A stretch of DNA of 64,000 nucleotides. Origin: Siccirubricoccus deserti (GTDB taxonomy: Bacteria > Pseudomonadota > Alphaproteobacteria > Acetobacterales > Acetobacteraceae). A model generated the notes under the pieces. That model worked only from the letters and a program-made list of their open reading frames with translations. It made no database searches and was not told the DNA's origin. Below are positions 1-64,000 of this stretch, piece after piece (positions within the stretch are counted from its first letter, which is position 1; every line of letters starts with the position of its first letter). A program made the translations under genes and the position numbers. The stretch spans positions 62,001 to 126,000 of the forward strand of contig NZ_JACOMF010000008.1 of the NCBI RefSeq assembly GCF_014283215.1, written 5' to 3'.

Positions 1-186
1 CCGGTCGGCCAGCGGGCGATGTAGCCGGGTTCGGCCGCCCGGAACCAGCGGCGCCGGCCGCTGCCGGTGATGGATGCGCCGCCGGGTCAGGCGCCAACTG
101 GAACGATTCCAGAATATCTTGCGGTACCGGGCTTCCAGCCTCATGTATTCACTGATGAATTGCGCCACCCGGGCGGTCCCGCCCCG

Positions 187-906
187 GTGTCGCCGACGGG
201 AATTGGAGAACGGACGCTGCGGACCCTGCTTGTCGAGGATGACGCCCGCCTCGCTGAACTCGTCGGCGAGGCGCTGCGCCGGCATGGCTGGCTGGTCGAT
301 GTCGTGGGGAGTTGCGCCGACGCCTATGCGGCGCTGCGCTCGGCCGATTACCGGGTGATGGTGCTCGATCTCGGCCTGCCGGATGGCGATGGCATCAGCC
401 TCGTGCGCGGCCTGCGCATGGTCGGCGATCCGCTGCCGATCCTGATCCTCACCGCGCGCGGCCGGGTCGCCGAGCGCATCGCCGGGCTGAACGCCGGCGC
501 GGATGATTACGTGGTCAAGCCCTGCGCCGCGGCGGAGCTGCATGCCCGGATGCGCGCCCTGACCCGCCGGGCCGCCGGTGCGGCCAGCCCGACGCTGCGG
601 CTGGGACCGCTGGAGTACGACCAGTCATCGCGGATGGCGAGCGTGAACGGCGCGGCGCTGCGGCTGACCCTGCGGCCGTCGATGGTGCTGGAGACGCTGC
701 TGCTGGCGCGTGGCCGCTTCGTGCCGCGCGCCACAATCGAGAACGCGCTGAGCAATTTCGAGGGCGGGCCGGAGAGCGGCGCCATCGAGGTCTATGTCAA
801 CCGGCTGCGCAAGGCACTGGAGGCCGCCGCGCCGGATGTCAGGATCGAGAACCAACGCGGCTTCGGCTACCGCATCGTCCATGCCGCCACCGGCGCCGAC
901 TCCTGA
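187..906 (+). CDS. OmpR-family response regulator (TctD-like)
   Basis: DNA-binding response regulator that is expected to be phosphorylated by the kinase encoded directly downstream. The receiver domain carries the acidic pair in LLVEDD, the phospho-acceptor Asp in VLDLGLPDGDG and the conserved Lys in YVVKP. The C-terminal half is a winged helix ending in RGFGYRIV, typical of OmpR/PhoB. The frame stays open to GTG 67, but the 100-160 stretch is AT-rich and looks non-coding. GTG 187 gives 239 aa. A CTG at 217 has GGAG eight bases upstream and would place the phospho-Asp at residue 51, the usual place, so a rare CTG start is possible. The stop overlaps the kinase start (TGATG). Partner choice is inference. 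Confidence 0.85.
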   Translation: MSPTGIGERTLRTLLVEDDARLAELVGEALRRHGWLVDVVGSCADAYAALRSADYRVMVLDLGLPDGDGISLVRGLRMVGDPLPILILTARGRVAERIAGLNAGADDYVVKPCAAAELHARMRALTRRAAGAASPTLRLGPLEYDQSSRMASVNGAALRLTLRPSMVLETLLLARGRFVPRATIENALSNFEGGPESGAIEVYVNRLRKALEAAAPDVRIENQRGFGYRIVHAATGADS

Positions 907-2315
907 TGCGATCTTCGCGATCCTTCATGCCGCGATCGCTTACCCGGACCGGCGTCGTCATCCTGCTGGCCGCCACCCTCGTCGCCGCCGCCGCATCGGT
1001 CGGCCTGCTGCTCAGCCGCAACACGGTGGTGATCGCCGACAAGGAACTGGAGGTGCTGGCGGCGAATGCGCATACGCTGGCAAGCGGGCTGCGCTATTCG
1101 GACGACACCGGCGAATGGCACCTGGACCTGCCGCAGGTCCTCGCCAGCCGCTTCGACCCCGCCTATGGCCGTGCCTTCTACGCGGTGCGGGACGGCTCCG
1201 GCCGGGCGGTGCTGTCCTCGATGGACCAGATGCCGGGCGACGTGCCGATCGTCCTGCCGAATTCGACCTTCGAGGAGCCGGCCACCTTCCGCCTGCGTCG
1301 CGGCGGCATGGTTCTGCGCGGACTCTCCATCCCCGTGGAGATCGCGGGCACGCCGCTGATCGTCCAGGTGGCGGATAACGTCATCCACCCGGATGTGGTG
1401 ACCGACGATCTTTCGGCGGATTTCCTCGCCCGCGTGTCCTGGGTGATCCTGCCGGTCTTCGTGGCGCTGGCGGCGGTGTGCTTCGGCACGCTGCATCTCT
1501 GCATGCGGCCGATCCACCTGCTGTCGCGCCGCGCCGCGGCGCTGTCGGGCGCCAACGAGCGCCTGCCGGAGGACGAGACCCCGGATGAGATCCGACCGCT
1601 GGTGCGGGCGATGAACGCCGCGCTCGACCGTGCCGAGCGGGCTTTCGACGCGCAGCGCCATTTCACCGCAGAGGCGGCGCACCAGATGCGGACCCCGCTG
1701 GCCGTGCTGAAGGCGCATGCGGAGCTGATCCAGGACCGCCGCACCGGTGCGCTGCTCGACCACGATGTCACCGCGCTGGAACGCATCGTCGACCAGCTGC
1801 TGATCCTGGCCGAGATCGACACCGCGGAGATCGCTCCCTCCGGCACGCCGGTGGATCTGCGGGCGCTGGCCGAGGCGGCGGTCGAATTCCTCGACCCGCT
1901 GGCGGCCAGGCAAGGTGTGGAGCTGGTGCTCGACACGCCGGCCGAGCCGGTGTTGGTCGACGGCCATGAGGAGCCGCTGTATCAGGCCATCCTCAACCTG
2001 CTGCACAACGCCCTCGGCCACAGCCCGGCGGCAGGCAAGGTGCGCGTCGGCGTCCTGGCCCCCGGCATGGTGGAGGTTGCCGACCAGGGGCCCGGCGTGC
2101 CGCTGCAGCAGCGGGAGCTGGTGTTCCGCCGCTTCTGGCGATCGCAGGGGGAACGCGCGACGCGGCGGCGCGGCGCCGGGCTTGGCCTGGCTATCGTGCA
2201 GCGGGTTGCCGATTTGCATCGCGGCAGCATCGAGGTGGAGGACGCCCCCGGCGGCGGCGCCCTGTTCCGGTTGCGCCTGCCGGCGCTGGCGGCGGCGGAA
2301 AGCGCCGCCGCCTGA
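906..2315 (+). CDS. Sensor histidine kinase (TctE-like)
   Basis: Membrane histidine kinase of 469 aa that partners with the overlapping response regulator. Two hydrophobic segments (about residues 14-37 and 174-198) flank a periplasmic sensor of roughly 135 residues. A HAMP-like linker follows, then the H box HQMRTPLAVLK with His near 259, the N box NLLHNALGHSP, and the G boxes DQGPGVP and GAGLGLAIVQ. The architecture resembles TctE/QseC kinases. Because Bug-type tricarboxylate receptors are frequent in this window, a carboxylate signal is a reasonable guess, but no tct transport genes are adjacent. The ATG shares one base with the upstream TGA, which suggests translational coupling. Confidence 0.9.
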   Translation: MRSSRSFMPRSLTRTGVVILLAATLVAAAASVGLLLSRNTVVIADKELEVLAANAHTLASGLRYSDDTGEWHLDLPQVLASRFDPAYGRAFYAVRDGSGRAVLSSMDQMPGDVPIVLPNSTFEEPATFRLRRGGMVLRGLSIPVEIAGTPLIVQVADNVIHPDVVTDDLSADFLARVSWVILPVFVALAAVCFGTLHLCMRPIHLLSRRAAALSGANERLPEDETPDEIRPLVRAMNAALDRAERAFDAQRHFTAEAAHQMRTPLAVLKAHAELIQDRRTGALLDHDVTALERIVDQLLILAEIDTAEIAPSGTPVDLRALAEAAVEFLDPLAARQGVELVLDTPAEPVLVDGHEEPLYQAILNLLHNALGHSPAAGKVRVGVLAPGMVEVADQGPGVPLQQRELVFRRFWRSQGERATRRRGAGLGLAIVQRVADLHRGSIEVEDAPGGGALFRLRLPALAAAESAAA

Positions 2316-2430
2316 CGCCGTGGCCGGCCTCTCCGGGTGCTGCCTGCGGCCCGCGGGAGCACCGCCGGGACGGCGGAGCGGCGGACCTGCCCGATCGGAA
2401 ACGAATGTCGCAAACTTCGCTGGGGGGTGC

Positions 2431-2459
2431 TTGACGACGGCATCGCCGGCCTCTATTTC
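2431..2459 (+). promoter_or_regulatory. Sigma-70 promoter of tRNA-Leu
   Basis: TTGACG (2431-2436) and TATTTC (2454-2459) are separated by exactly 17 bases. They are followed by a GC-rich GCGCC discriminator and lie about 33 bases before the tRNA, the expected layout for a stable-RNA promoter. Confidence 0.65.
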
Positions 2460-2492
2460 GCGCCTCCTCTGCAGCGACTAAGTGCAGCAGAT

Positions 2493-2579
<87 letters not shown>

Positions 2580-2653
2580 CCGCCCTCCCCCGCGACATAT
2601 CACCGATGGCGGTGACGCTGTTCTCCCGCGGGACCTCAGCCAGGAGCCCCGCC

Positions 2654-3277
2654 GTGATCCGCCTGCACCGGCACGATCTGCCCGAAGGCCTCGACCTCGG
2701 CCCGATGGTCGCAATCGACACCGAAACCATGGGACTCAACCCGCACCGCGACCGGCTGTGCCTGGTGCAGCTCTCGGCCGGTGACGGCGATGCCCATCTG
2801 GTGCAGATCATCCCGGAAGCGCTCGGCGGCCGCGGCGCCAATTGCCCGAACCTGAAGCGCCTGCTGACCGACCCTGACCGGGTCAAGCTGTTCCACTTCG
2901 CCCGCTTCGACTGCGCCGCGCTGCGGCAGCACCTGGGGGTGACGGTGGCGCCGGTGGTCTGCACCAAGGTTGCCGCCAAGCTGGTCCGCACCTTCACCGA
3001 CCGGCACGGTCTCAAGGATCTCTGCAAGGAACTGCTGGGGGTCGAGCTGTCGAAGCAGCAGCAGAGCTCGGATTGGGGCGCGCCGGAGCTGAGCTCCGAG
3101 CAACTGGCCTATGCCGCCTCGGACGTGCTGCACCTGCACGCGCTCTGGGCGAAGCTGGAGGCGCTGCTGCGGCGCGAGGGCCGGCTGGAGCTCGCCGAGG
3201 CCTGCTTCCGCTTCCTGCCCACCCGCGGCGCGCTTGACCTGCTGGGCTATGAGGAGCCTGATATCTTCGCCCATTGA
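2654..3277 (+). CDS. rnd: Ribonuclease D (short alphaproteobacterial type)
   Basis: 3'-5' exoribonuclease of the DEDDy family, acting in tRNA 3' maturation. The exonuclease motifs are in order: IDTETMGLN (Exo I, Asp and Glu), FHFARFDCAAL (Exo II) and YAASDVLHLHALW (Exo III with Tyr and Asp). At 207 aa it lacks the HRDC domains of E. coli RNase D, as is usual for the compact alphaproteobacterial form. The frame is open from ATG 2606, but GTG 2654 has AGGAG seven bases upstream and gives the family-typical N-terminus MIRLHRHDLP, so it is preferred. It lies directly downstream of a tRNA gene. Confidence 0.92.
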   Translation: MIRLHRHDLPEGLDLGPMVAIDTETMGLNPHRDRLCLVQLSAGDGDAHLVQIIPEALGGRGANCPNLKRLLTDPDRVKLFHFARFDCAALRQHLGVTVAPVVCTKVAAKLVRTFTDRHGLKDLCKELLGVELSKQQQSSDWGAPELSSEQLAYAASDVLHLHALWAKLEALLRREGRLELAEACFRFLPTRGALDLLGYEEPDIFAH

Positions 3278-3351
3278 ACGGCTGGAGACGGACCGGCAAT
3301 CGTCCGTCGGCCACATTGGCATGATTCTTGTCCTGCATCGCCAAGGGAACG

Positions 3352-3380
3352 TTGACCCCTGTCGCGGCGCAGCCCATACA
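3352..3380 (+). promoter_or_regulatory. Probable promoter of the lpt-rpoN-hpf cluster
   Basis: TTGACC (3352-3357), a 17-base spacer, then CATACA (3375-3380). The site is in the gap upstream of lptC, about 107 bases before the chosen start. The -35 is good and the -10 only fair. Confidence 0.4.
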
Positions 3381-3487
3381 GCGGGCGTGACCTTGTCCCT
3401 GCCCCTTCCCGGCCCGGCCCGGCCGTGGCGCCCGGCCAGGACCGCGGCGCGGCACGAATGCAACATGCCACCCCGGGCGGAGGCGCC

Positions 3488-4192
3488 ATGCCGCCGATGA
3501 CCCCGGATCGCAGCACGTCCCCGCGTCCGGCCGCGGGGCGGGCCATGGTGCTGCCTGGCCGCCAGATGCTGGCGCCGTCGCGCCGCCGCCGCCCGCCAAC
3601 CTCCGGCCAGCTCGCCCGGCGCCGCTTCGCCGTACGCTGGGCCAAGCGGCTGCTGCCGGCGCTGGCGCTGCTGCTGCTCGGCGCCGTGGCCTTCTGGCCG
3701 GAACTCGAAGGCAATGAGGACCGCTCCCGCGTCAGCTTCCGCCGCACCGTCCAGCCGCGGGCCGAGGCGCTGCGGGTGGTCAACCCGCGCTACCAGGGAA
3801 TCGACGAGCTGAACCGCCCCTTCACCATCACCGCCAAGGTCGGCCAGCAGCCGGGCAGCGCCGAGATCCTCGACCTCGAGGAGCCGCGCGCCGACATCAC
3901 CCTGACCGATGGCGCCTGGATCTTCGTCCAAGCCCACCAGGGCCGCTTCGACAAGCCGGCCCAGCACCTCGACCTCACCGGCGAGGTGACGATCTACCAT
4001 GACAATGGCACCATGCTGCTGACCGACAGCGCCGCGGTGGAGATCGATGCCGGCACCGCCAGCGGCGACAGCCCGGTCGCCGCCCAGGGCAGCTTCGGCA
4101 CCCTCACCGCCGACGGCTTCCGGCTGACCGAGCGCGGTGCCGTCATCGTCTTCACCGGCCATGCCCATGCGGTGCTGGAGGGCGGGCGATGA
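3488..4192 (+). CDS. lptC: LPS export ABC transporter periplasmic protein LptC
   Basis: Bitopic inner-membrane protein that hands lipopolysaccharide from LptBFG to LptA. A basic N-terminal tail precedes one membrane helix (LLPALALLLLGAVAFWP, about residues 56-72), followed by a periplasmic beta-jellyroll region with the OstA-like stretch NPRYQGIDELNRPFTITA. GGAGG four bases before ATG 3488 supports that start (234 aa); longer in-frame starts lack a site. The stop overlaps the lptA ATG by four bases, and the order lptC-lptA-lptB is the conserved alphaproteobacterial arrangement. Confidence 0.9.
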   Translation: MPPMTPDRSTSPRPAAGRAMVLPGRQMLAPSRRRRPPTSGQLARRRFAVRWAKRLLPALALLLLGAVAFWPELEGNEDRSRVSFRRTVQPRAEALRVVNPRYQGIDELNRPFTITAKVGQQPGSAEILDLEEPRADITLTDGAWIFVQAHQGRFDKPAQHLDLTGEVTIYHDNGTMLLTDSAAVEIDAGTASGDSPVAAQGSFGTLTADGFRLTERGAVIVFTGHAHAVLEGGR

Positions 4193-5190
4193 GCGCCCCC
4201 CATCCGCGCCGAACCGGCCGCGTCCTTGCCGCGCTGCTGCTCGGCCTCGCCACCTTCGAGGGGGCCCTTGGGGGCGTGAAGGCCCAGGGCATCGACCTGT
4301 CCCAGGGCGGGCCGGTCGACGTCACCGCGACCGATGGCATCGAATGGCGCCAGGCGGAGCAGGTGGTGATCGCCCGCGGCGATGCCCGGGCCGCCCGCGG
4401 CGGCGTGGTCGTCACCAGCGACCGGCTGCTCGCCCGCTACCGCCAGTCCGGCGCCGGCGCGGCCCCGCCGGCCACCGCGCCAGCCTCCGCCCCGGGGCGT
4501 CCCGCCGGGGCCGCGGCGGATGCGGCGCTCGGCGGCAGCAGCGAGATCTGGCGGCTGGAGGCGGAAGGCTCTGTCCGCATCACCACCGCCACCGACACAG
4601 CGCGCGGCGATCGTGCGGTCTATGACATCGACCAGGCGGTGCTGGTGCTGACCGGCCGCAACCTCGGCCTGACCACGCCGCAGCAGGTGATCACCGCCAG
4701 CAACAGCCTGGAATACTGGTCGCAACGCAAGATGGCGGTGGCCCGCGGCAATGCCGTGGTGGTCGACACCGCGGAGGATCGCCGCATCACCGCCGATACC
4801 CTCGTCGCCTATTTCCTCGACGGCCCCGGCGAGGCCCCGGCGCCACGCCCGGTGGCCGAGCCGCGCCAGGGCGAGCGTAACGTGCCCGGCGCCGGCCGGA
4901 TGGACCGGGTCGAGGCCTTCGGCAATGTCGAGATCCGCACGCCGACCGATGTGGTGCGTGGCGACCGCGGCGTATATTCCGCCGCCACCGGCATGGCCCG
5001 GCTGCTCGGCAATGTCCGCATCACCCGCGGCGACAACCAGCTTAATGGGCGGGAGGCGATCGTGAACCTGCATACCGGCGTGGCCCGCCTGGTCGCCTCG
5101 CCCGGTGCCCGGGTGCAGGGCCTGGTGGTGCCGAACAGCCAGACGAGCGAGGACGCCGGCCGGCCCGTCACGCCGGAGGGCGAGCGGTGA
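4189..5190 (+). CDS. lptA: LPS transport periplasmic protein LptA (OstA-like)
   Basis: Periplasmic bridge protein of the lipopolysaccharide export machine. A hydrophobic signal segment (VLAALLLGLATFEG) is followed by repeated OstA motifs such as ATDGIEWRQAEQVVIARGDA and VEAFGNVEIRTPTDVVRGDRG. At 333 aa it is much longer than E. coli LptA (185 aa), with a Pro/Ala-rich insert near residues 95-115. The long form is common in this group. The start overlaps the lptC stop (ATGA), and its own stop overlaps the lptB start. Confidence 0.88.
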   Translation: MSAPHPRRTGRVLAALLLGLATFEGALGGVKAQGIDLSQGGPVDVTATDGIEWRQAEQVVIARGDARAARGGVVVTSDRLLARYRQSGAGAAPPATAPASAPGRPAGAAADAALGGSSEIWRLEAEGSVRITTATDTARGDRAVYDIDQAVLVLTGRNLGLTTPQQVITASNSLEYWSQRKMAVARGNAVVVDTAEDRRITADTLVAYFLDGPGEAPAPRPVAEPRQGERNVPGAGRMDRVEAFGNVEIRTPTDVVRGDRGVYSAATGMARLLGNVRITRGDNQLNGREAIVNLHTGVARLVASPGARVQGLVVPNSQTSEDAGRPVTPEGER

Positions 5191-5963
5191 TGGACCAGAC
5201 CGCGACTGCCGCGGCGCCGGCGCTGCGCGCCCTGGGCGGCGACGGCGGGCTGGTCGCCACCGGCCTTGGCAAGCGCTACCGCAAGCGGCCGGTGGTGCGG
5301 AACGTCTCCGTCAACCTGCGCCGCGGCGAGGCGGTGGGGCTGCTCGGCCCGAACGGCGCCGGCAAGACCACTACCTTCTACATGATCACCGGGCTGGTGC
5401 AGCCGGACGAAGGCAGCGTGGTCATGGATGGCCATGACGTGACCCAGATGCCGATGTACCGCCGTGCCCGCCTCGGCCTCGGCTACCTGCCGCAGGAGGC
5501 CTCGATCTTCCGCGGCCTGTCGGTGGAGGACAACATCCGCGCCGCGCTGGAGGTGGTGGAGCCGGTGCGCGACCGGCGGGAGCAGATGCTCGACAGTCTC
5601 CTGGCCGAATTCGGCATCGCCCATCTGCGCCGCGCCCCGGCGCTGGCGCTCTCGGGCGGCGAGCGGCGGCGCTGCGAGATCGCCCGGGCGCTGGCCACTC
5701 ATCCTTCCTACATTCTTCTCGACGAACCTCTGGCCGGCATTGACCCGATCGCGGTGGGCGAGATCCGCGACCTGGTGAAGCATCTGAAGGACCGCGGGAT
5801 CGGCGTGCTGATCACCGACCACAATGTGCGCGAGACGCTGGAGATCATCGACCGTGCCTACATCCTGCACGAGGGCCAGGTGCTGATGGAGGGCGCGCCG
5901 CGCGACATCGTCGCGCATGAGGGCGTGCGCCGGGTCTATCTGGGCGAAAGGTTCAGCCTGTAG
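5190..5963 (+). CDS. lptB: LPS export ABC transporter ATPase LptB
   Basis: Cytoplasmic ATPase that powers extraction of lipopolysaccharide from the inner membrane. Walker A is GPNGAGKTT, the signature is LSGGERRRCEIARAL, Walker B is YILLDEPLAGID and the switch His is in ITDHNVRETL. ERRR in the signature region and the final DHNVRET segment are characteristic of LptB. An N-terminal extension of about 25 residues precedes the ABC fold. Either GTG 5187 or ATG 5190 could start it; the ATG overlaps the lptA stop (TGATG). LptF and LptG are not in the window. Confidence 0.95.
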   Translation: MDQTATAAAPALRALGGDGGLVATGLGKRYRKRPVVRNVSVNLRRGEAVGLLGPNGAGKTTTFYMITGLVQPDEGSVVMDGHDVTQMPMYRRARLGLGYLPQEASIFRGLSVEDNIRAALEVVEPVRDRREQMLDSLLAEFGIAHLRRAPALALSGGERRRCEIARALATHPSYILLDEPLAGIDPIAVGEIRDLVKHLKDRGIGVLITDHNVRETLEIIDRAYILHEGQVLMEGAPRDIVAHEGVRRVYLGERFSL

Positions 5964-6041
5964 CCCCGCCATGCACGACGCTTCCACCCCACCCCAGCGT
6001 GCATCGGGCGGCGCGGCGCCGCGCCGGCGGGATAGCTAGCC

Positions 6042-7538
6042 ATGGCGATGGTCCCCCGCCTCGACCTGCGGCAGTCGCAGGCGCTGGTGATGACGCCGCA
6101 GCTGCGGCAGGCGATCAAACTGCTGCAATCCTCCAACCTCGAGGTCAATGCCTTCGTCGAGGAGGAGCTGGAGCGTAACCCGCTGCTGGAGCGCGACGAG
6201 CGTTCCCTGCCCGGCCCCGAGGCCGGCCACCGGGTCGACCCGCTGCCGGCGCAGACGGAGGGCCAGGACAGCCACGCCGCCGCCAGTTCGGATGCGCTGC
6301 CGGATGCCGCCTCGGGCCCGCTCGATGCGGAATGGCACAATGTCTATGATAACGGCGCCAGCTACGAGAGCCCCTATGGCCGCGGCGGCCGGGCCGATTT
6401 CGCCGATGAGCTTTCCGGTGTCGAGGATCTCGCCGGCACCGGCCTCACCCTGCGCGAGCACCTTGGCGAGCAGGTGCGGTTGACCTTCCGCGACCCGCGC
6501 GACCGGCTGATCGGGGCGCAGCTGGTGGCGCTGGTCGATGGCGCCGGCCGGCTCGCCATCACCGATGAGGCGCTGGCGGCGGCGATGGGCTGCGAGGTGG
6601 AGCGCGTGGCCGGCGTCCGGTCCCGCATGCAGCGGTTCGATCCGGTCGGAATGTTCTGCCGCGACCTGCGGGAATGCCTCGCTGTCCAGCTTGCCGAACA
6701 CAACCGGCTGGACCCGGCCATGCAGGCGCTGCTCGACAACCTCGACCTGCTGGCGCGGCGCGACCGGCTGGCGCTGCTGCAGGTCTGCGGCGTCGACAGC
6801 GAAGACCTGGCCGAGATGATTGCCGAGCTGAAGCGGCTGGACCCCAAGCCCGGCGCCAGCTTCGACGCCGCCCCGGCGCCGGCGGTGGTGCCCGACGTGC
6901 TGATGCGGCGGGCCCCGGATTTCGTCGAAAGCGGCGCCTGGATCCTGGAGCTGAACCCCGAGACCCTGCCGCGCGTCCTGGTCAACCGCGGCTTCCACGC
7001 CCGCTGCCAAGTCGGTGCCCGCAACCGCGAGGACAAGGCCTTCCTGGCGGAGAAGTTGCAGAGCGCGAACTGGCTGCTGAAAAGCCTGGAACAACGGGCC
7101 ACCACCATCATCAAGGTGGCGCAGGAGATCGTCCGCCGCCAGGACGGCTTCTTCCGCCACGGGGTCGAGCACCTGCGCCCGCTGATCCTGCGCGACGTGG
7201 CGGAGGAGGTGGAGATGCACGAGAGCACCGTCTCCCGCGTCACCGCCAACAAGTACATCGCCACGCCGCGCGGCACCTTCGAGTTGAAATACTTCTTCAC
7301 CACCGCCATCGCCGGCACGCTGGGCGGCGAATCCCACAGCGCCGAGGCGGTCCGCCACCGCATCCGCAGCATGATCGAGGCCGAGGACCCTGAGGCGGTG
7401 CTGTCGGATGACGCCATCGTCGAACGGTTGAGGCAGGAAGGCGTGGACATCGCCCGGCGGACCGTGGCCAAATACCGGGACGCGCTGCGCATCCCATCCT
7501 CCGTGCAGCGCAAGCGGGAGAAGGCCGTCCCGGCCTGA
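6042..7538 (+). CDS. rpoN: RNA polymerase sigma-54 factor
   Basis: Alternative sigma factor for -24/-12 promoters, dependent on enhancer-binding activators. Region I is Gln/Leu-rich (LRQSQALVMTPQLRQAIKLL). An acidic linker and the core-binding domain follow. Near the C-terminus are the DNA-binding helix-turn-helix DVAEEVEMHESTVSRVTANK and the RpoN box variant ARRTVAKYRDALRIPSS, which recognises the -24 element. The length of 498 aa is normal. It follows lptB and precedes hpf, the same neighbourhood as in many proteobacteria. Confidence 0.96.
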   Translation: MAMVPRLDLRQSQALVMTPQLRQAIKLLQSSNLEVNAFVEEELERNPLLERDERSLPGPEAGHRVDPLPAQTEGQDSHAAASSDALPDAASGPLDAEWHNVYDNGASYESPYGRGGRADFADELSGVEDLAGTGLTLREHLGEQVRLTFRDPRDRLIGAQLVALVDGAGRLAITDEALAAAMGCEVERVAGVRSRMQRFDPVGMFCRDLRECLAVQLAEHNRLDPAMQALLDNLDLLARRDRLALLQVCGVDSEDLAEMIAELKRLDPKPGASFDAAPAPAVVPDVLMRRAPDFVESGAWILELNPETLPRVLVNRGFHARCQVGARNREDKAFLAEKLQSANWLLKSLEQRATTIIKVAQEIVRRQDGFFRHGVEHLRPLILRDVAEEVEMHESTVSRVTANKYIATPRGTFELKYFFTTAIAGTLGGESHSAEAVRHRIRSMIEAEDPEAVLSDDAIVERLRQEGVDIARRTVAKYRDALRIPSSVQRKREKAVPA

Positions 7539-7693
7539 TCCTGCCGGGCGGCGCCCGACCTTTCCCCGGTGCGGGCATGCCGCGCGGCATGACCCTGCGG
7601 CTTGCGCCGCGTCCGCCCCTCGTCGTGGCGCGCGGCGCCACCGCCGGCGCGCCGGGTGGACCTTTTCCGGAACGGGAAAGGAGAGTCGCCCTT

Positions 7694-8308
7694 ATGCACA
7701 TCACCGTCGCAGGCAAGCAGGTCGAGACCGGCGAGGCGCTGCAGCAGCACGTCCGGGACGGGCTTGCTGGTATCGCTCAGAAATATTTCGACCATGCGCT
7801 TGAGGCCAACGTCACCTTCCGGCGCGATGCCAAGGGCAGACTTGGGGCCTTCTTCGCCTGCGACATCAACCTCAAGGCCGGCCGCAACCTCTTCATGCGC
7901 GGCGAGGGCGAAGGCACCGATGCTCACCGCGCCTTCGAGGTGGCGGCCGAGCATGTCGCCAAGCGGCTGCGCCGCTACCGCCGCCGGGTGAACGAACATG
8001 CCCGCAGCCTGGCCGAGGCGCGTGACTCCGTGGCGGAAACGGCGACGCAGTACGTGTTGCAGGCCGAGGAGGATCAGCCGGAACAGGAAGCGCCGGCCGC
8101 GGCTGGCGACGGCCATGACAGCCATGGCGTCATCGTCGCCGAGCAGCTCACCGAAATCGCCCGGCTGACGGTCGGCGAGGCGGTGATGCGGCTCGACCTG
8201 ACGCACCAGCCGGTGATGATGTTCCGCAACAGCGCCTCCGGTGCGCTGAACGTGGTGTATCGGCGGCCAGATGGCTGCGTCGGCTGGATCGACGCGGCCG
8301 CGCAATAG
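7694..8308 (+). CDS. hpf: Ribosome hibernation promoting factor, long form
   Basis: Binds 30S subunits and promotes inactive 100S ribosome dimers. The N-terminal S30AE domain starts MHITVAGKQVETGEALQQHV. After a linker of about 40 residues, the C-terminal dimerisation domain contains PVMMFRNSASGALNVVYRR and DGCVGWID, marking the long HPF type (204 aa). AGGAG at 7679-7683 supports ATG 7694 over the longer open frame. It lies about 155 bases after rpoN, and a stem-loop with a T-rich tail follows. Confidence 0.93.
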   Translation: MHITVAGKQVETGEALQQHVRDGLAGIAQKYFDHALEANVTFRRDAKGRLGAFFACDINLKAGRNLFMRGEGEGTDAHRAFEVAAEHVAKRLRRYRRRVNEHARSLAEARDSVAETATQYVLQAEEDQPEQEAPAAAGDGHDSHGVIVAEQLTEIARLTVGEAVMRLDLTHQPVMMFRNSASGALNVVYRRPDGCVGWIDAAAQ

Positions 8309-8342
8309 GCCGGATGGCCGGCAAGCACCCGGGCTGATCCCA

Positions 8343-8376
8343 AATCCTCGGCAAATCATGATGGCGAGGATTATTT
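8343..8376 (+). terminator. Probable terminator after hpf
   Basis: AATCCTCG (8343-8350) pairs with CGAGGATT (8365-8372) and is followed by a T-rich run (ATTTTC). The 14-base loop is long. It lies 35 bases past the hpf stop. The rest of the 8309-8531 gap is relatively AT-rich, with a second weak inverted repeat (8388-8395 / 8416-8423). Confidence 0.45.
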
Positions 8377-8531
8377 TCAGGGTATTTGGCGACGACAGGA
8401 TGTATTGGCACGTCATCGTCGCCATATCTGCTGGTGCGCTGGACCGCAAGCATTGCACGCCGATCGGCATCCGCACCCTTGCCGCGGATGCCGCCCCGAA
8501 CTGCGCATCCCCGGCGCCGGAGGATGAAGCC

Positions 8532-8903
8532 ATGAGCGGCCAGCCCGTGACCGGATCAGCGACCAAGCCGGCGACCATGATGGAGACGGCGGCGGCGAAA
8601 TGGGCCGAATGGAAGCCCATCGCCATCGGTGTGGTGATCGGCCTGATCGCCGGGCCCATCGTCTCCAGCATCGCTGGCTTCCAGACCCGTACCAGCACCG
8701 CAGAGGCAGCCACTCGTGCCGGCATCGTCGAGCAGCAGGCGATGTTCTGCGCCGAGCGCGCCCGCGGCGCGATGCCGGCCGGCGCCGCCGTGCCCGAGTG
8801 GAATGCCCGCAACGAGCTGGCGCGCAAATGGGCCATCATGCCGGGCGCCACCACCGCCGACCCCGAGGTGGTCTACGCCTGCTCCGGCAAGCTCGCGGGC
8901 TGA
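8532..8903 (+). CDS. Hypothetical single-span membrane protein
   Basis: A 123-aa protein I do not recognise. It has one hydrophobic segment near residues 33-52 (IAIGVVIGLIAGPIVSSIAG) after a polar N-terminal part, then a soluble stretch with two Cys residues (one in AMFCAERA, one near the C-terminus in YACSGKL) that could form a disulfide if exported. GGAGG nine bases upstream of ATG 8532 supports the start. It begins a row of small genes running in the same direction to 9652. No function is proposed. Confidence 0.6.
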   Translation: MSGQPVTGSATKPATMMETAAAKWAEWKPIAIGVVIGLIAGPIVSSIAGFQTRTSTAEAATRAGIVEQQAMFCAERARGAMPAGAAVPEWNARNELARKWAIMPGATTADPEVVYACSGKLAG

Positions 8904-8907
8904 GGCC

Positions 8908-9162
8908 ATGTCGAACCGTTCACGCCGCGAGGAAGTGATCTTCCGTCGTCCCTTCCGCCTGAAGGGTTCGGCGGCCCTGGAGCCGGCTGGCACCTACACC
9001 GTGGAAACCGAGGAGGAGCTCATCGAGGGGCTGTCCTTCCCGGCCTGGCGGCGGGTCTCGACCACGCTGACGCGGCAGGCGGCGGGCAGTGCCACCTTCC
9101 AGGCGCTGCCGGTCAGCCCGCAGGAACTGGCCGCGATGCAAGCCGCGGACGCCGGCGCGTGA
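8908..9162 (+). CDS. Conserved hypothetical small protein (84 aa)
   Basis: A small, soluble, non-membrane protein with a basic start (SNRSRREEVIFRRPF) and the central motif TVETEEELIEGLSFPAWRR. I recall similar uncharacterised proteins of about 80 residues, with an ELIEGLSFP-type motif, from Rhizobiales and Rhodospirillales; the function is unknown. It begins five bases after the preceding stop, and its stop overlaps the next gene's GTG (GTGA), which suggests co-translation with the DUF1488-like gene. Confidence 0.65.
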   Translation: MSNRSRREEVIFRRPFRLKGSAALEPAGTYTVETEEELIEGLSFPAWRRVSTTLTRQAAGSATFQALPVSPQELAAMQAADAGA

Positions 9163-9497
9163 TCGGCCTGGTCCCCGCGACTACCCCGGCACGTCCGCGC
9201 TGCGACGGACGGCGGGTGCTGTTCGAACTCAGCGACCAGGGCCGCAGCATCGCCTGCGCCATCTCGCTCGACGCCTTGCGCGACCTCAACGGGATGCGCG
9301 GCGACCGCGCGGCCGCGCTGCTCGAATGCTTCGTCGCAGCGCGCGGCCGCATCGAGGCGATCGCGCGGGACAAGCACCGGACCCGTTCGGCCGGTGTCTC
9401 CGGCACGCTGCACATCTGGTCCGACGACATCGACGACCCGCCGGCTGCCGGCGCCCCCGCTGTCGCCCTGCCCAGGCGGCATCGCCAAATCGCCTGA
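9159..9497 (+). CDS. DUF1488-like protein
   Basis: A 112-aa protein whose core RVLFELSDQGRSIACAISLD matches the start of DUF1488, a small uncharacterised proteobacterial family. The following helix-rich part (ALLECFVAARGRIEAIARDK) also fits. The start is GTG, overlapping the previous stop by four bases. The C-terminal 25 residues are Pro/Ala-rich and probably disordered. Function is unknown and the assignment is by motif memory. Confidence 0.6.
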   Translation: MIGLVPATTPARPRCDGRRVLFELSDQGRSIACAISLDALRDLNGMRGDRAAALLECFVAARGRIEAIARDKHRTRSAGVSGTLHIWSDDIDDPPAAGAPAVALPRRHRQIA

Positions 9498-9514
9498 CAC
9501 GAAGGAGAACCGCC

Positions 9515-9652
9515 ATGGCCAAGGGTCAGAAGCGCAGCAACCGCGAGATCAAGAAGCCGAAGGCACCGAAGAAGCCGGAGGCGATCACTGCCTCCCCGTT
9601 CAGCCGCGAGCCACCGGCAAAGAAGCCACCGCCCCCGCGCAGCACCGGCTGA
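9515..9652 (+). CDS. Small Lys/Pro-rich basic protein (45 aa)
   Basis: A 45-residue highly basic peptide that starts MAKGQKRSNREIKKPKAPKK and ends in a Pro-rich tail. AAGGAG sits eight bases before the ATG. Near-identical short proteins (MAKGQ..SNRE.KKPK pattern) occur widely in alpha- and betaproteobacteria with no known function; nucleic-acid binding would fit the charge but is a guess. It ends the small-gene row that begins at 8532. Confidence 0.65.
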   Translation: MAKGQKRSNREIKKPKAPKKPEAITASPFSREPPAKKPPPPRSTG

Positions 9653-9722
9653 TCCTGGCCCGGACGGTCTCGGCCCTCCGCACGCGCCCGGCGTGACAGG
9701 CCGCGCGGCAGCAAACCCACGC

Positions 9723-9739
9723 CCACCATTGAATGGTGG
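9723..9739. repeat. Short perfect palindrome, possible operator
   Basis: CCACCATT-G-AATGGTGG, eight bases on each side of a single central base. The loop is too short for an RNA hairpin, so a dimeric regulator site upstream of the 9819 gene is more likely than a terminator. Confidence 0.35.
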
Positions 9740-9818
9740 CACCTGGGGCGAGGCCCCGGCAGGACAATCCGAATCGGCGCCGCCACTGCTCCCGCGTGCC
9801 GATTCCAGGGGACACGCC

Positions 9819-10628
9819 ATGCGCATCAGCGCCGGCTGTCAGATCACCTACGACTGTCTCCAGCCGACGCCGATGTTGCTGATGATCAGCCCGCATCCCT
9901 CGCGTCTGCCCGTCCTGGTCGGGCCGCATGAGACGCGCTTCGATCCGCCGATCCCGGCCCGGGACTACCTCGACGGCTTCGGCAACCGCTGCACCCGCAT
10001 CATCGCCCCGATCGGGCGGCTGGTGATCTCGATCCGGCTGGTGGTCGAGGATCCCGGCACGCCGGATGCCGTCGTGCCGGCGGCGTGACAGCGCCAGCTC
10101 GATAACCTGCCGGATGAGATGCTGGTATGGCTGCTCGGCAGCCGCTACTGCGACACCGACCGGTTGGCCGACACCGCCTGGCCGCTGTTCGGCCATGGCC
10201 CCATGGGCAGGGCCCGGGTGCAGGCGATCTGCGACTTCGTGCATGAGCGGATCGTCTTCAACGACCAGCACGCGCGGGCCACCCGCTCCGCCTCCGAGGC
10301 TTTCGAGGAGCAGCGCGGGGTCTGCCGCGACTACGCGCATCTGGCGGTGGCGCTGTGCCGCTGCGTCAACATCCCGGCACGCTACTGCACCGGCTACCTC
10401 GGCGACATCGGCATACCGCCGCCCTATGGGCCGATGGATTTCGCCGCCTGGTTCGAGGTGTACCTCGATGACCAGTGGCACACCTTCGACGCCCGCAACA
10501 ACCAGCCGCGCATCGGCCGCATCCTGATGGCACGCGGCCGGGACGCCGCCGATGTGGCGATCGCCACGACCTTCTGGCCCTGCACCCTGGTGGATTTCCG
10601 GGTCTTCACCGATGAAGTCACGGCCTAG
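9819..10628 (+). pseudogene. Transglutaminase-like protein, interrupted by an in-frame TGA
   Basis: Reads as one transglutaminase-superfamily gene (about 269 codons) except for TGA at 10086-10088. Before it lies the family N-terminal part (RISAGCQITYDCLQPTPMLLM, DGFGNRCTRI). After it, in the same frame without an indel, come LPDEMLVWLLGSRYCDTDRL, the nucleophile region RGVCRDYAHLA (Cys) and WHTFDARNNQPRIGRI. A single base change (for example CGA to TGA) explains the break. ATG 10119 could restart a C-terminal fragment that keeps the Cys. The usual catalytic His position reads AAWFEVY, so the Cys-His-Asp triad may be atypical. Nonsense mutation and sequencing error cannot be told apart here. 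Confidence 0.8.
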
Positions 10629-10685
10629 GCCGTTCCCACGCCGATCGGCATCCGCGAGCAGTATTCCCGGCCGGGCGATGCCCGG

Positions 10686-10820
10686 TCAGGCCGGGTCCGG
10701 TTCAGGGCCCGGCGTTGCCACCGGCGCGGCGGCGACCGGCTGATCCTTCGGCGGCGGCGCCTCCGGCGGGTCCGGCAGCTCCGCCTGGAAGCCACGCCGC
10801 GCCTCGCAGAGCCAGCACAT
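10686..10820 (-). CDS. Possible CxxC micro-protein (44 aa)
   Basis: A short open frame on the minus strand beginning eight bases past the stop of the MetE-like gene. The peptide starts MCWLCEARRGF with a CxxC pair and continues into a Pro/Ala-rich tail. The arrangement suggests a downstream passenger of the MetE-like unit. The upstream region has only a weak G-rich ribosome-binding site. In high-GC DNA a frame this short can occur by chance, so it is a candidate only. The rest of the 10629-10827 gap shows nothing else. Confidence 0.35.
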   Translation of the reverse strand: MCWLCEARRGFQAELPDPPEAPPPKDQPVAAAPVATPGPEPDPA

Positions 10821-10827
10821 CCCCGGC

Positions 10828-12000
10828 TCAGCCCGGGAACAGCCGGGCCGAGGCGAGGCGTGCCCCCTCGGCCAGACTGCGCAGCTTGGCCCAGACCACG
10901 TCCGGCGCCACCCGGCCTCGCCCTGCCGAGGTGTCGAAGCCGCAATCCGTGCCGGCCAGCACCCGGCGCGGGTCGCCCAGCACCTCGGCGGCGCGGATGA
11001 TGCGCTCCGCCACCACCTCCGGGTGCTCGACGAAATTGGTCAGCGTGTCGATGACGCCGGCGACCAGCAGCTGGTCCGCCGCCAGCGGCATGCGGGCGAG
11101 GCAACCGACCTCATGCGCATGGCGCGGATTGGCGAAGGGCAGCACCAGCCCGCCGACCTCGGCCCGCAGCAGGATGGGCAGGATTTCCTCCAGCGGCACG
11201 TCGTGGTCGTGCGGCGCCTCGTAATTGCCCCAGCAAACGTGCAGCCGCACCCGGTCGCGCGGCAGGCCGGCGATGGCGGTGTTGATGGTGGCGACCACCC
11301 GCTCGACGAAATCGAGGAAATCCGCCAGCGGCCGGTCGCGGTAGGAGCAATGCCGCTCCAGCGCCAGATCGGGACAGTCGAGCTGCAGCAGGAAGCCATG
11401 CGCGACGATGGCGCGGTACTCGACGGCAAGCGCGGCGCCGAGCGCGGCGAAATAGGCGTCCTCGGTGTCGTAGTGCCGGTTCTGCACGATGGCGGCGACG
11501 ATCCCAGGCGAGGGCGCGGTCAGGAAGGCCTCGGCATAGCGGCCGGCGGCGGGCGCCAGGGCGGCTGCGAAATCCTCGCACTCCGCCTCGATCACGCCGG
11601 GGTCGGCATAGGTCACCGGCGCCACCGCGGCGGGCAGGAATGCGGTGTTGCTGACGAACTCCTTCTCCGCCGATTGCTGGGCGAAGCCGGCCTGGAATTC
11701 CGGATAGGCCTCGATGTCGGCGAAGGTGGTGCGCTGGCTCTCACCACCAAAGCCGGTCAGCCGGTGACGCAGGTAGAGGGCGAAGGAATCCCGCTGCTGC
11801 TCGCCATTGTTGATGACGTCGAGCCCAGCCTCGAGCTGGCTCGGGACGATGCGGTGCAGCGCCGCCTGGCCCGCCGCCGCCACCGCCGCCGCGTCCACCG
11901 CCTCGCCGCGTGCCCGGCGGGCGTAGAGCCGGGTCAGCTCGGGCGGCCGCGGCAGGCTGCCGGTATGGGTGGTGAGGATGCGGTGTTCCGAGCGCTGCAT
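10828..12000 (-). CDS. Cobalamin-independent methionine synthase-like protein (MetE C-terminal domain family)
   Basis: A 390-aa protein of the MetE catalytic-barrel family, which binds zinc and activates thiols for methyl or alkyl transfer. It starts MQRSEHRILTTHTGSLPRP. Likely zinc ligands are visible in RLHVCWGNYEAPHDHD and in the late GTDCGFDTSAG Cys. Only the C-terminal MetE domain is present (full MetE is about 750 aa), so it is probably one of the stand-alone paralogues that work on substrates other than homocysteine, such as the epoxide:coenzyme M transferase-like group. The start at 12000 matches the family N-terminus; the open frame continues to 12219 without support. Confidence 0.85.
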   Translation of the reverse strand: MQRSEHRILTTHTGSLPRPPELTRLYARRARGEAVDAAAVAAAGQAALHRIVPSQLEAGLDVINNGEQQRDSFALYLRHRLTGFGGESQRTTFADIEAYPEFQAGFAQQSAEKEFVSNTAFLPAAVAPVTYADPGVIEAECEDFAAALAPAAGRYAEAFLTAPSPGIVAAIVQNRHYDTEDAYFAALGAALAVEYRAIVAHGFLLQLDCPDLALERHCSYRDRPLADFLDFVERVVATINTAIAGLPRDRVRLHVCWGNYEAPHDHDVPLEEILPILLRAEVGGLVLPFANPRHAHEVGCLARMPLAADQLLVAGVIDTLTNFVEHPEVVAERIIRAAEVLGDPRRVLAGTDCGFDTSAGRGRVAPDVVWAKLRSLAEGARLASARLFPG

Positions 12001-12055
12001 GCGGCGTTTCCTTCGCTTGTCGGCCGCCAGCATAGCGCATCGGGGTGGCGGGACG

Positions 12056-12439
12056 TCAGTGGGCGCCCGCGTTGCGGCGGAGGAACCGCGCCACCGCCGC
12101 CCGGTCGGCCGCCTGCCGCAGCCCGTTGCCGCCCATCCAGAGGCCGGGGAACATCTCCTCCGGGTCCGCCAGGAAGCGCTCCAGCATCGGTGCGTCCCAG
12201 ACCTGCCCGGCGGCACCACGCAGCACGGGCGAATAGTCGAAGCCCGGATCGCCGCCGACCTGCCGGCCGATGACGCCGGCGAGGTTCGGCCCGGGCCTCG
12301 GCGGGGCCCCGGCCTCGGCGCTGTGACAGCTGGCGCAGCGGGCGGCGAAGATGTCCGCGCCAGCCTCTGGCCGGGCCTCCGCCTCGGCCTGGGCCGGCGG
12401 CGCCAGCAGCAGCAGCGCCAGCAGGGCCGCCCGGATCAC
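12056..12439 (-). CDS. Class I cytochrome c, periplasmic
   Basis: A 127-aa exported mono-heme cytochrome. A cleavable signal peptide (IRAALLALLLLAPPAQA) is followed by the heme motif CASCH near residue 35 and a downstream WDAPMLERFLADPEEMFPG segment with the Met ligand candidates of this class (the MFPG-type motif). Its ATG overlaps the stop of the upstream beta-propeller gene (ATGA), so the two are co-translated and probably act in one periplasmic redox or sensing process. The identity of an electron donor is unknown. Confidence 0.88.
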   Translation of the reverse strand: MIRAALLALLLLAPPAQAEAEARPEAGADIFAARCASCHSAEAGAPPRPGPNLAGVIGRQVGGDPGFDYSPVLRGAAGQVWDAPMLERFLADPEEMFPGLWMGGNGLRQAADRAAVARFLRRNAGAH

Positions 12440-13440
12440 AGCCCGTAGTCGATCCGGATGATCCGGTCGGTGCCGCTCTCACCGCCCCAGGCCTGGCCAT
12501 CCACCCCATCCATCTGCCGGACATTGGCGTTGGCCCGGTCCGAGGGGAATGCCAGGAACTGCTCCGTCAGCGGGTCGAAGCGGAGGATGGCGTTGGCGCC
12601 GAAATCGGTCAGCCAGACCTTGTCGGCCGGGTCGACCCAGACCGAATAGGCCCGCGGCCGCTCGCCCGGCAGGCGCCAGACCTTCCAGGAGCCGTCGCGC
12701 GGATCGTGCATGGAGACGTTGCCGCTGTTCCACTCGCTGATCCAGAGCCGCCCCTGCCGGTCCGACCAGACCCGACGGGCGCCCTGGTTCGGCGTCGGCG
12801 GCTCGATGATGCGGACCCGGCCGGTATCGAGGTCCTCGATCTGCGCCAGGTGGCTGCCGGCGAGGGAGACGTACCAGAGCGTGCCCTGCGGGGTGCGGGT
12901 GATGCCATAGGGGCCACGGCCGCGCGGCGCCTCCCACACCTCCATCCGCTCGCTGCGCGGATCGAAGCGGCCGTAGATGCCGTTCTGGCCGGTGAACCAG
13001 TAGCGGCCCTGCGGGTCGAAGACGCCGGTGTTGAGATTGGCGTTGGCGAAGCGCTCCGGCAGCGGCCAGAGCCGCACCCGGTGGTCGGCGGGATCAACCC
13101 GAACGATGGCGTTCCGGCCACCCTCGGTGACCCAGGCGGCGCCGTCCGGGCCGCGGGTGACGCCATGCGGCGCCGCGCCGGGCCCGAGGTTCACCACCCG
13201 GATGGAGCCATCCCTTGGGTCGAGCCGGTTGAGGGTGCCATTGCGCTGACCGCAGAACCACATGGTGCCGTCGCCAGCCGCGGTGACATCGCGTGATCCG
13301 ACCCGGCCGCTGCCGGGGGTCCGTGCGTCGAACCAGGTGACCCGGTAGCCGGGCGGCACCGGCGCCGCGGCGCGAGCGGGGACAAGGCGGGCGGTGGCGA
13401 GCGCGGTTCCGGTCAGGGCGAGCAGCGAGCGGCGGCGCAT
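12436..13440 (-). CDS. Vgb-like seven-bladed beta-propeller (streptogramin lyase-type), exported
   Basis: A 334-aa protein starting MRRRSLLALTGTALATARLVP, a Tat-like signal with RRRSLLAL. The remainder is made of repeating propeller motifs (DGTMWFCGQRNGTLNRLDP, GPDGAAWVTEGGRNAIVRVDP, DKVWLTDFGANAILRFDP), the pattern of the virginiamycin B lyase / SMP-30 like family. Antibiotic lyase activity should not be assumed, because most family members are uncharacterised. The coupled downstream cytochrome c suggests a periplasmic redox role. ATG 13440 is preferred because it begins the signal peptide. Confidence 0.82.
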   Translation of the reverse strand: MRRRSLLALTGTALATARLVPARAAAPVPPGYRVTWFDARTPGSGRVGSRDVTAAGDGTMWFCGQRNGTLNRLDPRDGSIRVVNLGPGAAPHGVTRGPDGAAWVTEGGRNAIVRVDPADHRVRLWPLPERFANANLNTGVFDPQGRYWFTGQNGIYGRFDPRSERMEVWEAPRGRGPYGITRTPQGTLWYVSLAGSHLAQIEDLDTGRVRIIEPPTPNQGARRVWSDRQGRLWISEWNSGNVSMHDPRDGSWKVWRLPGERPRAYSVWVDPADKVWLTDFGANAILRFDPLTEQFLAFPSDRANANVRQMDGVDGQAWGGESGTDRIIRIDYGL

Positions 13441-13613
13441 GGCGGTTTCCCTCCTGCGGCGCGGTCCCGGCCGCGCCTCCGCCAAGCATGGGGATCGCGC
13501 CCCGTCCCGGACAAGGGCAAACCGCGCCTCCGGGCACTGCCGGAGCCGCGGCGCGTCAGCCTGCTTTGGTTGCGCCCAGGCGGAGGTGCCGGGATCGCCC
13601 GGCGCCCTTCACC

Positions 13614-13660
13614 ACGTCATGGCCAAGCTTGATCCGGCCATCAACCCATTGTTTTCACTA
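13614..13660. repeat. REP-like intergenic element (GTCATGGCC...GGCCATC type)
   Basis: The stretch contains GTCATGGCC, then GCTTGATCC, then GGCCATCAACCC, followed by TTGTTTTC. It resembles the palindromic GTCATGGCCGGGCTTG-type element frequent between genes of Rhizobiales and Rhodospirillales. It lies between the propeller gene and DUF1150; the other sequence in 13441-13730 shows nothing codable. Confidence 0.5.
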
Positions 13661-13730
13661 CAAGGCAGGATGCGCAGGTCAAGCCCGCACGCGGCGGGGA
13701 AGCTGCGCCCCGCCGTTCTCGGGCGTCTGA

Positions 13731-13985
13731 CTAATGCAGCAGGACCGGCGCCATCTCATGCTGCAGGATGGCGGCCACCGCCAGCTCGGCGTTCGGGGCC
13801 GCGCCGATCGGCGCGCCATCGGCGCCATGGATGGCGATGGCGTGGACCCCATTCACCGTCACCGGGCGGAGATAGGCGATCTCGCCGGCGCCGAAGCGGG
13901 CCCAATCAGCATCCGAAAGCTGGCGGAGCGAGAACGACGCCTGCGGGGCCGCGGGGCTGCCGTTCGGGGTATCGTTGCGGTTCAT
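13731..13985 (-). CDS. DUF1150 family protein
   Basis: An 84-aa protein of the DUF1150 family, recognised by FSLRQLSDADWARFGAGEIAYLRPV and GVHAIAIHGADGAPIG. This family is almost always located next to an Hsp20 gene in alphaproteobacteria, as here, so a role with the small heat-shock protein is a fair inference, though its activity is unknown. AGGAG lies upstream of ATG 13985. A small hairpin (13998-14018) with a GNRA-like loop sits between it and hsp20 and may affect mRNA stability. Confidence 0.85.
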   Translation of the reverse strand: MNRNDTPNGSPAAPQASFSLRQLSDADWARFGAGEIAYLRPVTVNGVHAIAIHGADGAPIGAAPNAELAVAAILQHEMAPVLLH

Positions 13986-14040
13986 CTCACTCTCTCCTTC
14001 TCGCAGGGCCGAAAGGCCCCTGCATCGGCGCCCAGGGGCC

Positions 14041-14541
14041 TCACCCCCGATTGGCACGCCCTTCGACAACGGGCTTCGCCGCCCCGTTGACCTTGGTGCT
14101 GACCGACGCCCCGCCGGTGGCCTGGCCGCCGGCGCCGCCGTTGATCTGGATGGTCTTGACCCGAACCTCGGGTTGCGGCCGCCGCAGGTCGACATGCAGC
14201 AGGCCATTGTCGAGCCAGGCGCCCTCGACCTCAATTCCCTCGGCGAGCACGAAGGCTCGCTGGAACTGCCGTGCGGCGATGCCACGGTGCAGGAAGACCC
14301 TGCCCTCGGAATCATCGTGCTGCCGGCCGCGGATCACCAATTGGTTGTCCTCCTGGGTGATCTGGAGGTCTTCCATGGCGAAACCGGCCACGGCGAGGGT
14401 GATGCGCAGCCTGTTCTCGGCGGTCTGCTCGATGTTGTAAGGGGGGTAACCATCGGTATTCTTGGCCACCCGGTCGAGCATTTGCTCAAGGTGATCGAAA
14501 CCGAGAAACAGCGGCGAGCCAAACACTGACGGGCGCGACAT
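14041..14541 (-). CDS. Small heat-shock protein Hsp20 (IbpA-like)
   Basis: ATP-independent holdase chaperone of 166 aa. The N-terminus SPLFLGFDHLEQMLDRV and PPYNIEQTAENRLRITLAVAGF matches the IbpA class, and the alpha-crystallin domain continues through RGRQ...GRVFLHRGIAARQFQRAF. The C-terminal IxI/V-type tail is Gly/Ala-rich and longer than in E. coli. It is transcribed with DUF1150. The upstream region (14600-14650 on this strand) has a CTTG-type heat-shock -35 but no clear -10. Hsp20 genes in this class often use RNA thermometers; none was firmly identified. Confidence 0.92.
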   Translation of the reverse strand: MSRPSVFGSPLFLGFDHLEQMLDRVAKNTDGYPPYNIEQTAENRLRITLAVAGFAMEDLQITQEDNQLVIRGRQHDDSEGRVFLHRGIAARQFQRAFVLAEGIEVEGAWLDNGLLHVDLRRPQPEVRVKTIQINGGAGGQATGGASVSTKVNGAAKPVVEGRANRG

Positions 14542-14667
14542 GCGCGAGCCTCCTCATCCAGAGCGAAGCGCGTCACCGGGCCCGAAGCACCCTGTGACAC
14601 CAGGGCATGTTGTCAGCCAGCCGGCCAGTTGCAAGGGGTTGAGGCCGGGGGGTAAAGCACCGCCATC

Positions 14668-15201
14668 ATGTCCGATGCCGTGACCGACACCATTCCTATC
14701 CTGCTGGTCCCCGATGCGCGGCTGCGCGCCAAGGCGCGTGCCGTCGGGCCTGCCGATGCCGACCAGGTCCGGCTGCTGGCACCACGCATGCTGGATGCGA
14801 TGTACAAGGCGCCCGGCATCGGCCTGGCTGCGCCGCAGGTCGGCAGCGGGTTGCGGCTGGTGGTCATCGACCTGCAACGTGACGAGAAGCCGGCGCCAAT
14901 GGTGCTGGTCAACCCCGAGATCCTCGCCTTGAGCGAGGAGCTGGCGACGCGCGAGGAAGGCTGCCTCTCCCTGCCCGGCCAATACGCCGAGGTGACCCGG
15001 CCGGCCCGGGTCAAGGTGCGCTACCACGACCTGACCGGGTCACGGCAGGAGGTGGAGGCGGACGGGCTGCTCGCCACCTGCCTGCAGCATGAGATCGACC
15101 ATCTGGATGGCGTGCTCTTCGTCGACCATATCAGCCCGCTGAAGCGCAACATGCTGTTGCGCAAGCTGGCCAAGGAGCTGAAGTCGAAGGCGCGCGGGTG
15201 A
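14668..15201 (+). CDS. def: Peptide deformylase
   Basis: Removes the formyl group from nascent proteins; cytosolic metalloenzyme. All three PDF motifs are present: [19 protein letters not shown] (metal Cys) and [12 protein letters not shown] (HExxH with the catalytic Glu). At 177 aa it is normal length. It heads a def-fmt-truA row, the classical arrangement in which the deformylase and methionyl-tRNA formyltransferase are co-expressed. It diverges from hsp20. Confidence 0.97.
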
Positions 15202-15232
15202 CCGCACCGCACCCAGGACAGGCAACACCGCG

Positions 15233-16138
15233 ATGAAGCTCGGCTTCATGGGCAGCCCGGATTTCGCCGTGCCGGCGCTGCGGGCGCTGCATGCGGCGGG
15301 GCATGAGATCGCCGTGGTCTATTGCCAGCCGCCGCGGCCGGCCGGACGCGGGCAGAAGGAAACCCCCTGCCCGGTGCACCGCACCGCGCTGGCGCTGGGG
15401 CTGCCGGTACGCACGCCGGCACGGCTGCGGCGCGATGCCGGGGAACATGCCGCCTTCGACGCCCTCGGCCTGGATGCCGCGGTGGTCGCCGCCTATGGGC
15501 TGATCCTGCCGAAGCCGATGCTGGAGGCGCCAAGGCGCGGCTGCCTCAACATCCATGCCTCGCTGCTGCCGCGCTGGCGCGGCGCGGCGCCAATCCAGGC
15601 GGCGATCCTGGCCGGCGATGCCGAGAGCGGCGTCACCATCATGCAGATGGAGGAAGGTCTCGACACCGGGCCGATGCTGCTGCGCGGCACGGTGCCGCTC
15701 GGCCCGCGCATCACGACGCCGCAACTGCATGACGCACTCAGCGAGATGGGCGCGGCACTGGTGCTGCGGGCACTGGCCGAGGACCCGCCCGCGGTGCCGC
15801 AGCCGGACGACGGGGTCACCTATGCACCGAAGCTGACCAAGGCGGATGCGCTTCTCGACTGGGCCCAGCCGGCAGCGGCGCTGGATGCACGGATACGGGC
15901 GCTGAACCCCTGGCCTGGCACCTATTTCATGCATCAGGGCGAGGCGATCCGCGTGCTGGCGGCGGAGCCTGCCGAGGGCGCCGGCCCGCCCGGCACGATG
16001 CTGGACGCGGCCGGGCTGGTCGGCTGCGGCACCGGCGCGCTGCGCCTGCTGCGGCTGCAGCGCCCGGGCCGCGGACCGCTGCCGGCCGGCGACTTCCTGC
16101 GCGGCTTTCCGCTGCCGGCCGGCACCACGCTCGGGTAA
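15233..16138 (+). CDS. fmt: Methionyl-tRNA formyltransferase
   Basis: Formylates initiator Met-tRNA using 10-formyltetrahydrofolate. The N-terminal Rossmann-like domain begins [19 protein letters not shown]. The hallmark [18 protein letters not shown] supplies the catalytic Asn and His, with the Asp in [11 protein letters not shown]. The C-terminal OB-like domain contains the LNPWPGTYF motif. It is 301 aa, slightly short of E. coli (315). The stop overlaps the truA start (TAATG). Confidence 0.97.
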
Positions 16139-16899
16139 TGCCGCTCTACGCCCTGACCCTGGAGTATGACGGCGGCCCCTTCGTTGGCTGGCAGCGCCAG
16201 GAGAACGGGCTCTCGGTTCAGCAGGTGCTTGAGGAGGCGGCGGCGAAGCTGAATGACGGCGTGCTGCCCGCCAGCATCGCCGCCGGCCGCACCGATGCCG
16301 GGGTGCATGCCGAGGGCCAGGTGGCGCAGCTCACCCTCGCCCGCGACCTGCCGCCGGAGCGGCTGCGGGAGGCGCTGAATTTCCACACCAGGCCGTACCC
16401 CGTCTCCGTGGTGCGGGCGGCGCTGGCGCCGGAGGGCTGGAATGCCCGCTTCGCCGCGGTGCAGCGCGGCTACCGCTACCGCATCCTCAACCGCCGCGCC
16501 CGGCCGGCGCTCGACGCCGGGCGGGTCTGGCATGTGCAGCATCCGCTGGATGCGGCGGCGATGCATGCGGCGGCGCAGGGGCTGCTCGGCAAGCATGATT
16601 TCTCCGCCTATCGTGCCGCCGCCTGCCAGGCGAAGTCGGCGCTGCGCACACTGGACCGGCTGGAGGTGGCGCGGCTGGGCGATGAGGTGGTGATCACCGC
16701 CGAGGCGCGCAGCTTCCTGCACCATCAGATCCGCAACCTGGTGGGCACGCTGGTGGAGGTCGGCTTCGGTCGGCGCGGGGTGGAATGGCCCCGCCGCGTG
16801 CTGGACAGCCGCGACCGCACCAAGGCAGGGCAGACCGCCCCGGCGGAGGCGCTGACCTTCCTTTTCGTGCGGTATGAGGTGGAGCCGGAGTGGAGGTAG
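16138..16899 (+). CDS. truA: tRNA pseudouridine(38-40) synthase TruA
   Basis: Converts U38-U40 of the anticodon arm to pseudouridine. The catalytic motif AAGRTDAGVHAEGQV carries the essential Asp, and the RNA-binding loops YRYRILNRRARPAL and FLHHQIRNLVGTLVEVG are family hallmarks. The length (253 aa) is typical. The ATG shares one base with the fmt stop, so translation is coupled. Downstream lies a nine-base-pair hairpin shared with the convergent amidase gene. Confidence 0.96.
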   Translation: MPLYALTLEYDGGPFVGWQRQENGLSVQQVLEEAAAKLNDGVLPASIAAGRTDAGVHAEGQVAQLTLARDLPPERLREALNFHTRPYPVSVVRAALAPEGWNARFAAVQRGYRYRILNRRARPALDAGRVWHVQHPLDAAAMHAAAQGLLGKHDFSAYRAAACQAKSALRTLDRLEVARLGDEVVITAEARSFLHHQIRNLVGTLVEVGFGRRGVEWPRRVLDSRDRTKAGQTAPAEALTFLFVRYEVEPEWR

Positions 16900-16969
16900 C
16901 GAGAGAGGTGCCGCCTTTGTCGCACGCTCTCCGCCAATGGCCCGGGGCCTGAGTTCAACTCACGCCGGT

Positions 16970-16991
16970 CCAGGGGCCGCGTGGCCCCTGG
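16970..16991. terminator. Bidirectional hairpin between truA and the amidase gene
   Basis: CCAGGGGCC (16970-16978), loop GCGT, GGCCCCTGG (16983-16991): a perfect nine-base-pair stem between convergent genes. There is no T-run on either side, so it may act with Rho or as an mRNA 3' stabiliser. Confidence 0.45.
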
Positions 16992-17037
16992 CGGATGGGG
17001 CTTGGGGAAGGCAGCGCCTTTCCCAACACCGTGCTGT

Positions 17038-18465
17038 CTACAGAACCGGCGCCTTCCGGTGCCAGTCCGTCACCCGCTGGAAGGCATCCGCCGCCCGCAG
17101 CACCGTCGCCTCGGCGAAGGGCCGCCCGGCGAGTTGCAGCCCCACCGGCAGGCCGCGGTCGTCGAAGCCGCAGGGCAGGCTGATGGCCGGCAGGCCGAGG
17201 TAGTTGAACGGCCTTGTATTCGCCGAGACCGCCATGAACCGCGCCCAATTCGCCGGATCGGCGTCGATGTCGGTCTCCGCCAGGGTGGGCACCCGGGTCC
17301 GCAGGGTCGGGGTCGCCACCAGGTCGAAGCCGGTCAGCGCCTCGGCGACGAATTGCCGCAGCAATGGGCCGCGCCGCGACAGCGCCTCGATGTAGAGATG
17401 CCCGGGGATGGCGAAGCCGCCATAGATGCGGGCGCTGAGATGGATGGCGTAGTCGCCGGGGTGCTCGCGCATCCATTCGGCGTGGATCGCGGCGCTTTCA
17501 GTGCGGCTGACCAGCGCGGTGTAGGCGGAGATCGCCCGCATGCTCGGCACCTTGACCCGGGTGATGCTGGCGCCGCGCTCGGCTAGCGCCGCCAGCGCCG
17601 CCTCGAAGGCGGTCACCACCGGCTCATCCGCGTCCTCGAGGAAGTAGGTCTCGCAGACCGCGATCTTCAGGCCGCGGATGTCGCCGGTCAGCGCCGCCTC
17701 GTAATCCGGCACCGGCTCGCCTGCGCTGGTCGGGTCCTTCGGGTCATGGCCGGCGGTCACCTTGAGGAAGCGCGCGGCATCCTTCGCGGTGCGCACCAGC
17801 GGCCCGACATTGTCGCAGGAGAAGGAGAGCGGCATGACGCCGTGGCGGGAGACGCGGGTCTGGGTCGCCTTCAGCCCGGTGACGCCGCAGAGCGTCGCCG
17901 GCAGGCGGATCGACCCGCCGGTGTCGCTGCCGAGGGCGGCGGTGAAGAAGCGGGCGGCGATGCCGGCGCCCGAGCCGGAGGAGGAGCCGCCGGTGCAATA
18001 GGCGAGGTCCCAGGGGTTGTGGCAGTGGCCGAAATGCGCGTTGTGGCCGGTCGGGTTCTGCGCGAACTCCGCCATGTTCAAGGTGCCCATGTCGATGGCG
18101 CCGGCGGCGTCCAGCCGCTGCAGCACCGTCGCCGTCACCGGGGCGGTGAAGTCCTTGCGGATCTTCGAGCCGCAGGTGCTGACCTTGCCGGCACGGTAGT
18201 ACATGTCCTTATGCATCATCGGCGCACCGGCCAGCGGGCCGGGTGTGGCACCGGAGGCGCGGGCCTTGTCGAGTGCCGCGGCGGCTTCCAGCGCGGCCTC
18301 GCGGTCCAGCCGGATCACCGCGTTCACCTTGGCGTCCTGCGCCTCGATCCGAGCGAGGCAGGCCCGGACCAGCGCTTCGGCCTTCACCGCGCCGGTCGCG
18401 AAGGCGTCGGCCGCCTCGGTCATGGAGAGTTCCGCCAGATCGGCGGGGGCGACGGGGGCGTTCAT
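17038..18465 (-). CDS. Amidase (amidase-signature family)
   Basis: Hydrolyses an amide bond with the Ser-cisSer-Lys triad. The Lys lies in APMMHKDMYY, the cis-Ser in CTGGSSSGSGAGIAA and the nucleophile Ser in GSDTGGSIRLPA. The length of 475 aa fits stand-alone amidases such as AtzE or the GatA-like group. The start overlaps the stop of a 68-aa gene (ATGA), an arrangement like the AtzG-AtzE pair. The physiological substrate is unknown; the divergent catabolic operon suggests breakdown of a plant- or soil-derived amide. Confidence 0.9.
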   Translation of the reverse strand: MNAPVAPADLAELSMTEAADAFATGAVKAEALVRACLARIEAQDAKVNAVIRLDREAALEAAAALDKARASGATPGPLAGAPMMHKDMYYRAGKVSTCGSKIRKDFTAPVTATVLQRLDAAGAIDMGTLNMAEFAQNPTGHNAHFGHCHNPWDLAYCTGGSSSGSGAGIAARFFTAALGSDTGGSIRLPATLCGVTGLKATQTRVSRHGVMPLSFSCDNVGPLVRTAKDAARFLKVTAGHDPKDPTSAGEPVPDYEAALTGDIRGLKIAVCETYFLEDADEPVVTAFEAALAALAERGASITRVKVPSMRAISAYTALVSRTESAAIHAEWMREHPGDYAIHLSARIYGGFAIPGHLYIEALSRRGPLLRQFVAEALTGFDLVATPTLRTRVPTLAETDIDADPANWARFMAVSANTRPFNYLGLPAISLPCGFDDRGLPVGLQLAGRPFAEATVLRAADAFQRVTDWHRKAPVL

Positions 18466-18668
18466 GCGCCGGGCTCCCGGCAGGCGCGGAGCGCCGCCTC
18501 GAAGCTGCTCGGCTCATCCTCGAACACCATGCTGCCGCGCAGCGCCGCCAGCTCGGCGATCAGCACGGCGTGGTCGGCGAGGCCCAGGCGGGCGGCGGCA
18601 TTCGGCACCGAAACGCCGCTCCAGCGGCGGATTGCCTCCATGGTTGGCACCACAAGCTCCGGTTCCAT
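18462..18668 (-). CDS. Small protein coupled to the amidase (possible GatC/AtzG-like partner)
   Basis: A 68-aa acidic protein translated from ATG 18668, with AAGGAG eight bases upstream. Its stop overlaps the amidase ATG by four bases, so the two are translationally coupled. The helical pattern (AARLGLADHAVLIAELAALRG, then FEDEPSSFEAALRAC) is reminiscent of GatC/AtzG proteins that wrap around amidase-signature enzymes, but sequence similarity is weak and the assignment rests mainly on size and context. Confidence 0.6.
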   Translation of the reverse strand: MEPELVVPTMEAIRRWSGVSVPNAAARLGLADHAVLIAELAALRGSMVFEDEPSSFEAALRACREPGA

Positions 18669-18794
18669 CCGCAATGCTCCTTCAAGAGGCCCCGAACGGG
18701 CCATGGCGCGCGATCCTGGCGCCTCCGGACCGGGGGTAGCAAGCCGCGTGCCCACGTGGCAGCCTGCGGGAAAACCGGGGGGGAAGCGCGGCCG

Positions 18795-19934
18795 ATGAAG
18801 GTCACCGGGGTCACCTGCCATATCCTGCAGTCGAAGGTTGAGAAGCCCTTCGTCTCGGCCCGCGGTTGGGTCTATGCCACCCGCGCCTCCTGCATCGTCG
18901 AGATCACGACGGATGAGGGCATCACCGGCTGGGGCGAATGCTACGGCCCGGCGGCGGTGAACAGGACGCTGATCGAGACGCAATACGCGCCGCGGGTCAT
19001 CGGCCGCGACCCCTTCGACGTCGAGGTGGTGTGGGAGGATCTCTACAACCGCATCAAGGATTACGGCGCGCAGGGCTTCTCCATCACCGCCCTCTCCGGC
19101 ATCGACATCGCGCTCTGGGACATCATGGGCCGGGCCATGGCCAAGCCGATCCACAAGCTGATCGGCGGCGCCTATCGCAGGAGCGTGCAGGCCTATGCCA
19201 CCGGGCTCTACTTCATCGACATGGACAGGCTGGTCGAGGAGGCGGTGGAGGAAGCGCTCGCCTACAAGGAACAGGGCTTCCGCGCCATCAAGATGAAGAT
19301 CGGCCTCGGCGACCCGAAGCTGGACTTCCGGCGCGTCGCCGCGGTGCGGGAGGCGATCGGGCCCGATGTGGCGCTGGCGGTCGATGCCAACCACTGCTTC
19401 AGCGTGCCGCAGGCGATCAGGCTCGGCCGGATGCTGGAACCCCTCGACCTGCTGTGGTTCGAGGAGCCGATCAGCCCGGAGGATCACGCCGGCTATGCCG
19501 AGGTGACGCGCACGCTGGACATGGCCATCGCCGGCGGCGAGAACGACTTCACCCGCTGGGGCTTCCGCGACATCATCGCCACCAAGGCGATGGATATCGT
19601 CCAGCCGGATGTCTGCGCCGCCGGCGGGATTTCCGAGTTGCGCAAGATCGCCACCCTGGCCTCGGCCTTCGGGGTGGAATGCGTGCCGCATGCCTGGGGC
19701 AGCGCCATCGGCCTGGCGGCGACGGTGCAATTCCTCGCCGCCCTGCCCGACCAGCCGCCAGCCTTCCGACCGCTGCCGCCGATGCTGGAGTTCGAGCAGA
19801 CGCCGAACCCGCTGGGCGACCTGCTGGCGACGGTGCCGATCGTGCAGCGGCAGGGCATCGTCACGGTGCCCGACGGCCCCGGCCTCGGCATCGAGATCGA
19901 CCGCGAAATCCTGAACCGCTTCAAGGTGGCATAG
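18795..19934 (+). CDS. Enolase-superfamily dehydratase/racemase (mandelate racemase group), paralogue 1
   Basis: A 379-aa acid-sugar dehydratase or racemase-type enzyme that abstracts the alpha-proton of a carboxylate bound to Mg2+. Catalytic elements in order: AIKMKIG (KxK), AVDANHCF (metal Asp), WFEEPISPED (metal Glu), AGGENDFTRWGF (metal Glu), IVQPDVCAAGG (dyad Asp) and VPHAWGSA (dyad His). The capping domain has GITGWGECYG. First gene of a tightly packed operon (18795-24244) with two more paralogues; substrate unknown, sugar acids being the most likely class. Confidence 0.88.
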   Translation: MKVTGVTCHILQSKVEKPFVSARGWVYATRASCIVEITTDEGITGWGECYGPAAVNRTLIETQYAPRVIGRDPFDVEVVWEDLYNRIKDYGAQGFSITALSGIDIALWDIMGRAMAKPIHKLIGGAYRRSVQAYATGLYFIDMDRLVEEAVEEALAYKEQGFRAIKMKIGLGDPKLDFRRVAAVREAIGPDVALAVDANHCFSVPQAIRLGRMLEPLDLLWFEEPISPEDHAGYAEVTRTLDMAIAGGENDFTRWGFRDIIATKAMDIVQPDVCAAGGISELRKIATLASAFGVECVPHAWGSAIGLAATVQFLAALPDQPPAFRPLPPMLEFEQTPNPLGDLLATVPIVQRQGIVTVPDGPGLGIEIDREILNRFKVA

Positions 19935-19937
19935 AGC

Positions 19938-20933
19938 ATGAAGGTTGCGTTGACCGAGGCGATCGAGCCCGGAGGAATGGCGGTGCTGCGCGCCGCGGGG
20001 CTCGAGGTGATCGAGGGTCCGGGGGGCGAGCAGAGCGCCGAGGCGCTGCGCGCGCTCTGCCGCGAGGCCAGCGCGGTCATCGTGCGGCAGAAGCTGCCCG
20101 ATGACCTGGCCGCCGCCTGCCCGAAGCTGCTGGTGGCGGCGCGGCACGGCGTCGGCGTCGATCTCATCCCGGTGGAGAACTGCACCGCGCACGGCGTGCT
20201 GGTCACCAATGTGCCGGGCGCCAATGCCGATGCGGTGGCGGAGTTCGTTGTGGCGCAGATGCTGGCCGCGGCGCGGCGGCTGGAGACGATGCACCGGGTG
20301 CATCTGGAGGAAGGCTGGAAGCCCGGCCGCGCCATCGCCGGCAGCGCCACCGAGCTGCGCGGCCGCACCCTCGGCATCGTCGGCGTCGGCGCCATCGGCA
20401 CGCGGCTGGCGGAGATCGCGCATCACGGCTTCCGCATGAAGGTGCTGGGCTTCCAGCGGCGGCGGGAGGCGTTGCCGGGCTTCGTCGAATACGCCGCGCT
20501 GCCGGAGCTGTTTGCCGAGAGCGACCACATCGCCCTCGCCTGCCCGCTGACGCCGGAGACCAGGGGCCTCGCCTCCGCCGCGCTGATCGCCCGGATGAAG
20601 CCCTCCGCCTGGCTGATGAATGTCTCCCGCGGCGCGGTGGTGGAGGAGGATGCGCTGGTCGCGGCGCTGCGAGAGGGCGCCATCGGCGGCGCGGCGCTGG
20701 ATGTCTATGCGGTGCAGCCGCTCGGCGCGCAGCATCCGCTGCGGAGGTGCCCGAATGCGATCCTCTCCCCGCATGTCGCCGGGCTGTCGCGCGAGAGCGC
20801 GGTGAAAATGAGCCAGGTGGCCGCGGAGGAGGTCGTGCGGGTGCTGCGCGGCGAGGCGCCGCGGCACCTGATCAACCCGGAGGCTGCCGCCGCGCACCAG
20901 GCGCGTCGTGCCGCACTGAGGCTCGCCACATGA
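19938..20933 (+). CDS. D-2-hydroxyacid dehydrogenase (PGDH-like)
   Basis: A 331-aa NAD-dependent dehydrogenase of the SerA / formate-glycerate dehydrogenase superfamily. The Rossmann motif is TLGIVGVGAIGTRLAEIA, the catalytic Arg is in LMNVSRGAVVEEDAL, the Glu in AALDVYAVQPLG, and the His in LSPHVAGLSRESA. It begins three bases after paralogue 1 and overlaps paralogue 2 by four bases. In such operons it probably reduces or oxidises the keto or hydroxy acid made by the dehydratases. It lacks the ACT domain of biosynthetic PGDH, so serine synthesis is unlikely. Confidence 0.88.
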   Translation: MKVALTEAIEPGGMAVLRAAGLEVIEGPGGEQSAEALRALCREASAVIVRQKLPDDLAAACPKLLVAARHGVGVDLIPVENCTAHGVLVTNVPGANADAVAEFVVAQMLAAARRLETMHRVHLEEGWKPGRAIAGSATELRGRTLGIVGVGAIGTRLAEIAHHGFRMKVLGFQRRREALPGFVEYAALPELFAESDHIALACPLTPETRGLASAALIARMKPSAWLMNVSRGAVVEEDALVAALREGAIGGAALDVYAVQPLGAQHPLRRCPNAILSPHVAGLSRESAVKMSQVAAEEVVRVLRGEAPRHLINPEAAAAHQARRAALRLAT

Positions 20934-22099
20934 AGATCACCCGCGTCCACGCCACCTGGGTGCAGGTGCCGATCCCGCCGGAACGGCAGCACCTCAGCGA
21001 CTTCGGCAAACAGCCGAGCTTCGACAGCGTCATCGTCCGGATCGAGACCGATGCGGGCATCACCGGCTGGGGCGAGGCCAAGGCCGGCGTCGCCAGCACC
21101 GCCGCCTGCGCCGGCCTCGCCGCCATCATCAACCTGGACATGGCGCCGCTGCTGCTGGGCGAGGATCCGCGCGATGTCTCGCGGCTCTGGGACACGCTCT
21201 ACAACATGCCGCGGCAGGGCTTCGCCATCGGCCGCGGGCATGTCTTCCCGAACCTTGGCCGGCGCGGCCTCTCGATCTGTGCCATTGCCGGCATCGACCT
21301 CGCGCTGTGGGACATCCTCGGCAAGTCGCTGAACGCCCCTGCCTGGCGCCTGCTCGGCGGCAGGCGGGCGGAGCGCATGCCGGCCTATGCCTCCGGCGGC
21401 TGGGCCGGCGAGGAGAAGATCGGCGAGCAGCTCCTCGGCTATGTGAAGCAGGGCGGCTTCCGCGCGGTGAAGATGCGGGTCGGCAGCATGGACGGGCCGG
21501 TGGCGCGCTCCGCCGCCCGGGTCCGCGCCGCCCGCGCCGCGCTGGGACCTGAGATCGGCCTCGCCGCCGATGCCCACGGCACCTGGACCGTCTCCGAGGC
21601 CAAGGCCTTCTGCCGTATGGTCGAGGATTGCGACCTGCTGTGGTTCGAGGAACCGGTCACCGCCGACGACAAGCAGGGCCAGGCCGAGGTCCGCCGCAGC
21701 AGCGCCGTGCCGATCTCCTCCGGCGAGAGCGAGTTCACCCGGCACGACTTCCGCGAGCTGGCGGAGCTGCGTGCCGCCGATGTGCTGCAGCCCGACCTCG
21801 CCATTGCCGGCGGCATCACCGAGGGCGTGCGCATCGGCGCCATCGCCGGCGCCTTCAACCTGCGCCTCGCCCCGCATCTCTGGTCCGGCGCTCCGGCCTT
21901 CGCCGCTGGACTGCACCTCGCGGCCAGCCAGAGCGCCGGCTTCATCCTGGAATACTCGCTCGGCCACAACCCGATGCTGCACGACCTGATCGAGGAGCGC
22001 TTCCCCGTCCAGGACGGCTTCGTCGAGATCCCCGACCGGCCGGGCCTCGGCATCACCGTGCGCGAGGATTTCCTCGCCCGGTACGGGAGGCAGTCATGA
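20930..22099 (+). CDS. Mandelate racemase group enzyme, paralogue 2
   Basis: A 389-aa enolase-superfamily protein starting MKITRVHATWVQVPIPP. The motifs are AVKMRVG (KxR instead of KxK), AADAHGTW (Asp), WFEEPVTADD (Glu), SSGESEFTRHDF (Glu), VLQPDLAIAGG (Asp) and LAPHLWSGAP (His). The KxR variant and the different 20s loop (PERQHLSDFGKQ) suggest a substrate or chemistry distinct from paralogue 1. It overlaps both neighbours by ATGA junctions, so the operon is translated as a coupled unit. Confidence 0.87.
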   Translation: MKITRVHATWVQVPIPPERQHLSDFGKQPSFDSVIVRIETDAGITGWGEAKAGVASTAACAGLAAIINLDMAPLLLGEDPRDVSRLWDTLYNMPRQGFAIGRGHVFPNLGRRGLSICAIAGIDLALWDILGKSLNAPAWRLLGGRRAERMPAYASGGWAGEEKIGEQLLGYVKQGGFRAVKMRVGSMDGPVARSAARVRAARAALGPEIGLAADAHGTWTVSEAKAFCRMVEDCDLLWFEEPVTADDKQGQAEVRRSSAVPISSGESEFTRHDFRELAELRAADVLQPDLAIAGGITEGVRIGAIAGAFNLRLAPHLWSGAPAFAAGLHLAASQSAGFILEYSLGHNPMLHDLIEERFPVQDGFVEIPDRPGLGITVREDFLARYGRQS

Positions 22100-23232
22100 A
22101 GATCAGGGAGATCAAGGCCTATCCCACCAGCTTTCCGGTGCCGCCCGGCGGCGTCCGGCTCGGCATCGGCCAATCCGTGAAGCGCGACTGCGTCATGGTG
22201 AAGGTGACGACCGAGGATGGCATCATCGGCTGGGGCGAGAGCCACCACGGCCGGGCGCATACCGCCATCGCGAAGCTCATCGAGACGACGCTGTCGCAGC
22301 TCATCCTCGGCATGGATGCTGCCGACACCACCGGCGTCTGGGCGAAGATCTACAAATACCAGCTCGGCAGCCATGGCATGGGAGCGGCCTGCGCCATGGC
22401 GATGTCGGGCATCGACATGGCCCTCTGGGACATCAAGGGCAAGGCGGTGGGCTGGCCACTGTACCGGCTGCTCGGCGGCAGCCGCCGGCCGGTCGCGGCC
22501 TATGCCGGCGGCGTCGCCCTCGGCTACCAGCCGCCGGCGCAGCTGATCGACGAGGCGCAGCCGCTGATCGCCGCCGGCTACCGCGCGGTGAAGCTGCGCA
22601 TCGGCGACACGGTGCGCGACGACACCGCGCGGATGGAGGCGGTGCGCAACGCCTTCGGCGATGGCCTCACCATCCTGACGGACGCCAACACCGGCTATTC
22701 CATCGGCGATGTGCGCCAGGTGATGCCGGCGATGGATGCGCTCGACATCGGCTGGCTGGAGGAGCCCTTCCCGGCGCATGACCACCACCTCTACGCCCAG
22801 GCCCGCGGCTATGGCCGCACGCCGCTGGCCGCCGGCGAGAACCACTTCACCCGCTTCGAATTCAGCCGCGTGCTGGAAGACCGGGTGATCACCATCTGGC
22901 AGCCCGATCTGTCGAAATGCGGCGGCATTACCGAGACCTTGCGCATCGCCGCCATGGCCAGCGCCTGCAAGATCCCGGTCAACCCGCATTCCTCGATGAC
23001 CGGGGTGAACCAGGCGGCCTCCATCCACCTGCTCGCCGCCATCGAGAACGCCGGCTACTTCGAGGCCGATGTCTCGCACAACAACCTGTTCCGCGACCAG
23101 CTCGGCAGCGAGCCCTGGCGGATCGGCGGTGACGGGCATGTGCTGCCGCTGGAGGCCCCTGGCATCGGCGTCGAGGTCGATGAGGGATTCCTCCTCGCCC
23201 ATCCGGCCATCGAGGGGCCCGGCTACGTGTAG
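22096..23232 (+). CDS. Mandelate racemase group enzyme, paralogue 3
   Basis: A 378-aa enolase-superfamily protein beginning MKIREIKAYPTSFPV. The motifs are AVKLRIGD (KxR), LTDANTGYS (Asp), WLEEPFPAHDHH (Glu), AGENHFTRFEF (Glu), IWQPDLSKCGG (Asp) and NPHSSMTG (His). It resembles paralogue 2 in having KxR, yet differs in the His-loop. Three different active-site settings in one operon point to sequential or parallel handling of related hydroxy-carboxylates. It overlaps paralogue 2 by four bases. Confidence 0.87.
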   Translation: MKIREIKAYPTSFPVPPGGVRLGIGQSVKRDCVMVKVTTEDGIIGWGESHHGRAHTAIAKLIETTLSQLILGMDAADTTGVWAKIYKYQLGSHGMGAACAMAMSGIDMALWDIKGKAVGWPLYRLLGGSRRPVAAYAGGVALGYQPPAQLIDEAQPLIAAGYRAVKLRIGDTVRDDTARMEAVRNAFGDGLTILTDANTGYSIGDVRQVMPAMDALDIGWLEEPFPAHDHHLYAQARGYGRTPLAAGENHFTRFEFSRVLEDRVITIWQPDLSKCGGITETLRIAAMASACKIPVNPHSSMTGVNQAASIHLLAAIENAGYFEADVSHNNLFRDQLGSEPWRIGGDGHVLPLEAPGIGVEVDEGFLLAHPAIEGPGYV

Positions 23233-23284
23233 ATCGTCATCGGCGCGGCGAAGCGCCAACCACGACAGGGAGGGATAAGCGCCA

Positions 23285-24244
23285 ATGAAGCGCCTGCTGA
23301 TCACCATGCTGCTGCTGGCCGCCATGCTGCCGGCGCGGGCCCAGGATTTCCCCAGCCGCGACATCCGCTTCATCTGCGGCTTCGCCCCCGGCGGCACCTG
23401 CGACCTGCTGACCCGCATGCTGGCGGAGCAGCTCTCGCCGATCTTCCGGGTGAATGTGGTGGCGGAGAACCGCACCGGCGCCTCCGGCATGATCGGCGCC
23501 GACACCGTGGCGAAGGCGGCGCCGGACGGCCATACGGTGGTGCTGGCGACCATGGCCATGCACACCATCCTGCCGGAGATGCCGGGCATCCGGATGCCCT
23601 TCGATGTGGTGAACGATCTCACGCCCATCGCCAATGTCGCCAATATCTACAATGTGCTGGTGGCCAGCCCGAACGGACCGTTCCGCACCGTCCCGGAGCT
23701 GATCGCCCATGCCAAGGCCAACCCCGGCAAGCTGACCTACGCCAGCGCCGGCAACGGCAGCAGCCAGCACCTCTCGGCCGAGCTGTTCCAACGCCAGGCC
23801 GGCATCCAGCTGCTGCACGTGCCCTATCGCGGCGGCGCCCCGGCGATCATCGACATCGTCGCCGGCCGCACCGACATGATGTTCGGCAATTTGCCGGAGT
23901 TCATGGGCCAGATCCGCGACGGCGGGTTGCGCGCCGTGGCCTTCGGCGCGCCCCGCGCCAGCGCCCTGCTGCCGGAGCTGCCGATGATCAGCGCCACCAT
24001 CCCCGGCTTTTCCATCCGCAACTGGTTCGGCGTCGCCGGCCCCGGAAAGCTGCCCAAGCCGGTGCTCGACCGCTGGGTGGCGGCGCTGCGCCAAGTGGCG
24101 GCCGACCCGGGCTTCCAGCGCCGCATGGCGGAGAACGGCATGGAGATCATCGTCGACGACCCGGACAGCTTCCGCAGCACCATCGCCGCCGACCGGCAGC
24201 GCTGGGGCGCCGTCATCCGCGAGGCGAATATCCGGGCCGATTGA
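23285..24244 (+). CDS. Bug-family tripartite tricarboxylate receptor (TctC-like)
   Basis: A periplasmic solute receptor of 319 aa with a signal peptide (LLITMLLLAAMLPARA). It shows the family pattern PSRDIRFICGFAPGGTCDLLTRMLAEQL, KAAPDGHTVVLATMAM, TYASAGNGSSQHLSAELF and LHVPYRGGAPAIIDIVAGR. GGGAGG precedes the ATG. No TctA/TctB membrane genes are next to it, which is usual for the expanded Bug families of betaproteobacteria and Acetobacteraceae. It closes the dehydratase operon, so its ligand is probably that pathway's carboxylate. Confidence 0.9.
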   Translation: MKRLLITMLLLAAMLPARAQDFPSRDIRFICGFAPGGTCDLLTRMLAEQLSPIFRVNVVAENRTGASGMIGADTVAKAAPDGHTVVLATMAMHTILPEMPGIRMPFDVVNDLTPIANVANIYNVLVASPNGPFRTVPELIAHAKANPGKLTYASAGNGSSQHLSAELFQRQAGIQLLHVPYRGGAPAIIDIVAGRTDMMFGNLPEFMGQIRDGGLRAVAFGAPRASALLPELPMISATIPGFSIRNWFGVAGPGKLPKPVLDRWVAALRQVAADPGFQRRMAENGMEIIVDDPDSFRSTIAADRQRWGAVIREANIRAD

Positions 24245-24296
24245 TCCTGGCGCGGAACAAGGTTCATGCTGGCGCGTCGCCATCCCGGAGTCGCGC

Positions 24297-24521
24297 ATGA
24301 TCCGCCTCGTCATCGCCGGTGCCTTGAGCCTGTTCCTCCTCGCCCCGGAACCCGCCGCCGCGGCAGACCGCCCGGCGCGGGAGCCGACCGCCGCCCAGCT
24401 CGCCGCGCGCGAGCGGATGCGGAACTGCAATGCCGAAGCCCGCAACCGCAGCCTGCGCGGCGACCCGCGCAAGGCGTTCATGCGGGAATGCCTGGCCAAG
24501 CGCCCTGATCGGCCGAGCTGA
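24297..24521 (+). CDS. PsiF-like small periplasmic protein
   Basis: A 74-aa exported protein with an N-terminal signal (RLVIAGALSLFLLAPEPAAA) and one PsiF-type repeat: RMRNCNAEARNRSLRGD, then RKAFMRECLAKRP. E. coli PsiF is a phosphate-starvation-inducible protein of unknown function. GGAG six bases before the ATG supports the start. It stands alone between the Bug gene and the convergent AsmA gene; the phosphate regulon is 8 kb away and no PHO box was seen here. Confidence 0.75.
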   Translation: MIRLVIAGALSLFLLAPEPAAAADRPAREPTAAQLAARERMRNCNAEARNRSLRGDPRKAFMRECLAKRPDRPS

Positions 24522-24611
24522 GCAGGCCCCGGTCGCCCTGCGGGACCGCGCCGGCTTTCGTTCACGCAAGCCGTTTCAGTCGCCAGGAGTCCAGCCTGCC
24601 GGTGATCTGCG

Positions 24612-26555
24612 CTACCGGCCACGCTGCCGGGATTTCTCGGTCAGCGCCTCGCACTGGTTGTTCTCACCGACGCCGAGCTGAATGGTCGGCAGCAGCGCCA
24701 ACGGCGGGAAGACCACGCCGAGCCCCGCCGCGGCACCGGCCCGCGCCGCCAGCTCGCCGACCGCCGGGCGGATCTGCGGCGATTTGAAACTGCCGGTGAT
24801 GCCGATCGGCGTCGGCAGCGAGCCGATGGTGATCCGCTTGCTGTCGGTCCGCAGCCAGAGGTCCAGCACCTCCCGCCCCAGCGACAGCTCGCCGCCGCCG
24901 GTCACCACATAGCTCTCGGTATCGAGCAGCAGCGCGCGGGTGCTCAGCGTGCCGCGCCGCAGCGCGAAATCGCCGATCAGGCATTCGATCTCGGTGCGCG
25001 CCGGGATACCGAGCGCCGAGAGCAGCGCATTGCCGAATTGCAGGCCGGAGAGATCGACCAGCAAGGCCGAAAGATTGCCGCCCACCGTCACCACCGTCAG
25101 CGCCCCGTCGCCTCGTCCCAGCAGTTCGGAGAAGGAGCGCCCGGTCGTCTCGATGCGCCCGACGCCGCCCAGGGTCCCTGCCCCACCGGCGCCGGCGGCC
25201 TGCATCAGCCGGGAGATGTCGACGCGCCGCAGTTCGATCTCGCCTTTGGCGTGCAACGCGCCGTCCTCTCTTGGCTCCAGGATGAATTCGCCGCCCAGCG
25301 TGCCACGGCCGATGCCGAAGCGGATGGGGTGCAGGCGGATGACGCCATCCTCGATGTCGAGCACCGTCTCCATCCTATCGAAGGGCATGGCGCGGCCCTT
25401 GATCTCTGCGGCGCGGTAGCGCAGGTGGATGTCGGCGAAGCGCAGCCGGGGAATGCTGATCGGCGTGGTCGGCAGCAGCCGCGGGCTCGCCTCTGCCCGC
25501 GCCACCGCCCGCCGCTGCTCGGGCGTGACGCCGGGGGTATCGGTGCGGCCCGGGGCAGCGCCGATGAAGCCGCCTAGGTCGGCCAGGTCAACGCTGCGGG
25601 AGTGGAGGTCGGCGTGCAGCACCGGCCGATCCTCGCCGGGGATGATGGCGAAGCGGCCGTTGAGATCGCTGCGCCCGAGCCGCCCCTCCACCTCCTCGAA
25701 GCGGAAGGCACCCTCGGCATAGTCCAGCCTTCCGGTCACCCGGAAGGGCGGGGTCGGCGGGATCGGCACGCCGGTCAGCGGCGCCAGCCGGGCCATGTCC
25801 GGCCCCTCGATGTCGAGCCGAAGGTCGGCGCCGCGCAGCGCCAGCGGATCCTGCAGCGTGCCGCGCAGCGCCACCCGCGTCGGGCCATTGGCCAGGGTCA
25901 GCTCGATCGGCCAGGGCTGGTTCGGGTCGCGCAGGTTGAGGATGGCGCCACCCCGCAGTTGTGCGGTGATCGGCTGGTCGGCGTAGCGGCCCTCGGCGTT
26001 GGCCAGCAGCCGTGGCGGCTCGCCCGGCGGCTCCTCGGTCGAGAGGGAGACGGTGAAATCCGCCCGCAGCCCGGCCAGCATGGTGTGCACCTTCCCGTCG
26101 CGCAGCAGCAGCGCGCCGATCTGCGGCCCCTGCACCGCCGGCCGGGATGCGGCGTCGCCGCCGAGGTTGAAGGCGTAGTTGGTCTTTTCATCCTCGCGGC
26201 TGCGCATCTCGACGGCCGGCTGGTCCAGCCTCACCGTCGGGATCACCAGGCTGCGGTCGCGCAGCAACGCCATGGCGTCGAGGTCGAGGCTCACGCGCGG
26301 CACCTCGGCGAAGGGCGGCTCGGCCTCGAACTCCGGTGGATTGCCGATGCGCAGCCCTTCGAGGGTCACGGTGGTGGTGCGGCCCAGATCCAGATGCAGG
26401 TGCTCGATCGACACCGGCCGGCCGAGCGCCGCGCTGGCGCGCGCCTCCGCCAGGGGAATCAGCCAGTCCCAGCGGAACAGGGCAACGAACAACCCCAGGG
26501 CGAGCAGCGGCAACCCAAGCCCCAATCCCCATCGCCAAGCGCGGCGGTTCGCCAT
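24612..26555 (-). CDS. AsmA family protein
   Basis: A 647-aa inner-membrane anchored protein with a large periplasmic repeating-beta-groove body. One N-terminal helix (WGLGLGLPLLALGLFVALF) is followed by the AsmA start ASAALGRPVSIEHLHLDLGRTTTVTLEGLRIGNP. The C-terminal part has LSALLVDLSGLQFGNAL and the closing TDSKRITIGSLPTPIGITGSF, the typical end of the AsmA domain. AsmA-like proteins are thought to affect lipid transport to the outer membrane. It is a single gene, convergent with the PsiF-like gene. Confidence 0.88.
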   Translation of the reverse strand: MANRRAWRWGLGLGLPLLALGLFVALFRWDWLIPLAEARASAALGRPVSIEHLHLDLGRTTTVTLEGLRIGNPPEFEAEPPFAEVPRVSLDLDAMALLRDRSLVIPTVRLDQPAVEMRSREDEKTNYAFNLGGDAASRPAVQGPQIGALLLRDGKVHTMLAGLRADFTVSLSTEEPPGEPPRLLANAEGRYADQPITAQLRGGAILNLRDPNQPWPIELTLANGPTRVALRGTLQDPLALRGADLRLDIEGPDMARLAPLTGVPIPPTPPFRVTGRLDYAEGAFRFEEVEGRLGRSDLNGRFAIIPGEDRPVLHADLHSRSVDLADLGGFIGAAPGRTDTPGVTPEQRRAVARAEASPRLLPTTPISIPRLRFADIHLRYRAAEIKGRAMPFDRMETVLDIEDGVIRLHPIRFGIGRGTLGGEFILEPREDGALHAKGEIELRRVDISRLMQAAGAGGAGTLGGVGRIETTGRSFSELLGRGDGALTVVTVGGNLSALLVDLSGLQFGNALLSALGIPARTEIECLIGDFALRRGTLSTRALLLDTESYVVTGGGELSLGREVLDLWLRTDSKRITIGSLPTPIGITGSFKSPQIRPAVGELAARAGAAAGLGVVFPPLALLPTIQLGVGENNQCEALTEKSRQRGR

Positions 26556-26656
26556 CTCTCCCGGCCCTTTCCCTGCGGCAGCAAAGCGCCGGAAGGCGGC
26601 ATGGGTTCAGGATCGGGCGGCAGGCACGCGGCCACCGCCTCGCGCCCGGCGGCGCA

Positions 26657-27343
26657 TCAGGCGATCTCGCGCACCAGCTTCGCACGCAAGGCGCGGGCGA
26701 TGTCACGGCGATCCTCGGCGGAGACGACGAAGGCGCCAGGGCCGCCGATCACCTCCCGCCGGTAGGTCTCGGCCAGCGCCTCGCCGTATCGGGTCACCTG
26801 GCCGGCGGCAGCGACCGCCAGGGCATTGATCGAGATGCCGGCCGCCACCGCATCGTCGCGCGCCGCGGTCGCCGGGCGGCGTGAGCGCAGATCCGGCCCG
26901 TCGCCCGAAAGGTCGATCACCCGCTCGGCGGCGCGGAACGGCGCCGCGCGCAGCAGCGCGGCGGAGTGGTCGATCGCATCGCCGATGGCGTTCCAGCTTT
27001 GCCGGCTGCGCGGCGCCGCCAGCACCGCCGCGGCCAGCGCCCTGGCGGAGGCGGCATCGGCCAGGCGCATCCACTCCACCACCGTCTCCGCCCCGCCGGG
27101 CGCGCCCCATTCCACCATGGTGACGGCGATGGCGCCCTGCGGCTTGCCGGCGATGGCGGACAGCACCGCAGGGTGGGAGAGCGCCTCGGCATAACCCACG
27201 CGCTGCAGCCTGAACTCATCCGCGTCGATCGAGCCGGAGGCATCGACGGCGAGCACCAGCAGCAGGTCGACCGCCGCCGGCTGTGCCCCGGCCGGCAGGC
27301 CGGCAAGCGCCGCGGGCATGGCGAGGAGGCGGCGGCGCTGCAT
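26657..27343 (-). CDS. DUF1194 / von Willebrand A-like exported protein
   Basis: A 228-aa protein with a short basic start and signal-like segment (QRRRLLAMPAALAGLPAGAQ) followed by LLLVLAVDASGSIDADEFRLQ, a VWA-type MIDAS sequence DxSxS. RVIDLSGDGPDLRSRRP and AGISINALAV match the DUF1194 family. It probably binds a metal ion and a protein ligand in the periplasm; the function is uncharacterised. ATG 27343 is chosen because it starts the signal; the open frame upstream lacks coding character and overlaps the next divergent gene's leader. Confidence 0.8.
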   Translation of the reverse strand: MQRRRLLAMPAALAGLPAGAQPAAVDLLLVLAVDASGSIDADEFRLQRVGYAEALSHPAVLSAIAGKPQGAIAVTMVEWGAPGGAETVVEWMRLADAASARALAAAVLAAPRSRQSWNAIGDAIDHSAALLRAAPFRAAERVIDLSGDGPDLRSRRPATAARDDAVAAGISINALAVAAAGQVTRYGEALAETYRREVIGGPGAFVVSAEDRRDIARALRAKLVREIA

Positions 27344-27468
27344 GATGGACCCCCGGTGTCGTTCCGCAGGAGATGGGATGCGCCGGCGCCATGCCAAGCG
27401 CCGCCCTCGCTTGGCAGGCGTGCCGCGCGGGGGCATCGTTCCCATCAAGGTGCAAAGGGAACGCCACC

Positions 27469-28275
27469 ATGCCAAGTCGAATGATCGACGGATACGACCT
27501 CAACTATGCCGAATCCGGCCAGGGGGCGCCGCTGGTGCTGGTCCATGGCACGCTGGGCGACCAGCGCTACTGGGCGCCGCAGATGGGCCCGCTCGGCGCG
27601 CACTACCATGTCATGGCGCTGTCGATGCGGCATTGCTGGCCGGGCCGCTGGGAGGATGGCGGCGATTTCACCATCGACCGGCATGTCGCCGATCTCGCAG
27701 GCTTCATCCGTGCGCTGGACGCCGGCCCGGTGCGGCTGATCGGCCATTCGCGCGGCGGCCATATCGCCTTCCGCCTGGCCGAGCGGCACCCTGATCTGCT
27801 CCGCGCCCTGGTGCTGGCGGAGCCGGGGGGCGAGCTGGACGAAAGCCTCGGCGGCAAGCCTGCCGGCAGCGGCCGGCAGGCCGGCGCCTTTGCCGAGGCG
27901 GCGGCGCTGGTCGCGGCCGGCGACATCGAGGGCGGGCTGCGCCGGGTGGCCGAGCACACCGGCGGCCCCGGCGCCTGGGAGCGCCGCAGCGAGGCGCGCA
28001 AGCAGATCGGCCGCGACAATGTGCGCACCTTGCTCGGCCAGATCCATGAGCGGCGGGCGCCCTACTCCCGCGCCGCCGCCGAGGCGATCCGCACGCCGAC
28101 GCTGCTGGTGGTGGGCGAGAAGACGCTGCCAAATTTCGTCGCCAATGCGGATGCGCTGGAACGCCACATCGCCGGCGCCGAGCGCGTCGGCATCCCGGAT
28201 GCCGCGCATCCGATGAGCGATGAGAATCCCGGCGCCTTCAACGCCGCGGTGCTGGCCTTTCTGGAGCGCCATTGA
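27469..28275 (+). CDS. Alpha/beta hydrolase
   Basis: A 268-aa alpha/beta-fold hydrolase. The oxyanion strand LVLVHGTLGDQRYW, the nucleophile elbow GHSRGGHIAF (Ser) and a late His in PDAAHPMSDENP are visible, as is the acid region TLLVVGEKTLPNF. AAAGGGA nine bases before ATG 27469 supports that start. The sequence resembles esterases and haloperoxidase-like hydrolases of the COG0596 class; no specific substrate can be named. It diverges from the DUF1194 gene. Confidence 0.85.
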   Translation: MPSRMIDGYDLNYAESGQGAPLVLVHGTLGDQRYWAPQMGPLGAHYHVMALSMRHCWPGRWEDGGDFTIDRHVADLAGFIRALDAGPVRLIGHSRGGHIAFRLAERHPDLLRALVLAEPGGELDESLGGKPAGSGRQAGAFAEAAALVAAGDIEGGLRRVAEHTGGPGAWERRSEARKQIGRDNVRTLLGQIHERRAPYSRAAAEAIRTPTLLVVGEKTLPNFVANADALERHIAGAERVGIPDAAHPMSDENPGAFNAAVLAFLERH

Positions 28276-28330
28276 GGTGCGCCAGGGCTGTGCCCTCGTG
28301 CCGCTGTGCGGCGTAGGGAGAAGGAAGAAT

Positions 28331-28349
28331 GAGGGGGCCTCGCCCCCTC
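28331..28349. terminator. GC hairpin between convergent genes
   Basis: GAGGGGGC, loop CTC, GCCCCCTC: a perfect eight-base-pair stem 55 bases after the hydrolase stop and before the end of the convergent Bug gene. No T-run. It is the same style as hairpins at 60709 and 60877. Confidence 0.45.
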
Positions 28350-28453
28350 AACCCCTCCACCAAGAGCCGAAAGGCCCCTGGAACGCTTTCACCCCAGCTT
28401 CCTGAAGCCGCTGTTGCATGCGGGTCGTGTCCGGCCTGCATGGCATGTAAGGG

Positions 28454-29428
28454 CTACTCCGGTCGCACGCCGGCGGCGCGCAGCACGGCAACGCTCCGGG
28501 CCATGTCCTCGCGCAGGAAGGCGGTCAGCGCCGCCTGCCCGCTGACCGTGGCAGGCTGCACGCCAAGTGCGGCCAGCCGCGGCGCGGCGCCCTGCACCGC
28601 CCCGGCAAGCGCCGCCTGCAGCGCGGCGACGGCCGCCGGCGGGGTGCGGGCGGGGGCCAGCGCCATGAGCCAGGCCTCGGCCCGCAGCGCCGGCAGCCCC
28701 GCCTCGGCCGAGGAGGGCACATCGGGCAGGCTCGGCGCGCGTTCCGGCCCGGCGATGGCGATGGGCCGCACCGTGCCCGCGCGGATATGGCTGGTCGCGG
28801 AGGCGACGGGGTCGATGGTGTAGACCACCTCGCCGGTGATCACCGCCTGCATGGCCGGGCCGCCGCCGCGATAATGCACCGGCTGCATGTCGACGCCGGC
28901 GACGGCGCGGAACACCTCGCCGGCCAGATGCACGGCGCTGCCGATGCCGGCGCTGGCGAAATTATACTTGCCCGGGCTGGCCCGCAGCATCGCCAGCAGC
29001 CCGGCCATGTCCTGCACCGGCAGCCGCGGATTCACCACCATCACCTGGGGGATCCGCCCGAGATGCGCGATGGGGGCGAAATCGCCGATCGGGTCGTAGG
29101 GCAGCCGGGAGACCAGCGCCGGCGCGATCACATGCGCATTGCTGTGGACCAAGATGGTGTGGCCATCCGGCGCCGCCTTGGCGACCGCATCGGTGCCGAC
29201 CAGCCCAGCGGCACCGCCCGGGCGATTCTCGATCACCAGCGGCTGGCCGAGGGTGGCGGCGGCCGCCTCGGCGAAGACCCGCGCCACCAGATCGGTGGTG
29301 CCGCCCGGGGCGAAGGGCACGATCACGCGGACCGGCCGGTCGGGTGCCCAGTTCCTGGTGGAGGATTGCGCCCGCGCGACGGCGGGCAGGGCGAGCATCG
29401 CGGCCAGGGCAGCGCGACGTGTGGTCAT
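28454..29428 (-). CDS. Bug-family tripartite tricarboxylate receptor
   Basis: A 324-aa periplasmic receptor with a signal peptide (RRAALAAMLALPAVARA). Family motifs: WAPDRPVRVIVPFAPGGTTD, PLVIENRPGGAAGLVGTDAVAKAAPDGHT (split at V-G), YDPIGDFAPIAHLGRIPQVMVV and KYNFASAGIGSAVHLAGEVF. GGGAG eight bases upstream supports ATG 29428 rather than the in-frame TTG 29437. It precedes the gamma-glutamyltransferase on the same strand but 80 bases apart in the opposite order, so co-regulation is uncertain. The ligand is unknown. Confidence 0.9.
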   Translation of the reverse strand: MTTRRAALAAMLALPAVARAQSSTRNWAPDRPVRVIVPFAPGGTTDLVARVFAEAAAATLGQPLVIENRPGGAAGLVGTDAVAKAAPDGHTILVHSNAHVIAPALVSRLPYDPIGDFAPIAHLGRIPQVMVVNPRLPVQDMAGLLAMLRASPGKYNFASAGIGSAVHLAGEVFRAVAGVDMQPVHYRGGGPAMQAVITGEVVYTIDPVASATSHIRAGTVRPIAIAGPERAPSLPDVPSSAEAGLPALRAEAWLMALAPARTPPAAVAALQAALAGAVQGAAPRLAALGVQPATVSGQAALTAFLREDMARSVAVLRAAGVRPE

Positions 29429-29509
29429 GGCGTTCAACTCCCGACGGGTCTCATTCCGGGACCCGAGCGGCGCACCATGACCAATCAGCGACGCCTGTCC
29501 AGCCCCGGC

Positions 29510-31222
29510 TCAGGCGGCGATGGCATAGGCCGGCCGCCGCGGGTCGGCGCCGGCCGCCAGCATGCCTGTCCTCGGATCGGTGAGGATCACCTCCACCGTG
29601 CCGGCCAGCCAGGTCTTCTCCGGCCAGTCCTTCACCTCATGACCGCGGCCGGCAAGCTCGCCGCGCACCGCCTCCGGCACCCGGCTTTCCACCGCCAGCC
29701 GGCCGGGGAAATAGTCGAAGGGCGCGAAGGAACTGGGGAAGGAATAGCTGGCGAAGCGCGGCGCCTCGATCGCGTCCTGCACCTCCATCCCATGTTGCAG
29801 GATGTTCAGCACCACCTGCAGCATGGCCTGGATCTGCACGTCGCCGCCCGGTGTGCCGAAGGGCATGACGCCACCGTCACGGGTCACGATCATCGCCGGG
29901 TTCGGCGTCAGCCGCGGGCGCTTGCCGGGGGCGACGCCGCAGGGGTGGCTCGGGTCGGGCCGGCTCTGGCTGCCGCGGTTCGAGGGGATGATGCCGAGCC
30001 CCGGCACCACCGGCGAATTCCACGAGCCATCGGAAGGCGTGGCGCTGAAGGCGTTGCCCCAGCGGTCGACGACGCAGCAGTAGGAGGTATCGGCCTCGAC
30101 CATCGGCGCGCTGCGTGCCGCCGGCTCCGGCCGGGTGGCGCCGGGGGGCAGGTTGCTGCCGAGGATCGGCCCCGGCATGCCGGGCAGCGCCCGCGCCGGG
30201 TCGATCTCCGCCAGCCGGGCGGCGAGGTGGCCCTCCGCCAGCAGCCGGTCAAGCGGCACGTCGATGAAGGCAGGGTCGCCGAAATGGTATTCCCGATCGG
30301 CCATCGCCGCCTTCATGCTTTCGGTGAAGAGATGGATGTAGTCGGCGCTGTTGTGCGCCATCCCGCTGATGCCGCCGCGCTCCATCAGCAGCAGCGCCTC
30401 CAGCAGCGCCGGCCCCTGGCACCAGGGGCCGCAGGTGATGACCTCATGCCCGCGCCATTCGCGCCGCACCGCCGGCTCCAGCTTCGAGCGGTAGCCGGCG
30501 AGGTCCTCCATGGTCAGGTAGCCGCCCTCGCGCGCCATGAAACCGGCGATCTCGCGGGCGATGTCGCCGCGGTAGAAGGCGGCATGCGCCGCGGCGAGGC
30601 CGGCGAGGCGCCCCTTGCCCGCGGCCTTCCGCTCCTCATCGACCATGTACTGCAGGGTGCGGGCGAGGTCGGATTGGACGAATTTCTCGCCCACCTGCGG
30701 CTGCCGGCCGCCGGGCAGGAAGATGGCGGCGTTGCCGGGCCAGCGGGCGTATTCGGCGGCGTGGTCGCGGATGTTCTGCGCCAGCAGCGGATAGACCGCG
30801 TAGCCGTCCCGCGCATGCCGCAGCGCGTATTGGGCGACATCGCCGAAGCCCATGGTGCCGTGCCGCTCCAGCGCGGTGATCCAGGCATCGGGCGCCGCCG
30901 GCACCACTGTGCGCAGCACGCCGTTCGGGATCTTGCCGCCATGCTCCCGCATGAAGAGGTCGGCCGGGATCGACTTCGGCCAGGTACCGAGGCCGGCGAT
31001 GGTCTCCACCGTGCCGTCGGCCTTGCGGATGATGATCGGCGCGACGCCGGCGACATTCACCAGATCCGGCAGCACCACGCCGAGGGCGATGCCGGCGGCG
31101 CAGCCGGCGTCGATGGCGTTGCCGCCCGCCTCCAGCACCGCGAAGCCGGCGGCGGCGGCGAGGTAATGACCGGCCGAGACGGCGTGGCGGGTGCCGTAGA
31201 GGGTGGGACGGGTGGCGTACAT
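29510..31222 (-). CDS. Gamma-glutamyltransferase family protein
   Basis: An N-terminal-nucleophile hydrolase of 570 aa that would self-cleave before the catalytic Thr in EADTSYCCVVD (equivalent to the TTHxxVVD Thr in E. coli Ggt). The downstream gamma-glutamyl pocket motif FGTPGGDVQIQAM corresponds to the GSPGG loop. The N-terminal half has GGNAIDAGCAAGIALGVV. No signal peptide is visible, so it may be cytoplasmic, unlike E. coli Ggt. TSY instead of TTH suggests a subclass, perhaps with acylase-type specificity. GGAGGAGG precedes ATG 31222. Confidence 0.88.
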   Translation of the reverse strand: MYATRPTLYGTRHAVSAGHYLAAAAGFAVLEAGGNAIDAGCAAGIALGVVLPDLVNVAGVAPIIIRKADGTVETIAGLGTWPKSIPADLFMREHGGKIPNGVLRTVVPAAPDAWITALERHGTMGFGDVAQYALRHARDGYAVYPLLAQNIRDHAAEYARWPGNAAIFLPGGRQPQVGEKFVQSDLARTLQYMVDEERKAAGKGRLAGLAAAHAAFYRGDIAREIAGFMAREGGYLTMEDLAGYRSKLEPAVRREWRGHEVITCGPWCQGPALLEALLLMERGGISGMAHNSADYIHLFTESMKAAMADREYHFGDPAFIDVPLDRLLAEGHLAARLAEIDPARALPGMPGPILGSNLPPGATRPEPAARSAPMVEADTSYCCVVDRWGNAFSATPSDGSWNSPVVPGLGIIPSNRGSQSRPDPSHPCGVAPGKRPRLTPNPAMIVTRDGGVMPFGTPGGDVQIQAMLQVVLNILQHGMEVQDAIEAPRFASYSFPSSFAPFDYFPGRLAVESRVPEAVRGELAGRGHEVKDWPEKTWLAGTVEVILTDPRTGMLAAGADPRRPAYAIAA

Positions 31223-31362
31223 GGCGAGCCTCCTCCGGAGGCAGCGAGGCTCCGCCGGCAGCGGAGCCGCTGTCAATCCCGCCTGGCGCGAGGCGGCGGC
31301 CTGGTCTGGCCTTCGGGGCAGCCGGCTGGCAGGGTGCGCGCCCTTTGAATGGAGGCCCCGCC

Positions 31363-32157
31363 ATGGCGCCCGAAACCCCTGTCCTCCTCACCCGCGACCC
31401 CCGCGGCATCGTCACCGCCACCTTGAACCGGCCGGAGCGCAGCAATGCCTACAATGCCGCGCTGCTGCATTCCCTGATCACCGCCCTCACCGCGCTGCGG
31501 GACGACCCCGAGGTACGCGCCCTGGTGCTGCGCGGCGCCGGGCGGCATTTCGCCGCCGGGGCGGATATCCACTGGCTTTCCGAAGTGGCCGGCTATCCGC
31601 CGGATCGTGCCTTCGAGGCCTCGCTGGCCACCACGCGGGCGATGCAGCTGCTGAATGAGTTCCCCAGGCCGACCCTGGCCGTCATCCAGGGCGCCTGCTT
31701 CGGCGGCGGCGCCGGCCTCGCCTGCTGCGTCGATGTGGCGCTGGCGACGCCGCAGGCGGTGTTCGGCCTGACCGAGGTGCGGGTCGGCGTCTCCCCGACC
31801 CCGATCTCCACCCATATGATCCACGCCATGGGGCTGCGCCACGCCCGCCGCTACGCCCTGACCGGCGAGCGCTTCGGCCCGGAGGAGGCCCTTCGCATCG
31901 GCCTGGTGCATGAGGTGGTCGATGCCGATGCGATCGAGGACCGGCTGAGCGAGATCTTGGAGGCGGTGCTGCTCTCCGCCCCTGGCGCGGTGGCGGTGAC
32001 CAAGACCAGCATGCTCGGCGCGGCCGGCCTCACCCTGGACCCTAGGGAGATGGCGATGCTGGCGCATGAGGGCTGGATGCAGCGCGCCTCGGCCGAGGGG
32101 CAGGAGGGGCTGGCGGCGTTCCGCGAAAAGCGGCGGCCGGGCTGGTACCCGGAGTAG
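31363..32157 (+). CDS. Enoyl-CoA hydratase/isomerase family protein
   Basis: A 264-aa crotonase-fold protein. The oxyanion loops are RHFAAGADIHWLSEV and GACFGGGAGLACCVDVALATPQAVFGLTEVRVG (interrupted here for description), with the catalytic Glu expected in LTEVRVG. The overall layout resembles methylglutaconyl-CoA hydratase-like enzymes of leucine or isoprenoid breakdown, but the partners needed for that pathway are absent. GGAGG six bases before ATG 31363 supports the start over the in-frame TTG 31345. It is a single gene just before the phosphate locus. Confidence 0.85.
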   Translation: MAPETPVLLTRDPRGIVTATLNRPERSNAYNAALLHSLITALTALRDDPEVRALVLRGAGRHFAAGADIHWLSEVAGYPPDRAFEASLATTRAMQLLNEFPRPTLAVIQGACFGGGAGLACCVDVALATPQAVFGLTEVRVGVSPTPISTHMIHAMGLRHARRYALTGERFGPEEALRIGLVHEVVDADAIEDRLSEILEAVLLSAPGAVAVTKTSMLGAAGLTLDPREMAMLAHEGWMQRASAEGQEGLAAFREKRRPGWYPE

Positions 32158-32241
32158 GTCCGGTCGCACCCGGGTTGGAGGCGGCAGGGCTCAGGCGCGG
32201 GTGGCCGAATTACGGATGACTACCTGTGGTTGTCCCCTATG

Positions 32242-32270
32242 CTGTCATCGAAGCTTCATCGAACTGCAAC
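32242..32270 (+). promoter_or_regulatory. PHO box (three 11-base-spaced repeats) upstream of pstS
   Basis: CTGTCAT (32242-32248), GCTTCAT (32253-32259) and CTGCAAC (32264-32270) recur every 11 bases, each pair separated by CGAA. This matches the PhoB recognition pattern of seven-base half-sites with four-base spacers. It lies 90 bases before the pstS start, and phoB itself is the last gene of the operon, implying autoregulation under phosphate limitation. Confidence 0.8.
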
Positions 32271-32359
32271 CGTCCGGACGCAGAGCACGCTTAGGTAAGG
32301 GGCACCCCCGGCCGGGCAGGGAGTGGCCCGCCCGGCCAGCATAATCGTGGAGAGAGCGC

Positions 32360-33409
32360 GTGAACCGACGCAGCCTGCTTGCAGCCTCCGGCCTCGCCGT
32401 GGCGGCCCCCTTCCTGACCCGTCCGAGCCTCGCCCAGGGCGCCGGAATCACTGGCGCCGGCGCCACCTTCCCCAACCCGGTCTACCAGAAATGGGCCGAG
32501 GCGGGCCGTGCCGCGACCGGCATCACGGTGAACTACCAGTCGGTCGGCTCGGGCGCCGGCATCAACCAGATCAAGAACCGCACGGTGGATTTCGGCGCCA
32601 CTGACGCCCCGCTGACCGTCGCCCAGCTCGAAGAGGCGAAGCTGCTGCAATTCCCCTCGGTGATGGGCAGCCTGGTGCCGATCGTGAACATCCCCGGCGT
32701 CGCCAATGAGCAGCTGAAGCTGACCGGCGAGCTGCTGGCCGACATCTACCTCGGCAAGATCACCAAGTGGAACGATCCCCGCCTGGTCGAGCTGAACCGC
32801 GAGGTGTCGCTGCCGAACCTGGCGATCGCCCCGGCCTACCGGGCGGATGGCTCCGGCACCACCTTCGTCTGGGTCTCCTACCTCTCGGCGGTCTCGTCGG
32901 AGTGGAAGTCGAAGGTCGGCGTCGGCACCTCGGTCCGCTTCCCCGCCGGCACCGGCGCGCGCGGCAATGAAGGCGTCGCCGGCACGGTCAAGAACATCCG
33001 CGGCGCCATCGGCTATGTCGAGAACGCCTACGCCATCACCAACAAGCTGGTCACCACCCAGCTGCGCAACAAGGCCGGCCAGTTCGTGAAGCCGACCCAG
33101 GAGGCCTTCATCGCCGCGGCGACCAACGCCGACTGGTCGGCCCCCGGCTTCGCCGCCAGCCTGATCGACCAGCAGGGCGCGACCTCCTGGCCGATCGTCT
33201 CGCCGACCTTCATCCTGCTGCCGAAGGATCCGGCGGATGCGGAGCGCAGCCGCAACGTGATGAAGTTCTTCGACTGGGCCTTCCGGAATGGCGCCACGCT
33301 GGCGCAGGAGCTGGAGTATATCCCGCTGCCGGCGCCGGTGCAGGACCGCATCCGGGCCGCCTGGAAGGCCGAGGTGAAGGTCAACGGCCAGCCGGTCTGG
33401 ACCCTGTGA
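32360..33409 (+). CDS. pstS: Phosphate ABC transporter substrate-binding protein PstS
   Basis: A periplasmic phosphate receptor of 349 aa. The start is GTG with GGAG upstream. The signal is Tat-like (NRRSLLAASGLAVAAPFL). The mature protein begins ITGAGATFPNPVYQKWAEAG and has the phosphate-binding loops VGSGAGINQIKNRTVDFGATDAPL and APAYRADGSGTTFVWVSYLS, with the Ser, Asp and Arg that hold phosphate. It is the first gene behind the PHO box and the most highly induced product expected in phosphate starvation. Confidence 0.97.
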   Translation: MNRRSLLAASGLAVAAPFLTRPSLAQGAGITGAGATFPNPVYQKWAEAGRAATGITVNYQSVGSGAGINQIKNRTVDFGATDAPLTVAQLEEAKLLQFPSVMGSLVPIVNIPGVANEQLKLTGELLADIYLGKITKWNDPRLVELNREVSLPNLAIAPAYRADGSGTTFVWVSYLSAVSSEWKSKVGVGTSVRFPAGTGARGNEGVAGTVKNIRGAIGYVENAYAITNKLVTTQLRNKAGQFVKPTQEAFIAAATNADWSAPGFAASLIDQQGATSWPIVSPTFILLPKDPADAERSRNVMKFFDWAFRNGATLAQELEYIPLPAPVQDRIRAAWKAEVKVNGQPVWTL

Positions 33410-33485
33410 CACCCGCCGGCCCCGCCACCGCGGGGCCGGCCCCGGCGGCGGACGCCGCCCTTCCTCGCCTCACCGGCCCGGAGCA

Positions 33486-34475
33486 TTGAGCTTGCAGCAG
33501 GCAGCCACCCTCCCCCTCGGCACGCCGATGGGCGCCCGGCCCAGGCGCGGTGCCCGCGCATCGAGCCTCGGCGACACCATCTTCCGCGTTGCCTGCCATG
33601 CCGCGGGCGGCTTCGTGCTGCTGCTGCTCGGCAGCATCATCATCGCGCTGTTCATCGGCGGCCTGCCGGCCTTCCAAGCCTTCGGCATCGGCTTCCTCTG
33701 GTCCACCGAGTGGGATCCGGTGACCGAGGTGTTCGGCGCCGGCGTCTCCATCTACGGCACCATCGTCACCGCCGTGCTCGCCATCCTGCTGGCGGTGCCG
33801 GTCGCCTTCGGTGTCGCCTTCTACCTGACCGAGCTGTCGCCCGCATGGCTGCGCCGCCCGATCGGCACGGCGGTCGAGCTGCTGGCCGCGGTGCCGTCCA
33901 TCATCTACGGCATGTGGGGCTTCTTCATGATCGCCCCGCTGATGTCGCAGTATGTGCAGCCGGCGGCGATCGACAGCCTCGGCGAACTGCCGGGCATCGG
34001 CGCCCTGTTCCAGGGCCCGCCCTTCGGCACCGGCATCTTCACCGCGGCGCTGATCCTGGCGATCATGATCCTGCCCTTCATCGCCGCCACCATGCGCGAC
34101 GTGTTCGAGCAGGTGCCGCCCGTCTTCAAGGAGAGCGCCTATGGCCTCGGCGCCACCACCTGGGAGGTGATGAAGGGCGTGGTGCTGCCCTACACCCGCA
34201 TCTCGGTCGCCGGCGGCATCATGCTCGGCCTCGGCCGGGCGCTGGGCGAGACCATGGCGGTGACCTTCGTCATCGGCAACGCCAACCGCATCAGCACCTC
34301 GCTGTTCGGGCCGGGCAACACCATCGCCTCGGTCGTCGCCCTGGAGTTCGGCGAAAGCGAGACCGACAGCCTGAAGCTCGCGGCGCTGCTGGCGCTGGGC
34401 TTCATCCTGTTCGTGCTGTCCTTCATCGTTCTTGCCATCTCGCGCTGGCTGCTGCGCGCCCGGCTGAAGGGCTGA
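33486..34475 (+). CDS. pstC: Phosphate ABC transporter permease PstC
   Basis: Inner-membrane permease with six predicted helices. Helix 1 ([24 protein letters not shown]) and the PstC motif [12 protein letters not shown] are visible. The ABC-contact EAA loop reads [20 protein letters not shown], followed by the phosphate-gating region [17 protein letters not shown]. Start is uncertain: the open frame begins with TTG 33486, TTG 33492 is better spaced from GGAG, and ATG 33528 is also possible. It is followed four bases later by pstA. Confidence 0.95.
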
Positions 34476-34479
34476 GCCG

Positions 34480-35367
34480 ATGAGCACCACACTCCAGCCG
34501 GCCCTGGCGCCAGCGAAGGACCCGGCGGTCGCCGCCCGTCTCGGCCGCCGCCGCAAACGCGCCGACGGCATCGCCCGCATCCTGTCGCTGGTGGCGACCG
34601 GCATCGGCCTGGTGTTCCTCGCCTCGATCCTGGCGACCCTGTTCTACAAGGGCTTCGGGGCGATGGACCTGGCGGTCTTCACCGAGGTGACGAAGCCGCC
34701 CGGCTCCAATGGCGGGCTGCTGAACGCCATCGCCGGCAGCCTCATCCAGGTGGTCCTGGCGACGGTCATCGGCACGCCGATCGGCATGCTGGTCGGCACC
34801 TACCTGGCCGAATACGCCAAGGGCTCGGCCTTCGGCAACGTCGTCCGCTTCGTCTCGGACATCCTGCTTTCGGCGCCATCGATCCTGATCGGGCTGTTCG
34901 TCTACCAGCTTCTGGTGCTGCCCTTCGGCGGCTTCTCCGGCTGGGCCGGCGTCGCCGCGCTCACCATCATCATCATCCCGATCGTGGTCCGCACCACCGA
35001 GGACATGCTGAGCCTGATCCCGAACACCCTGCGGGAAGCGGTAATCGGGCTTGGCGCGCCGAAGTGGAAGATGATCGTGCTGGTCTGCTGGCGCGCCGCG
35101 ATCTCCGGCATCATCACCGGCATCCTGCTCGGCGTCGCCCGCATCGCCGGGGAGACCGCGCCGCTGCTGTTCACCAGCCTTGGCAACAATGCGTGGTCGA
35201 CCGACCTGACCCGGCCGATGCCGAGCCTGCCGATCACCATATATTCCTACGCCGGCTCGCCGTTCCAGGACTGGATCGAGCTGGCCTGGGCCGGGGCGCT
35301 GCTGATCACCCTCGCCGTCCTGTTGTTGAACATCCTGGCCCGCAGCCTGCTGCGCAGCGGCAAGTGA
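34480..35367 (+). CDS. pstA: Phosphate ABC transporter permease PstA
   Basis: The second permease of the phosphate channel (295 aa). It has the first helix [19 protein letters not shown], the PstA motif [34 protein letters not shown], and the EAA loop [20 protein letters not shown] followed by [18 protein letters not shown]. The ATG lies five bases after the pstC stop. Length and motif order match the alphaproteobacterial form. Confidence 0.95.
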
Positions 35368-35378
35368 AGGAGCATAGA

Positions 35379-36233
35379 ATGACCCTGCCCAGCGCCACCA
35401 CGGCCGACCGCACCGTCGGCACCGCGCCGCCTGCCTCCTTCGGCGGCATGCAGGCGCGGTCCGCCGCTGCGTTGAACGAGACGGTGCGGATCGCCATCCG
35501 CGAGCTCGACTTCTTCTACGGCGACAACCGCGCCCTGAAGAAGATCAGCTTCGACCTGCCGGAGAAGCAGGTGACCGGCATGATCGGCCCTTCCGGCTGC
35601 GGCAAGTCGACGCTGCTCCGGGTGCTGAACCGGATGTACAGCCTCTACCCGGGCCAGCGGGCCGAGGGCGAGGTGCTGATGGATGGCGAGAACATCATCG
35701 CCGCCGACGTCGACATCAACGCCCTGCGGGCCAAGGTCGGGATGGTCTTCCAGAAGCCGACCCCCTTCCCGATGACCATCCACGAGAACATCGCCTTCGG
35801 CATCCGGCTGCACGAGACGCTCTCGCGCACGGCGATGGAGGAGCGGGTGGAATGGGCGCTGACCCGCGCCGCCATCTGGGGCGAGGTGAAGGACCGGCTG
35901 CACAGTTCCGCCATGGGGCTGTCGGGCGGGCAGCAGCAGCGGCTCTGCATCGCCCGCACCATCGCGGTGCGGCCGGAGGTGATCCTGTTCGACGAGCCGA
36001 CCTCGGCGCTCGACCCGATCTCGACCCTCAAGATCGAGGAGCTGATCGACGAGTTGAAGCAGGACTTCACCATCGCCATCGTCACCCACAACATGCAGCA
36101 GGCGGCGCGCTGCGCCGATCAGGTGGCCTTCTTCTACCTTGGCGAGCTGATCGAGATCGCCCCGGCCGGCGAGCTCTTTACCGCGCCGCGGCACCCGAAG
36201 ACGCAGGAATACATCACCGGCCGGTTCGGCTGA
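35379..36233 (+). CDS. pstB: Phosphate ABC transporter ATPase PstB
   Basis: ATP-binding subunit of phosphate import, 284 aa. Walker [19 protein letters not shown]-loop [13 protein letters not shown], signature [16 protein letters not shown], Walker [16 protein letters not shown] and switch [12 protein letters not shown]. The phrase [10 protein letters not shown] and KPTPFPMTI are typical of PstB. AAGGAG precedes ATG 35379 at a normal distance; an N-terminal extension of about 30 residues precedes the ABC domain. Confidence 0.97.
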
Positions 36234-36293
36234 GGCAGCGCCCGCCGGCGCCGCCCCGACCGCATCGCACGGATTGACCCGGGAACGGATACC

Positions 36294-37013
36294 ATGGAAC
36301 CGAAGGCCGAACACACCGTCCGCTCCTATGCCGAGGAACTGCGGCGGCTGCGCGAGATGGTCGCCCGCATGGGCGGCCTCGCCGAGCGGCAGGTGGCCGA
36401 TTCCACCATCGCCCTGGTGCGGCGCGACGCCGAGATGGCGACCGAGGTGATGGGCCGCGACGCGGCGATCGACGCGCTGGAGCGCGAGATCGAGAATCTC
36501 TGCATCCGCCTGCTGGCGCTCCGCCAGCCGGTCGGCCAGGATCTGCGCCTGGTGGTCGCGGTGCTGAAGATCAGCCACGACATCGAGCGTATCGGCGACT
36601 ACGCCCGCAACGCCGCGAAGCGGGCCATCGTGGTGTCCCAGCAGCCGCCGCTCGGCAGCCTGAACGGCTTCCAGCGCATGGCGGTGCTGGTGCAGGAGAA
36701 CCTGAAGGGCGCGATGGATGCGCTGGTGAACAACGACGCCGCCCGCGCCGACGAGGTCTGGGCCGCCGACGAGCCGATCGACGAAGTCTACAACGGCATC
36801 TTCCGCGAAATGCTGACCTTCATGATGGAAGACCCGCGCAACATCACCGCGGCGACCCATCTGCTGTTCGTCGCCAAGAATCTCGAGCGCATCGGCGACC
36901 ATGCCACCAACATCGCCGAGACCGTGCATTACGCGGTCAGCGGCGACAAGCTGCCGGAGGAACGCCCGAAGGCCGACAGCTCCGCCTTCGCCGTGGTCCG
37001 GCCGCCGGCCTGA
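36294..37013 (+). CDS. phoU: Phosphate signalling protein PhoU
   Basis: Cytoplasmic negative regulator that links PstB to the PhoR-PhoB system. It has two three-helix bundles with the metal-binding E/DxxxD motifs: DIERIGDYARNAAKRAI in the first and NLERIGDHATNIAETVHY in the second. The length of 239 aa is normal. It follows pstB and precedes phoB, as in many alphaproteobacteria. The sensor gene phoR is not present here. Confidence 0.96.
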   Translation: MEPKAEHTVRSYAEELRRLREMVARMGGLAERQVADSTIALVRRDAEMATEVMGRDAAIDALEREIENLCIRLLALRQPVGQDLRLVVAVLKISHDIERIGDYARNAAKRAIVVSQQPPLGSLNGFQRMAVLVQENLKGAMDALVNNDAARADEVWAADEPIDEVYNGIFREMLTFMMEDPRNITAATHLLFVAKNLERIGDHATNIAETVHYAVSGDKLPEERPKADSSAFAVVRPPA

Positions 37014-37027
37014 GCGGGGATCGCGTC

Positions 37028-37744
37028 ATGCCCGACATGATTCAGGGCACCGGCCGCCCGACCATCCTGGTGGTCGAGGATGAGGTGCCGCTGCTGACCC
37101 TGCTGCGCTACAATCTGGAGAAGCAGGGCTTCCGCGTCGATGAAGCGGCCGACGGCCAGGAAGCGCTGCTACGCGTCGCCGAGCAGCGGCCCGATCTGGT
37201 GCTGCTTGACTGGATGCTGCCCGCCCTCTCCGGCCTCGAGGTCTGCCGCCAGCTGCGCCGCCGGCCGGCAACGCGCGACCTGCCGATCATCATGGTGACG
37301 GCGCGCACCGAGGATCAGGACGCGGTCCGCGCCCTCGACACCGGGGCCGACGACCACATCGGCAAGCCCTTCGTGATGGAGGCGCTGCTGGCCCGCATCC
37401 GGGCGCTGCTGCGGCGATCCGGCAGCATCGCCACCAAGGGCACGCTGGCCTGGCGCGACCTCAACATGGACCAGGATGCGCACCGTGTCTCCCGCAACGG
37501 CAGGCCGCTGCACCTTGGCCCGACCGAATACCGGCTGCTGGAGTTCTTCCTGCAGCACCCTGGCCGGGTGTTCAGCCGCGAGCAGTTGCTCGACGCGGTC
37601 TGGGGCCGCGACATCCATGTCGAGCCGCGCACCGTCGACGTCCATATCCGCCGGCTGCGCAAGGCGATCAACGGCGAGGCCGATGCGGATGTGATCCGCA
37701 CCGTTCGCTCCGCCGGCTATGCGCTGGACACCGAGGAGGGCTGA
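37028..37744 (+). CDS. phoB: Phosphate regulon response regulator PhoB
   Basis: DNA-binding regulator (238 aa) of the PHO box upstream of pstS. Receiver: ILVVEDEVPLLTLL, phospho-Asp in LVLLDWMLPALSGLEVCRQLR, Lys in HIGKPFVMEALL. Winged helix: HLGPTEYRLLEFFLQHPGRVFSREQLLDAVWG, then TVDVHIRRLRKAI. The WMLP and LLEFF features are diagnostic of PhoB. Its end overlaps the end of the convergent deoxyribosyltransferase-like gene by 28 bases. Confidence 0.95.
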   Translation: MPDMIQGTGRPTILVVEDEVPLLTLLRYNLEKQGFRVDEAADGQEALLRVAEQRPDLVLLDWMLPALSGLEVCRQLRRRPATRDLPIIMVTARTEDQDAVRALDTGADDHIGKPFVMEALLARIRALLRRSGSIATKGTLAWRDLNMDQDAHRVSRNGRPLHLGPTEYRLLEFFLQHPGRVFSREQLLDAVWGRDIHVEPRTVDVHIRRLRKAINGEADADVIRTVRSAGYALDTEEG

Positions 37745-38301
37745 GCCCGCAATACCCGCGCCGCCGCCTCGACGCAGCGGGTGAAGGCGCCGAGGTCGCG
37801 CCAGCGCGCCTCCGCAGGCACCTCTTCCACCGCCAGACAGCCGCCGGCGGCATGCAGCCCGCCTTCCAGCATCAGGTTGTCATGCAGGTCGAAGGCTTCG
37901 ACCAGCATGCCCTCCGCATCCTCCCACCCCTCGCCGCGGCGGCGCGCCGCGGGGCCGATTGCCGCCATGGTGCGCGCGCCGAAGCGCGCCGCGACATTGG
38001 TGTAGCCGAAGGCCGGCTTGCCCAGTGCCCGCATGAAGCCGAGTTCGAACACCGTGCCGGGGTCCGCCGAGGGGCCACGGAAGGGGGTCAGGTTGGCGAT
38101 GATGGCGTCGCAACCGCGCATCTCCGCCTCCAGCTGACGGTAGACCCGGACCCAGGCCGGCTCGGCGGCGTCCGGCGCGGAAGGCGGCTCGGTGGGAAAG
38201 ATTCCGACCAGCCCGTATGCGGCGCAGACCGCCTGCTTCGCGGCGGCGATCTCCGCGCAGTCGGCAAGAAATACCTCAGGCCCGGCGAGATAGATGCGCA
38301 T
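37717..38301 (-). CDS. Nucleoside 2-deoxyribosyltransferase-like protein
   Basis: A 194-aa protein with the fold start MRIYLAGPEVFLADCAEIA and the motif GCDAIIANLTPFRGPSADPGTVFELGFMRAL, the typical DxxPxRGPxxDxGTxxExG arrangement of the family, where the Glu is the nucleophile that forms the deoxyribosyl-enzyme intermediate. It would exchange bases between deoxynucleosides in salvage or remove damaged nucleotides (DNPH-like). ATG 38301 begins the fold. Its 3' end overlaps phoB by 28 bases in opposite orientation. Confidence 0.88.
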   Translation of the reverse strand: MRIYLAGPEVFLADCAEIAAAKQAVCAAYGLVGIFPTEPPSAPDAAEPAWVRVYRQLEAEMRGCDAIIANLTPFRGPSADPGTVFELGFMRALGKPAFGYTNVAARFGARTMAAIGPAARRRGEGWEDAEGMLVEAFDLHDNLMLEGGLHAAGGCLAVEEVPAEARWRDLGAFTRCVEAAARVLRAQPSSVSSA

Positions 38302-38389
38302 GGGGCTGCTTCCCATGGATGGGGCAAAAAGGGAACAAGCAAGTGGATGATCCCTTGAAACGTTGTGTCGCCGCGGGTCCAATGCAGCG

Positions 38390-39202
38390 ATGGATGCGCA
38401 GGCGGAATACGACAACCGGGCCATGGTACCGGAGCACCCGGGGATCATCGCCGGCTGGGCAGCGGATGCTGCCGCCTTCCGCGCCGCATGGCCGGAGGTG
38501 GAGCTTGGCCTCGCCTATGGTCCCGGCGAGCGGGAGAAGCTCGACCTGTTCCGCCCCGGGCCGGGCGAGTCCTGGCCGACCGCCCTCTTCATCCATGGCG
38601 GCTACTGGCAGGCGCTGGACCGCAGCTTCTTCAGCCACATGGCGCGCGGGCTGCTAGCACATGGGGTGGCGGTGGCGGTCGCCTCTTACGACCTCTGTCC
38701 CCAGGTGACGCTGGCGCGCATCGTCGAGCAGATGAGGGCAGCGGCCGTGCTGCTGCACCGGCGCACCGGCCGGCGGCTGCTGGCCGCCGGGCATTCCGCC
38801 GGCGGACACCTCACCGCCATGCTGATGGCGACCGACTGGCGCGCCCGCCACCCTGCCCTCCCAGCCGATCTGGTTCCCGCCGGCCTGCCGATCTCCGGCG
38901 TCTTCGAACTGCCGCCGCTGCTGCCGACCACCATCGCCACCGCGCTGCGGCTGACGGAGAGGGAGGCCGCCGCCCTGTCGCCCCGGCTGATGCCGCCACC
39001 GCCGCGCGCCGCGCTGCACGCCGTGGTGGGCGGCGCCGAAAGCGCCGAATTCCGCCGCCAGACCCGCGACTTCGCCGCCGCCTGGGGCGGCACGGCGGAG
39101 GAGCTGCCGGGGCTGAGCCATTTCACCGTGCTGGCCCCGCTGGCCGATCCGGCCAGCCCGCTGGTGACCCGCGCCGCGTCCATGGCCCTTGCGGCAGGGT
39201 AA
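38390..39202 (+). CDS. Alpha/beta hydrolase (arylformamidase / HGGYW type)
   Basis: A 270-aa hydrolase of the esterase-lipase (HSL-like) branch with the oxyanion motif FIHGGYWQALDRSFF, the nucleophile elbow AAGHSAGGHLTAML (Ser), the PISGVFELPPLL segment and a late His in GLSHFTVLAPLAD. HGGYW is the hallmark of eukaryotic-type kynurenine formamidase, so N-formylkynurenine hydrolysis is a plausible role, but no kynurenine-pathway genes are adjacent. ATG 38390 is chosen as the first standard start; ATG 38423 is an alternative. Confidence 0.82.
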   Translation: MDAQAEYDNRAMVPEHPGIIAGWAADAAAFRAAWPEVELGLAYGPGEREKLDLFRPGPGESWPTALFIHGGYWQALDRSFFSHMARGLLAHGVAVAVASYDLCPQVTLARIVEQMRAAAVLLHRRTGRRLLAAGHSAGGHLTAMLMATDWRARHPALPADLVPAGLPISGVFELPPLLPTTIATALRLTEREAAALSPRLMPPPPRAALHAVVGGAESAEFRRQTRDFAAAWGGTAEELPGLSHFTVLAPLADPASPLVTRAASMALAAG

Positions 39203-39277
39203 AGCCTCACCTTTAAAGCCGTCTAGGATCGCCAACAGGGGGTGGATTGGCATGCCGGCGATGACCTGGGCGATGGG

Positions 39278-40201
39278 ATGACGACACAGCTCCTGCTGGT
39301 GCAGACGCTGAACGGGCTGCAATTCGGCGTGCTGCTCTTCCTCGTCGCCGCCGGTCTTACCCTGGTTTTCGGGGTGATGGATTTCATCAACCTGGCGCAT
39401 GGCGTGCAGTACATGCTGGGCGCCTACCTCGGCGCGACCCTGGCGGCCGCCACCGGCAGCTTCTGGGCCGGGCTGGCGCTCGCCCTGCCGGCGGCGCTCG
39501 GCTGCGGGCTGCTGCTGGAATGGCTGGTGTTCCGGCACCTCTACGCCCGCGACCACCTCAGCCAGGTGCTGGCCACCTTCGGCGTCATCCTCTTCCTGAA
39601 CGAGGCGGTGCGCGTGCTCTGGGGCAGCGCGCCGCTGCAGACGCCGACACCCGAGGCGCTTGCCGGCGGCATCACCCTGATGCCGGGGCTGCAATACCCG
39701 GTGTACCGGCTGGCGATCCTCGGCGCCGGCCTCGGCACCGCGGCGCTGCTCTGGCTGCTGGTGGAGCGCACCCGGGCCGGGGCGCTGGTCCGCGCCGGCG
39801 CCAGCAACGCGCCGATGGTGGCGGCGCTCGGCGTCGATATCCACCGGTTGTTCATGCTGGTCTTCGGCTTCGGCGCCATGCTGGCGGGTTTCGCCGGGGT
39901 GATGGCGGCGCCGATCCTGAGCGTCGAGCCGGGGATGGGCGACACCGTCCTGATCCTCGCCTTCGTGGTCATCGTCATCGGCGGCATCGGCAGCGTGCGC
40001 GGCGCCTTCCTGGCGGCGCTGCTGGTCGGGGTGATCGAGACGCTGGGCCGTTCCCTGCTGCCGGATCTGCTGCGGCTGGTCCTCGCCCCCTCCCCGGCGC
40101 GGCAGGCCGGGGCGGCGCTGGGCTCGATGCTGGTCTACATGGCGATGGCGCTGATCCTGGCGGTACGGCCGCGCGGGTTGTTCCCGGCACGGGCCGGCTG
40201 A
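39278..40201 (+). CDS. livH: Branched-chain amino acid-type ABC permease LivH
   Basis: A hydrophobic permease of about 307 aa with the LivH signature FINLAHGVQYMLGAYLGATL and the loop GASNAPMVAALGVDIHRLF, which corresponds to the ATPase-contact region. The open frame reaches GTG 39242, but ATG 39278 places the first helix normally. The operon livH-livM-livG-livF is complete for the membrane and ATPase parts. No periplasmic binding-protein gene is adjacent. Upstream, 39203-39240 has a short AT-rich TTTAAAG stretch that may hold a promoter. Confidence 0.9.
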   Translation: MTTQLLLVQTLNGLQFGVLLFLVAAGLTLVFGVMDFINLAHGVQYMLGAYLGATLAAATGSFWAGLALALPAALGCGLLLEWLVFRHLYARDHLSQVLATFGVILFLNEAVRVLWGSAPLQTPTPEALAGGITLMPGLQYPVYRLAILGAGLGTAALLWLLVERTRAGALVRAGASNAPMVAALGVDIHRLFMLVFGFGAMLAGFAGVMAAPILSVEPGMGDTVLILAFVVIVIGGIGSVRGAFLAALLVGVIETLGRSLLPDLLRLVLAPSPARQAGAALGSMLVYMAMALILAVRPRGLFPARAG

Positions 40202-40206
40202 GCCGC

Positions 40207-41151
40207 ATGGAACGGCTACGCGCGGCGGCGCTGCCGCTGCTGATCCTCGGGCTGCTGGCGGCGGCGCCCTTCATCGGCTTCGGCGCCGGCCATGAACTGA
40301 CCCTGCTGGCCCGCGCCATGATCCTCGGCATGGCGGCGCTCGGCCTCTGGCTGCTGGTCGGCGGCGCCGGGCTGGTCAGCCTCGGCCATGCGGCGCTGCT
40401 CGGCGTCGGCGCCTATGCGGTGGTGGTGATGGATGCCGCCGGCATCACCGAGGCCGCCATCGTTGCCCCTTCCGCCATCGGCGCCGCGGCACTCTTCGCC
40501 CTGCTGACCGGCGCCGTGGCGATCCGCACCACCGGCGTGCACTTCATCATGATCACCCTGGCTTTCGGCCAGATGGGCTTCTTCACCGCCGCTTCGCTCG
40601 CGGTCTATGGCGGCGACGACGGCTACACCCTCTACGGCCGCACCACCCTTGGCGGGGCGCGCTGGCTGGAGGACCGGCTGGCCTTCCATTACCTCTGCCT
40701 CGGGCTGCTGGCCGCAACCCTGCTGGCCTGCCGCGCGCTGCTCGCCTCCCGCTTCGGCCGGGTACTGCGGGCGACGCGGGAGAACCCGCTGCGCGCAGCG
40801 GCGGTGGGCTTCAACCCCTACCCTTACCGGCTGGTCGCCTACACCATCGCCGGCGGCATCGCCGGGCTGGCCGGGGCGTTGCTGGCCAATGCGACGGAGT
40901 TCGTCGCCCCCTCCTTCCTCGCCTGGCAGCGTTCGGGCGATCTGCTGTTCATGGTGATCCTCGGCGGCCTCGGCTCGCCGCAGGGCGCGCTGCTCGGGGC
41001 GCTGGCCATGGTGCTGGTGGAGGAATGGCTGAGCCATCTGACCGAGCATTGGCGGCTGGTCTTCGGACCGCTGCTGATCCTCGCGGTGCTGTTCCTGCGC
41101 GGCGGGCTGGAAGGGCTGCCGGCGCAGCTCCGGAGACGGCGCGATGGCTGA
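40207..41151 (+). CDS. livM: Branched-chain amino acid-type ABC permease LivM
   Basis: The second permease (314 aa) with LivM features: GLVSLGHAALLGVGAYAVVV, TTGVHFIMITLAFGQMGFF and the coupling loop RATRENPLRAAAVGFNPYPYRLVAYTIAGGIAG (given in parts in the protein). Begins five bases after the livH stop and overlaps livG by eight bases. A member of the HAAT family; transported solute could be an amino acid, urea-like or aromatic compound. Confidence 0.9.
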   Translation: MERLRAAALPLLILGLLAAAPFIGFGAGHELTLLARAMILGMAALGLWLLVGGAGLVSLGHAALLGVGAYAVVVMDAAGITEAAIVAPSAIGAAALFALLTGAVAIRTTGVHFIMITLAFGQMGFFTAASLAVYGGDDGYTLYGRTTLGGARWLEDRLAFHYLCLGLLAATLLACRALLASRFGRVLRATRENPLRAAAVGFNPYPYRLVAYTIAGGIAGLAGALLANATEFVAPSFLAWQRSGDLLFMVILGGLGSPQGALLGALAMVLVEEWLSHLTEHWRLVFGPLLILAVLFLRGGLEGLPAQLRRRRDG

Positions 41152-41899
41152 GCCGGCGCCGATCCTGCAACTTGAGGGGCTGCGCAAGCGCTTCGGCGGG
41201 CTGGCGGTGACGGATGACGTCTCCCTCACGGTGGCGGCGCGCGGCATCCACGCCGTCATCGGCCCGAACGGCGCCGGCAAGACCACGCTGATCCACCAGA
41301 TCAGCGGCACGCTGGCGCCGGATGCCGGCCGGATCCGCTTCGCCGGCCGCGACATCACCACCCTGCCGCTGCACCGCCGCGCTAGGCTCGGCCTCGCCCG
41401 CAGCTTCCAGATCACCGCCGTGCTGCCGGGCTTCTCGGCGCTGGAGAATGTGGCGCTGGCGGTGCAATCCGGCGCCGGCTCCTCCTTCCGCTTCTGCCGC
41501 CCGGCCGCCGCCGAGGCCCGGCTGAACACGGCGGCGCTGGCGGCGCTGGCCGAGGTCGGGCTGGAGCACCGCGCCGCTGTCGCTGCCGGGGCGCTGTCGC
41601 ATGGCGAGAAGCGGCAGCTCGAACTCGCCATCGCGCTCGCGCTGCAACCCCGGCTGCTGCTGCTGGACGAGCCGCTGGCCGGCGCCGGGCCGGAGGAGAC
41701 GGAACGCCTCATCGGCATCCTGCGCCGGCTGAAATCCGCCTACGCCATCCTGCTGGTGGAGCATGACATGCAGGCGGTCTTCGCCCTGGCCGACCGGATC
41801 TCCGTGCTGTCGCTCGGCCGCGTCATCGCCACCGGCACGCCGGAGGCGATCCGCGCCGATCCCGAGGTGCGCGCCGCCTACCTCGGTGAGGAGGAATGA
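41144..41899 (+). CDS. livG: ABC transporter ATPase LivG
   Basis: The first ATPase of the HAAT transporter (251 aa). Walker A GPNGAGKTTLIHQISG, signature variant LSHGEKRQLELAIAL (LSHGE is characteristic of LivG), Walker B LLLLDEPLAGAGPEET and switch LVEHDMQAVFALAD. The final YLGEEE matches the conserved LivG C-terminus. It overlaps livM at its start and livF at its end, indicating coupled translation. Confidence 0.93.
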   Translation: MAEPAPILQLEGLRKRFGGLAVTDDVSLTVAARGIHAVIGPNGAGKTTLIHQISGTLAPDAGRIRFAGRDITTLPLHRRARLGLARSFQITAVLPGFSALENVALAVQSGAGSSFRFCRPAAAEARLNTAALAALAEVGLEHRAAVAAGALSHGEKRQLELAIALALQPRLLLLDEPLAGAGPEETERLIGILRRLKSAYAILLVEHDMQAVFALADRISVLSLGRVIATGTPEAIRADPEVRAAYLGEEE

Positions 41900-42615
41900 T
41901 GCTGCGGATCGCGGCGCTACAGGCCGGCTATGGCCAGAGCCAGGTGCTGGGGGAGATCGAGTTGGCGGTCGGCGCCGGCGAGGTGGTGACCCTGCTTGGC
42001 CGCAACGGCATGGGCAAGACCACCATCGTGCGCGCCATCATGGGGCTGCTGCCGGCGCTCGGCGGGCGCATCCTCGGCGGCAGCATCCGGTTCGGCGGGG
42101 ATGAGGTGGCAGGCTGGCCGGCGCACCGGGTGGCACGGCAGGGCCTCGGGCTGGTGCCGGAGGGGCGGCAGGTCTTCCCGAGCCTCAGCGTGGAGGAGAA
42201 TCTCACCGCCACCGCCGCCAACCGCGCCGGCGGCCCGGCGCGCTGGACCCTCCCCGCGGTCTATGCGCTCTTTCCCCGCCTCGCCGAGCGGCGGCGCAAC
42301 AGCGGGGCGCAGCTTTCCGGCGGCGAGCAGCAGATGCTGGCGATCGGCCGGGCGTTGATGACCAATCCGAAGCTGCTGATCCTGGACGAGGCGACCGAGG
42401 GGCTGGCGCCGCTGATCCGCGCCGAAATCTGGGCGGTGCTGGCGAAGCTCAAATCCGAAGGGCAGTCGATCCTGCTGATCGACAAGAACCTGGCCGCGGT
42501 GATGCGCCTCGCCGACCGGCATGTGGTGGTGGAGAAGGGCCGCAGCGTCTGGACCGGCGACAGCGCCGCGCTGGCGGCGGATGCGACGGTGCGGGAGGGC
42601 TATCTCCACCTCTGA
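41896..42615 (+). CDS. livF: ABC transporter ATPase LivF
   Basis: The second ATPase (239 aa). Walker A GRNGMGKTTIVRAIMGLLP, RQGLGLVPEGRQVFPSLSVEENL (the VPEGR motif typical of LivF), signature LSGGEQQMLAIGRALM, Walker B LLILDEATEGLAP and IDKNLAAVMRLAD. It normally carries Gln or His at the switch; here IDKNL replaces the usual EQN, which is common. The ATG overlaps the livG stop. The operon ends here. Confidence 0.93.
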   Translation: MMLRIAALQAGYGQSQVLGEIELAVGAGEVVTLLGRNGMGKTTIVRAIMGLLPALGGRILGGSIRFGGDEVAGWPAHRVARQGLGLVPEGRQVFPSLSVEENLTATAANRAGGPARWTLPAVYALFPRLAERRRNSGAQLSGGEQQMLAIGRALMTNPKLLILDEATEGLAPLIRAEIWAVLAKLKSEGQSILLIDKNLAAVMRLADRHVVVEKGRSVWTGDSAALAADATVREGYLHL

Positions 42616-42722
42616 CGCGCCATCAGGATTGGCTGCCGCCCACCCCGGGCGGAATCCGCCCAGGACCTGCCATTCGGTCGGGGGGTGCGGACAGGGCAGC
42701 CTCGGCGGGCGGCGCCGCCTGG

Positions 42723-43484
42723 TCAGCGGCGCCGCGCCGCGAAGCCCCCCAGCAGGCGGCGCGGCTCATCGGTGTCCCAGGCAGCGGTGAAAGCGGGGAT
42801 GCCGGCGGCGACCGCCTCGCCCAGCGGCAGGTCCTCCCAGCGCCGGATCAGCGCCTTCTGCAGCCGGATCGCCCGCGGCCCCGCCTCGCCCAGCAGCGCC
42901 AGCCATTCCGTCACCGCGGCATCGAGCCTTTCCGCCGGGACCACCTTCTCGACCAGCCCCCACTCCGCCGCCTCCGCGGCCCCGATGGTCTCGCCAAGCA
43001 GCAGCAGGCGGCGGGTGCGGCCCCAGCCGATCAGCCCTGGCAGCAGCGCGGCTTCCACCACCGAGGGGATGCCCACGCGCACCTCCGGCATCCCGAAGCG
43101 GGCGGTGTCGGCGGCGATGCGAAGGTCGCAGGCGGCGGCGAGTTCCAGCCCGGCGCCCAGAGTCCAGCCGTTGATCCGGCCAATGACCGGCACCGGGCAG
43201 TCGCGCACCGCGCGGCAGCAGCCATGCACCAGGGTGATGAACGCGCGCGCCGCCTCGCCGTCCTCCAGCGCCGCCATGGCGCCGATATCGGCGCCGCCGA
43301 CGAAGGCCTTGGGGCCGGCACCGGTCAGCACCACGGCATGCAGGGTCTCGTCGGCTGAGAGCCGGGCGAAGGTGGCGGCGAATTCGCGCATCAACTCGGG
43401 GTTCAGCGTGTTGAGCTTCGCCTCATGCGCGATGATGACGAAGGCCACCGCCCCCTGGCGTTCGACGCTGATCTTGCCGGCCAT
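42723..43484 (-). CDS. Enoyl-CoA hydratase/isomerase family protein
   Basis: A 253-aa crotonase-fold protein. Motifs: KAFVGGADIGAMAALED, IGRINGWTLGAGLELAAACDLRIAAD (read in parts) and FGMPEVRVGIPSVVEAALLP with the acidic residue at the second oxyanion site (PEVRVG). RINGWTLGAGLELAA is typical of enoyl-CoA hydratases; the fatty or aromatic acyl-CoA substrate is unknown. GGGAGG in front of ATG 43484 supports the start. It is a stand-alone gene, convergent with livF, and has a dispersed repeat upstream. Confidence 0.88.
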   Translation of the reverse strand: MAGKISVERQGAVAFVIIAHEAKLNTLNPELMREFAATFARLSADETLHAVVLTGAGPKAFVGGADIGAMAALEDGEAARAFITLVHGCCRAVRDCPVPVIGRINGWTLGAGLELAAACDLRIAADTARFGMPEVRVGIPSVVEAALLPGLIGWGRTRRLLLLGETIGAAEAAEWGLVEKVVPAERLDAAVTEWLALLGEAGPRAIRLQKALIRRWEDLPLGEAVAAGIPAFTAAWDTDEPRRLLGGFAARRR

Positions 43485-43562
43485 GCCGGACCCTCCCGAG
43501 CTGTTCCAGCCGGGAGGGTAGCGCCTTCCGGCGCGACGCGGCAGGCCGGAAGGCGCCTCATG

Positions 43563-43668
43563 CCAGCAGCATGGATCGTCCATCCATGCCGACTGCCAGG
43601 TGGCGCGTCGCCAAGTTTGCGGAGCAAGCCGCCCGGCGGTCGAAGGGGAGATTGATCGGTCACGATCA
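43563..43668. repeat. Dispersed intergenic repeat family B, copy 1
   Basis: Contains the hairpin GCATGGAT-CGTCC-ATCCATGC (43569-43589), then GCGTCGCCAAGT, and ends with TTGATCGGTCACGATCAACC. The same ordered blocks occur at 63743-63860. The hairpin stem covaries between copies (GGAT/ATCC here, GAAT/ATTC there). Confidence 0.6.
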
Positions 43669-43681
43669 ACCTCCGTCAGGC

Positions 43682-43942
43682 TCAGATCGGGTTGGCGCCC
43701 GGCAACGGCTCGCCCTCGTCGGGCAGCGTATCGGCGGCAGCGACATCGGCGGCGGCGACATTGCCGTGGTCCTCGCGCCATTCCGAGCGCTTTCGCATCG
43801 CCTGGCGCGCCAGGCAGGCGCCGCCGACGATCCCGGCGCCGACGCCAACGCCGGCCAGGAACGGCCCGATGCCGGCCAGCACGGCCATGCCGCCCATGGC
43901 GGTGCCGGCCATCGCCAGCGGATTGCAACTCGGCAGGAACAT
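43682..43942 (-). CDS. Hypothetical small membrane protein
   Basis: An 86-aa protein of unknown function. It has a hydrophobic Gly/Ala-rich segment (AMAGTAMGGMAVLAGIGPFLAGVGVGAGIVGGACLA in two parts, about residues 10-45) that could form one or two membrane passes, then a polar acidic tail ending in LPDEGEPLPGANPI. An AAGAGG-type site precedes ATG 43942. It follows the pqq operon on the same strand but is separated by 175 bases of structured DNA. Confidence 0.6.
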   Translation of the reverse strand: MFLPSCNPLAMAGTAMGGMAVLAGIGPFLAGVGVGAGIVGGACLARQAMRKRSEWREDHGNVAAADVAAADTLPDEGEPLPGANPI

Positions 43943-43965
43943 GAGCCTCTTCCCTTGAAGGTCTG

Positions 43966-44016
43966 GGCCGGCGGTGCGAAGCGGACCGATGATCCGCCCG
44001 CTTCGCACCGCCGGCC
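43966..44016. terminator. Large 19-base-pair inverted repeat after pqqE
   Basis: GGCCGGCGGTGCGAAGCGG (43966-43984) and its exact complement (43998-44016) with a 13-base spacer. It lies about 100 bases beyond the pqqE stop and just upstream of the next minus-strand gene, so it may end pqq transcription. No T-run follows. Confidence 0.45.
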
Positions 44017-44026
44017 AGTGGTGCGG

Positions 44027-44074
44027 TGGCCCGATTCACCTGGAGCCTGGGGACCAGGCGCCCGGATCGGGCCA
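44027..44074. repeat. Nested inverted repeat beside the 19-bp hairpin
   Basis: TGGCCCGAT (44027-44035) pairs with ATCGGGCCA (44066-44074). Within the 30-base interval CCTGG and CCAGG can also pair. Together with the neighbouring hairpin this makes the 43943-44117 gap strongly structured and without any coding frame. Confidence 0.4.
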
Positions 44075-44117
44075 TTGGAGTGTGGCGCGCCCGACGGCAA
44101 CGGCAACCCCAAGGTCG

Positions 44118-45221
44118 TCAGGGCTGGCGCCGGGGTTCGCGGTAGGTGAAGCCCTCCCCGCTTGCCGCCGCCGTCGCGACTGCCGATGCCAGCAACGCAT
44201 GGTGCGGCGAAAAGGCGCAGGCCGGGTCGGTGGCGGCGGCGTCGCCGGTCAGGGCAAAGGCCTGGCAGCGGCAGCCGCCCCAATCCACCTCCGCCCGGTC
44301 GCAGCCACGGCAGGGCGGCGGCATCCAGCCGGTGCCACGGAACCGGGCGAAGGCCCCGGAATCCTCCCAGGCCTGCCGCAGCGAAACCTGGCGCACATCG
44401 GGGAAGTCGAAGCCGGGCAGGCTTTCCGCGGCATGGCAGGGCAGCACCCGGCCGGCGGGAGACACCGCCAGGAAGCGCCGGCCCCAGCCGCCCATGCAGG
44501 ATTTCGGCCGCGCCGCGTGGTAATCCGGCACCACATAGTCGATCACCAGCCGGCCGCTCAGCGCACGGCGGGCCGCCTCCACCGTTCGGGTCGCCGCCTC
44601 AAGCTGGTCGCGGCCTGGCAGCAGCGCGTCACGGTTGGCGAGCGCCCAGCCGTAGTACTGCACATGCGCCACCTCAAGCCGCCCGGCGCCGAGGTCGAGC
44701 GCCAGCGCGATCAGCGCCGGCAGCCGGTCGAGGTTCTGCCGGTGCACCACCGCGTTCAAGGTCAGCGGCAGGCCAGCCTCGGTGACCAGCCGCGCCGCCG
44801 CCAACTTCCTCGCATGACCGCCGGCATAGCCGCCGATGCGATCGGCGGACGCCGGTTCGGCGTCCTGGACCGAGAGCTGCACATGGTCCAGCCCGGCCGC
44901 CGCCAGCGCCGCCAGCTTTGCCGCATCCAGCAGCACACCGGCGGTGATCAGGTTGGTGTAGAGCCCGGCCGCGCTGGCCGCCGCGACGAGCGCCACGATA
45001 TCACGCCGCGCCGTGGGCTCGCCGCCGGAGAGATGCACCTGCAGGCAGCCGAGCGCCGCCGCTTCGCGGAACACCCGCGCCCAGGTCGCGGTGTCGAGCT
45101 CGGCGCCAGGGCCGGTCAGGGCGGTGGGGTTGGAGCAATAGGGGCAGTGCAGCGGGCAGCGATGGGTCAGCTCGGCGAGCAGCGCGAGCGGCGCTTCGAT
45201 GCTGCCCCGGCCCGCCGTCAT
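44118..45221 (-). CDS. pqqE: PQQ biosynthesis radical SAM enzyme PqqE
   Basis: Forms the carbon-carbon bond between Glu and Tyr of the PqqA peptide, with PqqD as peptide chaperone. The radical SAM motif CPLHCPYC supplies Cys 22, 26 and 29, followed by the SAM-binding HLSGGEPTARRDI. The C-terminal SPASM region contains the auxiliary-cluster cysteines in KSCMGGWGRR, PCHAAES, PPPCRGCDRAEVDWGGCRC and DPACAF. It is 367 aa, normal for the family. Its ATG overlaps the pqqD stop by four bases, so it is translated with PqqD. Confidence 0.96.
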   Translation of the reverse strand: MTAGRGSIEAPLALLAELTHRCPLHCPYCSNPTALTGPGAELDTATWARVFREAAALGCLQVHLSGGEPTARRDIVALVAAASAAGLYTNLITAGVLLDAAKLAALAAAGLDHVQLSVQDAEPASADRIGGYAGGHARKLAAARLVTEAGLPLTLNAVVHRQNLDRLPALIALALDLGAGRLEVAHVQYYGWALANRDALLPGRDQLEAATRTVEAARRALSGRLVIDYVVPDYHAARPKSCMGGWGRRFLAVSPAGRVLPCHAAESLPGFDFPDVRQVSLRQAWEDSGAFARFRGTGWMPPPCRGCDRAEVDWGGCRCQAFALTGDAAATDPACAFSPHHALLASAVATAAASGEGFTYREPRRQP

Positions 45222-45487
45222 GCCAGCACCACGCCCCGGGCGTGAAGATCCTCCAGCAGCGCCAGCACATCGGCCAGGATCTCCGTACGCGGCGCGTCGT
45301 AGAGGGCGGCGAGGTCGTCGGCCATGGCATCGATGCTGCGGGCCCCGTCCAGCAGCCGCAGCACCTCCAGCGCCACCGCGTCCGGCACGAACATCCGCTC
45401 CGGCCCCAGCACCACCCATTGACCGCGCGCCTTGTCCTCGCGCAGCCGCATCCCCGGCGCCAGGCGCGGGATGCTGGCGGGATTCAT
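45218..45487 (-). CDS. pqqD: PqqA-binding peptide chaperone PqqD
   Basis: A small (89-aa) RRE-fold protein that binds PqqA and presents it to PqqE. The start PRLAPGMRLREDKARGQWVVLGPERMF and the tail IDAMADDLAALYDAPRTEILADVLALLEDL are typical. ATG 45487 gives family length. Four-base overlaps with both pqqC and pqqE show a single coupled transcript. Confidence 0.94.
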   Translation of the reverse strand: MNPASIPRLAPGMRLREDKARGQWVVLGPERMFVPDAVALEVLRLLDGARSIDAMADDLAALYDAPRTEILADVLALLEDLHARGVVLA

Positions 45488-46227
45488 GGCGGCGTGCCGG
45501 GGCGGAAGGCGCCGGGCGGCGGCAGCGCGGGCGCGACATAGGCGAAATGCAGCGCATCGAGCTGCGCCCAGAGCAGGTCGCATTTGAAACGCAGTGCATC
45601 CATCACCTGCTCCTGCTCCGCCCGCGTCCGTGCCTCCCGCTTCACGTAGTCCAGGGCGAAACGCACATCCTGCGGCGCCTGGGTGAGGCGCGGGGTGAAA
45701 TAGGCCAGCGTCTCCGCCGAGACGAAGTCGTAGCCCCGCAGCATGCCGGCGACGCGCTGCGAGATGATGTCCGGCGAGAACATCTCCGTGAGTGACGAGG
45801 CCACCGCTTCCAGCACCGAGCGGTATTTCACGAAGTTCACATAGGCATCCACCGCGAAGCGCGTGCCGGGCAGCAGCCCGCGCAGCGAGGTCACGTAGTC
45901 CCGGTCGAGGCCAAGCCCGTCGGTCAGCCGCAGCCAGCGCTCGACGCCGCCAGGGTGCTCGCCGTCGCCGTCATGGTCGGCCAGCCGCCGCCGCCATTCC
46001 CGGCGCAGCGCCGGCGTCGGCAGCCGGGCGATCAGGGAGGCGTCCTTCGCCGGAATGCTGGCCTGGTAGTAGTAGCGGTTCAGCGCCCAGGCCTGCACCT
46101 GCCCTTTCGTCAGCCGCCCGCCATGCAGCAGGTGATGGAAGGGGTGGTGGATATGATAGCGCTCCTCGCCGATGGCGCGGAGGCGCCGCTCCAGCTCCTC
46201 CGGCGGCAGCGGCGCGTCATCCGTCAC
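45484..46227 (-). CDS. pqqC: Pyrroloquinoline-quinone synthase PqqC
   Basis: Catalyses the last, cofactor-free ring closure and eight-electron oxidation to PQQ. The 247-aa all-helical protein carries YHIHHPFHHLLHGGRLTKGQVQAWALNRYYYQ, KDASLIARL, RRLADHDGD, AVDAYVNFVKYRS and SSLTEMFSP, which include the active-site His, Arg, Tyr and Lys residues of PqqC. It overlaps pqqB and pqqD by four bases each. Confidence 0.96.
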   Translation of the reverse strand: MTDDAPLPPEELERRLRAIGEERYHIHHPFHHLLHGGRLTKGQVQAWALNRYYYQASIPAKDASLIARLPTPALRREWRRRLADHDGDGEHPGGVERWLRLTDGLGLDRDYVTSLRGLLPGTRFAVDAYVNFVKYRSVLEAVASSLTEMFSPDIISQRVAGMLRGYDFVSAETLAYFTPRLTQAPQDVRFALDYVKREARTRAEQEQVMDALRFKCDLLWAQLDALHFAYVAPALPPPGAFRPGTPP

Positions 46228-47156
46228 AGCGTGATCTCCATGCCATCCTCGGCAACCTCCCAGCCGGCGGCGACGGCGGCCGCGCGCTCCGGGCTGTCGG
46301 CCAGCAAGACGGGGTTGGTGTTGTTCAGATGGATCAGAATGCGGCGCCGCACCCCGAGCCGGGCGAAGCCCGCCATGGTGCCCTCCGCGCCGTTGATGCT
46401 CATGTGTCCCATCCGCCGTCCGGTCTTCGGCCCGGCGCCGGCGCGGATCATCTCATCGTCCTGCCACAGGGTGCCGTCGAACAGCACGCAGGCGGCGCCT
46501 GCAAGCCGGGCGCGCAGCGCCGGCGTCAGGGCGGCGCAGCCGGGGATGAAGAACAGTGTCCCGCCGCCGGCGGAGAGGGCGAGGCCGATGGTCTCGCCAT
46601 CCTCCGCCCGGCCGGGATCGGCGCCGCCTGCCTCCTGGAACAGCGGCACCTTGCCCGGTACGGCGAAGGCTTCGAGGGTGAGGCCGAGGGGCGTGCCGGC
46701 GGCATCGCACAAGGGCGTGCCCTCTTCCAGCGGCAACCGGCGCCGCGGCACCAGCGCCGGGTCCAGCACCTGGAAGATCGGGTTCGCCGCCAGCACGCCG
46801 AGCGCCGGCGCACCGGCGTAGAGGGCGAAGGGGTGGCGTTCCCGCAGGGTCAGCAACCCGGCGATGGCATCCACCTCGGCCCCGGTCAGCACCACCGCGG
46901 CGATCGGCGAGTGCCGTATGGCGCCGGGCCCCGGACGCGGGTGCAGCACCTGCGTCGCTTCCAGCTGCGCCCGCAGGTCGGGCGCGGCGTTCAGCAGCAC
47001 CCAGCGCTGCCCATCGGCCGAGATCGCCACCGAGGTCTGGCTGCGCGGCCGCGCCGCGGGGTCGCCGGCGCGGGCGCGGCGGCAGCCCGGCCCGGCGGAA
47101 TTCCATTGCGGGAAGCCCCCCCCTGCCCCGGCACCCAGGATGATCGCCCGCATCAT
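46224..47156 (-). CDS. pqqB: PQQ biosynthesis hydroxylase PqqB
   Basis: A metallo-beta-lactamase-fold iron enzyme that hydroxylates the cross-linked Tyr intermediate. It begins MMRAIILGAGAGGGFPQWNS and shows SQTSVAISADGQRWVLLNAAPDLRAQL, SPIAAVVLTGAEVDAIAGLLTLRE and GRRMGHMSINGAEGTM. The start can be ATG 47156 or ATG 47153; AGGGGGG is just upstream. Length about 310 aa is normal. It follows the short pqqA-like gene after a 19-base gap. Confidence 0.95.
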   Translation of the reverse strand: MMRAIILGAGAGGGFPQWNSAGPGCRRARAGDPAARPRSQTSVAISADGQRWVLLNAAPDLRAQLEATQVLHPRPGPGAIRHSPIAAVVLTGAEVDAIAGLLTLRERHPFALYAGAPALGVLAANPIFQVLDPALVPRRRLPLEEGTPLCDAAGTPLGLTLEAFAVPGKVPLFQEAGGADPGRAEDGETIGLALSAGGGTLFFIPGCAALTPALRARLAGAACVLFDGTLWQDDEMIRAGAGPKTGRRMGHMSINGAEGTMAGFARLGVRRRILIHLNNTNPVLLADSPERAAAVAAGWEVAEDGMEITL

Positions 47157-47175
47157 GCCCCCCTGCGGAACAGGT

Positions 47176-47250
47176 TCAGCCACGCCCGGCGCAGGCTTTG
47201 ATCTCGAGCGCGAGGGGGATTCCGGTCACGCGGGGCTTGCTCCAGACCAT
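47176..47250 (-). CDS. Variant PqqA-like precursor peptide lacking the cross-link Tyr
   Basis: A 24-residue peptide gene just before pqqB. It reads MVWSKPRVTGIPLALEIKAC and then AGRG. The first 16 residues match PqqA, including the Glu (E16 in LALE), but position 20, where PqqA has the Tyr that PqqE joins to this Glu, is Cys. It therefore cannot yield PQQ by the known route. GGGGAG lies five bases before the ATG, so it is probably translated. A normal pqqA gene lies 450 bases upstream. It could be a decaying duplicate or a separate PqqE/PqqD substrate; see findings. Confidence 0.8.
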   Translation of the reverse strand: MVWSKPRVTGIPLALEIKACAGRG

Positions 47251-47698
47251 GGGATCTCCCCTTGATGACTGCGCCAGAGCGGATCGTGGAAGAACGTGAA
47301 CGCCCCGGAACGCGAATCCGTTTCACGAGCAACGGCCCAGCGTGACTCGGCGTTCAGCCGGACTGCAAAGCGCTGTCGCGGCGTCTTGCCGGCTGCACGG
47401 GCGGGCCTCAACCGGCTACCGCCCTTGCACCGTCGCCGTCACCGCGGCGGCGGCGTGGCTGGCGGTAAGGTCGGCGGCCTACATACCGGCGATATCCCGC
47501 GCCAGCAGGTTCATCTGCTCGTGCCGGTGCCGTCGCTGCGGAAGGTGCGGAGCTAGGTTGCGGCGTGGAGCGGATTTTGGCCGGCCAGGTTCTGTACGCC
47601 AACGGTCGGGAGAAGACCGGACAGAAAGCCCGGCGCCGGAACGGCCGGCGCAGGGCCTCATGCAATGAGCGAAGAGAAGAATCGGCCGCGAGGAAGCC
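47251..47698. other. Interval between the two pqqA-type genes
   Basis: This 448-base gap carries a copy of repeat family A (47293-47375). The rest is GC-rich with no convincing coding frame on either strand; several short open frames lack ribosome-binding sites and family signals. Whether the two precursor genes share one transcript cannot be read from the sequence. Confidence 0.5.
47293..47375. repeat. Dispersed palindromic repeat family A, copy 1
   Basis: Shares the core GTGAACGCCCCGGAACGCG with copies at 54149-54238 (inverted) and 63601-63690, then a palindromic half with GGCGTTCAG and TGCAAAGCGCTG matching GGCGTTCAG and TGCAATCCGCTG. The hairpin arms are more degenerate here (CAGCG at 47339-47343, CGCTG at 47371-47375). 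Confidence 0.55.
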
Positions 47699-47779
47699 TC
47701 AGCCGATCTCCGCGCAGGCGTAGCTGTTGATCTCGAGCGCCAGGGATATCTCGGTTACGCGCGGCTTCTTCCAGACCAT
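47699..47779 (-). CDS. pqqA: PQQ precursor peptide PqqA
   Basis: A 26-residue precursor that starts MVWKKPRVTEISLALEINSY. The Glu (E16) and Tyr (Y20) that become the PQQ skeleton are spaced by three residues, as in all working PqqA peptides. GGAGG six bases before the ATG is a strong site. The gene is the promoter-proximal member of the pqq cluster; a second, altered copy lies before pqqB. On this strand a weak -35/-10 pair (TTGATG and ATCATA, 18-base spacer) sits at about 47812-47841. Confidence 0.92.
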   Translation of the reverse strand: MVWKKPRVTEISLALEINSYACAEIG

Positions 47780-47860
47780 GTTTGCCTCCATCCGGCGGTG
47801 CGCCATCGGGTATGATGGCCCCCGGTGCAGGCACCATCAAGGGGATGGGCTGGTCTTCCC

Positions 47861-47889
47861 TTGAACCGCGGCCGTCCCGGCCCTACAGA
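47861..47889 (+). promoter_or_regulatory. Probable sigma-70 promoter of asd
   Basis: TTGAAC (47861-47866), 17 bases, TACAGA (47884-47889), located about 50 bases before asd in the divergent pqqA-asd gap. Confidence 0.5.
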
Positions 47890-47940
47890 ACCGGCGCCCT
47901 CCGTCGAAGCGGGGGGCCTCGGTCGTTTCAGGAGCAGGTC

Positions 47941-48975
47941 ATGGGCTACAGGGTCGCGATCGTCGGCGCCACCGGTGCGGTGGGGCGCGAGATGCTGAAG
48001 ACCCTCGCCGAGCGGAACTTCCCGGTGAGTGAGGCCATCGCCCTCGCCTCGGGCCGTTCGACGGGGATGGAAGTGTCCTTCGGCGAGAAGACCGTGCTCA
48101 AGGTGAAAAACCTGGAGACCTTCGACTTCAAGGGCATCGATATCGGCCTGTTCTCCCCGGGCGCCTCGGTCTCGGCGGTGCATGCGCCGCGGGCGGCGGC
48201 GGCGGGCTGCATCGTCATCGACAACACCAGCCAGTTCCGCATGGACCACGACGTGCCGCTGGTGGTGCCGGAGGTGAACCCTCACCACCTGAAGCAGTTC
48301 AGCAAGCGGAACATCATCGCCAACCCGAATTGCTCGACCATCCAGATGGTGGTCGCGCTGAACCCGCTGCACGCCATCAGCCGCATCAAGCGGGTCGTCG
48401 TCTCCACCTACCAGTCGGTCTCCGGCGCCGGCAAGGAAGGCATGGACGAGCTGTTCAACCAGACCCGCGCCGTCTATGTGAACGACCCCTCTGTGCCCGA
48501 GCAATTCACCAAGCCAATCGCCTTCAACTGCATCCCGCACATCGACCGGTTCATGGATGATGGGAGCACGAAGGAGGAGTGGAAGATGGCGGTGGAGACC
48601 AGGAAGATCCTTGACCCCGATATCGCGGTCATCGCCACCTGCGTCCGCGTGCCGGTCTTCATCGGCCATTCGGAAGCCGTGCACGTCGAGTTCGAGGGCC
48701 CGATCACCGAGGAGCAGGCCATCGAGGCGCTGCGGGACGCGCCCGGCGTCCAGCTCATCGACAAGCGCGAGGATGGTGGATACATCACCCAGATCGACGC
48801 CGCCGGCGAGGATGCCGTCTACGTCAGCCGGCTGCGCCGCGACCCGACCGTGCCGCATGGCCTGGCCTTCTGGTGCGTCTCCGACAACCTGCGCAAGGGC
48901 GCGGCACTGAACGCGGTGCAGATTGCCGAGGCGCTGGTGGAACAGGGGCTGATCACGGCGAAGCAGGCGGCCTGA
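47941..48975 (+). CDS. asd: Aspartate-semialdehyde dehydrogenase
   Basis: Reduces aspartyl phosphate to the semialdehyde in the lysine, threonine and methionine pathway. NADP site YRVAIVGATGAVGREMLKTL; catalytic Cys in IIANPNCSTIQMVVAL; active His region RVPVFIGHSEAVHVEFE. The 344-aa length suits the Gram-positive/alpha type of the enzyme. AGGAG lies ahead of ATG 47941. It is a monocistronic housekeeping gene, divergent from pqqA. Confidence 0.96.
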   Translation: MGYRVAIVGATGAVGREMLKTLAERNFPVSEAIALASGRSTGMEVSFGEKTVLKVKNLETFDFKGIDIGLFSPGASVSAVHAPRAAAAGCIVIDNTSQFRMDHDVPLVVPEVNPHHLKQFSKRNIIANPNCSTIQMVVALNPLHAISRIKRVVVSTYQSVSGAGKEGMDELFNQTRAVYVNDPSVPEQFTKPIAFNCIPHIDRFMDDGSTKEEWKMAVETRKILDPDIAVIATCVRVPVFIGHSEAVHVEFEGPITEEQAIEALRDAPGVQLIDKREDGGYITQIDAAGEDAVYVSRLRRDPTVPHGLAFWCVSDNLRKGAALNAVQIAEALVEQGLITAKQAA

Positions 48976-49171
48976 CACCCGGGGCGCGGTGGCCCGGCCT
49001 TCCGGCGGCGGGCCCAGGCCACGGACCGGCGCTTGACCCTGCCGCGAGGCGCGAATTGCCCCTCCGGCCGGGCTTGCCCGCGTCCCGGCCCGGTGCGATG
49101 TTCCGGCCGCTTTCTGCAGCCCTGCCGCATCCGCGCACCGCTCCGCGGCGGGAGACGATGAGGATCGGTTC

Positions 49172-50389
49172 ATGGCGAAGATCAAGGTAAAGACCCCCGT
49201 CGTGGAGATGGACGGGGATGAGATGACCCGCATCATCTGGGGGTTCATCAAGGACAGGCTGATCCTCCCCTACCTCGACATCGACCTGAAGTACTACGAC
49301 CTCGGAATCCAAAAGCGCGACGAGACCGACGACCAGATCACGGTCGACGCCGCCAACGCCACCAAGCAGTACGGCGTCGGCGTGAAATGCGCGACGATCA
49401 CCCCGGATGAGGCCCGCGTCGCCGAATTCGGCCTGAAGAAGATGTGGCGCAGCCCGAACGGCACCATCCGCAACATCCTCGACGGCACCATCTTCCGCGA
49501 GCCGATCATCTGCCAGAACGTGCCGCGCCTGGTGCCGCACTGGTCGAAGCCGATCGTCATCGGCCGCCACGCCTATGGCGACATCTACCGCGCCGCCGAG
49601 ACCAAAATCCCGGGCCCGGGCAAGGCGACCATCAGCTGGACGCCGGCCGACGGCGGCGAGCCAGTGACCCTGGAAGTGACCAACTTCCCCGAGGGCGGCG
49701 GCGTGCTGATGGGCATGCACAACACCCGCAAGTCCATCGAGGGCTTCGCCCGCGCCTCCTTCAACTACGGCCTGGCGCGCGGCTTCAGCGTGTACTTCAG
49801 CCACAAGAACACGATCCTCAAGGCCTATGACGGCGAGTTCAAGGACATCTTCAAGGCGATCTTCGACAAGGAATTCGCCGCGCAGTTCAAGGCCGCGAAC
49901 CTGACCTACGAGGACCGGCTAATCGATGACATGGTGGCCTCCGCCCTGAAGTGGGAAGGCGGCTATGTCTGGGCCTGCAAGAACTACGACGGCGACGTCG
50001 AGTCCGACATCGTCGCGCAGGGCTTCGGCTCGCTCGGCCTGATGACCTCGGTGCTGCTCTCCCCGGACGGCAATACGGTGGAGTCGGAGGCGGCGCACGG
50101 CACCGTCACCCGCCACTACCGCGAGCACCAGAAGGGCCGCGAGACCAGCACCAACCCGATCGCCTCGATCTTCGCCTGGACCCGGGGCCTCGCCTATCGT
50201 GGCAAGTTCGACAACACGCCGGACGTGACCGGCTTCGCCGAGACGCTGGAGAAGGTCTGCATCAGCACCGTCGAGAGTGGCCACATGACCAAGGATCTGG
50301 CCATCCTGATCGGCAAGGACCAGCCCTGGCTCAATACCCAGGCCTTCCTGGCGAAGCTCGACGAGAACCTGAAGAAGGCGATGGGCTGA
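49172..50389 (+). CDS. icd: Isocitrate dehydrogenase (NADP), homodimeric eukaryote-like type
   Basis: Oxidative decarboxylation of isocitrate in the TCA cycle. The sequence starts [21 protein letters not shown] and includes [19 protein letters not shown] (isocitrate-binding Ser and Asn), the catalytic Tyr-containing region and the NADP loop [21 protein letters not shown]. At 405 aa it belongs to subfamily II (the mitochondrial-like type common in alphaproteobacteria), not the E. coli type. A strong hairpin follows the stop. Confidence 0.97.
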
Positions 50390-50395
50390 TCGGGC

Positions 50396-50431
50396 AGGCT
50401 CGGTTCCGCTGGACCCGGCGGAACCGAGCCT
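50396..50431 (+). terminator. Strong hairpin after icd
   Basis: AGGCTCGGTTCCGC (50396-50409) pairs exactly with GCGGAACCGAGCCT (50418-50431) across an eight-base loop, seven bases after the icd stop. Only a short CT-rich tail follows, so it is a terminator-like structure without a U-tract. Confidence 0.6.
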
Positions 50432-50569
50432 CCTGCGTGCCAGATCATGCCGCTGGGCGGCTTCCGGCGGCATTGGAATGGAGGCGGATGCGCGGATCAG
50501 CTCCGCGCATGAGAGGGGGTGGGCAACACCCCACCCACGACAACTGCGGCTGCGGCCCCGATCTCCCTC

Positions 50570-52663
50570 TCAGCGCCGCTGCACCGTCTCGATGATCATC
50601 GCCCGCACGGTGACTCGGCCGCCTTGCGCCTGGGCCTGCCGGATGCCGGTGGCCAGCGCCGAGAGATAAGCGTCCGCCTGCTCCACCACCGGCCGCCGTT
50701 GCGGGAAGATCGACCGGTCCGAAGCGAAGACCAGCGCCAGATCCGTGCCGAAAGGCTCATCCACCTCCCAGCCGGTGAAGCTGCCGCTGGGGTCGCCGAG
50801 CCGCGCCCGGGCGTTCGCCTGTTCAGGCCGGGAGGCGACGAGCTGCGCCACCTCGCCCGATTGCATGAAATAGGCGACATAGAGCTGCGCCGGCGCCGGC
50901 GGCATCGCCACCTCCATCCTCAGCAGCTCGCCCTTGGCCAGCGGCTGGGTGCCGAGGAGTTCGACCTGCGGTGCCGCCTCCGGCACCGCCGCCACCGGGC
51001 GGACCAGATCGAGCACCTGGCAATAAGGGCCGTCGAAGGGGGAGAGCTGCAGGCGCACCGTCTCGGGCGGGATGCCGCGGGCGGCGATCGCCTGCCGTAC
51101 CGCCGCCTCCCCGCCGCGGCGGATCACGCCGGAGACGGTCAGAGTGGTCGGCGTGGCGGTCCAGGTCAGCAGGCTACAGGGGGCGGCGCTCGCGGCGGCG
51201 GCGCCGGCCAGGGGCAACTCGGCGCGCAGCCGCTCGGCGCGGCGGCGTTCCTCCTCCTGTCGCGCCTCCGCCTGCTGCTGCTGGCGGGCGGCCTCGGCCC
51301 GCTGGTCCGCTTCCAGCCGCGCCTGCTCGGCCTGGCGGTGGGCGCGGTCGCTGTCCTCGCGCGCCGCCTGCAGCCGGGCTGCTTCCTCCCGGGTCCGCTG
51401 CTCGACCGCCTGGCGCTGAGCCTCGGCCCGTGCCTGATCGGCCTGCTGCTCCCGTGCCCGCTGCTCGGCGGCGGTGCGCGCGGCCTCCTCCTGCGCCCGT
51501 TGCTCGGAGGCGAGGTGCTCGGCATCCTGCTGTGGCACCGCCTGAGCGATCTGGTCCGGCGGTACCGGCTGGCCGCCGTTGCCGCTGAGCAGCAGGAAGC
51601 CGGCGACCCCGGCGGCGATCAGCGCCGCCACGCCGCCGCCGGCAATCAGCGCGACGGGCGCTTTCCTCTTCGGCGGCGGTGCCGGGGCAGCGGGCGGCTG
51701 GGGCGGCGGCACCGCCACCGCCGGCGCGGCATCGAAGGGATCGACCAGCCGTGGCGCGGCGGCCGCTGCCGCCGGCCGCGCCACGGCGACCATCGTCGCC
51801 TCGGAGTCCTCCGCCTCGGCCGGCGCATCGGCGGGCACCGCTGAAGCGACGGCGGCGTTGCGGATGGCCTCGGCAAAGGCGATGGCGGTTGGCCAGCGAT
51901 CCTCCGGCCGCTTGGCCAGCGCCTTGGCGACCACCGCGTCGAAGGCCCGCGGCGTGGTGACGGAAAGCTGGCTCGGCGGCACCGGCTCGGTATGCAGCGC
52001 CTTGTGCATCAGCGCCGCGAGGCCGCCGTCGAACGGCTTCTCCCCGGTCAGCAGCTGATAGAGCATGACGCCGGCGGCCCAGATGTCGGCCCGCGCATCC
52101 ACCGTCTCGCCGCGCAGTTGCTCCGGCGCCATGTAGGAGGGCGTGCCCATGATGGTGCCGACCTGCGTCATGGAGGAGTTCTCCAGACGGGCGATGCCGA
52201 AATCGGCCATCTTCACCGTACCGTCATGCGCCAGCATGATGTTGGCCGGCTTGATGTCACGGTGCACCACGCCACGGCCGTGGCTATAGGCCAACGCCGC
52301 CAGCACCTGCTCCATCACCCGGACGATCTCGGCGACCGGGAAACGTTCCTTCTTGTCCAGCCGGTCCTTGAGCGAGCCGGCCTCGACCAGTTCCATGACG
52401 ATCCAGGCGGAGTCGGCGTTCTCGCCGTAATCGTAGACGCCGACGATGTTGTTGTGGGAGAGCCGGCCAGCGGCCTGGGCCTCGCGCCGGAAGCGGCCAT
52501 GCGCCTCCTCGCCCTCGGGATCCCCGGGTGGCGGCCGCTTCACCACCTTGATGGCGACCCGCCGTTCGATCATGCGGTCGACCGCATCATAGACGGTGCC
52601 CATGGCACCGGCCCCGAGCGTGCCGCGCAACTCGTATTTCCCGGCGATCTCGTTCGGTAGCAT
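50570..52663 (-). CDS. Membrane Ser/Thr protein kinase with C-terminal DUF4384-like domain
   Basis: Eukaryotic-type Hanks kinase of about 697 aa. The kinase domain has the G-loop LGAGAMGTVYDAVD, VAIKVV Lys, HRDIKPANIML (catalytic Asp, near residue 132), DFG (KMADFGIARL) and MAPEQLRG with ADIWAAGVMLYQLLTG. After a Pro-rich linker come one membrane helix (IAGGGVAALIAAGVAGFLLL, near 340-358), a long Ala/Arg/Glu/Gln coiled coil, and an external domain resembling DUF4384 (QLYVAYFMQSGEVAQLV, GTDLALVFASD). The start at 52663 is close to the G-loop; an in-frame TTG 52720 is less likely. Target proteins are unknown. Confidence 0.88.
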   Translation of the reverse strand: MLPNEIAGKYELRGTLGAGAMGTVYDAVDRMIERRVAIKVVKRPPPGDPEGEEAHGRFRREAQAAGRLSHNNIVGVYDYGENADSAWIVMELVEAGSLKDRLDKKERFPVAEIVRVMEQVLAALAYSHGRGVVHRDIKPANIMLAHDGTVKMADFGIARLENSSMTQVGTIMGTPSYMAPEQLRGETVDARADIWAAGVMLYQLLTGEKPFDGGLAALMHKALHTEPVPPSQLSVTTPRAFDAVVAKALAKRPEDRWPTAIAFAEAIRNAAVASAVPADAPAEAEDSEATMVAVARPAAAAAAPRLVDPFDAAPAVAVPPPQPPAAPAPPPKRKAPVALIAGGGVAALIAAGVAGFLLLSGNGGQPVPPDQIAQAVPQQDAEHLASEQRAQEEAARTAAEQRAREQQADQARAEAQRQAVEQRTREEAARLQAAREDSDRAHRQAEQARLEADQRAEAARQQQQAEARQEEERRRAERLRAELPLAGAAAASAAPCSLLTWTATPTTLTVSGVIRRGGEAAVRQAIAARGIPPETVRLQLSPFDGPYCQVLDLVRPVAAVPEAAPQVELLGTQPLAKGELLRMEVAMPPAPAQLYVAYFMQSGEVAQLVASRPEQANARARLGDPSGSFTGWEVDEPFGTDLALVFASDRSIFPQRRPVVEQADAYLSALATGIRQAQAQGGRVTVRAMIIETVQRR

Positions 52664-53159
52664 CCGCGCAGCTATCCCGATCTTGCTCTCATCCGCCCAC
52701 GGGCCGATGGCCCTGGGCAAGCCGCTCGGGAACCGTTCCGTCCCTGGGCCAGAAGCACTCTACAGCCATTGCGCGGAATGCGCGCGTCCTCTCTGCATTG
52801 CTGCGCGATCAGGGCGCGTCGGGACGGGAGACAAAATCCTCGCCTCCGCCCCATGGGCGCCAAGCTTGGGCTTGGCTGAAGGGGCAGGTCCCGGGTGCGG
52901 ACGGTAGCGTTGCTCGCGGCGCACTGGCCTGAGATGGCTGGAGCCATCCCGCGGCAGAGCCACCAGTACGACCAAGAGCCACCAGTACGACCATTTGCAT
53001 CGTTACATGATTCCAGACCCGGCGCTCATGCGGCGCGGCGCCTGGCCAATCGCGGCAAGGCCTTGCCAAATGCGCCCACCACCCTTCACCGTTTCTGCCA
53101 ACGTCCAGCATACTGACCAGAACAACATGCCGAACCGGCCAATAATCCAGGAGGAATAG
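52664..53159. other. Intergenic region with a tandem 19-base duplication
   Basis: Between the kinase start and the divergent Bug gene. It holds AGAGCCACCAGTACGACCA twice in tandem (52956-52974 and 52975-52993), exact copies. No gene is supported; short open frames lack signals. AGGAGG at 53149-53154 belongs to the next gene. Confidence 0.5.
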
Positions 53160-54140
53160 ATGTACCCTGTACGGCTTCTTTTTGCCGTCCTCGCCTTCAT
53201 CGGCAGCCCGCTCTCCGTCCCGGCGGCAGCAGCGTCGGATTACCCCAGCCGCCCCATCCGCCTCATCGTGCCCTACGCGCCGGGCGGCTCGGCCGATGCC
53301 GTGGCCCGGCTGGTGGCGCCCGGCCTGGCGGAGCGGCTGGGGCAGCCAGTGGTGATCGACAATCGCTCCGGCGCCGCCGGCTCCATCGGCACCGAAGCGG
53401 TGATCCGCGCCCCGGCGGATGGCTACACCCTGCTGCTGCACACCTCGATTCTCGCCATCGATCCTAGCTTCAAGCCGAACCTCCGCTACGACGTGCAGCG
53501 CGACCTGGCGCCGGTGTCGATGCTGGTGACCGGCGCCTATCTGGTGGTGGTCAACCCTGCGCTGCCGGTCCGCTCAATCCCCGAGCTGATCGCCCATGCC
53601 AAGGCCCGGCCCGGGGCGCTCGCCTATGGATCGCATGGCGTCGGCTCCTCCACCCAATTGGCCATGGAACTCTTCCGCATCTCCGCCGGGCGGCTCGAGC
53701 TGCGCCATATCCCCTTCCGCACTGCCGCCCAACTCGTCACCAGCTTGGTGAGCAATGACATCCAGTTGGCCTTCGACACGGTGCCTGGCTCGCGGGAGCT
53801 GGTGCTCAACGGGCAGCTCCGGGCCATCGCCGTCTCCGGCCCCAGCCGAACCGCCGCAATGCCCGAGGTACCGACGATCGCCGAGGCGGCGATCCCCGGC
53901 TTCGAGGCCAGTTCCTGGCACGGCCTCTTCGCGCCGCGCGGCACCGATGGCGCGATCATCGGCCGGGTCGGCGCGGCAACCGCCGCCATGCTGGCGAACC
54001 CCGATGTGCAGGCAAAGCTCCGCCACATCGGCATGGAGCCCGCGCCGAACACGCCAGAGCAATTCGCCGCCCGCCTCGCGGCCGACATCGCCACCTGGGG
54101 GCAGGTGATCCGCCAGGCGAACATCCAGCCAGAGGGCTGA
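53160..54140 (+). CDS. Bug-family tripartite tricarboxylate receptor
   Basis: Periplasmic receptor of 326 aa with signal peptide (RLLFAVLAFIGSPLSVPAAAA). Motifs: YPSRPIRLIVPYAPGGSADAVARL, PVVIDNRSGAAGSIGTEAVI, APADGYTLLLHTSIL, LAYGSHGVGSSTQLAMELF and FRTAAQLVTSLVSNDIQLAFD. A strong AGGAGG site lies five bases before the ATG. It is a lone receptor with no adjacent TctAB, and a family A repeat follows. Confidence 0.9.
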   Translation: MYPVRLLFAVLAFIGSPLSVPAAAASDYPSRPIRLIVPYAPGGSADAVARLVAPGLAERLGQPVVIDNRSGAAGSIGTEAVIRAPADGYTLLLHTSILAIDPSFKPNLRYDVQRDLAPVSMLVTGAYLVVVNPALPVRSIPELIAHAKARPGALAYGSHGVGSSTQLAMELFRISAGRLELRHIPFRTAAQLVTSLVSNDIQLAFDTVPGSRELVLNGQLRAIAVSGPSRTAAMPEVPTIAEAAIPGFEASSWHGLFAPRGTDGAIIGRVGAATAAMLANPDVQAKLRHIGMEPAPNTPEQFAARLAADIATWGQVIRQANIQPEG

Positions 54141-54148
54141 CCGGCCTA

Positions 54149-54238
54149 GCTGCAGCGGATTGCATCAGGTCTGAACGCCACTCCGCTGCAGCCTGTTGCC
54201 TGGAGAGTGGATCGACGCTCCGGGGCGTTCACGCCCCG
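54149..54238. repeat. Dispersed palindromic repeat family A, copy 2 (inverted)
   Basis: The clearest copy: GCTGCAGCGGA (54149-54159) pairs with TCCGCTGCAGC (54182-54192), and CGGGGCGT-TC-ACGCCCCG (54221-54238) forms a second hairpin. On the minus strand it aligns end to end with 63601-63690. It fills the gap between the Bug gene and wrbA. Confidence 0.65.
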
Positions 54239-54250
54239 CCGCGAACCGCT

Positions 54251-54850
54251 CTACCGCATCAGCTTGGCGGTAATCTCCGCCACATGCCGCCCTTGGAAGC
54301 GGGCCAGCTCCAGCTCATTCGCGCTCGGCTGGCGCTGGCCTTGGCCGCCGGCGATGGTGGTCGCGCCATAGGGGCTGCCGCCGGTGATCTCGTCGAGCGT
54401 CGTCAACCCGGCGGCGCTGTAGGGCAGCCCGACCAGCACCATCCCCTGGTGCAGCATCATCGTGTGCATCGCCATCAGCGTGGTCTCCTGCCCACCGTGC
54501 TGCGAGGCGGTGGAGGTGAAGCAACTGCCGACCTTGCCGATCAGCGCGCCGCGCGCCCAGAGCCCGCCGGTCTGGTCCCAGAACTGCGCCATCTGCGCCG
54601 CCATCCTGCCGTAGCGGGTCGGGCAGCCAATGATGATGGCGTCGTACTGGTCCAGCTCCTGCGGCGCCGCCTCGGGCGCCGGCTGGTTCAGCTTCGCGCC
54701 GGATGCCTCCAGCACCTCGCGCGGCACCAGCTCCGCCACCCGCTTCACCGTCACCTCGGCGCCGACGGAGCGGGCGCCTTCGGCAATAGCGCCGGCCATG
54801 GTCTCGATATGGCCGTACATCGAGTAGTAGAGCACCAGGATCCGTGCCAT
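54251..54850 (-). CDS. wrbA: NAD(P)H:quinone oxidoreductase WrbA
   Basis: A flavodoxin-fold FMN enzyme of 199 aa reducing quinones by two electrons. The FMN phosphate loop is [21 protein letters not shown], followed by [29 protein letters not shown] and SYLxx-type [14 protein letters not shown]. These are signature segments of WrbA. It is a single gene between the family A repeat and the ankyrin gene. Confidence 0.95.
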
Positions 54851-54914
54851 CGACTGTCTCCATCTTCAGTTGGGGATGTGCGGCCCGCAGGCCGGGAGGA
54901 ACGCCCGCCACGGC

Positions 54915-55319
54915 CTATCGGATGATCCGCTCGGCCTCGGAATCGGGTGCCAGGCGGCGCGCCAGATCGTGGTGGCCGGCGGCGTCCGCCAGGTCAGCGG
55001 CGGTGCGCCCCTCGAGATCGCGCAGCGCCGGGTCGGCGCCGTATTGCAGCAGCAGCGCCACCGCATCGGCCGCGCCGGCGGCGGCCGCCCGCATCAGCGG
55101 GGTGGGCGCCTGCCGCGTGTCACCCTCGGGCGGGGCGACGCCGCCGGCTTCGAGCAACAGGCGCAGCACTTCCAACCGGCCATGCTGCGCCGCCAGCGCC
55201 ACCGGGTCGGTGCCATCGCCGCGGGGCGCGGCGAGCTGTGGATCCTCGGCGAGCCTGGCAGCCACGGTCGCAGCATCGCCGGCGATCACTGCCGCCTGGA
55301 ACTCCTCGGATCTGTCCAT
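54915..55319 (-). CDS. Ankyrin-repeat protein
   Basis: A small soluble protein of 134 aa composed of about three and a half ankyrin repeats: DPVALAAQHGRLEVLRLLLEAGG, TPLMRAAAAGAADAVALLLQYGADPAL and RTAADLADAAGHHDLARRL. Such proteins mediate protein-protein contacts. No signal or membrane segment is seen. ATG 55319 starts MDRSEEFQAAVIAGDAATV, an N-terminal half repeat. Confidence 0.85.
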   Translation of the reverse strand: MDRSEEFQAAVIAGDAATVAARLAEDPQLAAPRGDGTDPVALAAQHGRLEVLRLLLEAGGVAPPEGDTRQAPTPLMRAAAAGAADAVALLLQYGADPALRDLEGRTAADLADAAGHHDLARRLAPDSEAERIIR

Positions 55320-55460
55320 GTGCTACACTCCAACCATGCGCTGCTCTCCTTTGTTCGGGGAGAACGCCTGGACCATCGCCGGGATCATGCGCCGCGGCAG
55401 GTTGCGTGGTTGCAGGGCGGGCAGAGCAGCGGGACCACATCCGGCTGCCGGGAGGACGAG

Positions 55461-56015
55461 ATGGCGAAATTCTATCCGACGCTGACCGAGGATCATCGCG
55501 GCTTTATCTCCAGGCAGCGCATCTTCTTCGCTGCCTCCGCCGCAGCGACCGGGCGGGTGAACCTCTCGCCGCGCGAGGCCGGGGCCTTGCGGGTGCTGGG
55601 CGAGGCCAGCGTCTGCTGGCTGGACCAGACCGGCAGCGGCAGCGAGACCGCGGCGCATCTTCGGGCCGATGGCCGGCTGACCCTGATGTTCTGCGCCTTC
55701 GAGGGCGCGCCGCTGATCCTCCGCCTCTACGGCCGCGGGCAGTCGCTGCCGCGTGGCGGGGCGGAGTATGCCGAGGTGCTGGCGGAGCACTACGGCGGCG
55801 AGGAACCGCTGGGGGCACGGCAGATCGTGCGCCTGGCGGTGGAGCTGGTGCAGACCTCCTGCGGCTATGGCGTGCCGATGTTCGATTTCGCCGCCGACCG
55901 GCCGAACCTGCAGCGCTGGGCGCGGGCCAAGGGCGAGGATGGGCTGGAGGCTTACCGGCGGGAGAAGAACGCGGTCAGCCTGGACGGGCTGCCGACCGGG
56001 CTGGTGAAGGCCTAG
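55461..56015 (+). CDS. Pyridoxamine 5'-phosphate oxidase-fold protein
   Basis: A 184-aa split-barrel flavin-binding-type protein. The start KFYPTLTEDHRGFISRQRIFF, then VNLSPREAGALRVLGEASVCWLDQTGSGSETAAHL and LTLMFCAFEGAPLILRLYGRG are typical of the uncharacterised PNPOx-like family (general stress protein 26 related). FMN or heme binding is possible. GGAGGACGAG precedes ATG 55461. Divergent from the ankyrin gene. Confidence 0.85.
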   Translation: MAKFYPTLTEDHRGFISRQRIFFAASAAATGRVNLSPREAGALRVLGEASVCWLDQTGSGSETAAHLRADGRLTLMFCAFEGAPLILRLYGRGQSLPRGGAEYAEVLAEHYGGEEPLGARQIVRLAVELVQTSCGYGVPMFDFAADRPNLQRWARAKGEDGLEAYRREKNAVSLDGLPTGLVKA

Positions 56016-56033
56016 GCGCGGGCCCCTCACCCG

Positions 56034-56105
56034 GTCACGGCCGGCTTGATCCATGGCTGCCCAACCTTTTGTTTTCGGGCTCAAATTGGGTGCATGGATC
56101 AAGCC
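56034..56105. repeat. REP-like inverted repeat
   Basis: GGCTTGATCCATG (56043-56055) and CATGGATCAAGCC (56093-56105) are exact complements across a 37-base spacer containing CCTTTTGTTTTCGGG. The GCTTGATCC and TTGTTTTC blocks also occur in the element at 13614-13660. Sequence to 56200 holds nothing else. Confidence 0.55.
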
Positions 56106-56200
56106 TGCGTATGACGAGGGTGGTGCGGCCCGCCCTTCGAACGGGGATCGTCAAATCCAGGCCGGGGCTTCAAGGACCGCGGCAGCGCTCCCGCCACCGC

Positions 56201-56383
56201 TCAATCATCCGGCCCGCCCTTCGCCTCATCGGTCACGCCAGGCGGGTCGGGGTAGAGGTCGGACGGCACCTTGGCCTTCGGATTCTGCGTCGTCCCGCCC
56301 TGCTGCACCTCAGCGGTGGTTGTCTTGGAGTTCGGGTCAGCGGTGTTCATCCGCTCCCGGCTGCCTTTGGGGAGCTCGGCCAT
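56201..56383 (-). CDS. Hypothetical small hydrophilic protein (60 aa)
   Basis: A charged, Pro- and Thr-rich peptide with no hydrophobic segment (AELPKGSRERMNTADPNSKT, then a tail ending PDPPGVTDEAKGGPDD); it is probably disordered. GGAG seven bases before ATG 56383 supports translation. In-frame upstream ATGs at 56404 and 56422 are less well placed. I do not recognise the family. It lies 65 bases downstream of the MBL gene on the same strand. Confidence 0.5.
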   Translation of the reverse strand: MAELPKGSRERMNTADPNSKTTTAEVQQGGTTQNPKAKVPSDLYPDPPGVTDEAKGGPDD

Positions 56384-56448
56384 GGGGATTCTCCGGTTGG
56401 TCATCCCGCAACGCGGCAGCACGGCGAAGGTGCAAGGGCCGCGCGATT

Positions 56449-57453
56449 TCAGCCGCCGGCTGCCATCTCCAGCGTCGCCCCGAAGGGGATGGTCACGAAC
56501 TCCTCCGCCGCCACGCCCTGCCGCGCCCGCGCCTCGGCCAGCCAGCGCTCCGGTGCGTCGATCGCCTCATCGGTCAGCCCGGCGAAGGTGCCGAAATGCA
56601 TGCCGATGCTGCGCCGCGGCCGCAGCACCCGATGCGCCGCCACCGCCTCCTCCGGGTCCATGTGCTGGGTGCGCATGAAGAAGCGCGGCTCAAAGGCGCC
56701 GATCGGCAGCAGGGCGAGGTCGATGCGCGGGAAGCGGGCGGCGATCTCGGCGAAATGCGGGCACCAGCCGCTGTCCGCGGCGAAGTAGACGCAGGCATGG
56801 GGCGCCTCGATGACGAAGCCACCCCAGAGGCTGCGGTGGCGATCGAAGGGAGTGCGGGCGGAGAAATGCTGCGCCGGCACATAGGTCACCCGCAGCCCGG
56901 CGAGTTCGACGCTGTCCCACCAATCCAGCTCCCGCGCGCCATGGATGCCGGCCCTGGCCAGGTGCCGTGCATTGCCGAGCCCGGTCGCCGCCGCCGGCTG
57001 CCAGCGTTGCCGCACCTGCCGCAAGGTCGCCAGGTCCATGTGGTCGTAATGGTTGTGGCTGACCAGCAGCAGCTCGACGCCAGGCAGCGCGGCCAGCGGC
57101 TGGCCAGGACGCCGCACCCGCCGGGGCCCGGCGAAGCGCAGCGGACTACAGCGCGGCGACCACACCGGGTCCAGCAGCACGCAGCGCCCGCCGATCTGCA
57201 CCAGGAAGCTGGCGTGGCCGATGAAGGTGGCAGCGATCCGGTCTGGCCCGACCCGCGCCGGGGGCGGCTGCGGCGGATCCTCCACCCAGGCCGGCCAGGG
57301 CGCCGGCGTCGCGCTCCGGCGCCAGCGCCAGTCGTCGCGCAGCGTCTTCTCGGTGCGGTCGTGGACATTGTGGAAGACCCGGCCGTCGCAGTGGTCGGAG
57401 AGCGGCAGCGCCGGGCCTGGCCGGCCGGTGCCCAACCGGTCGGGCGCGGTCAC
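56449..57453 (-). CDS. MBL-fold metal-dependent hydrolase (NAPE-PLD-like)
   Basis: A 334-aa metallo-beta-lactamase-fold protein with HASFLVQIGGRCVLLDPVWS, the metal motif SHNHYDHMD, a later Asp/His set including YFAADSGWCPHF, and ALLPIGAFEPRFFMRTQHMDPEEA. The order HASFL...WSPR...SHNHYDHMD resembles N-acyl-phosphatidylethanolamine phospholipase D and the UlaG-like group. It is the last gene of a coupled row starting at NDUFA12; its start overlaps the DUF2155 stop by four bases. Confidence 0.87.
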   Translation of the reverse strand: MTAPDRLGTGRPGPALPLSDHCDGRVFHNVHDRTEKTLRDDWRWRRSATPAPWPAWVEDPPQPPPARVGPDRIAATFIGHASFLVQIGGRCVLLDPVWSPRCSPLRFAGPRRVRRPGQPLAALPGVELLLVSHNHYDHMDLATLRQVRQRWQPAAATGLGNARHLARAGIHGARELDWWDSVELAGLRVTYVPAQHFSARTPFDRHRSLWGGFVIEAPHACVYFAADSGWCPHFAEIAARFPRIDLALLPIGAFEPRFFMRTQHMDPEEAVAAHRVLRPRRSIGMHFGTFAGLTDEAIDAPERWLAEARARQGVAAEEFVTIPFGATLEMAAGG

Positions 57454-57824
57454 TTACAGTCGAGCACCCGCAGGTCGTAGACCGGATGCTCCAGCATCGA
57501 GACGCCGGGCGCATTGGCGAACATCCAGCCGCGGAACACCTGCCGCCCGCCGGCGCCGCGGCGGCTGTCGCTGATTTCCATCCAGGCCACGGCATCCGGT
57601 ACCTCGTCCGGCGGCCTGGCGTTGCAGGCGGCGACGCGGATGGTCAGCGTGCCGAAGCCCGCCGGCTCGCCGACGGTGGCGCGCAGCACCGAGATCCGCG
57701 CCGTTACCTTGTCGAGTAACTGCAGCTCGGCGACCCGCTTCGGCTCCCACTCCTGCGCCAGCGCCGGGGCGGCGCCCGCCAGCAGCAACGCCAGCGCGCC
57801 CCGGATCGCCCGGGCACGCATCAT
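57450..57824 (-). CDS. DUF2155 family exported protein
   Basis: A 124-aa protein with an N-terminal signal (RGALALLLAGAAPALAQ) and the DUF2155 pattern: VAELQLLDKVTARISVLRATVGE, FGTLTIRVAACNARPPDEVPDAVAWMEI and FRGWMFANAPGVSMLEHPVYDLRVLDC. The two Cys residues may form a disulfide in the periplasm. In alphaproteobacteria the family usually neighbours NDUFA12 and mlaD as here; function unknown. Confidence 0.88.
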   Translation of the reverse strand: MMRARAIRGALALLLAGAAPALAQEWEPKRVAELQLLDKVTARISVLRATVGEPAGFGTLTIRVAACNARPPDEVPDAVAWMEISDSRRGAGGRQVFRGWMFANAPGVSMLEHPVYDLRVLDCK

Positions 57825-58042
57825 CGGGGCGGCCGTTTCGGGCTGGGCAGCGCCTGCACCATCTCGCCGAGGATGCGGCGCATCGCCTGCTCGTCGACAC
57901 CCATCAGCACCGCATCCTCGAAGGCGTCGCGCATCACCTGGGCCAGCTCGCGGTGATTCTCCGCCAGCACCTTCAGCTTCTCCCGGCAGGAGAGCGGCGC
58001 GCCATCGGCGCCCGGCCAGGTGGCGGGCAGTTCGCTCGTCAT
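57821..58042 (-). CDS. Conserved hypothetical small helical protein (73 aa)
   Basis: A short soluble helical protein, SCREKLKVLAENHRELAQVM followed by DAFEDAVLMGVDEQAMRRIL. It overlaps mlaD at its start and DUF2155 at its end by four bases each, so it is clearly translated as part of this operon. I recall similar uncharacterised proteins in Rhodospirillales but no name. No membrane or signal segment. Confidence 0.7.
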   Translation of the reverse strand: MTSELPATWPGADGAPLSCREKLKVLAENHRELAQVMRDAFEDAVLMGVDEQAMRRILGEMVQALPSPKRPPR

Positions 58043-58554
58043 CGCGGCGGCGTGGCCGGCGCGGCGCTGCCGCCGCCCTGGTTCTGGCTCGGTTGGCTGT
58101 TCATCTGCGTGACCGAGAAGATGAACCGGCCGAGCAGGGATTCAAGGCTGACCGACCCTTGCGTCTCGGTGATCCGGCCATTGTCGCCCAGGATCTGCTC
58201 GCTGCCGCCCGGCACCAGCGAGACATACTTGCCCCCGAGCAACCCCTCCGAGGTGACCTCGGCCGAGGTGTCGGAGGGCAGCTTCAGGCTGCGGTCCACC
58301 CGAAGGGTGAGCTCCGCCGAGAAGCTCTGCGGGTCGATGCGGGTGTCGGTGACGCTGCCCACCTTCACCCCGGCGATGCGCACATCGGCACCGTTCGAGA
58401 TGCCGTCGATGCGGTCGAACTTCGCCCGCAGCACCAAGCCGTCCGACAGGGACGCGCTGCGGCCGCTGTGCAGCATGGCGTAAGCAAGGAAGATGGCGGC
58501 CACCAGCAGCACCACGGCGCCGGTTGCCACCTCTACCAGGCTGCGTCCCCTCAT
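58039..58554 (-). CDS. mlaD: MlaD-family lipid transport protein
   Basis: An MCE-domain protein of 171 aa that is part of the phospholipid transport system between the membranes. One N-terminal helix (VEVATGAVVLLVAAIFLAYAML) anchors it; the MCE domain reads LRAKFDRIDGISNGADVRIAGVKVGSVTD and TSAEVTSEGLLGGKYVSLVPG. The length matches E. coli MlaD (183). MlaE and MlaF are not in the window, so the ABC partners are encoded elsewhere. Confidence 0.92.
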   Translation of the reverse strand: MRGRSLVEVATGAVVLLVAAIFLAYAMLHSGRSASLSDGLVLRAKFDRIDGISNGADVRIAGVKVGSVTDTRIDPQSFSAELTLRVDRSLKLPSDTSAEVTSEGLLGGKYVSLVPGGSEQILGDNGRITETQGSVSLESLLGRFIFSVTQMNSQPSQNQGGGSAAPATPPR

Positions 58555-58594
58555 GCGATGCGGATCCCTTGAACGTTCACGGCCTTGGACAGGA

Positions 58595-58951
58595 TCAAGA
58601 TCCCGGCGTCCAGGCCTCGTAGTCGCCGCCGGTCACCCGCCGCGTGCCGCCGACATAATCGTGGCCGGCCGGGCGATAGGCGTGCGGTGTGCCGGTGAGG
58701 TTGGGCAGATGCTCCTGCTGCCAGGGGTAGCGCTTCTGCTCCGCCAGCGGTTCGGCCACGGTGTGGTGCAGCCAGGCGTGCCATTCCGGCGGCACGGTGG
58801 TCGGCTCCTTGCCATGGGCGAAGAGCACCCAGCGGCGCCGCCGGTTGTAGATCGGCTGGTCGCGGCGGCCCTCGAAATAGACGTTGCCGAAACGGTCGGT
58901 GCCGACCCGGCGGCCAGTCAGCGATGAGGTCAGGCGCAGCAGGAAGGACAT
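58595..58951 (-). CDS. NADH:ubiquinone oxidoreductase subunit NDUFA12
   Basis: A 118-aa accessory subunit of alphaproteobacterial and mitochondrial complex I (B17.2 homologue). Diagnostic blocks are GTDRFGNVYFEGRRDQPIYNRRRRWVLFAHG, PPEWHAWLHHTVAEPL, and KRYPWQQEHLPNLTGTPHAYRP. This family is largely restricted to alphaproteobacteria and mitochondria, so it supports the taxonomic placement. It heads the row NDUFA12-mlaD-hypothetical-DUF2155-MBL. Confidence 0.95.
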   Translation of the reverse strand: MSFLLRLTSSLTGRRVGTDRFGNVYFEGRRDQPIYNRRRRWVLFAHGKEPTTVPPEWHAWLHHTVAEPLAEQKRYPWQQEHLPNLTGTPHAYRPAGHDYVGGTRRVTGGDYEAWTPGS

Positions 58952-59172
58952 GGGGCCGGAACATCTCCTCGGAGCCAGGAAGTCGGACGCAGGTTTCAGA
59001 GCAGGAATCGGGCCGGACAATCGCACGCCGCGTGTTGCGGCGCAAAGCAGCACCGGCCAGCCTCGCCCACTTCCCTGTTCCGGGACGATATCCACAGGAT
59101 GTTGGGTCCCTGGCGGTGAATTGCCACCAGATACGGCTTCCCCCTCCCTGAGCAGCGCCGTAGCATCCCGGC

Positions 59173-60705
59173 ATGACACGCTTCCTGGGCACTCTTTGGG
59201 ATGGTCTTGCGCTGCGCCGGCAGCGCGTCGGCGCCGATCCGGACGCTCCGTTGCGCGCGGTGGCGCTGCCACCGGACTGGCCGGCCGAGGCCGCGGCGGC
59301 GCTGGCCGCCCTCGCCCCCGGCAAAGGGCCGGCAAGCCTGCCGCGCGCCGCCGAGGCCTGGATCAGCCGCGCCGCCCGCGGCGGCCTCAAGGCCGGTACC
59401 TTGGACGCGCCCGGGGCGGAGGCGCTTGCCGAAGGGCTGCGCGCCCTGCTGCTTAGCCGTCGCGGCAGCGCCGGGGCCGAGGCCTGGGGCAGCGGCCGCG
59501 ACACCCGCTTCGTGCTCAACCTGCCGGCCTTCCTGGATCCTGACGGCGGCTTCGACCTTGAAGCCTATGCCGCAGCCTGCGCCCTGGCCGTCCGCGCCCT
59601 GGACGCGCTGGCCGGCGGCCGCGCCACCAGGCTCCGACTCGGCTTCGCCGACCTCGCCGGGCTGCTCTGTGGCCTCGGCCTCGCCTATGATTCGCCGGAG
59701 GGGCGGGCCACCGCCGCCGGCATCGCCGCCCTGACGCGCGGCGCGGCGGAGGCCGAGTCGGGCCGGCTGGCCACGCGCCTCGGGGTGCGGGAGCCGGTCG
59801 CGCTGCTCTGGCCGGCGCCGCCCGCCGAGACGCCGGTGCCCGGCCTCGCCGCTGCCGCCCGTGCCGCGCTGGATGCCGCCGCCGCCGCACCCGGCCTGCG
59901 CCACCAGGGGCTGCTCGCCCTGGCGCCGCCCGATGCGGTGGAGGCGCTGCTCGGCGCCGAAACCGGTGGGCTCGCCCCGGCCGCCGGCAGTACCCGCCCG
60001 GTGCTGACCGAGGCCGGCGAATGGGCCGAGGTGCCGACCCAGGCCGCGCTGCGCGTCACCCGGCATTACGCCGATCGTGCCAGCGCGTTGCTGGCGCCGG
60101 CCACCGAAGCCGCCCGGGCGGCGATGCGGGCGGCGATCGCGCCCTTCCTGCATGCCGCGCCGCCCGCGCCGGTCGCCCTGCCCGCCCCGGCCCGCCCGGC
60201 GCCGCGCAGCGCCACCCCGCCGCTGCGCCGCCACGCCGGCACCACCCTGCATGTCGCGGTCGGCGGCCATCGCGTCGCGCTGCGCACCGCCGAGGATGCG
60301 GAGGGGCGGCTGCTGGAGATCGCCTTCAGCCTGTCCAAGGAAGGCGCGGCCTTCCGCAGCCTGATGGACAGCTTCGCCCAGGCGGTCTCGCTCGGGTTGC
60401 AGGGCGGCGTGCCGCTTTCGGACTACGTCGAGGCCTTCGCCTATACCCGCTTCGGCCCCTCCGGCACGGTGGACGGCGATCCGGCGATCCCGCGCGCCAC
60501 CTCGGTACTGGACTGGGCCTTCCGCCGGCTGGCGCTGGATTACCTCGGCCGCAGCGACCTGCCGCAGCCGAGCGAGGAGGATTGCGCCGGGGATACCGTG
60601 GGCAGCGCCGCCCAGGTGGCGCCGCTGCTACCGCTGGATTTGCCGGAGTTGCCGGCCGCGGCCAGTCCGCGCGGGCGGAGGCGGGCGTTGCGGCTGGTGG
60701 GGTGA
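59173..60705 (+). CDS. NrdJ-derived protein without class II RNR active-site motif
   Basis: A 510-aa protein related to adenosylcobalamin-dependent ribonucleotide reductase but far shorter. Residues about 156-185 (RLGFADLAGLLCGLGLAYDS and EGRATAAGIAALTRGAAEAE) match the GYANIGGLLMxxGLPYDS region of NrdJ. The last third (SKEGAAFRSLMDSFAQAVSL, VEAFAYTRFGPSGTVDGDP, ATSVLDWAFRRLALDYLGR) is close to the NrdJ C-terminus. I see no NPCSE-type active-site Cys/Glu motif and only four or five Cys in all. Reductase activity is therefore unlikely; a regulatory or decoy role is inference. Divergent from NDUFA12. Confidence 0.8.
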   Translation: MTRFLGTLWDGLALRRQRVGADPDAPLRAVALPPDWPAEAAAALAALAPGKGPASLPRAAEAWISRAARGGLKAGTLDAPGAEALAEGLRALLLSRRGSAGAEAWGSGRDTRFVLNLPAFLDPDGGFDLEAYAAACALAVRALDALAGGRATRLRLGFADLAGLLCGLGLAYDSPEGRATAAGIAALTRGAAEAESGRLATRLGVREPVALLWPAPPAETPVPGLAAAARAALDAAAAAPGLRHQGLLALAPPDAVEALLGAETGGLAPAAGSTRPVLTEAGEWAEVPTQAALRVTRHYADRASALLAPATEAARAAMRAAIAPFLHAAPPAPVALPAPARPAPRSATPPLRRHAGTTLHVAVGGHRVALRTAEDAEGRLLEIAFSLSKEGAAFRSLMDSFAQAVSLGLQGGVPLSDYVEAFAYTRFGPSGTVDGDPAIPRATSVLDWAFRRLALDYLGRSDLPQPSEEDCAGDTVGSAAQVAPLLPLDLPELPAAASPRGRRRALRLVG

Positions 60706-60708
60706 AGA

Positions 60709-60725
60709 CGGGGGCTTTGCCCCCG
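60709..60725. terminator. GC hairpin after the NrdJ-like gene
   Basis: CGGGGGC, loop TTT, GCCCCCG: seven base pairs, four bases after the stop, no T-run. Confidence 0.5.
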
Positions 60726-60876
60726 CGTCCCCGCCGGGGCCGAAGCGCGACCCCGGACTCCGCACGTAAGGCAGCATTGGAATTGCGTTTCCGGGTAGCC
60801 TCAAGGAACTCGTCGCGTCCACGGCGCTGCATGAGTAGGGAAGAGGCTCCAGGTGCCCCAAGCCAAGGCCGGGGCC

Positions 60877-60900
60877 TGGGGGGACGCTCGTCCCCCCAGC
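60877..60900. terminator. GC hairpin before the end of the DapA-like gene
   Basis: CTGGGGGGAC, loop GCTC, GTCCCCCCAG: ten exact base pairs. It lies 34 bases beyond the stop of the convergent minus-strand gene and can serve it as a transcription end. The 60726-60876 stretch shows no coding frame. Confidence 0.5.
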
Positions 60901-60933
60901 GAAGGCACGGAGGCAGCGCCCCGTTCTTCCCCC

Positions 60934-61851
60934 CTACCCTCTCTCACCCCGGCCAAGCCGTTCCAGCAGGAACTCCACCTCCGCCTGCGTCTCCGCCGAG
61001 AGCTTCGGACCTGGCGCCCGCAGCGCCGCGCTGGCGATGAAGCCACGCCGTTGCAGCACGTATTTCCGCACCGCGAGGCCGAGGCCCGGCTGCAGCTCGG
61101 TGCGGATCAGCGGCAGGTGCGGGTCGAAGGCGTCGTGGGCCGCGGCGCGGTCGCCGGCGGCCATCAGTCGGCAGACCTGCACCAGCATCTCGGGGAAGGC
61201 GTAGCCGGTCATGATGCCGTCTGCGCCACGGTGCAGCTCCTCCGGCAGGAATTGGCCACCATTGCCGCCGAGGATGCTGATCCGCCGCATCCGGCCCTCC
61301 GCGGTCAGCCGGCGCAAAGCCGAGAGCTTGTCGAGCCCCGGCCAGTCCTCGGCCTTCAGCATCACCAGTCGCGGATCCTCCGCCATGCGGCGGATCATCT
61401 CCACCGACATGAAGGTGCCGGTCGCCTGCGGGAAATCCTGCAGCACATAAGGCGCGTCACCGACCACCGCCGCGGCCTGGGCGATGTAGCCGACCACCGC
61501 GTCATCGCCGCGCAGCCCGGCGGGCGGAGCGATCATCACCCCGGCGGCGCCGGCGTCCATCGCCCCCGCCGCCAGCGCCTTCATGCTGGCGAAGCCGGGC
61601 GAGGAGACGCCGACGATCACCGGCACCCGCCCGGCGACGCGCTTCAGCACCCGGGCGGTGAAAGCAAGCGCCTCGGCGCCGTCGAGCTTCGGCGCCTCGC
61701 CCATGATGCCGAGGATGGTCAGGCCCGAGGCGCCGGCGGCGAGGAAGCCATCGACCATGCGGTCGGTGCTCGCCTCGTCCAGCGCACCGGTGTCGGTGAA
61801 GGGCGTCGGCGCGATGACGAAGACGCCACGCGCGGTTTCATCGAGGCGCAT
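60934..61851 (-). CDS. DapA-superfamily lyase/aldolase, not dihydrodipicolinate synthase
   Basis: A class I aldolase-fold protein of 305 aa. The Schiff-base Lys is in RLVMLKAEDWPG. In dihydrodipicolinate synthase the GTTGE motif supplies the proton-relay Thr and a LYNxP motif supplies the Tyr; here these are LGIMGEAPK and LQDFP. Both substitutions argue for a different substrate, such as a keto acid or sugar-acid aldolase or dehydratase. Its ATG overlaps the stop of the upstream amidohydrolase (TGATG), so the two enzymes probably act in the same pathway. Confidence 0.85.
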   Translation of the reverse strand: MRLDETARGVFVIAPTPFTDTGALDEASTDRMVDGFLAAGASGLTILGIMGEAPKLDGAEALAFTARVLKRVAGRVPVIVGVSSPGFASMKALAAGAMDAGAAGVMIAPPAGLRGDDAVVGYIAQAAAVVGDAPYVLQDFPQATGTFMSVEMIRRMAEDPRLVMLKAEDWPGLDKLSALRRLTAEGRMRRISILGGNGGQFLPEELHRGADGIMTGYAFPEMLVQVCRLMAAGDRAAAHDAFDPHLPLIRTELQPGLGLAVRKYVLQRRGFIASAALRAPGPKLSAETQAEVEFLLERLGRGERG

Positions 61852-63278
61852 CAGGCGGCTCCCGTGGACATGTTGAAGGGTGGTTGGACGTCCGGCGACA
61901 GCACCGGCTCATAGGGGTTGCCCTCGGTGCGGGCGGCGAGCTCGGCCTTGGCGGCGGCGACCAGTTCCGGGTCGCGCAGCGCATCCACCGCGGTGCCGGC
62001 CATCACCTTCGCCACATGCACCATGCCCTTATGCGCCGCCGGCAGCATGCCCTGGGCGGTGAGCTGCCAGGAATGGCCCGGCGTGCCGATGGCATGGGTG
62101 GCGCCGCGCGCCTGCACCGTCGGCACCACCCAGGAGACATCGCCGACGTCGGTGGAACCGACCATCGGCGCGCCCTTCACCTCCAGCGGCACCACCACAT
62201 CGCAGAGGGTCACGCCCTTGCGCACCGGCAGGCCGATCCGTCGCCAGGAGGCGGCGATGTCCTCCTCGCTCAAGGTCGCCTGGAATTCGGCTGCCTTGGC
62301 GCGATCGGCTTCGTCGAACGGCGGCGGGCCGAGCCGCTCGAGGTTGGCCTGCATGGCGCGTTCCAGCGGTGCATTGCCGAGCAGGTTGGAGACGCCGCTG
62401 ACCACCTTCGCGGTGACCTGTGTCTCGGTCATCAGCGCCGCGCCCTCGGCGATCCTGCGGACGCGGGCGATCAGCGCCCGCAGCTCCACCAGGTCCCGGG
62501 CGCGGATCAGGTAGCGGACCTTGGCGGTGGGCTGTACCACATTCGGGGCGACGCCGCCGGCATCGAGATAGGCGTAGTGGATGCGCGCGTCGCTCGGCAT
62601 GTGCTCGCGCATGTAGTTCACGCCGACATTCATCAGCTCCACCGCATCCAGCGCGCTGCGGCCGAGGTGCGGCGCGGCGGCGGCGTGGGAGGCGCGGCCG
62701 GTGAAGCCGAAGTCGATGCGGGTATTGGCCAGCGACACCGCTTCCTGCACCGCGGCGAAGGCGGCGGGGTGCCAGGAGATGGCGATGTCGACATCGGCGA
62801 AGGCGCCGTCCCGCACCATGAAGCCCTTGGCGGCGCCACCCTCCTCGGCCGGGCAGCCATAGTAGCGCACCCGTCCGGGCAGCATGTTCTCTTCCAGGTA
62901 TTCCTTCACCGCCGTCGCCGCCAGCAGCGACGCCGAGCCGAGCAGGTTGTGGCCGCAGCCATGGCCGAAGCCCGGCCCCGGCAGCGGCCGCGGCTCGGCC
63001 ACCCCGGCTTCCTGGCTCAGCCCCGGCAGCGCGTCGTATTCGCCGAGGATGGCGATGACCGGCCCGCCCTCCCCCGCCTCGCCCATGACGGCCGTCGGGA
63101 TGCCGGCAACCTGCTCGGTGACCCGGAAGCCCTGGTCGCGCAGCATGGCGGTGTGCTCCGCGCAGGAGCGGGTCTCGGTATAGGCGAGTTCCGGCATGCC
63201 CCAGATCCGGTCCGATAGCGCGGTGAATTCCGGTGTCCTGGCGTCGACCAGCCGCCACACCGCCTCGGTGTTCCGCAT
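61851..63278 (-). CDS. M20-family amidohydrolase (AbgB-like)
   Basis: A 475-aa binuclear-metal amidohydrolase of the AbgB / p-aminobenzoyl-glutamate hydrolase type. Motifs: ILGEYDALPGLS (Asp ligand), GHGCGHNLLGSASL (His ligands), GCPAEEGGAAKG (catalytic Glu) and GTPGHSWQL (C-terminal His). The dimerisation domain includes FGFTGRASHAAAAPH. AGGAGG five to seven bases before ATG 63278 supports this start; ATG 63293 lacks one. Substrate unknown: aromatic or acyl amide conjugates are typical. Confidence 0.9.
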   Translation of the reverse strand: MRNTEAVWRLVDARTPEFTALSDRIWGMPELAYTETRSCAEHTAMLRDQGFRVTEQVAGIPTAVMGEAGEGGPVIAILGEYDALPGLSQEAGVAEPRPLPGPGFGHGCGHNLLGSASLLAATAVKEYLEENMLPGRVRYYGCPAEEGGAAKGFMVRDGAFADVDIAISWHPAAFAAVQEAVSLANTRIDFGFTGRASHAAAAPHLGRSALDAVELMNVGVNYMREHMPSDARIHYAYLDAGGVAPNVVQPTAKVRYLIRARDLVELRALIARVRRIAEGAALMTETQVTAKVVSGVSNLLGNAPLERAMQANLERLGPPPFDEADRAKAAEFQATLSEEDIAASWRRIGLPVRKGVTLCDVVVPLEVKGAPMVGSTDVGDVSWVVPTVQARGATHAIGTPGHSWQLTAQGMLPAAHKGMVHVAKVMAGTAVDALRDPELVAAAKAELAARTEGNPYEPVLSPDVQPPFNMSTGAA

Positions 63279-63313
63279 CAAGCCCTCCTTCATGCCGTGG
63301 CCACCGCGGGACG

Positions 63314-63602
63314 TCATCCCCGGCGCGCCCTCAGGCTGTCCAAGTCATAGCCGGCGACGCGCTTGTAGCCAGAGGTGATGGCCAGCATTTCCGCCTGCGA
63401 CATCACATCCTCGATGCGGTCGAAGGGCTGGTCGCCCGTGCGCTCGAACACCTCGCGCAGGATGGCGTCGGGCGGGGCACGGCGATTGGTCAGCACCACC
63501 TGGGTGGTCGCCGGCAACCGCTCCGCTTCATAGGCCCGCAGCGCTACGCGCGGGTCGTCGGCGTGGCGGGCGAGCTGGTCGGCGAGGCAGCGGGCGTCGA
63601 GG
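63314..63602 (-). pseudogene. Truncated end of an FAD-dependent monooxygenase
   Basis: The frame reads LDARCLADQLARHADDPRVALRAYEAERLP, TTQVVLTNRRAPPDAILREV, FDRIEDVMSQAEMLAI and YKRVAGYD, which is the C-terminal third of salicylate-hydroxylase-like flavin monooxygenases (residues about 290-390 of the family). The N-terminal FAD-binding GxGxxG domain is absent: coding similarity stops at about 63602, exactly where repeat A copy 3 begins. No start codon or ribosome-binding site fits. It is a remnant, probably decayed by deletion or repeat insertion. Confidence 0.75.
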
Positions 63603-63690
63603 GGCGCGAACGCCCCGGAGCGTGAAGCCGCTCGACAACGCAGGCTACAGCGGATCGGCATGCAGACGTGAACGCAATCCGCCGCAGCGG
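63601..63690. repeat. Dispersed palindromic repeat family A, copy 3
   Basis: Contains GGGGCG-CGAA-CGCCCC (63601-63616), CGGAGCGTGAAGCCGCTC, CAGGCTACAGCGGAT and ACGCAATCCGCCGCAGC, corresponding block by block to copy 2 read on the minus strand. It abuts the truncated monooxygenase frame. Confidence 0.65.
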
Positions 63691-63742
63691 GCGTGGCGCG
63701 GGGCGGCGCGCCAATCATGCCCGCTGCGGCCAGCCTCATACT

Positions 63743-63860
63743 GGCGGCATGAATGTTCCATTCATGCCGGTGCCGCGTAGCCAAGTGTTCCGGAGGATCG
63801 CGCCTATTGGTGCGACGTCCGGCGATTGCGGCGCGGTTGACCGGTCACGAAGAACCGCCG
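63743..63860. repeat. Dispersed intergenic repeat family B, copy 2
   Basis: GGCATGAAT-GTTCC-ATTCATGCC (63746-63768) is a perfect nine-base stem, followed by GCGTAGCCAAGT and later TTGACCGGTCACGAAGAACC. The blocks are in the same order and orientation as in copy 1 at 43563-43668. Confidence 0.6.
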
Positions 63861-63870
63861 CCAGTGTCAA

Positions 63871-64000
63871 TCAGCCTTGATGCGGGCGGCGGCCACGACG
63901 TCGCGCATCTCGCCGACCTCGCGGCGCAGGAAGGTAGCGAAATCCGCCACCTGCAGCGGCGCCGGGATGGCGCCCTCGGCCGCCAGGTAGCGGCCGAAGC
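63871..64000 (-). CDS. Bug-family receptor, partial (C-terminal end)
   Basis: The minus-strand frame running out of the window reads GRYLAAEGAIPAPLQVADFA, then FLRREVGEMRDVVAAARIKA and stop. This is the usual C-terminal helix of tripartite tricarboxylate receptors. The start is beyond base 64000. Identification rests on 43 residues. Confidence 0.6.
   Translation of the reverse strand, partial: LRPLPGGRGRHPGAAAGGGFRYLPAPRGRRDARRRGRRPHQG

Follow-up and report, generated by a model that had tools for sequence, protein, structure and literature searches.

A second pqqA-type gene beside pqqB in Siccirubricoccus deserti is probably a decaying duplicate

Multicopy pqqA and the pqq locus of the window

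The enzyme PqqE is described as cross-linking Glu16 with Tyr20 of the PqqD-bound precursor peptide PqqA, abstracting a hydrogen from Glu16, and the same source names C-S bonds among the cross-links formed by peptide-acting radical SAM enzymes (PMC10906245). In the account given for the PqqA of A. calcoaceticus, replacement of Tyr by Phe suffices to abolish PQQ (PMC2294125). Multiple pqqA genes are reported from methylotrophs: Methylophilaceae carry 3 to 12 copies (PMC4109929), and multiple copies are also present in Methylorubrum and Methylovorus (PMC6520949), usually with a single pqqB-E set. The locus described here likewise has more than one pqqA. However, broken copies are not described in the excerpts of those reports, whereas the second copy here is without Tyr; no Tyr-less pqqA appeared in the titles and abstract openings of the literature on pqqA, among the matches listed.

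We analyzed a 64,000-nucleotide stretch of S. deserti DNA (the window) from a 6.33-Mb draft genome of 275 contigs. Its minus strand carries a distal pqqA (47699..47779) and a proximal pqqA-like open reading frame (ORF; 47176..47250), both at the coordinates and on the strand given by the sequence-only reading that preceded this analysis. These are followed by pqqB (46224..47153; TIGR02108, 382 bits), pqqC (45484..46227; TIGR02111, 371 bits), pqqD (45218..45487; TIGR03859, 74 bits), and pqqE, which encodes the radical SAM/SPASM enzyme (44118..45221; TIGR02109, 546 bits), all on the minus strand. SPASM relatives of PqqE form C-S cross-links on peptides. A profile match identified the divergent asd gene (aspartate-semialdehyde dehydrogenase) upstream of the pqq genes, and between 44118 and 48975 the genes identified are pqqA to pqqE and asd only. 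Across 46 loci, counting that of the window, asd was detected in 24, including both congeners and all 8 long loci; the other 22 have no asd inside the available stretch, 8 of them being shorter stretches of the same 8 genomes. When the whole genome was queried with the intact PqqA peptide at E up to 10, the only matches were the gene itself and the proximal ORF (E 0.0016). A promoter and terminator scan of 47140 to 47960 returned no match.

The distal gene encodes an intact PQQ precursor peptide, MVWKKPRVTEISLALEINSYACAEIG, with Cys22 and with the Glu16/Tyr20 pair (E-x-x-x-Y) that the earlier reading had recognized, and it scores above both family cut-offs (TIGR02107, 39.6 bits with a cut-off of 20; PF08042, 27.1 bits with a cut-off of 21.1). 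In the ORF list its frame is also open from an earlier ATG at 47806. The Shine-Dalgarno sequence TGGAGG (47785..47790, minus strand) resembles the TGGAGGA of several relatives, and the leader ggatggaggcaaac-ATG is similar to the pqqA leader in several related genera. A strong hairpin lies 3' of the gene (47625..47659, minus strand; the 92-nt region has a minimum free energy of -37.7 kcal/mol, z -2.1), and hairpins similar in kind are found 3' of pqqA in two relatives folded for comparison. The gene adjoins asd, as does pqqA in both congeners. The best explanation of PQQ supply at this locus is that the intact distal pqqA would feed PqqB-E.

The proximal ORF and its missing tyrosine

The proximal ORF encodes MVWSKPRVTGIPLALEIKACAGRG and is homologous to PqqA over codons 1 to 17, in keeping with an earlier claim of homology for the first 16 residues with Glu16 retained. 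A search within the locus aligned it to the distal copy over 54 nt at 83% identity (E about 1e-11), a match by which the homology is judged not to be due to chance. With PqqA (TIGR02107/PF08042, in the acetic-acid-bacteria form, a placement drawn from named relatives) it shares codons 1 to 17, among them Trp3, Pro6, Glu16, and Ile17, and a downstream Cys. In contrast to PqqA, it is degenerate: it has neither residue 19 nor residue 20 (Ser-Tyr), it has lost Glu10 and Asn18 together with the acidic tail, and the score falls under the family cut-offs (TIGR02107, 18.0 bits with a cut-off of 20; no Pfam hit with an E of 1 or less). There is no Tyr anywhere in the peptide, and so the E-x-x-x-Y of functional PqqA is absent. 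Because Glu16 is left without its cross-link partner, the peptide should not be a PQQ precursor; PqqE needs Tyr in that role, and the proximal copy would be unable to yield PQQ.

Counted without gaps, the peptide has a Cys at residue 20, which had been proposed to stand where PqqA has the cross-linked Tyr. Alignment gave a different placement. In 22 rows (the proximal peptide, the distal peptide, and 20 of 25 peptides from other genomes), the intact peptides end E-I-N-x-Y-x-C, and the proximal peptide is gapped by two residues at Ser19-Tyr20, its Cys landing on Cys22, which is common to all 22 rows. With the proximal row removed, W3, P6, E10, E16, I17, N18, Y20, and C22 are invariant in the remaining 21. 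Among 120 distinct intact pqqA genes, a set that includes second copies and was picked by a Tyr-requiring pattern (so that Tyr itself is uncountable), position 10 is Glu in 104 and position 18 is Asn in 103. In the DNA after codon 16, opening a 6-nt gap raises the matches with the distal gene from 13 to 18 of 24 nt; none of 20000 base shuffles reached 18 matches, and 0.6% reached 13 ungapped. BLOSUM62 scores for the two peptides are 86 gapped, before the gap penalty, and 65 ungapped; the penalty is about 12 to 13. Against intact genes of 26 residues, the 6-nt gap adds matches in 43 of 52 comparisons and brings no gain in 9, some comparisons being repeats because a single DNA sequence stood in for all genes with identical peptides.

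Since the gapped tail match of 18 of 24 nt was unreached by shuffles and puts the Cys on Cys22, a deletion is favored: the Tyr was most likely lost through a 6-nt in-frame deletion, with Asn18 becoming Lys by the same event. A Tyr-to-Cys point substitution (TAC to TGC) is a poorer account, as it takes the gap to bring Ala-Cys-Ala and the terminal Gly-stop into register. Judged on this alignment, the margin of deletion over substitution is clear but not huge, and a Cys seems to replace Tyr only when residues are counted without gaps. A single sequencing error was also considered and seems improbable; a 6-nt deletion together with several separate differences within 24 codons would not amount to one error.

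The earlier proposals of a competitor or a new modified peptide had been premised on a Cys placed at the Tyr position, and the alignment instead suggests the ordinary YxC cysteine shifted by a two-codon deletion. Because Cys occupies position 22 in 95 of the 120 intact genes, it is no special acceptor. We hold it extremely improbable that the ORF encodes a precursor from which PqqE makes some other modified peptide containing Cys. It does encode Glu16 and a Cys four residues on, and C-S cross-links are made by radical SAM peptide enzymes (PMC10906245), but this Cys aligns with the ordinary family Cys22 and is general to this type of PqqA, the variant occurs in one genome and is not conserved among the genomes searched, and the genes identified around it are those for PqqA-E and asd only. 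We likewise give very little credence to a broader proposal, in which translation yields the shortened Glu16-x-x-x-Cys20 peptide, PqqD/PqqE act on it, and the outcome is a Glu-Cys cross-linked peptide or else a dead-end product that regulates PQQ output, the in-frame deletion having made a new substrate of a spare precursor; if this were true, the substrate range of PqqE would be wider than known.

Several observations count against decay. The frame is kept, along with Trp3, Pro6 (W-x-x-P), and Glu16-Ile17; the ORF is preceded by AAGGGGAG (47256..47263, minus strand), a good Shine-Dalgarno-like sequence that makes the previously suggested ribosome-binding site plausible; its stop lies 22 nt upstream of pqqB, much like the 24 nt separating an intact pqqA-pqqB pair (locus L024); and the ungapped alignment is likewise above chance. 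The open frame is weak evidence because 82% to 55% of simulated frames of this length were still open after 5 to 20 random substitutions. The 39-nt stretch 3' of the ORF folded no better than shuffles.

The Shine-Dalgarno sequence and the stop 22 nt before pqqB would also suit an ORF whose peptide is useless but which is kept as a short translated leader coupling translation to pqqB, and short ORFs are visible by eye upstream of pqqB in Roseicella (L142) and L005 as well. We regard such a leader as unlikely: pqqB is preceded by its own Shine-Dalgarno-like AGGGGGG, the short ORFs of L142 and L005 are by eye mutually dissimilar in sequence, and in the Belnapia-type loci compared pqqB lies within about 10 nt of the cytochrome c stop. 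Those two dissimilar ORFs are of 12 codons and end about 8 to 10 nt before pqqB, in loci with a long pqqA-pqqB gap.

A further alternative is that the peptide is expressed and binds PqqD/PqqE without offering a cross-link acceptor, acting as a dominant-negative brake on PQQ synthesis. The largely kept N-terminal 17 residues with Glu16 would fit this, given that PqqE is described as taking a hydrogen from Glu16 of PqqD-bound PqqA (PMC10906245); but the common Glu10 is lost, only one genome was found to contain this copy, and there is no sign of expression, so that we judge the brake highly improbable. A leader, competitor, or new-precursor role is conceivable though improbable and has no positive support.

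Relatives and the cytochrome c relic

Both other genomes searched for the genus carry one intact pqqA, about 40 nt upstream of pqqB. At the level of the family, at least one pqqA-profile match (E up to 1) was found in 256 of 397 genomes, which were drawn from a larger group and of which many are fragmented, so that more decayed copies could escape the profile; genomes with a single match were counted as such rather than read individually for Tyr. Leaving aside the genome of the window, none of these genomes (396 of the 397) showed a further pqqA next to pqqB, and when the 42 genomes with several matches (that of the window excluded) were searched again, none had two separate pqqA matches close together on one contig. 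In one of the genomes a single pqqA gene is apparently split in two pieces (G177:C1:1799304-1799380). The earlier reading had named absence of the Cys variant from close relatives as the result that would reduce it to a degenerate copy or an error, and absence is what these searches returned.

Among 80 named pqqB loci, pqqA was found in 74, all with Tyr, and none was seen in 6; the pattern used accepts only Tyr, Phe, Cys, or His four residues after Glu, and its 7 extra matches in 6 loci are not pqqA, judged by their sequence and location. Additional or alternative copies make up 20 further pqqA loci from 18 family genomes, of which 18 look intact with E-x-x-x-Y. The other two are extra copies that are broken: L152 (G284:C82) has Ser at the Tyr position, and L162 (G137:C78) keeps E-x-x-x-Y but has a stop in place of the Trp codon. 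Second pqqA copies thus decay elsewhere too. Like the proximal ORF, these two are minus an essential residue or the frame; unlike it, they have other lesions and are on a different contig from the main copy of their genome. Relatives also have a dispersed second pqqA type, WKKPRxxE(I/V)CLGLEINAYAxAT, at L149, L150, and L151.

Between the two pqqA-type ORFs lies what is left of the 3' part of a cytochrome c gene, broken by stops (47416..47592, minus strand; 68% nucleotide identity to Roseicella aerolata, E 1e-13), and tblastn extends a 43% match (E 1.4e-6) over 47419 to 47655 with an internal TAG. Because this relic with its stops occupies the same gap, the proximal copy adjoins the ruin of a gene. 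Roseicella and Belnapia relatives have an intact cytochrome c gene in their pqqA-pqqB gap; elsewhere in the genome of the window no close intact version was found, the best other match being 43% identical. We compared eight genomes chosen as having no pqqA within 1.5 kb of pqqB (L141 to L148), apparently including Roseicella aerolata (L034/L142) and Belnapia moabensis (L039/L144). In all eight, asd and pqqB are separated by genes for a glucose/sorbosone-dehydrogenase-type protein (PF07995) and a cytochrome c (PF00034), and in seven, that is, in every genome in which pqqA was found, these two genes stand between pqqA and pqqB. In L141 (G116:C210), asd, the dehydrogenase gene, the cytochrome c gene, and pqqB stand in the usual order, and no pqqA was found between asd and pqqB. 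On cursory inspection the gap in the window holds the cytochrome c relic only, with no dehydrogenase remnant noted.

Origin of the copy and its likely fate

Both copies begin with M-V-W, a start absent from the other 119 distinct intact genes; two of these have Val before Trp, after a longer start. Over its first 54 nt the proximal ORF matches Roseicella pqqA at 47 positions and the distal gene at 44, a slight edge for Roseicella. The two comparisons point in different directions on a recent tandem origin from the distal gene. Its place may be the original position of pqqA, because in the congeners pqqA lies 40 nt before pqqB.

For substitution patterns, the reference set comprised the 13 sequences nearest the proximal copy over the 54 nt (12 relatives and the distal gene), one dispersed second copy being omitted. 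Within codons 1 to 17 the proximal copy has three unique states, at codons 4, 10, and 12, all nonsynonymous; the two unique states of the distal gene, at codons 8 and 11, are silent third positions. Mean differences were 2.3 synonymous and 6.8 nonsynonymous between the proximal copy and intact genes (12 comparisons) and 4.0 synonymous and 2.5 nonsynonymous in 78 intact pairs, figures that are tiny counts over 17 codons from non-independent comparisons with relatives selected for nearness to the proximal copy. No orthologue of the proximal copy was found in the genomes searched.

The proximal ORF has lost residues conserved in the family, scores below the cut-offs, and is absent from the relatives searched, all of which supports the decaying copy that the sequence-only reading had taken as its default. 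We consider it very probable that this ORF is a redundant second pqqA copy decaying in a degenerating segment, with PQQ coming from the distal copy. Duplication or recombination would have produced the proximal copy, in a segment where a cytochrome c gene also once stood; the Ser-Tyr codons of the copy would then most likely have been removed by the 6-nt in-frame deletion, and further conserved residues would have been lost by substitution. Because the essential Tyr has been lost, most likely by a small deletion, this is probably a case of ordinary duplicate decay rather than a novel class of peptide. The tempting reading of a Cys replacing the cross-linked Tyr is thereby removed, and the locus would illustrate, on a small scale, how a redundant precursor-peptide gene can decay and yet keep the look of an intact short ORF.
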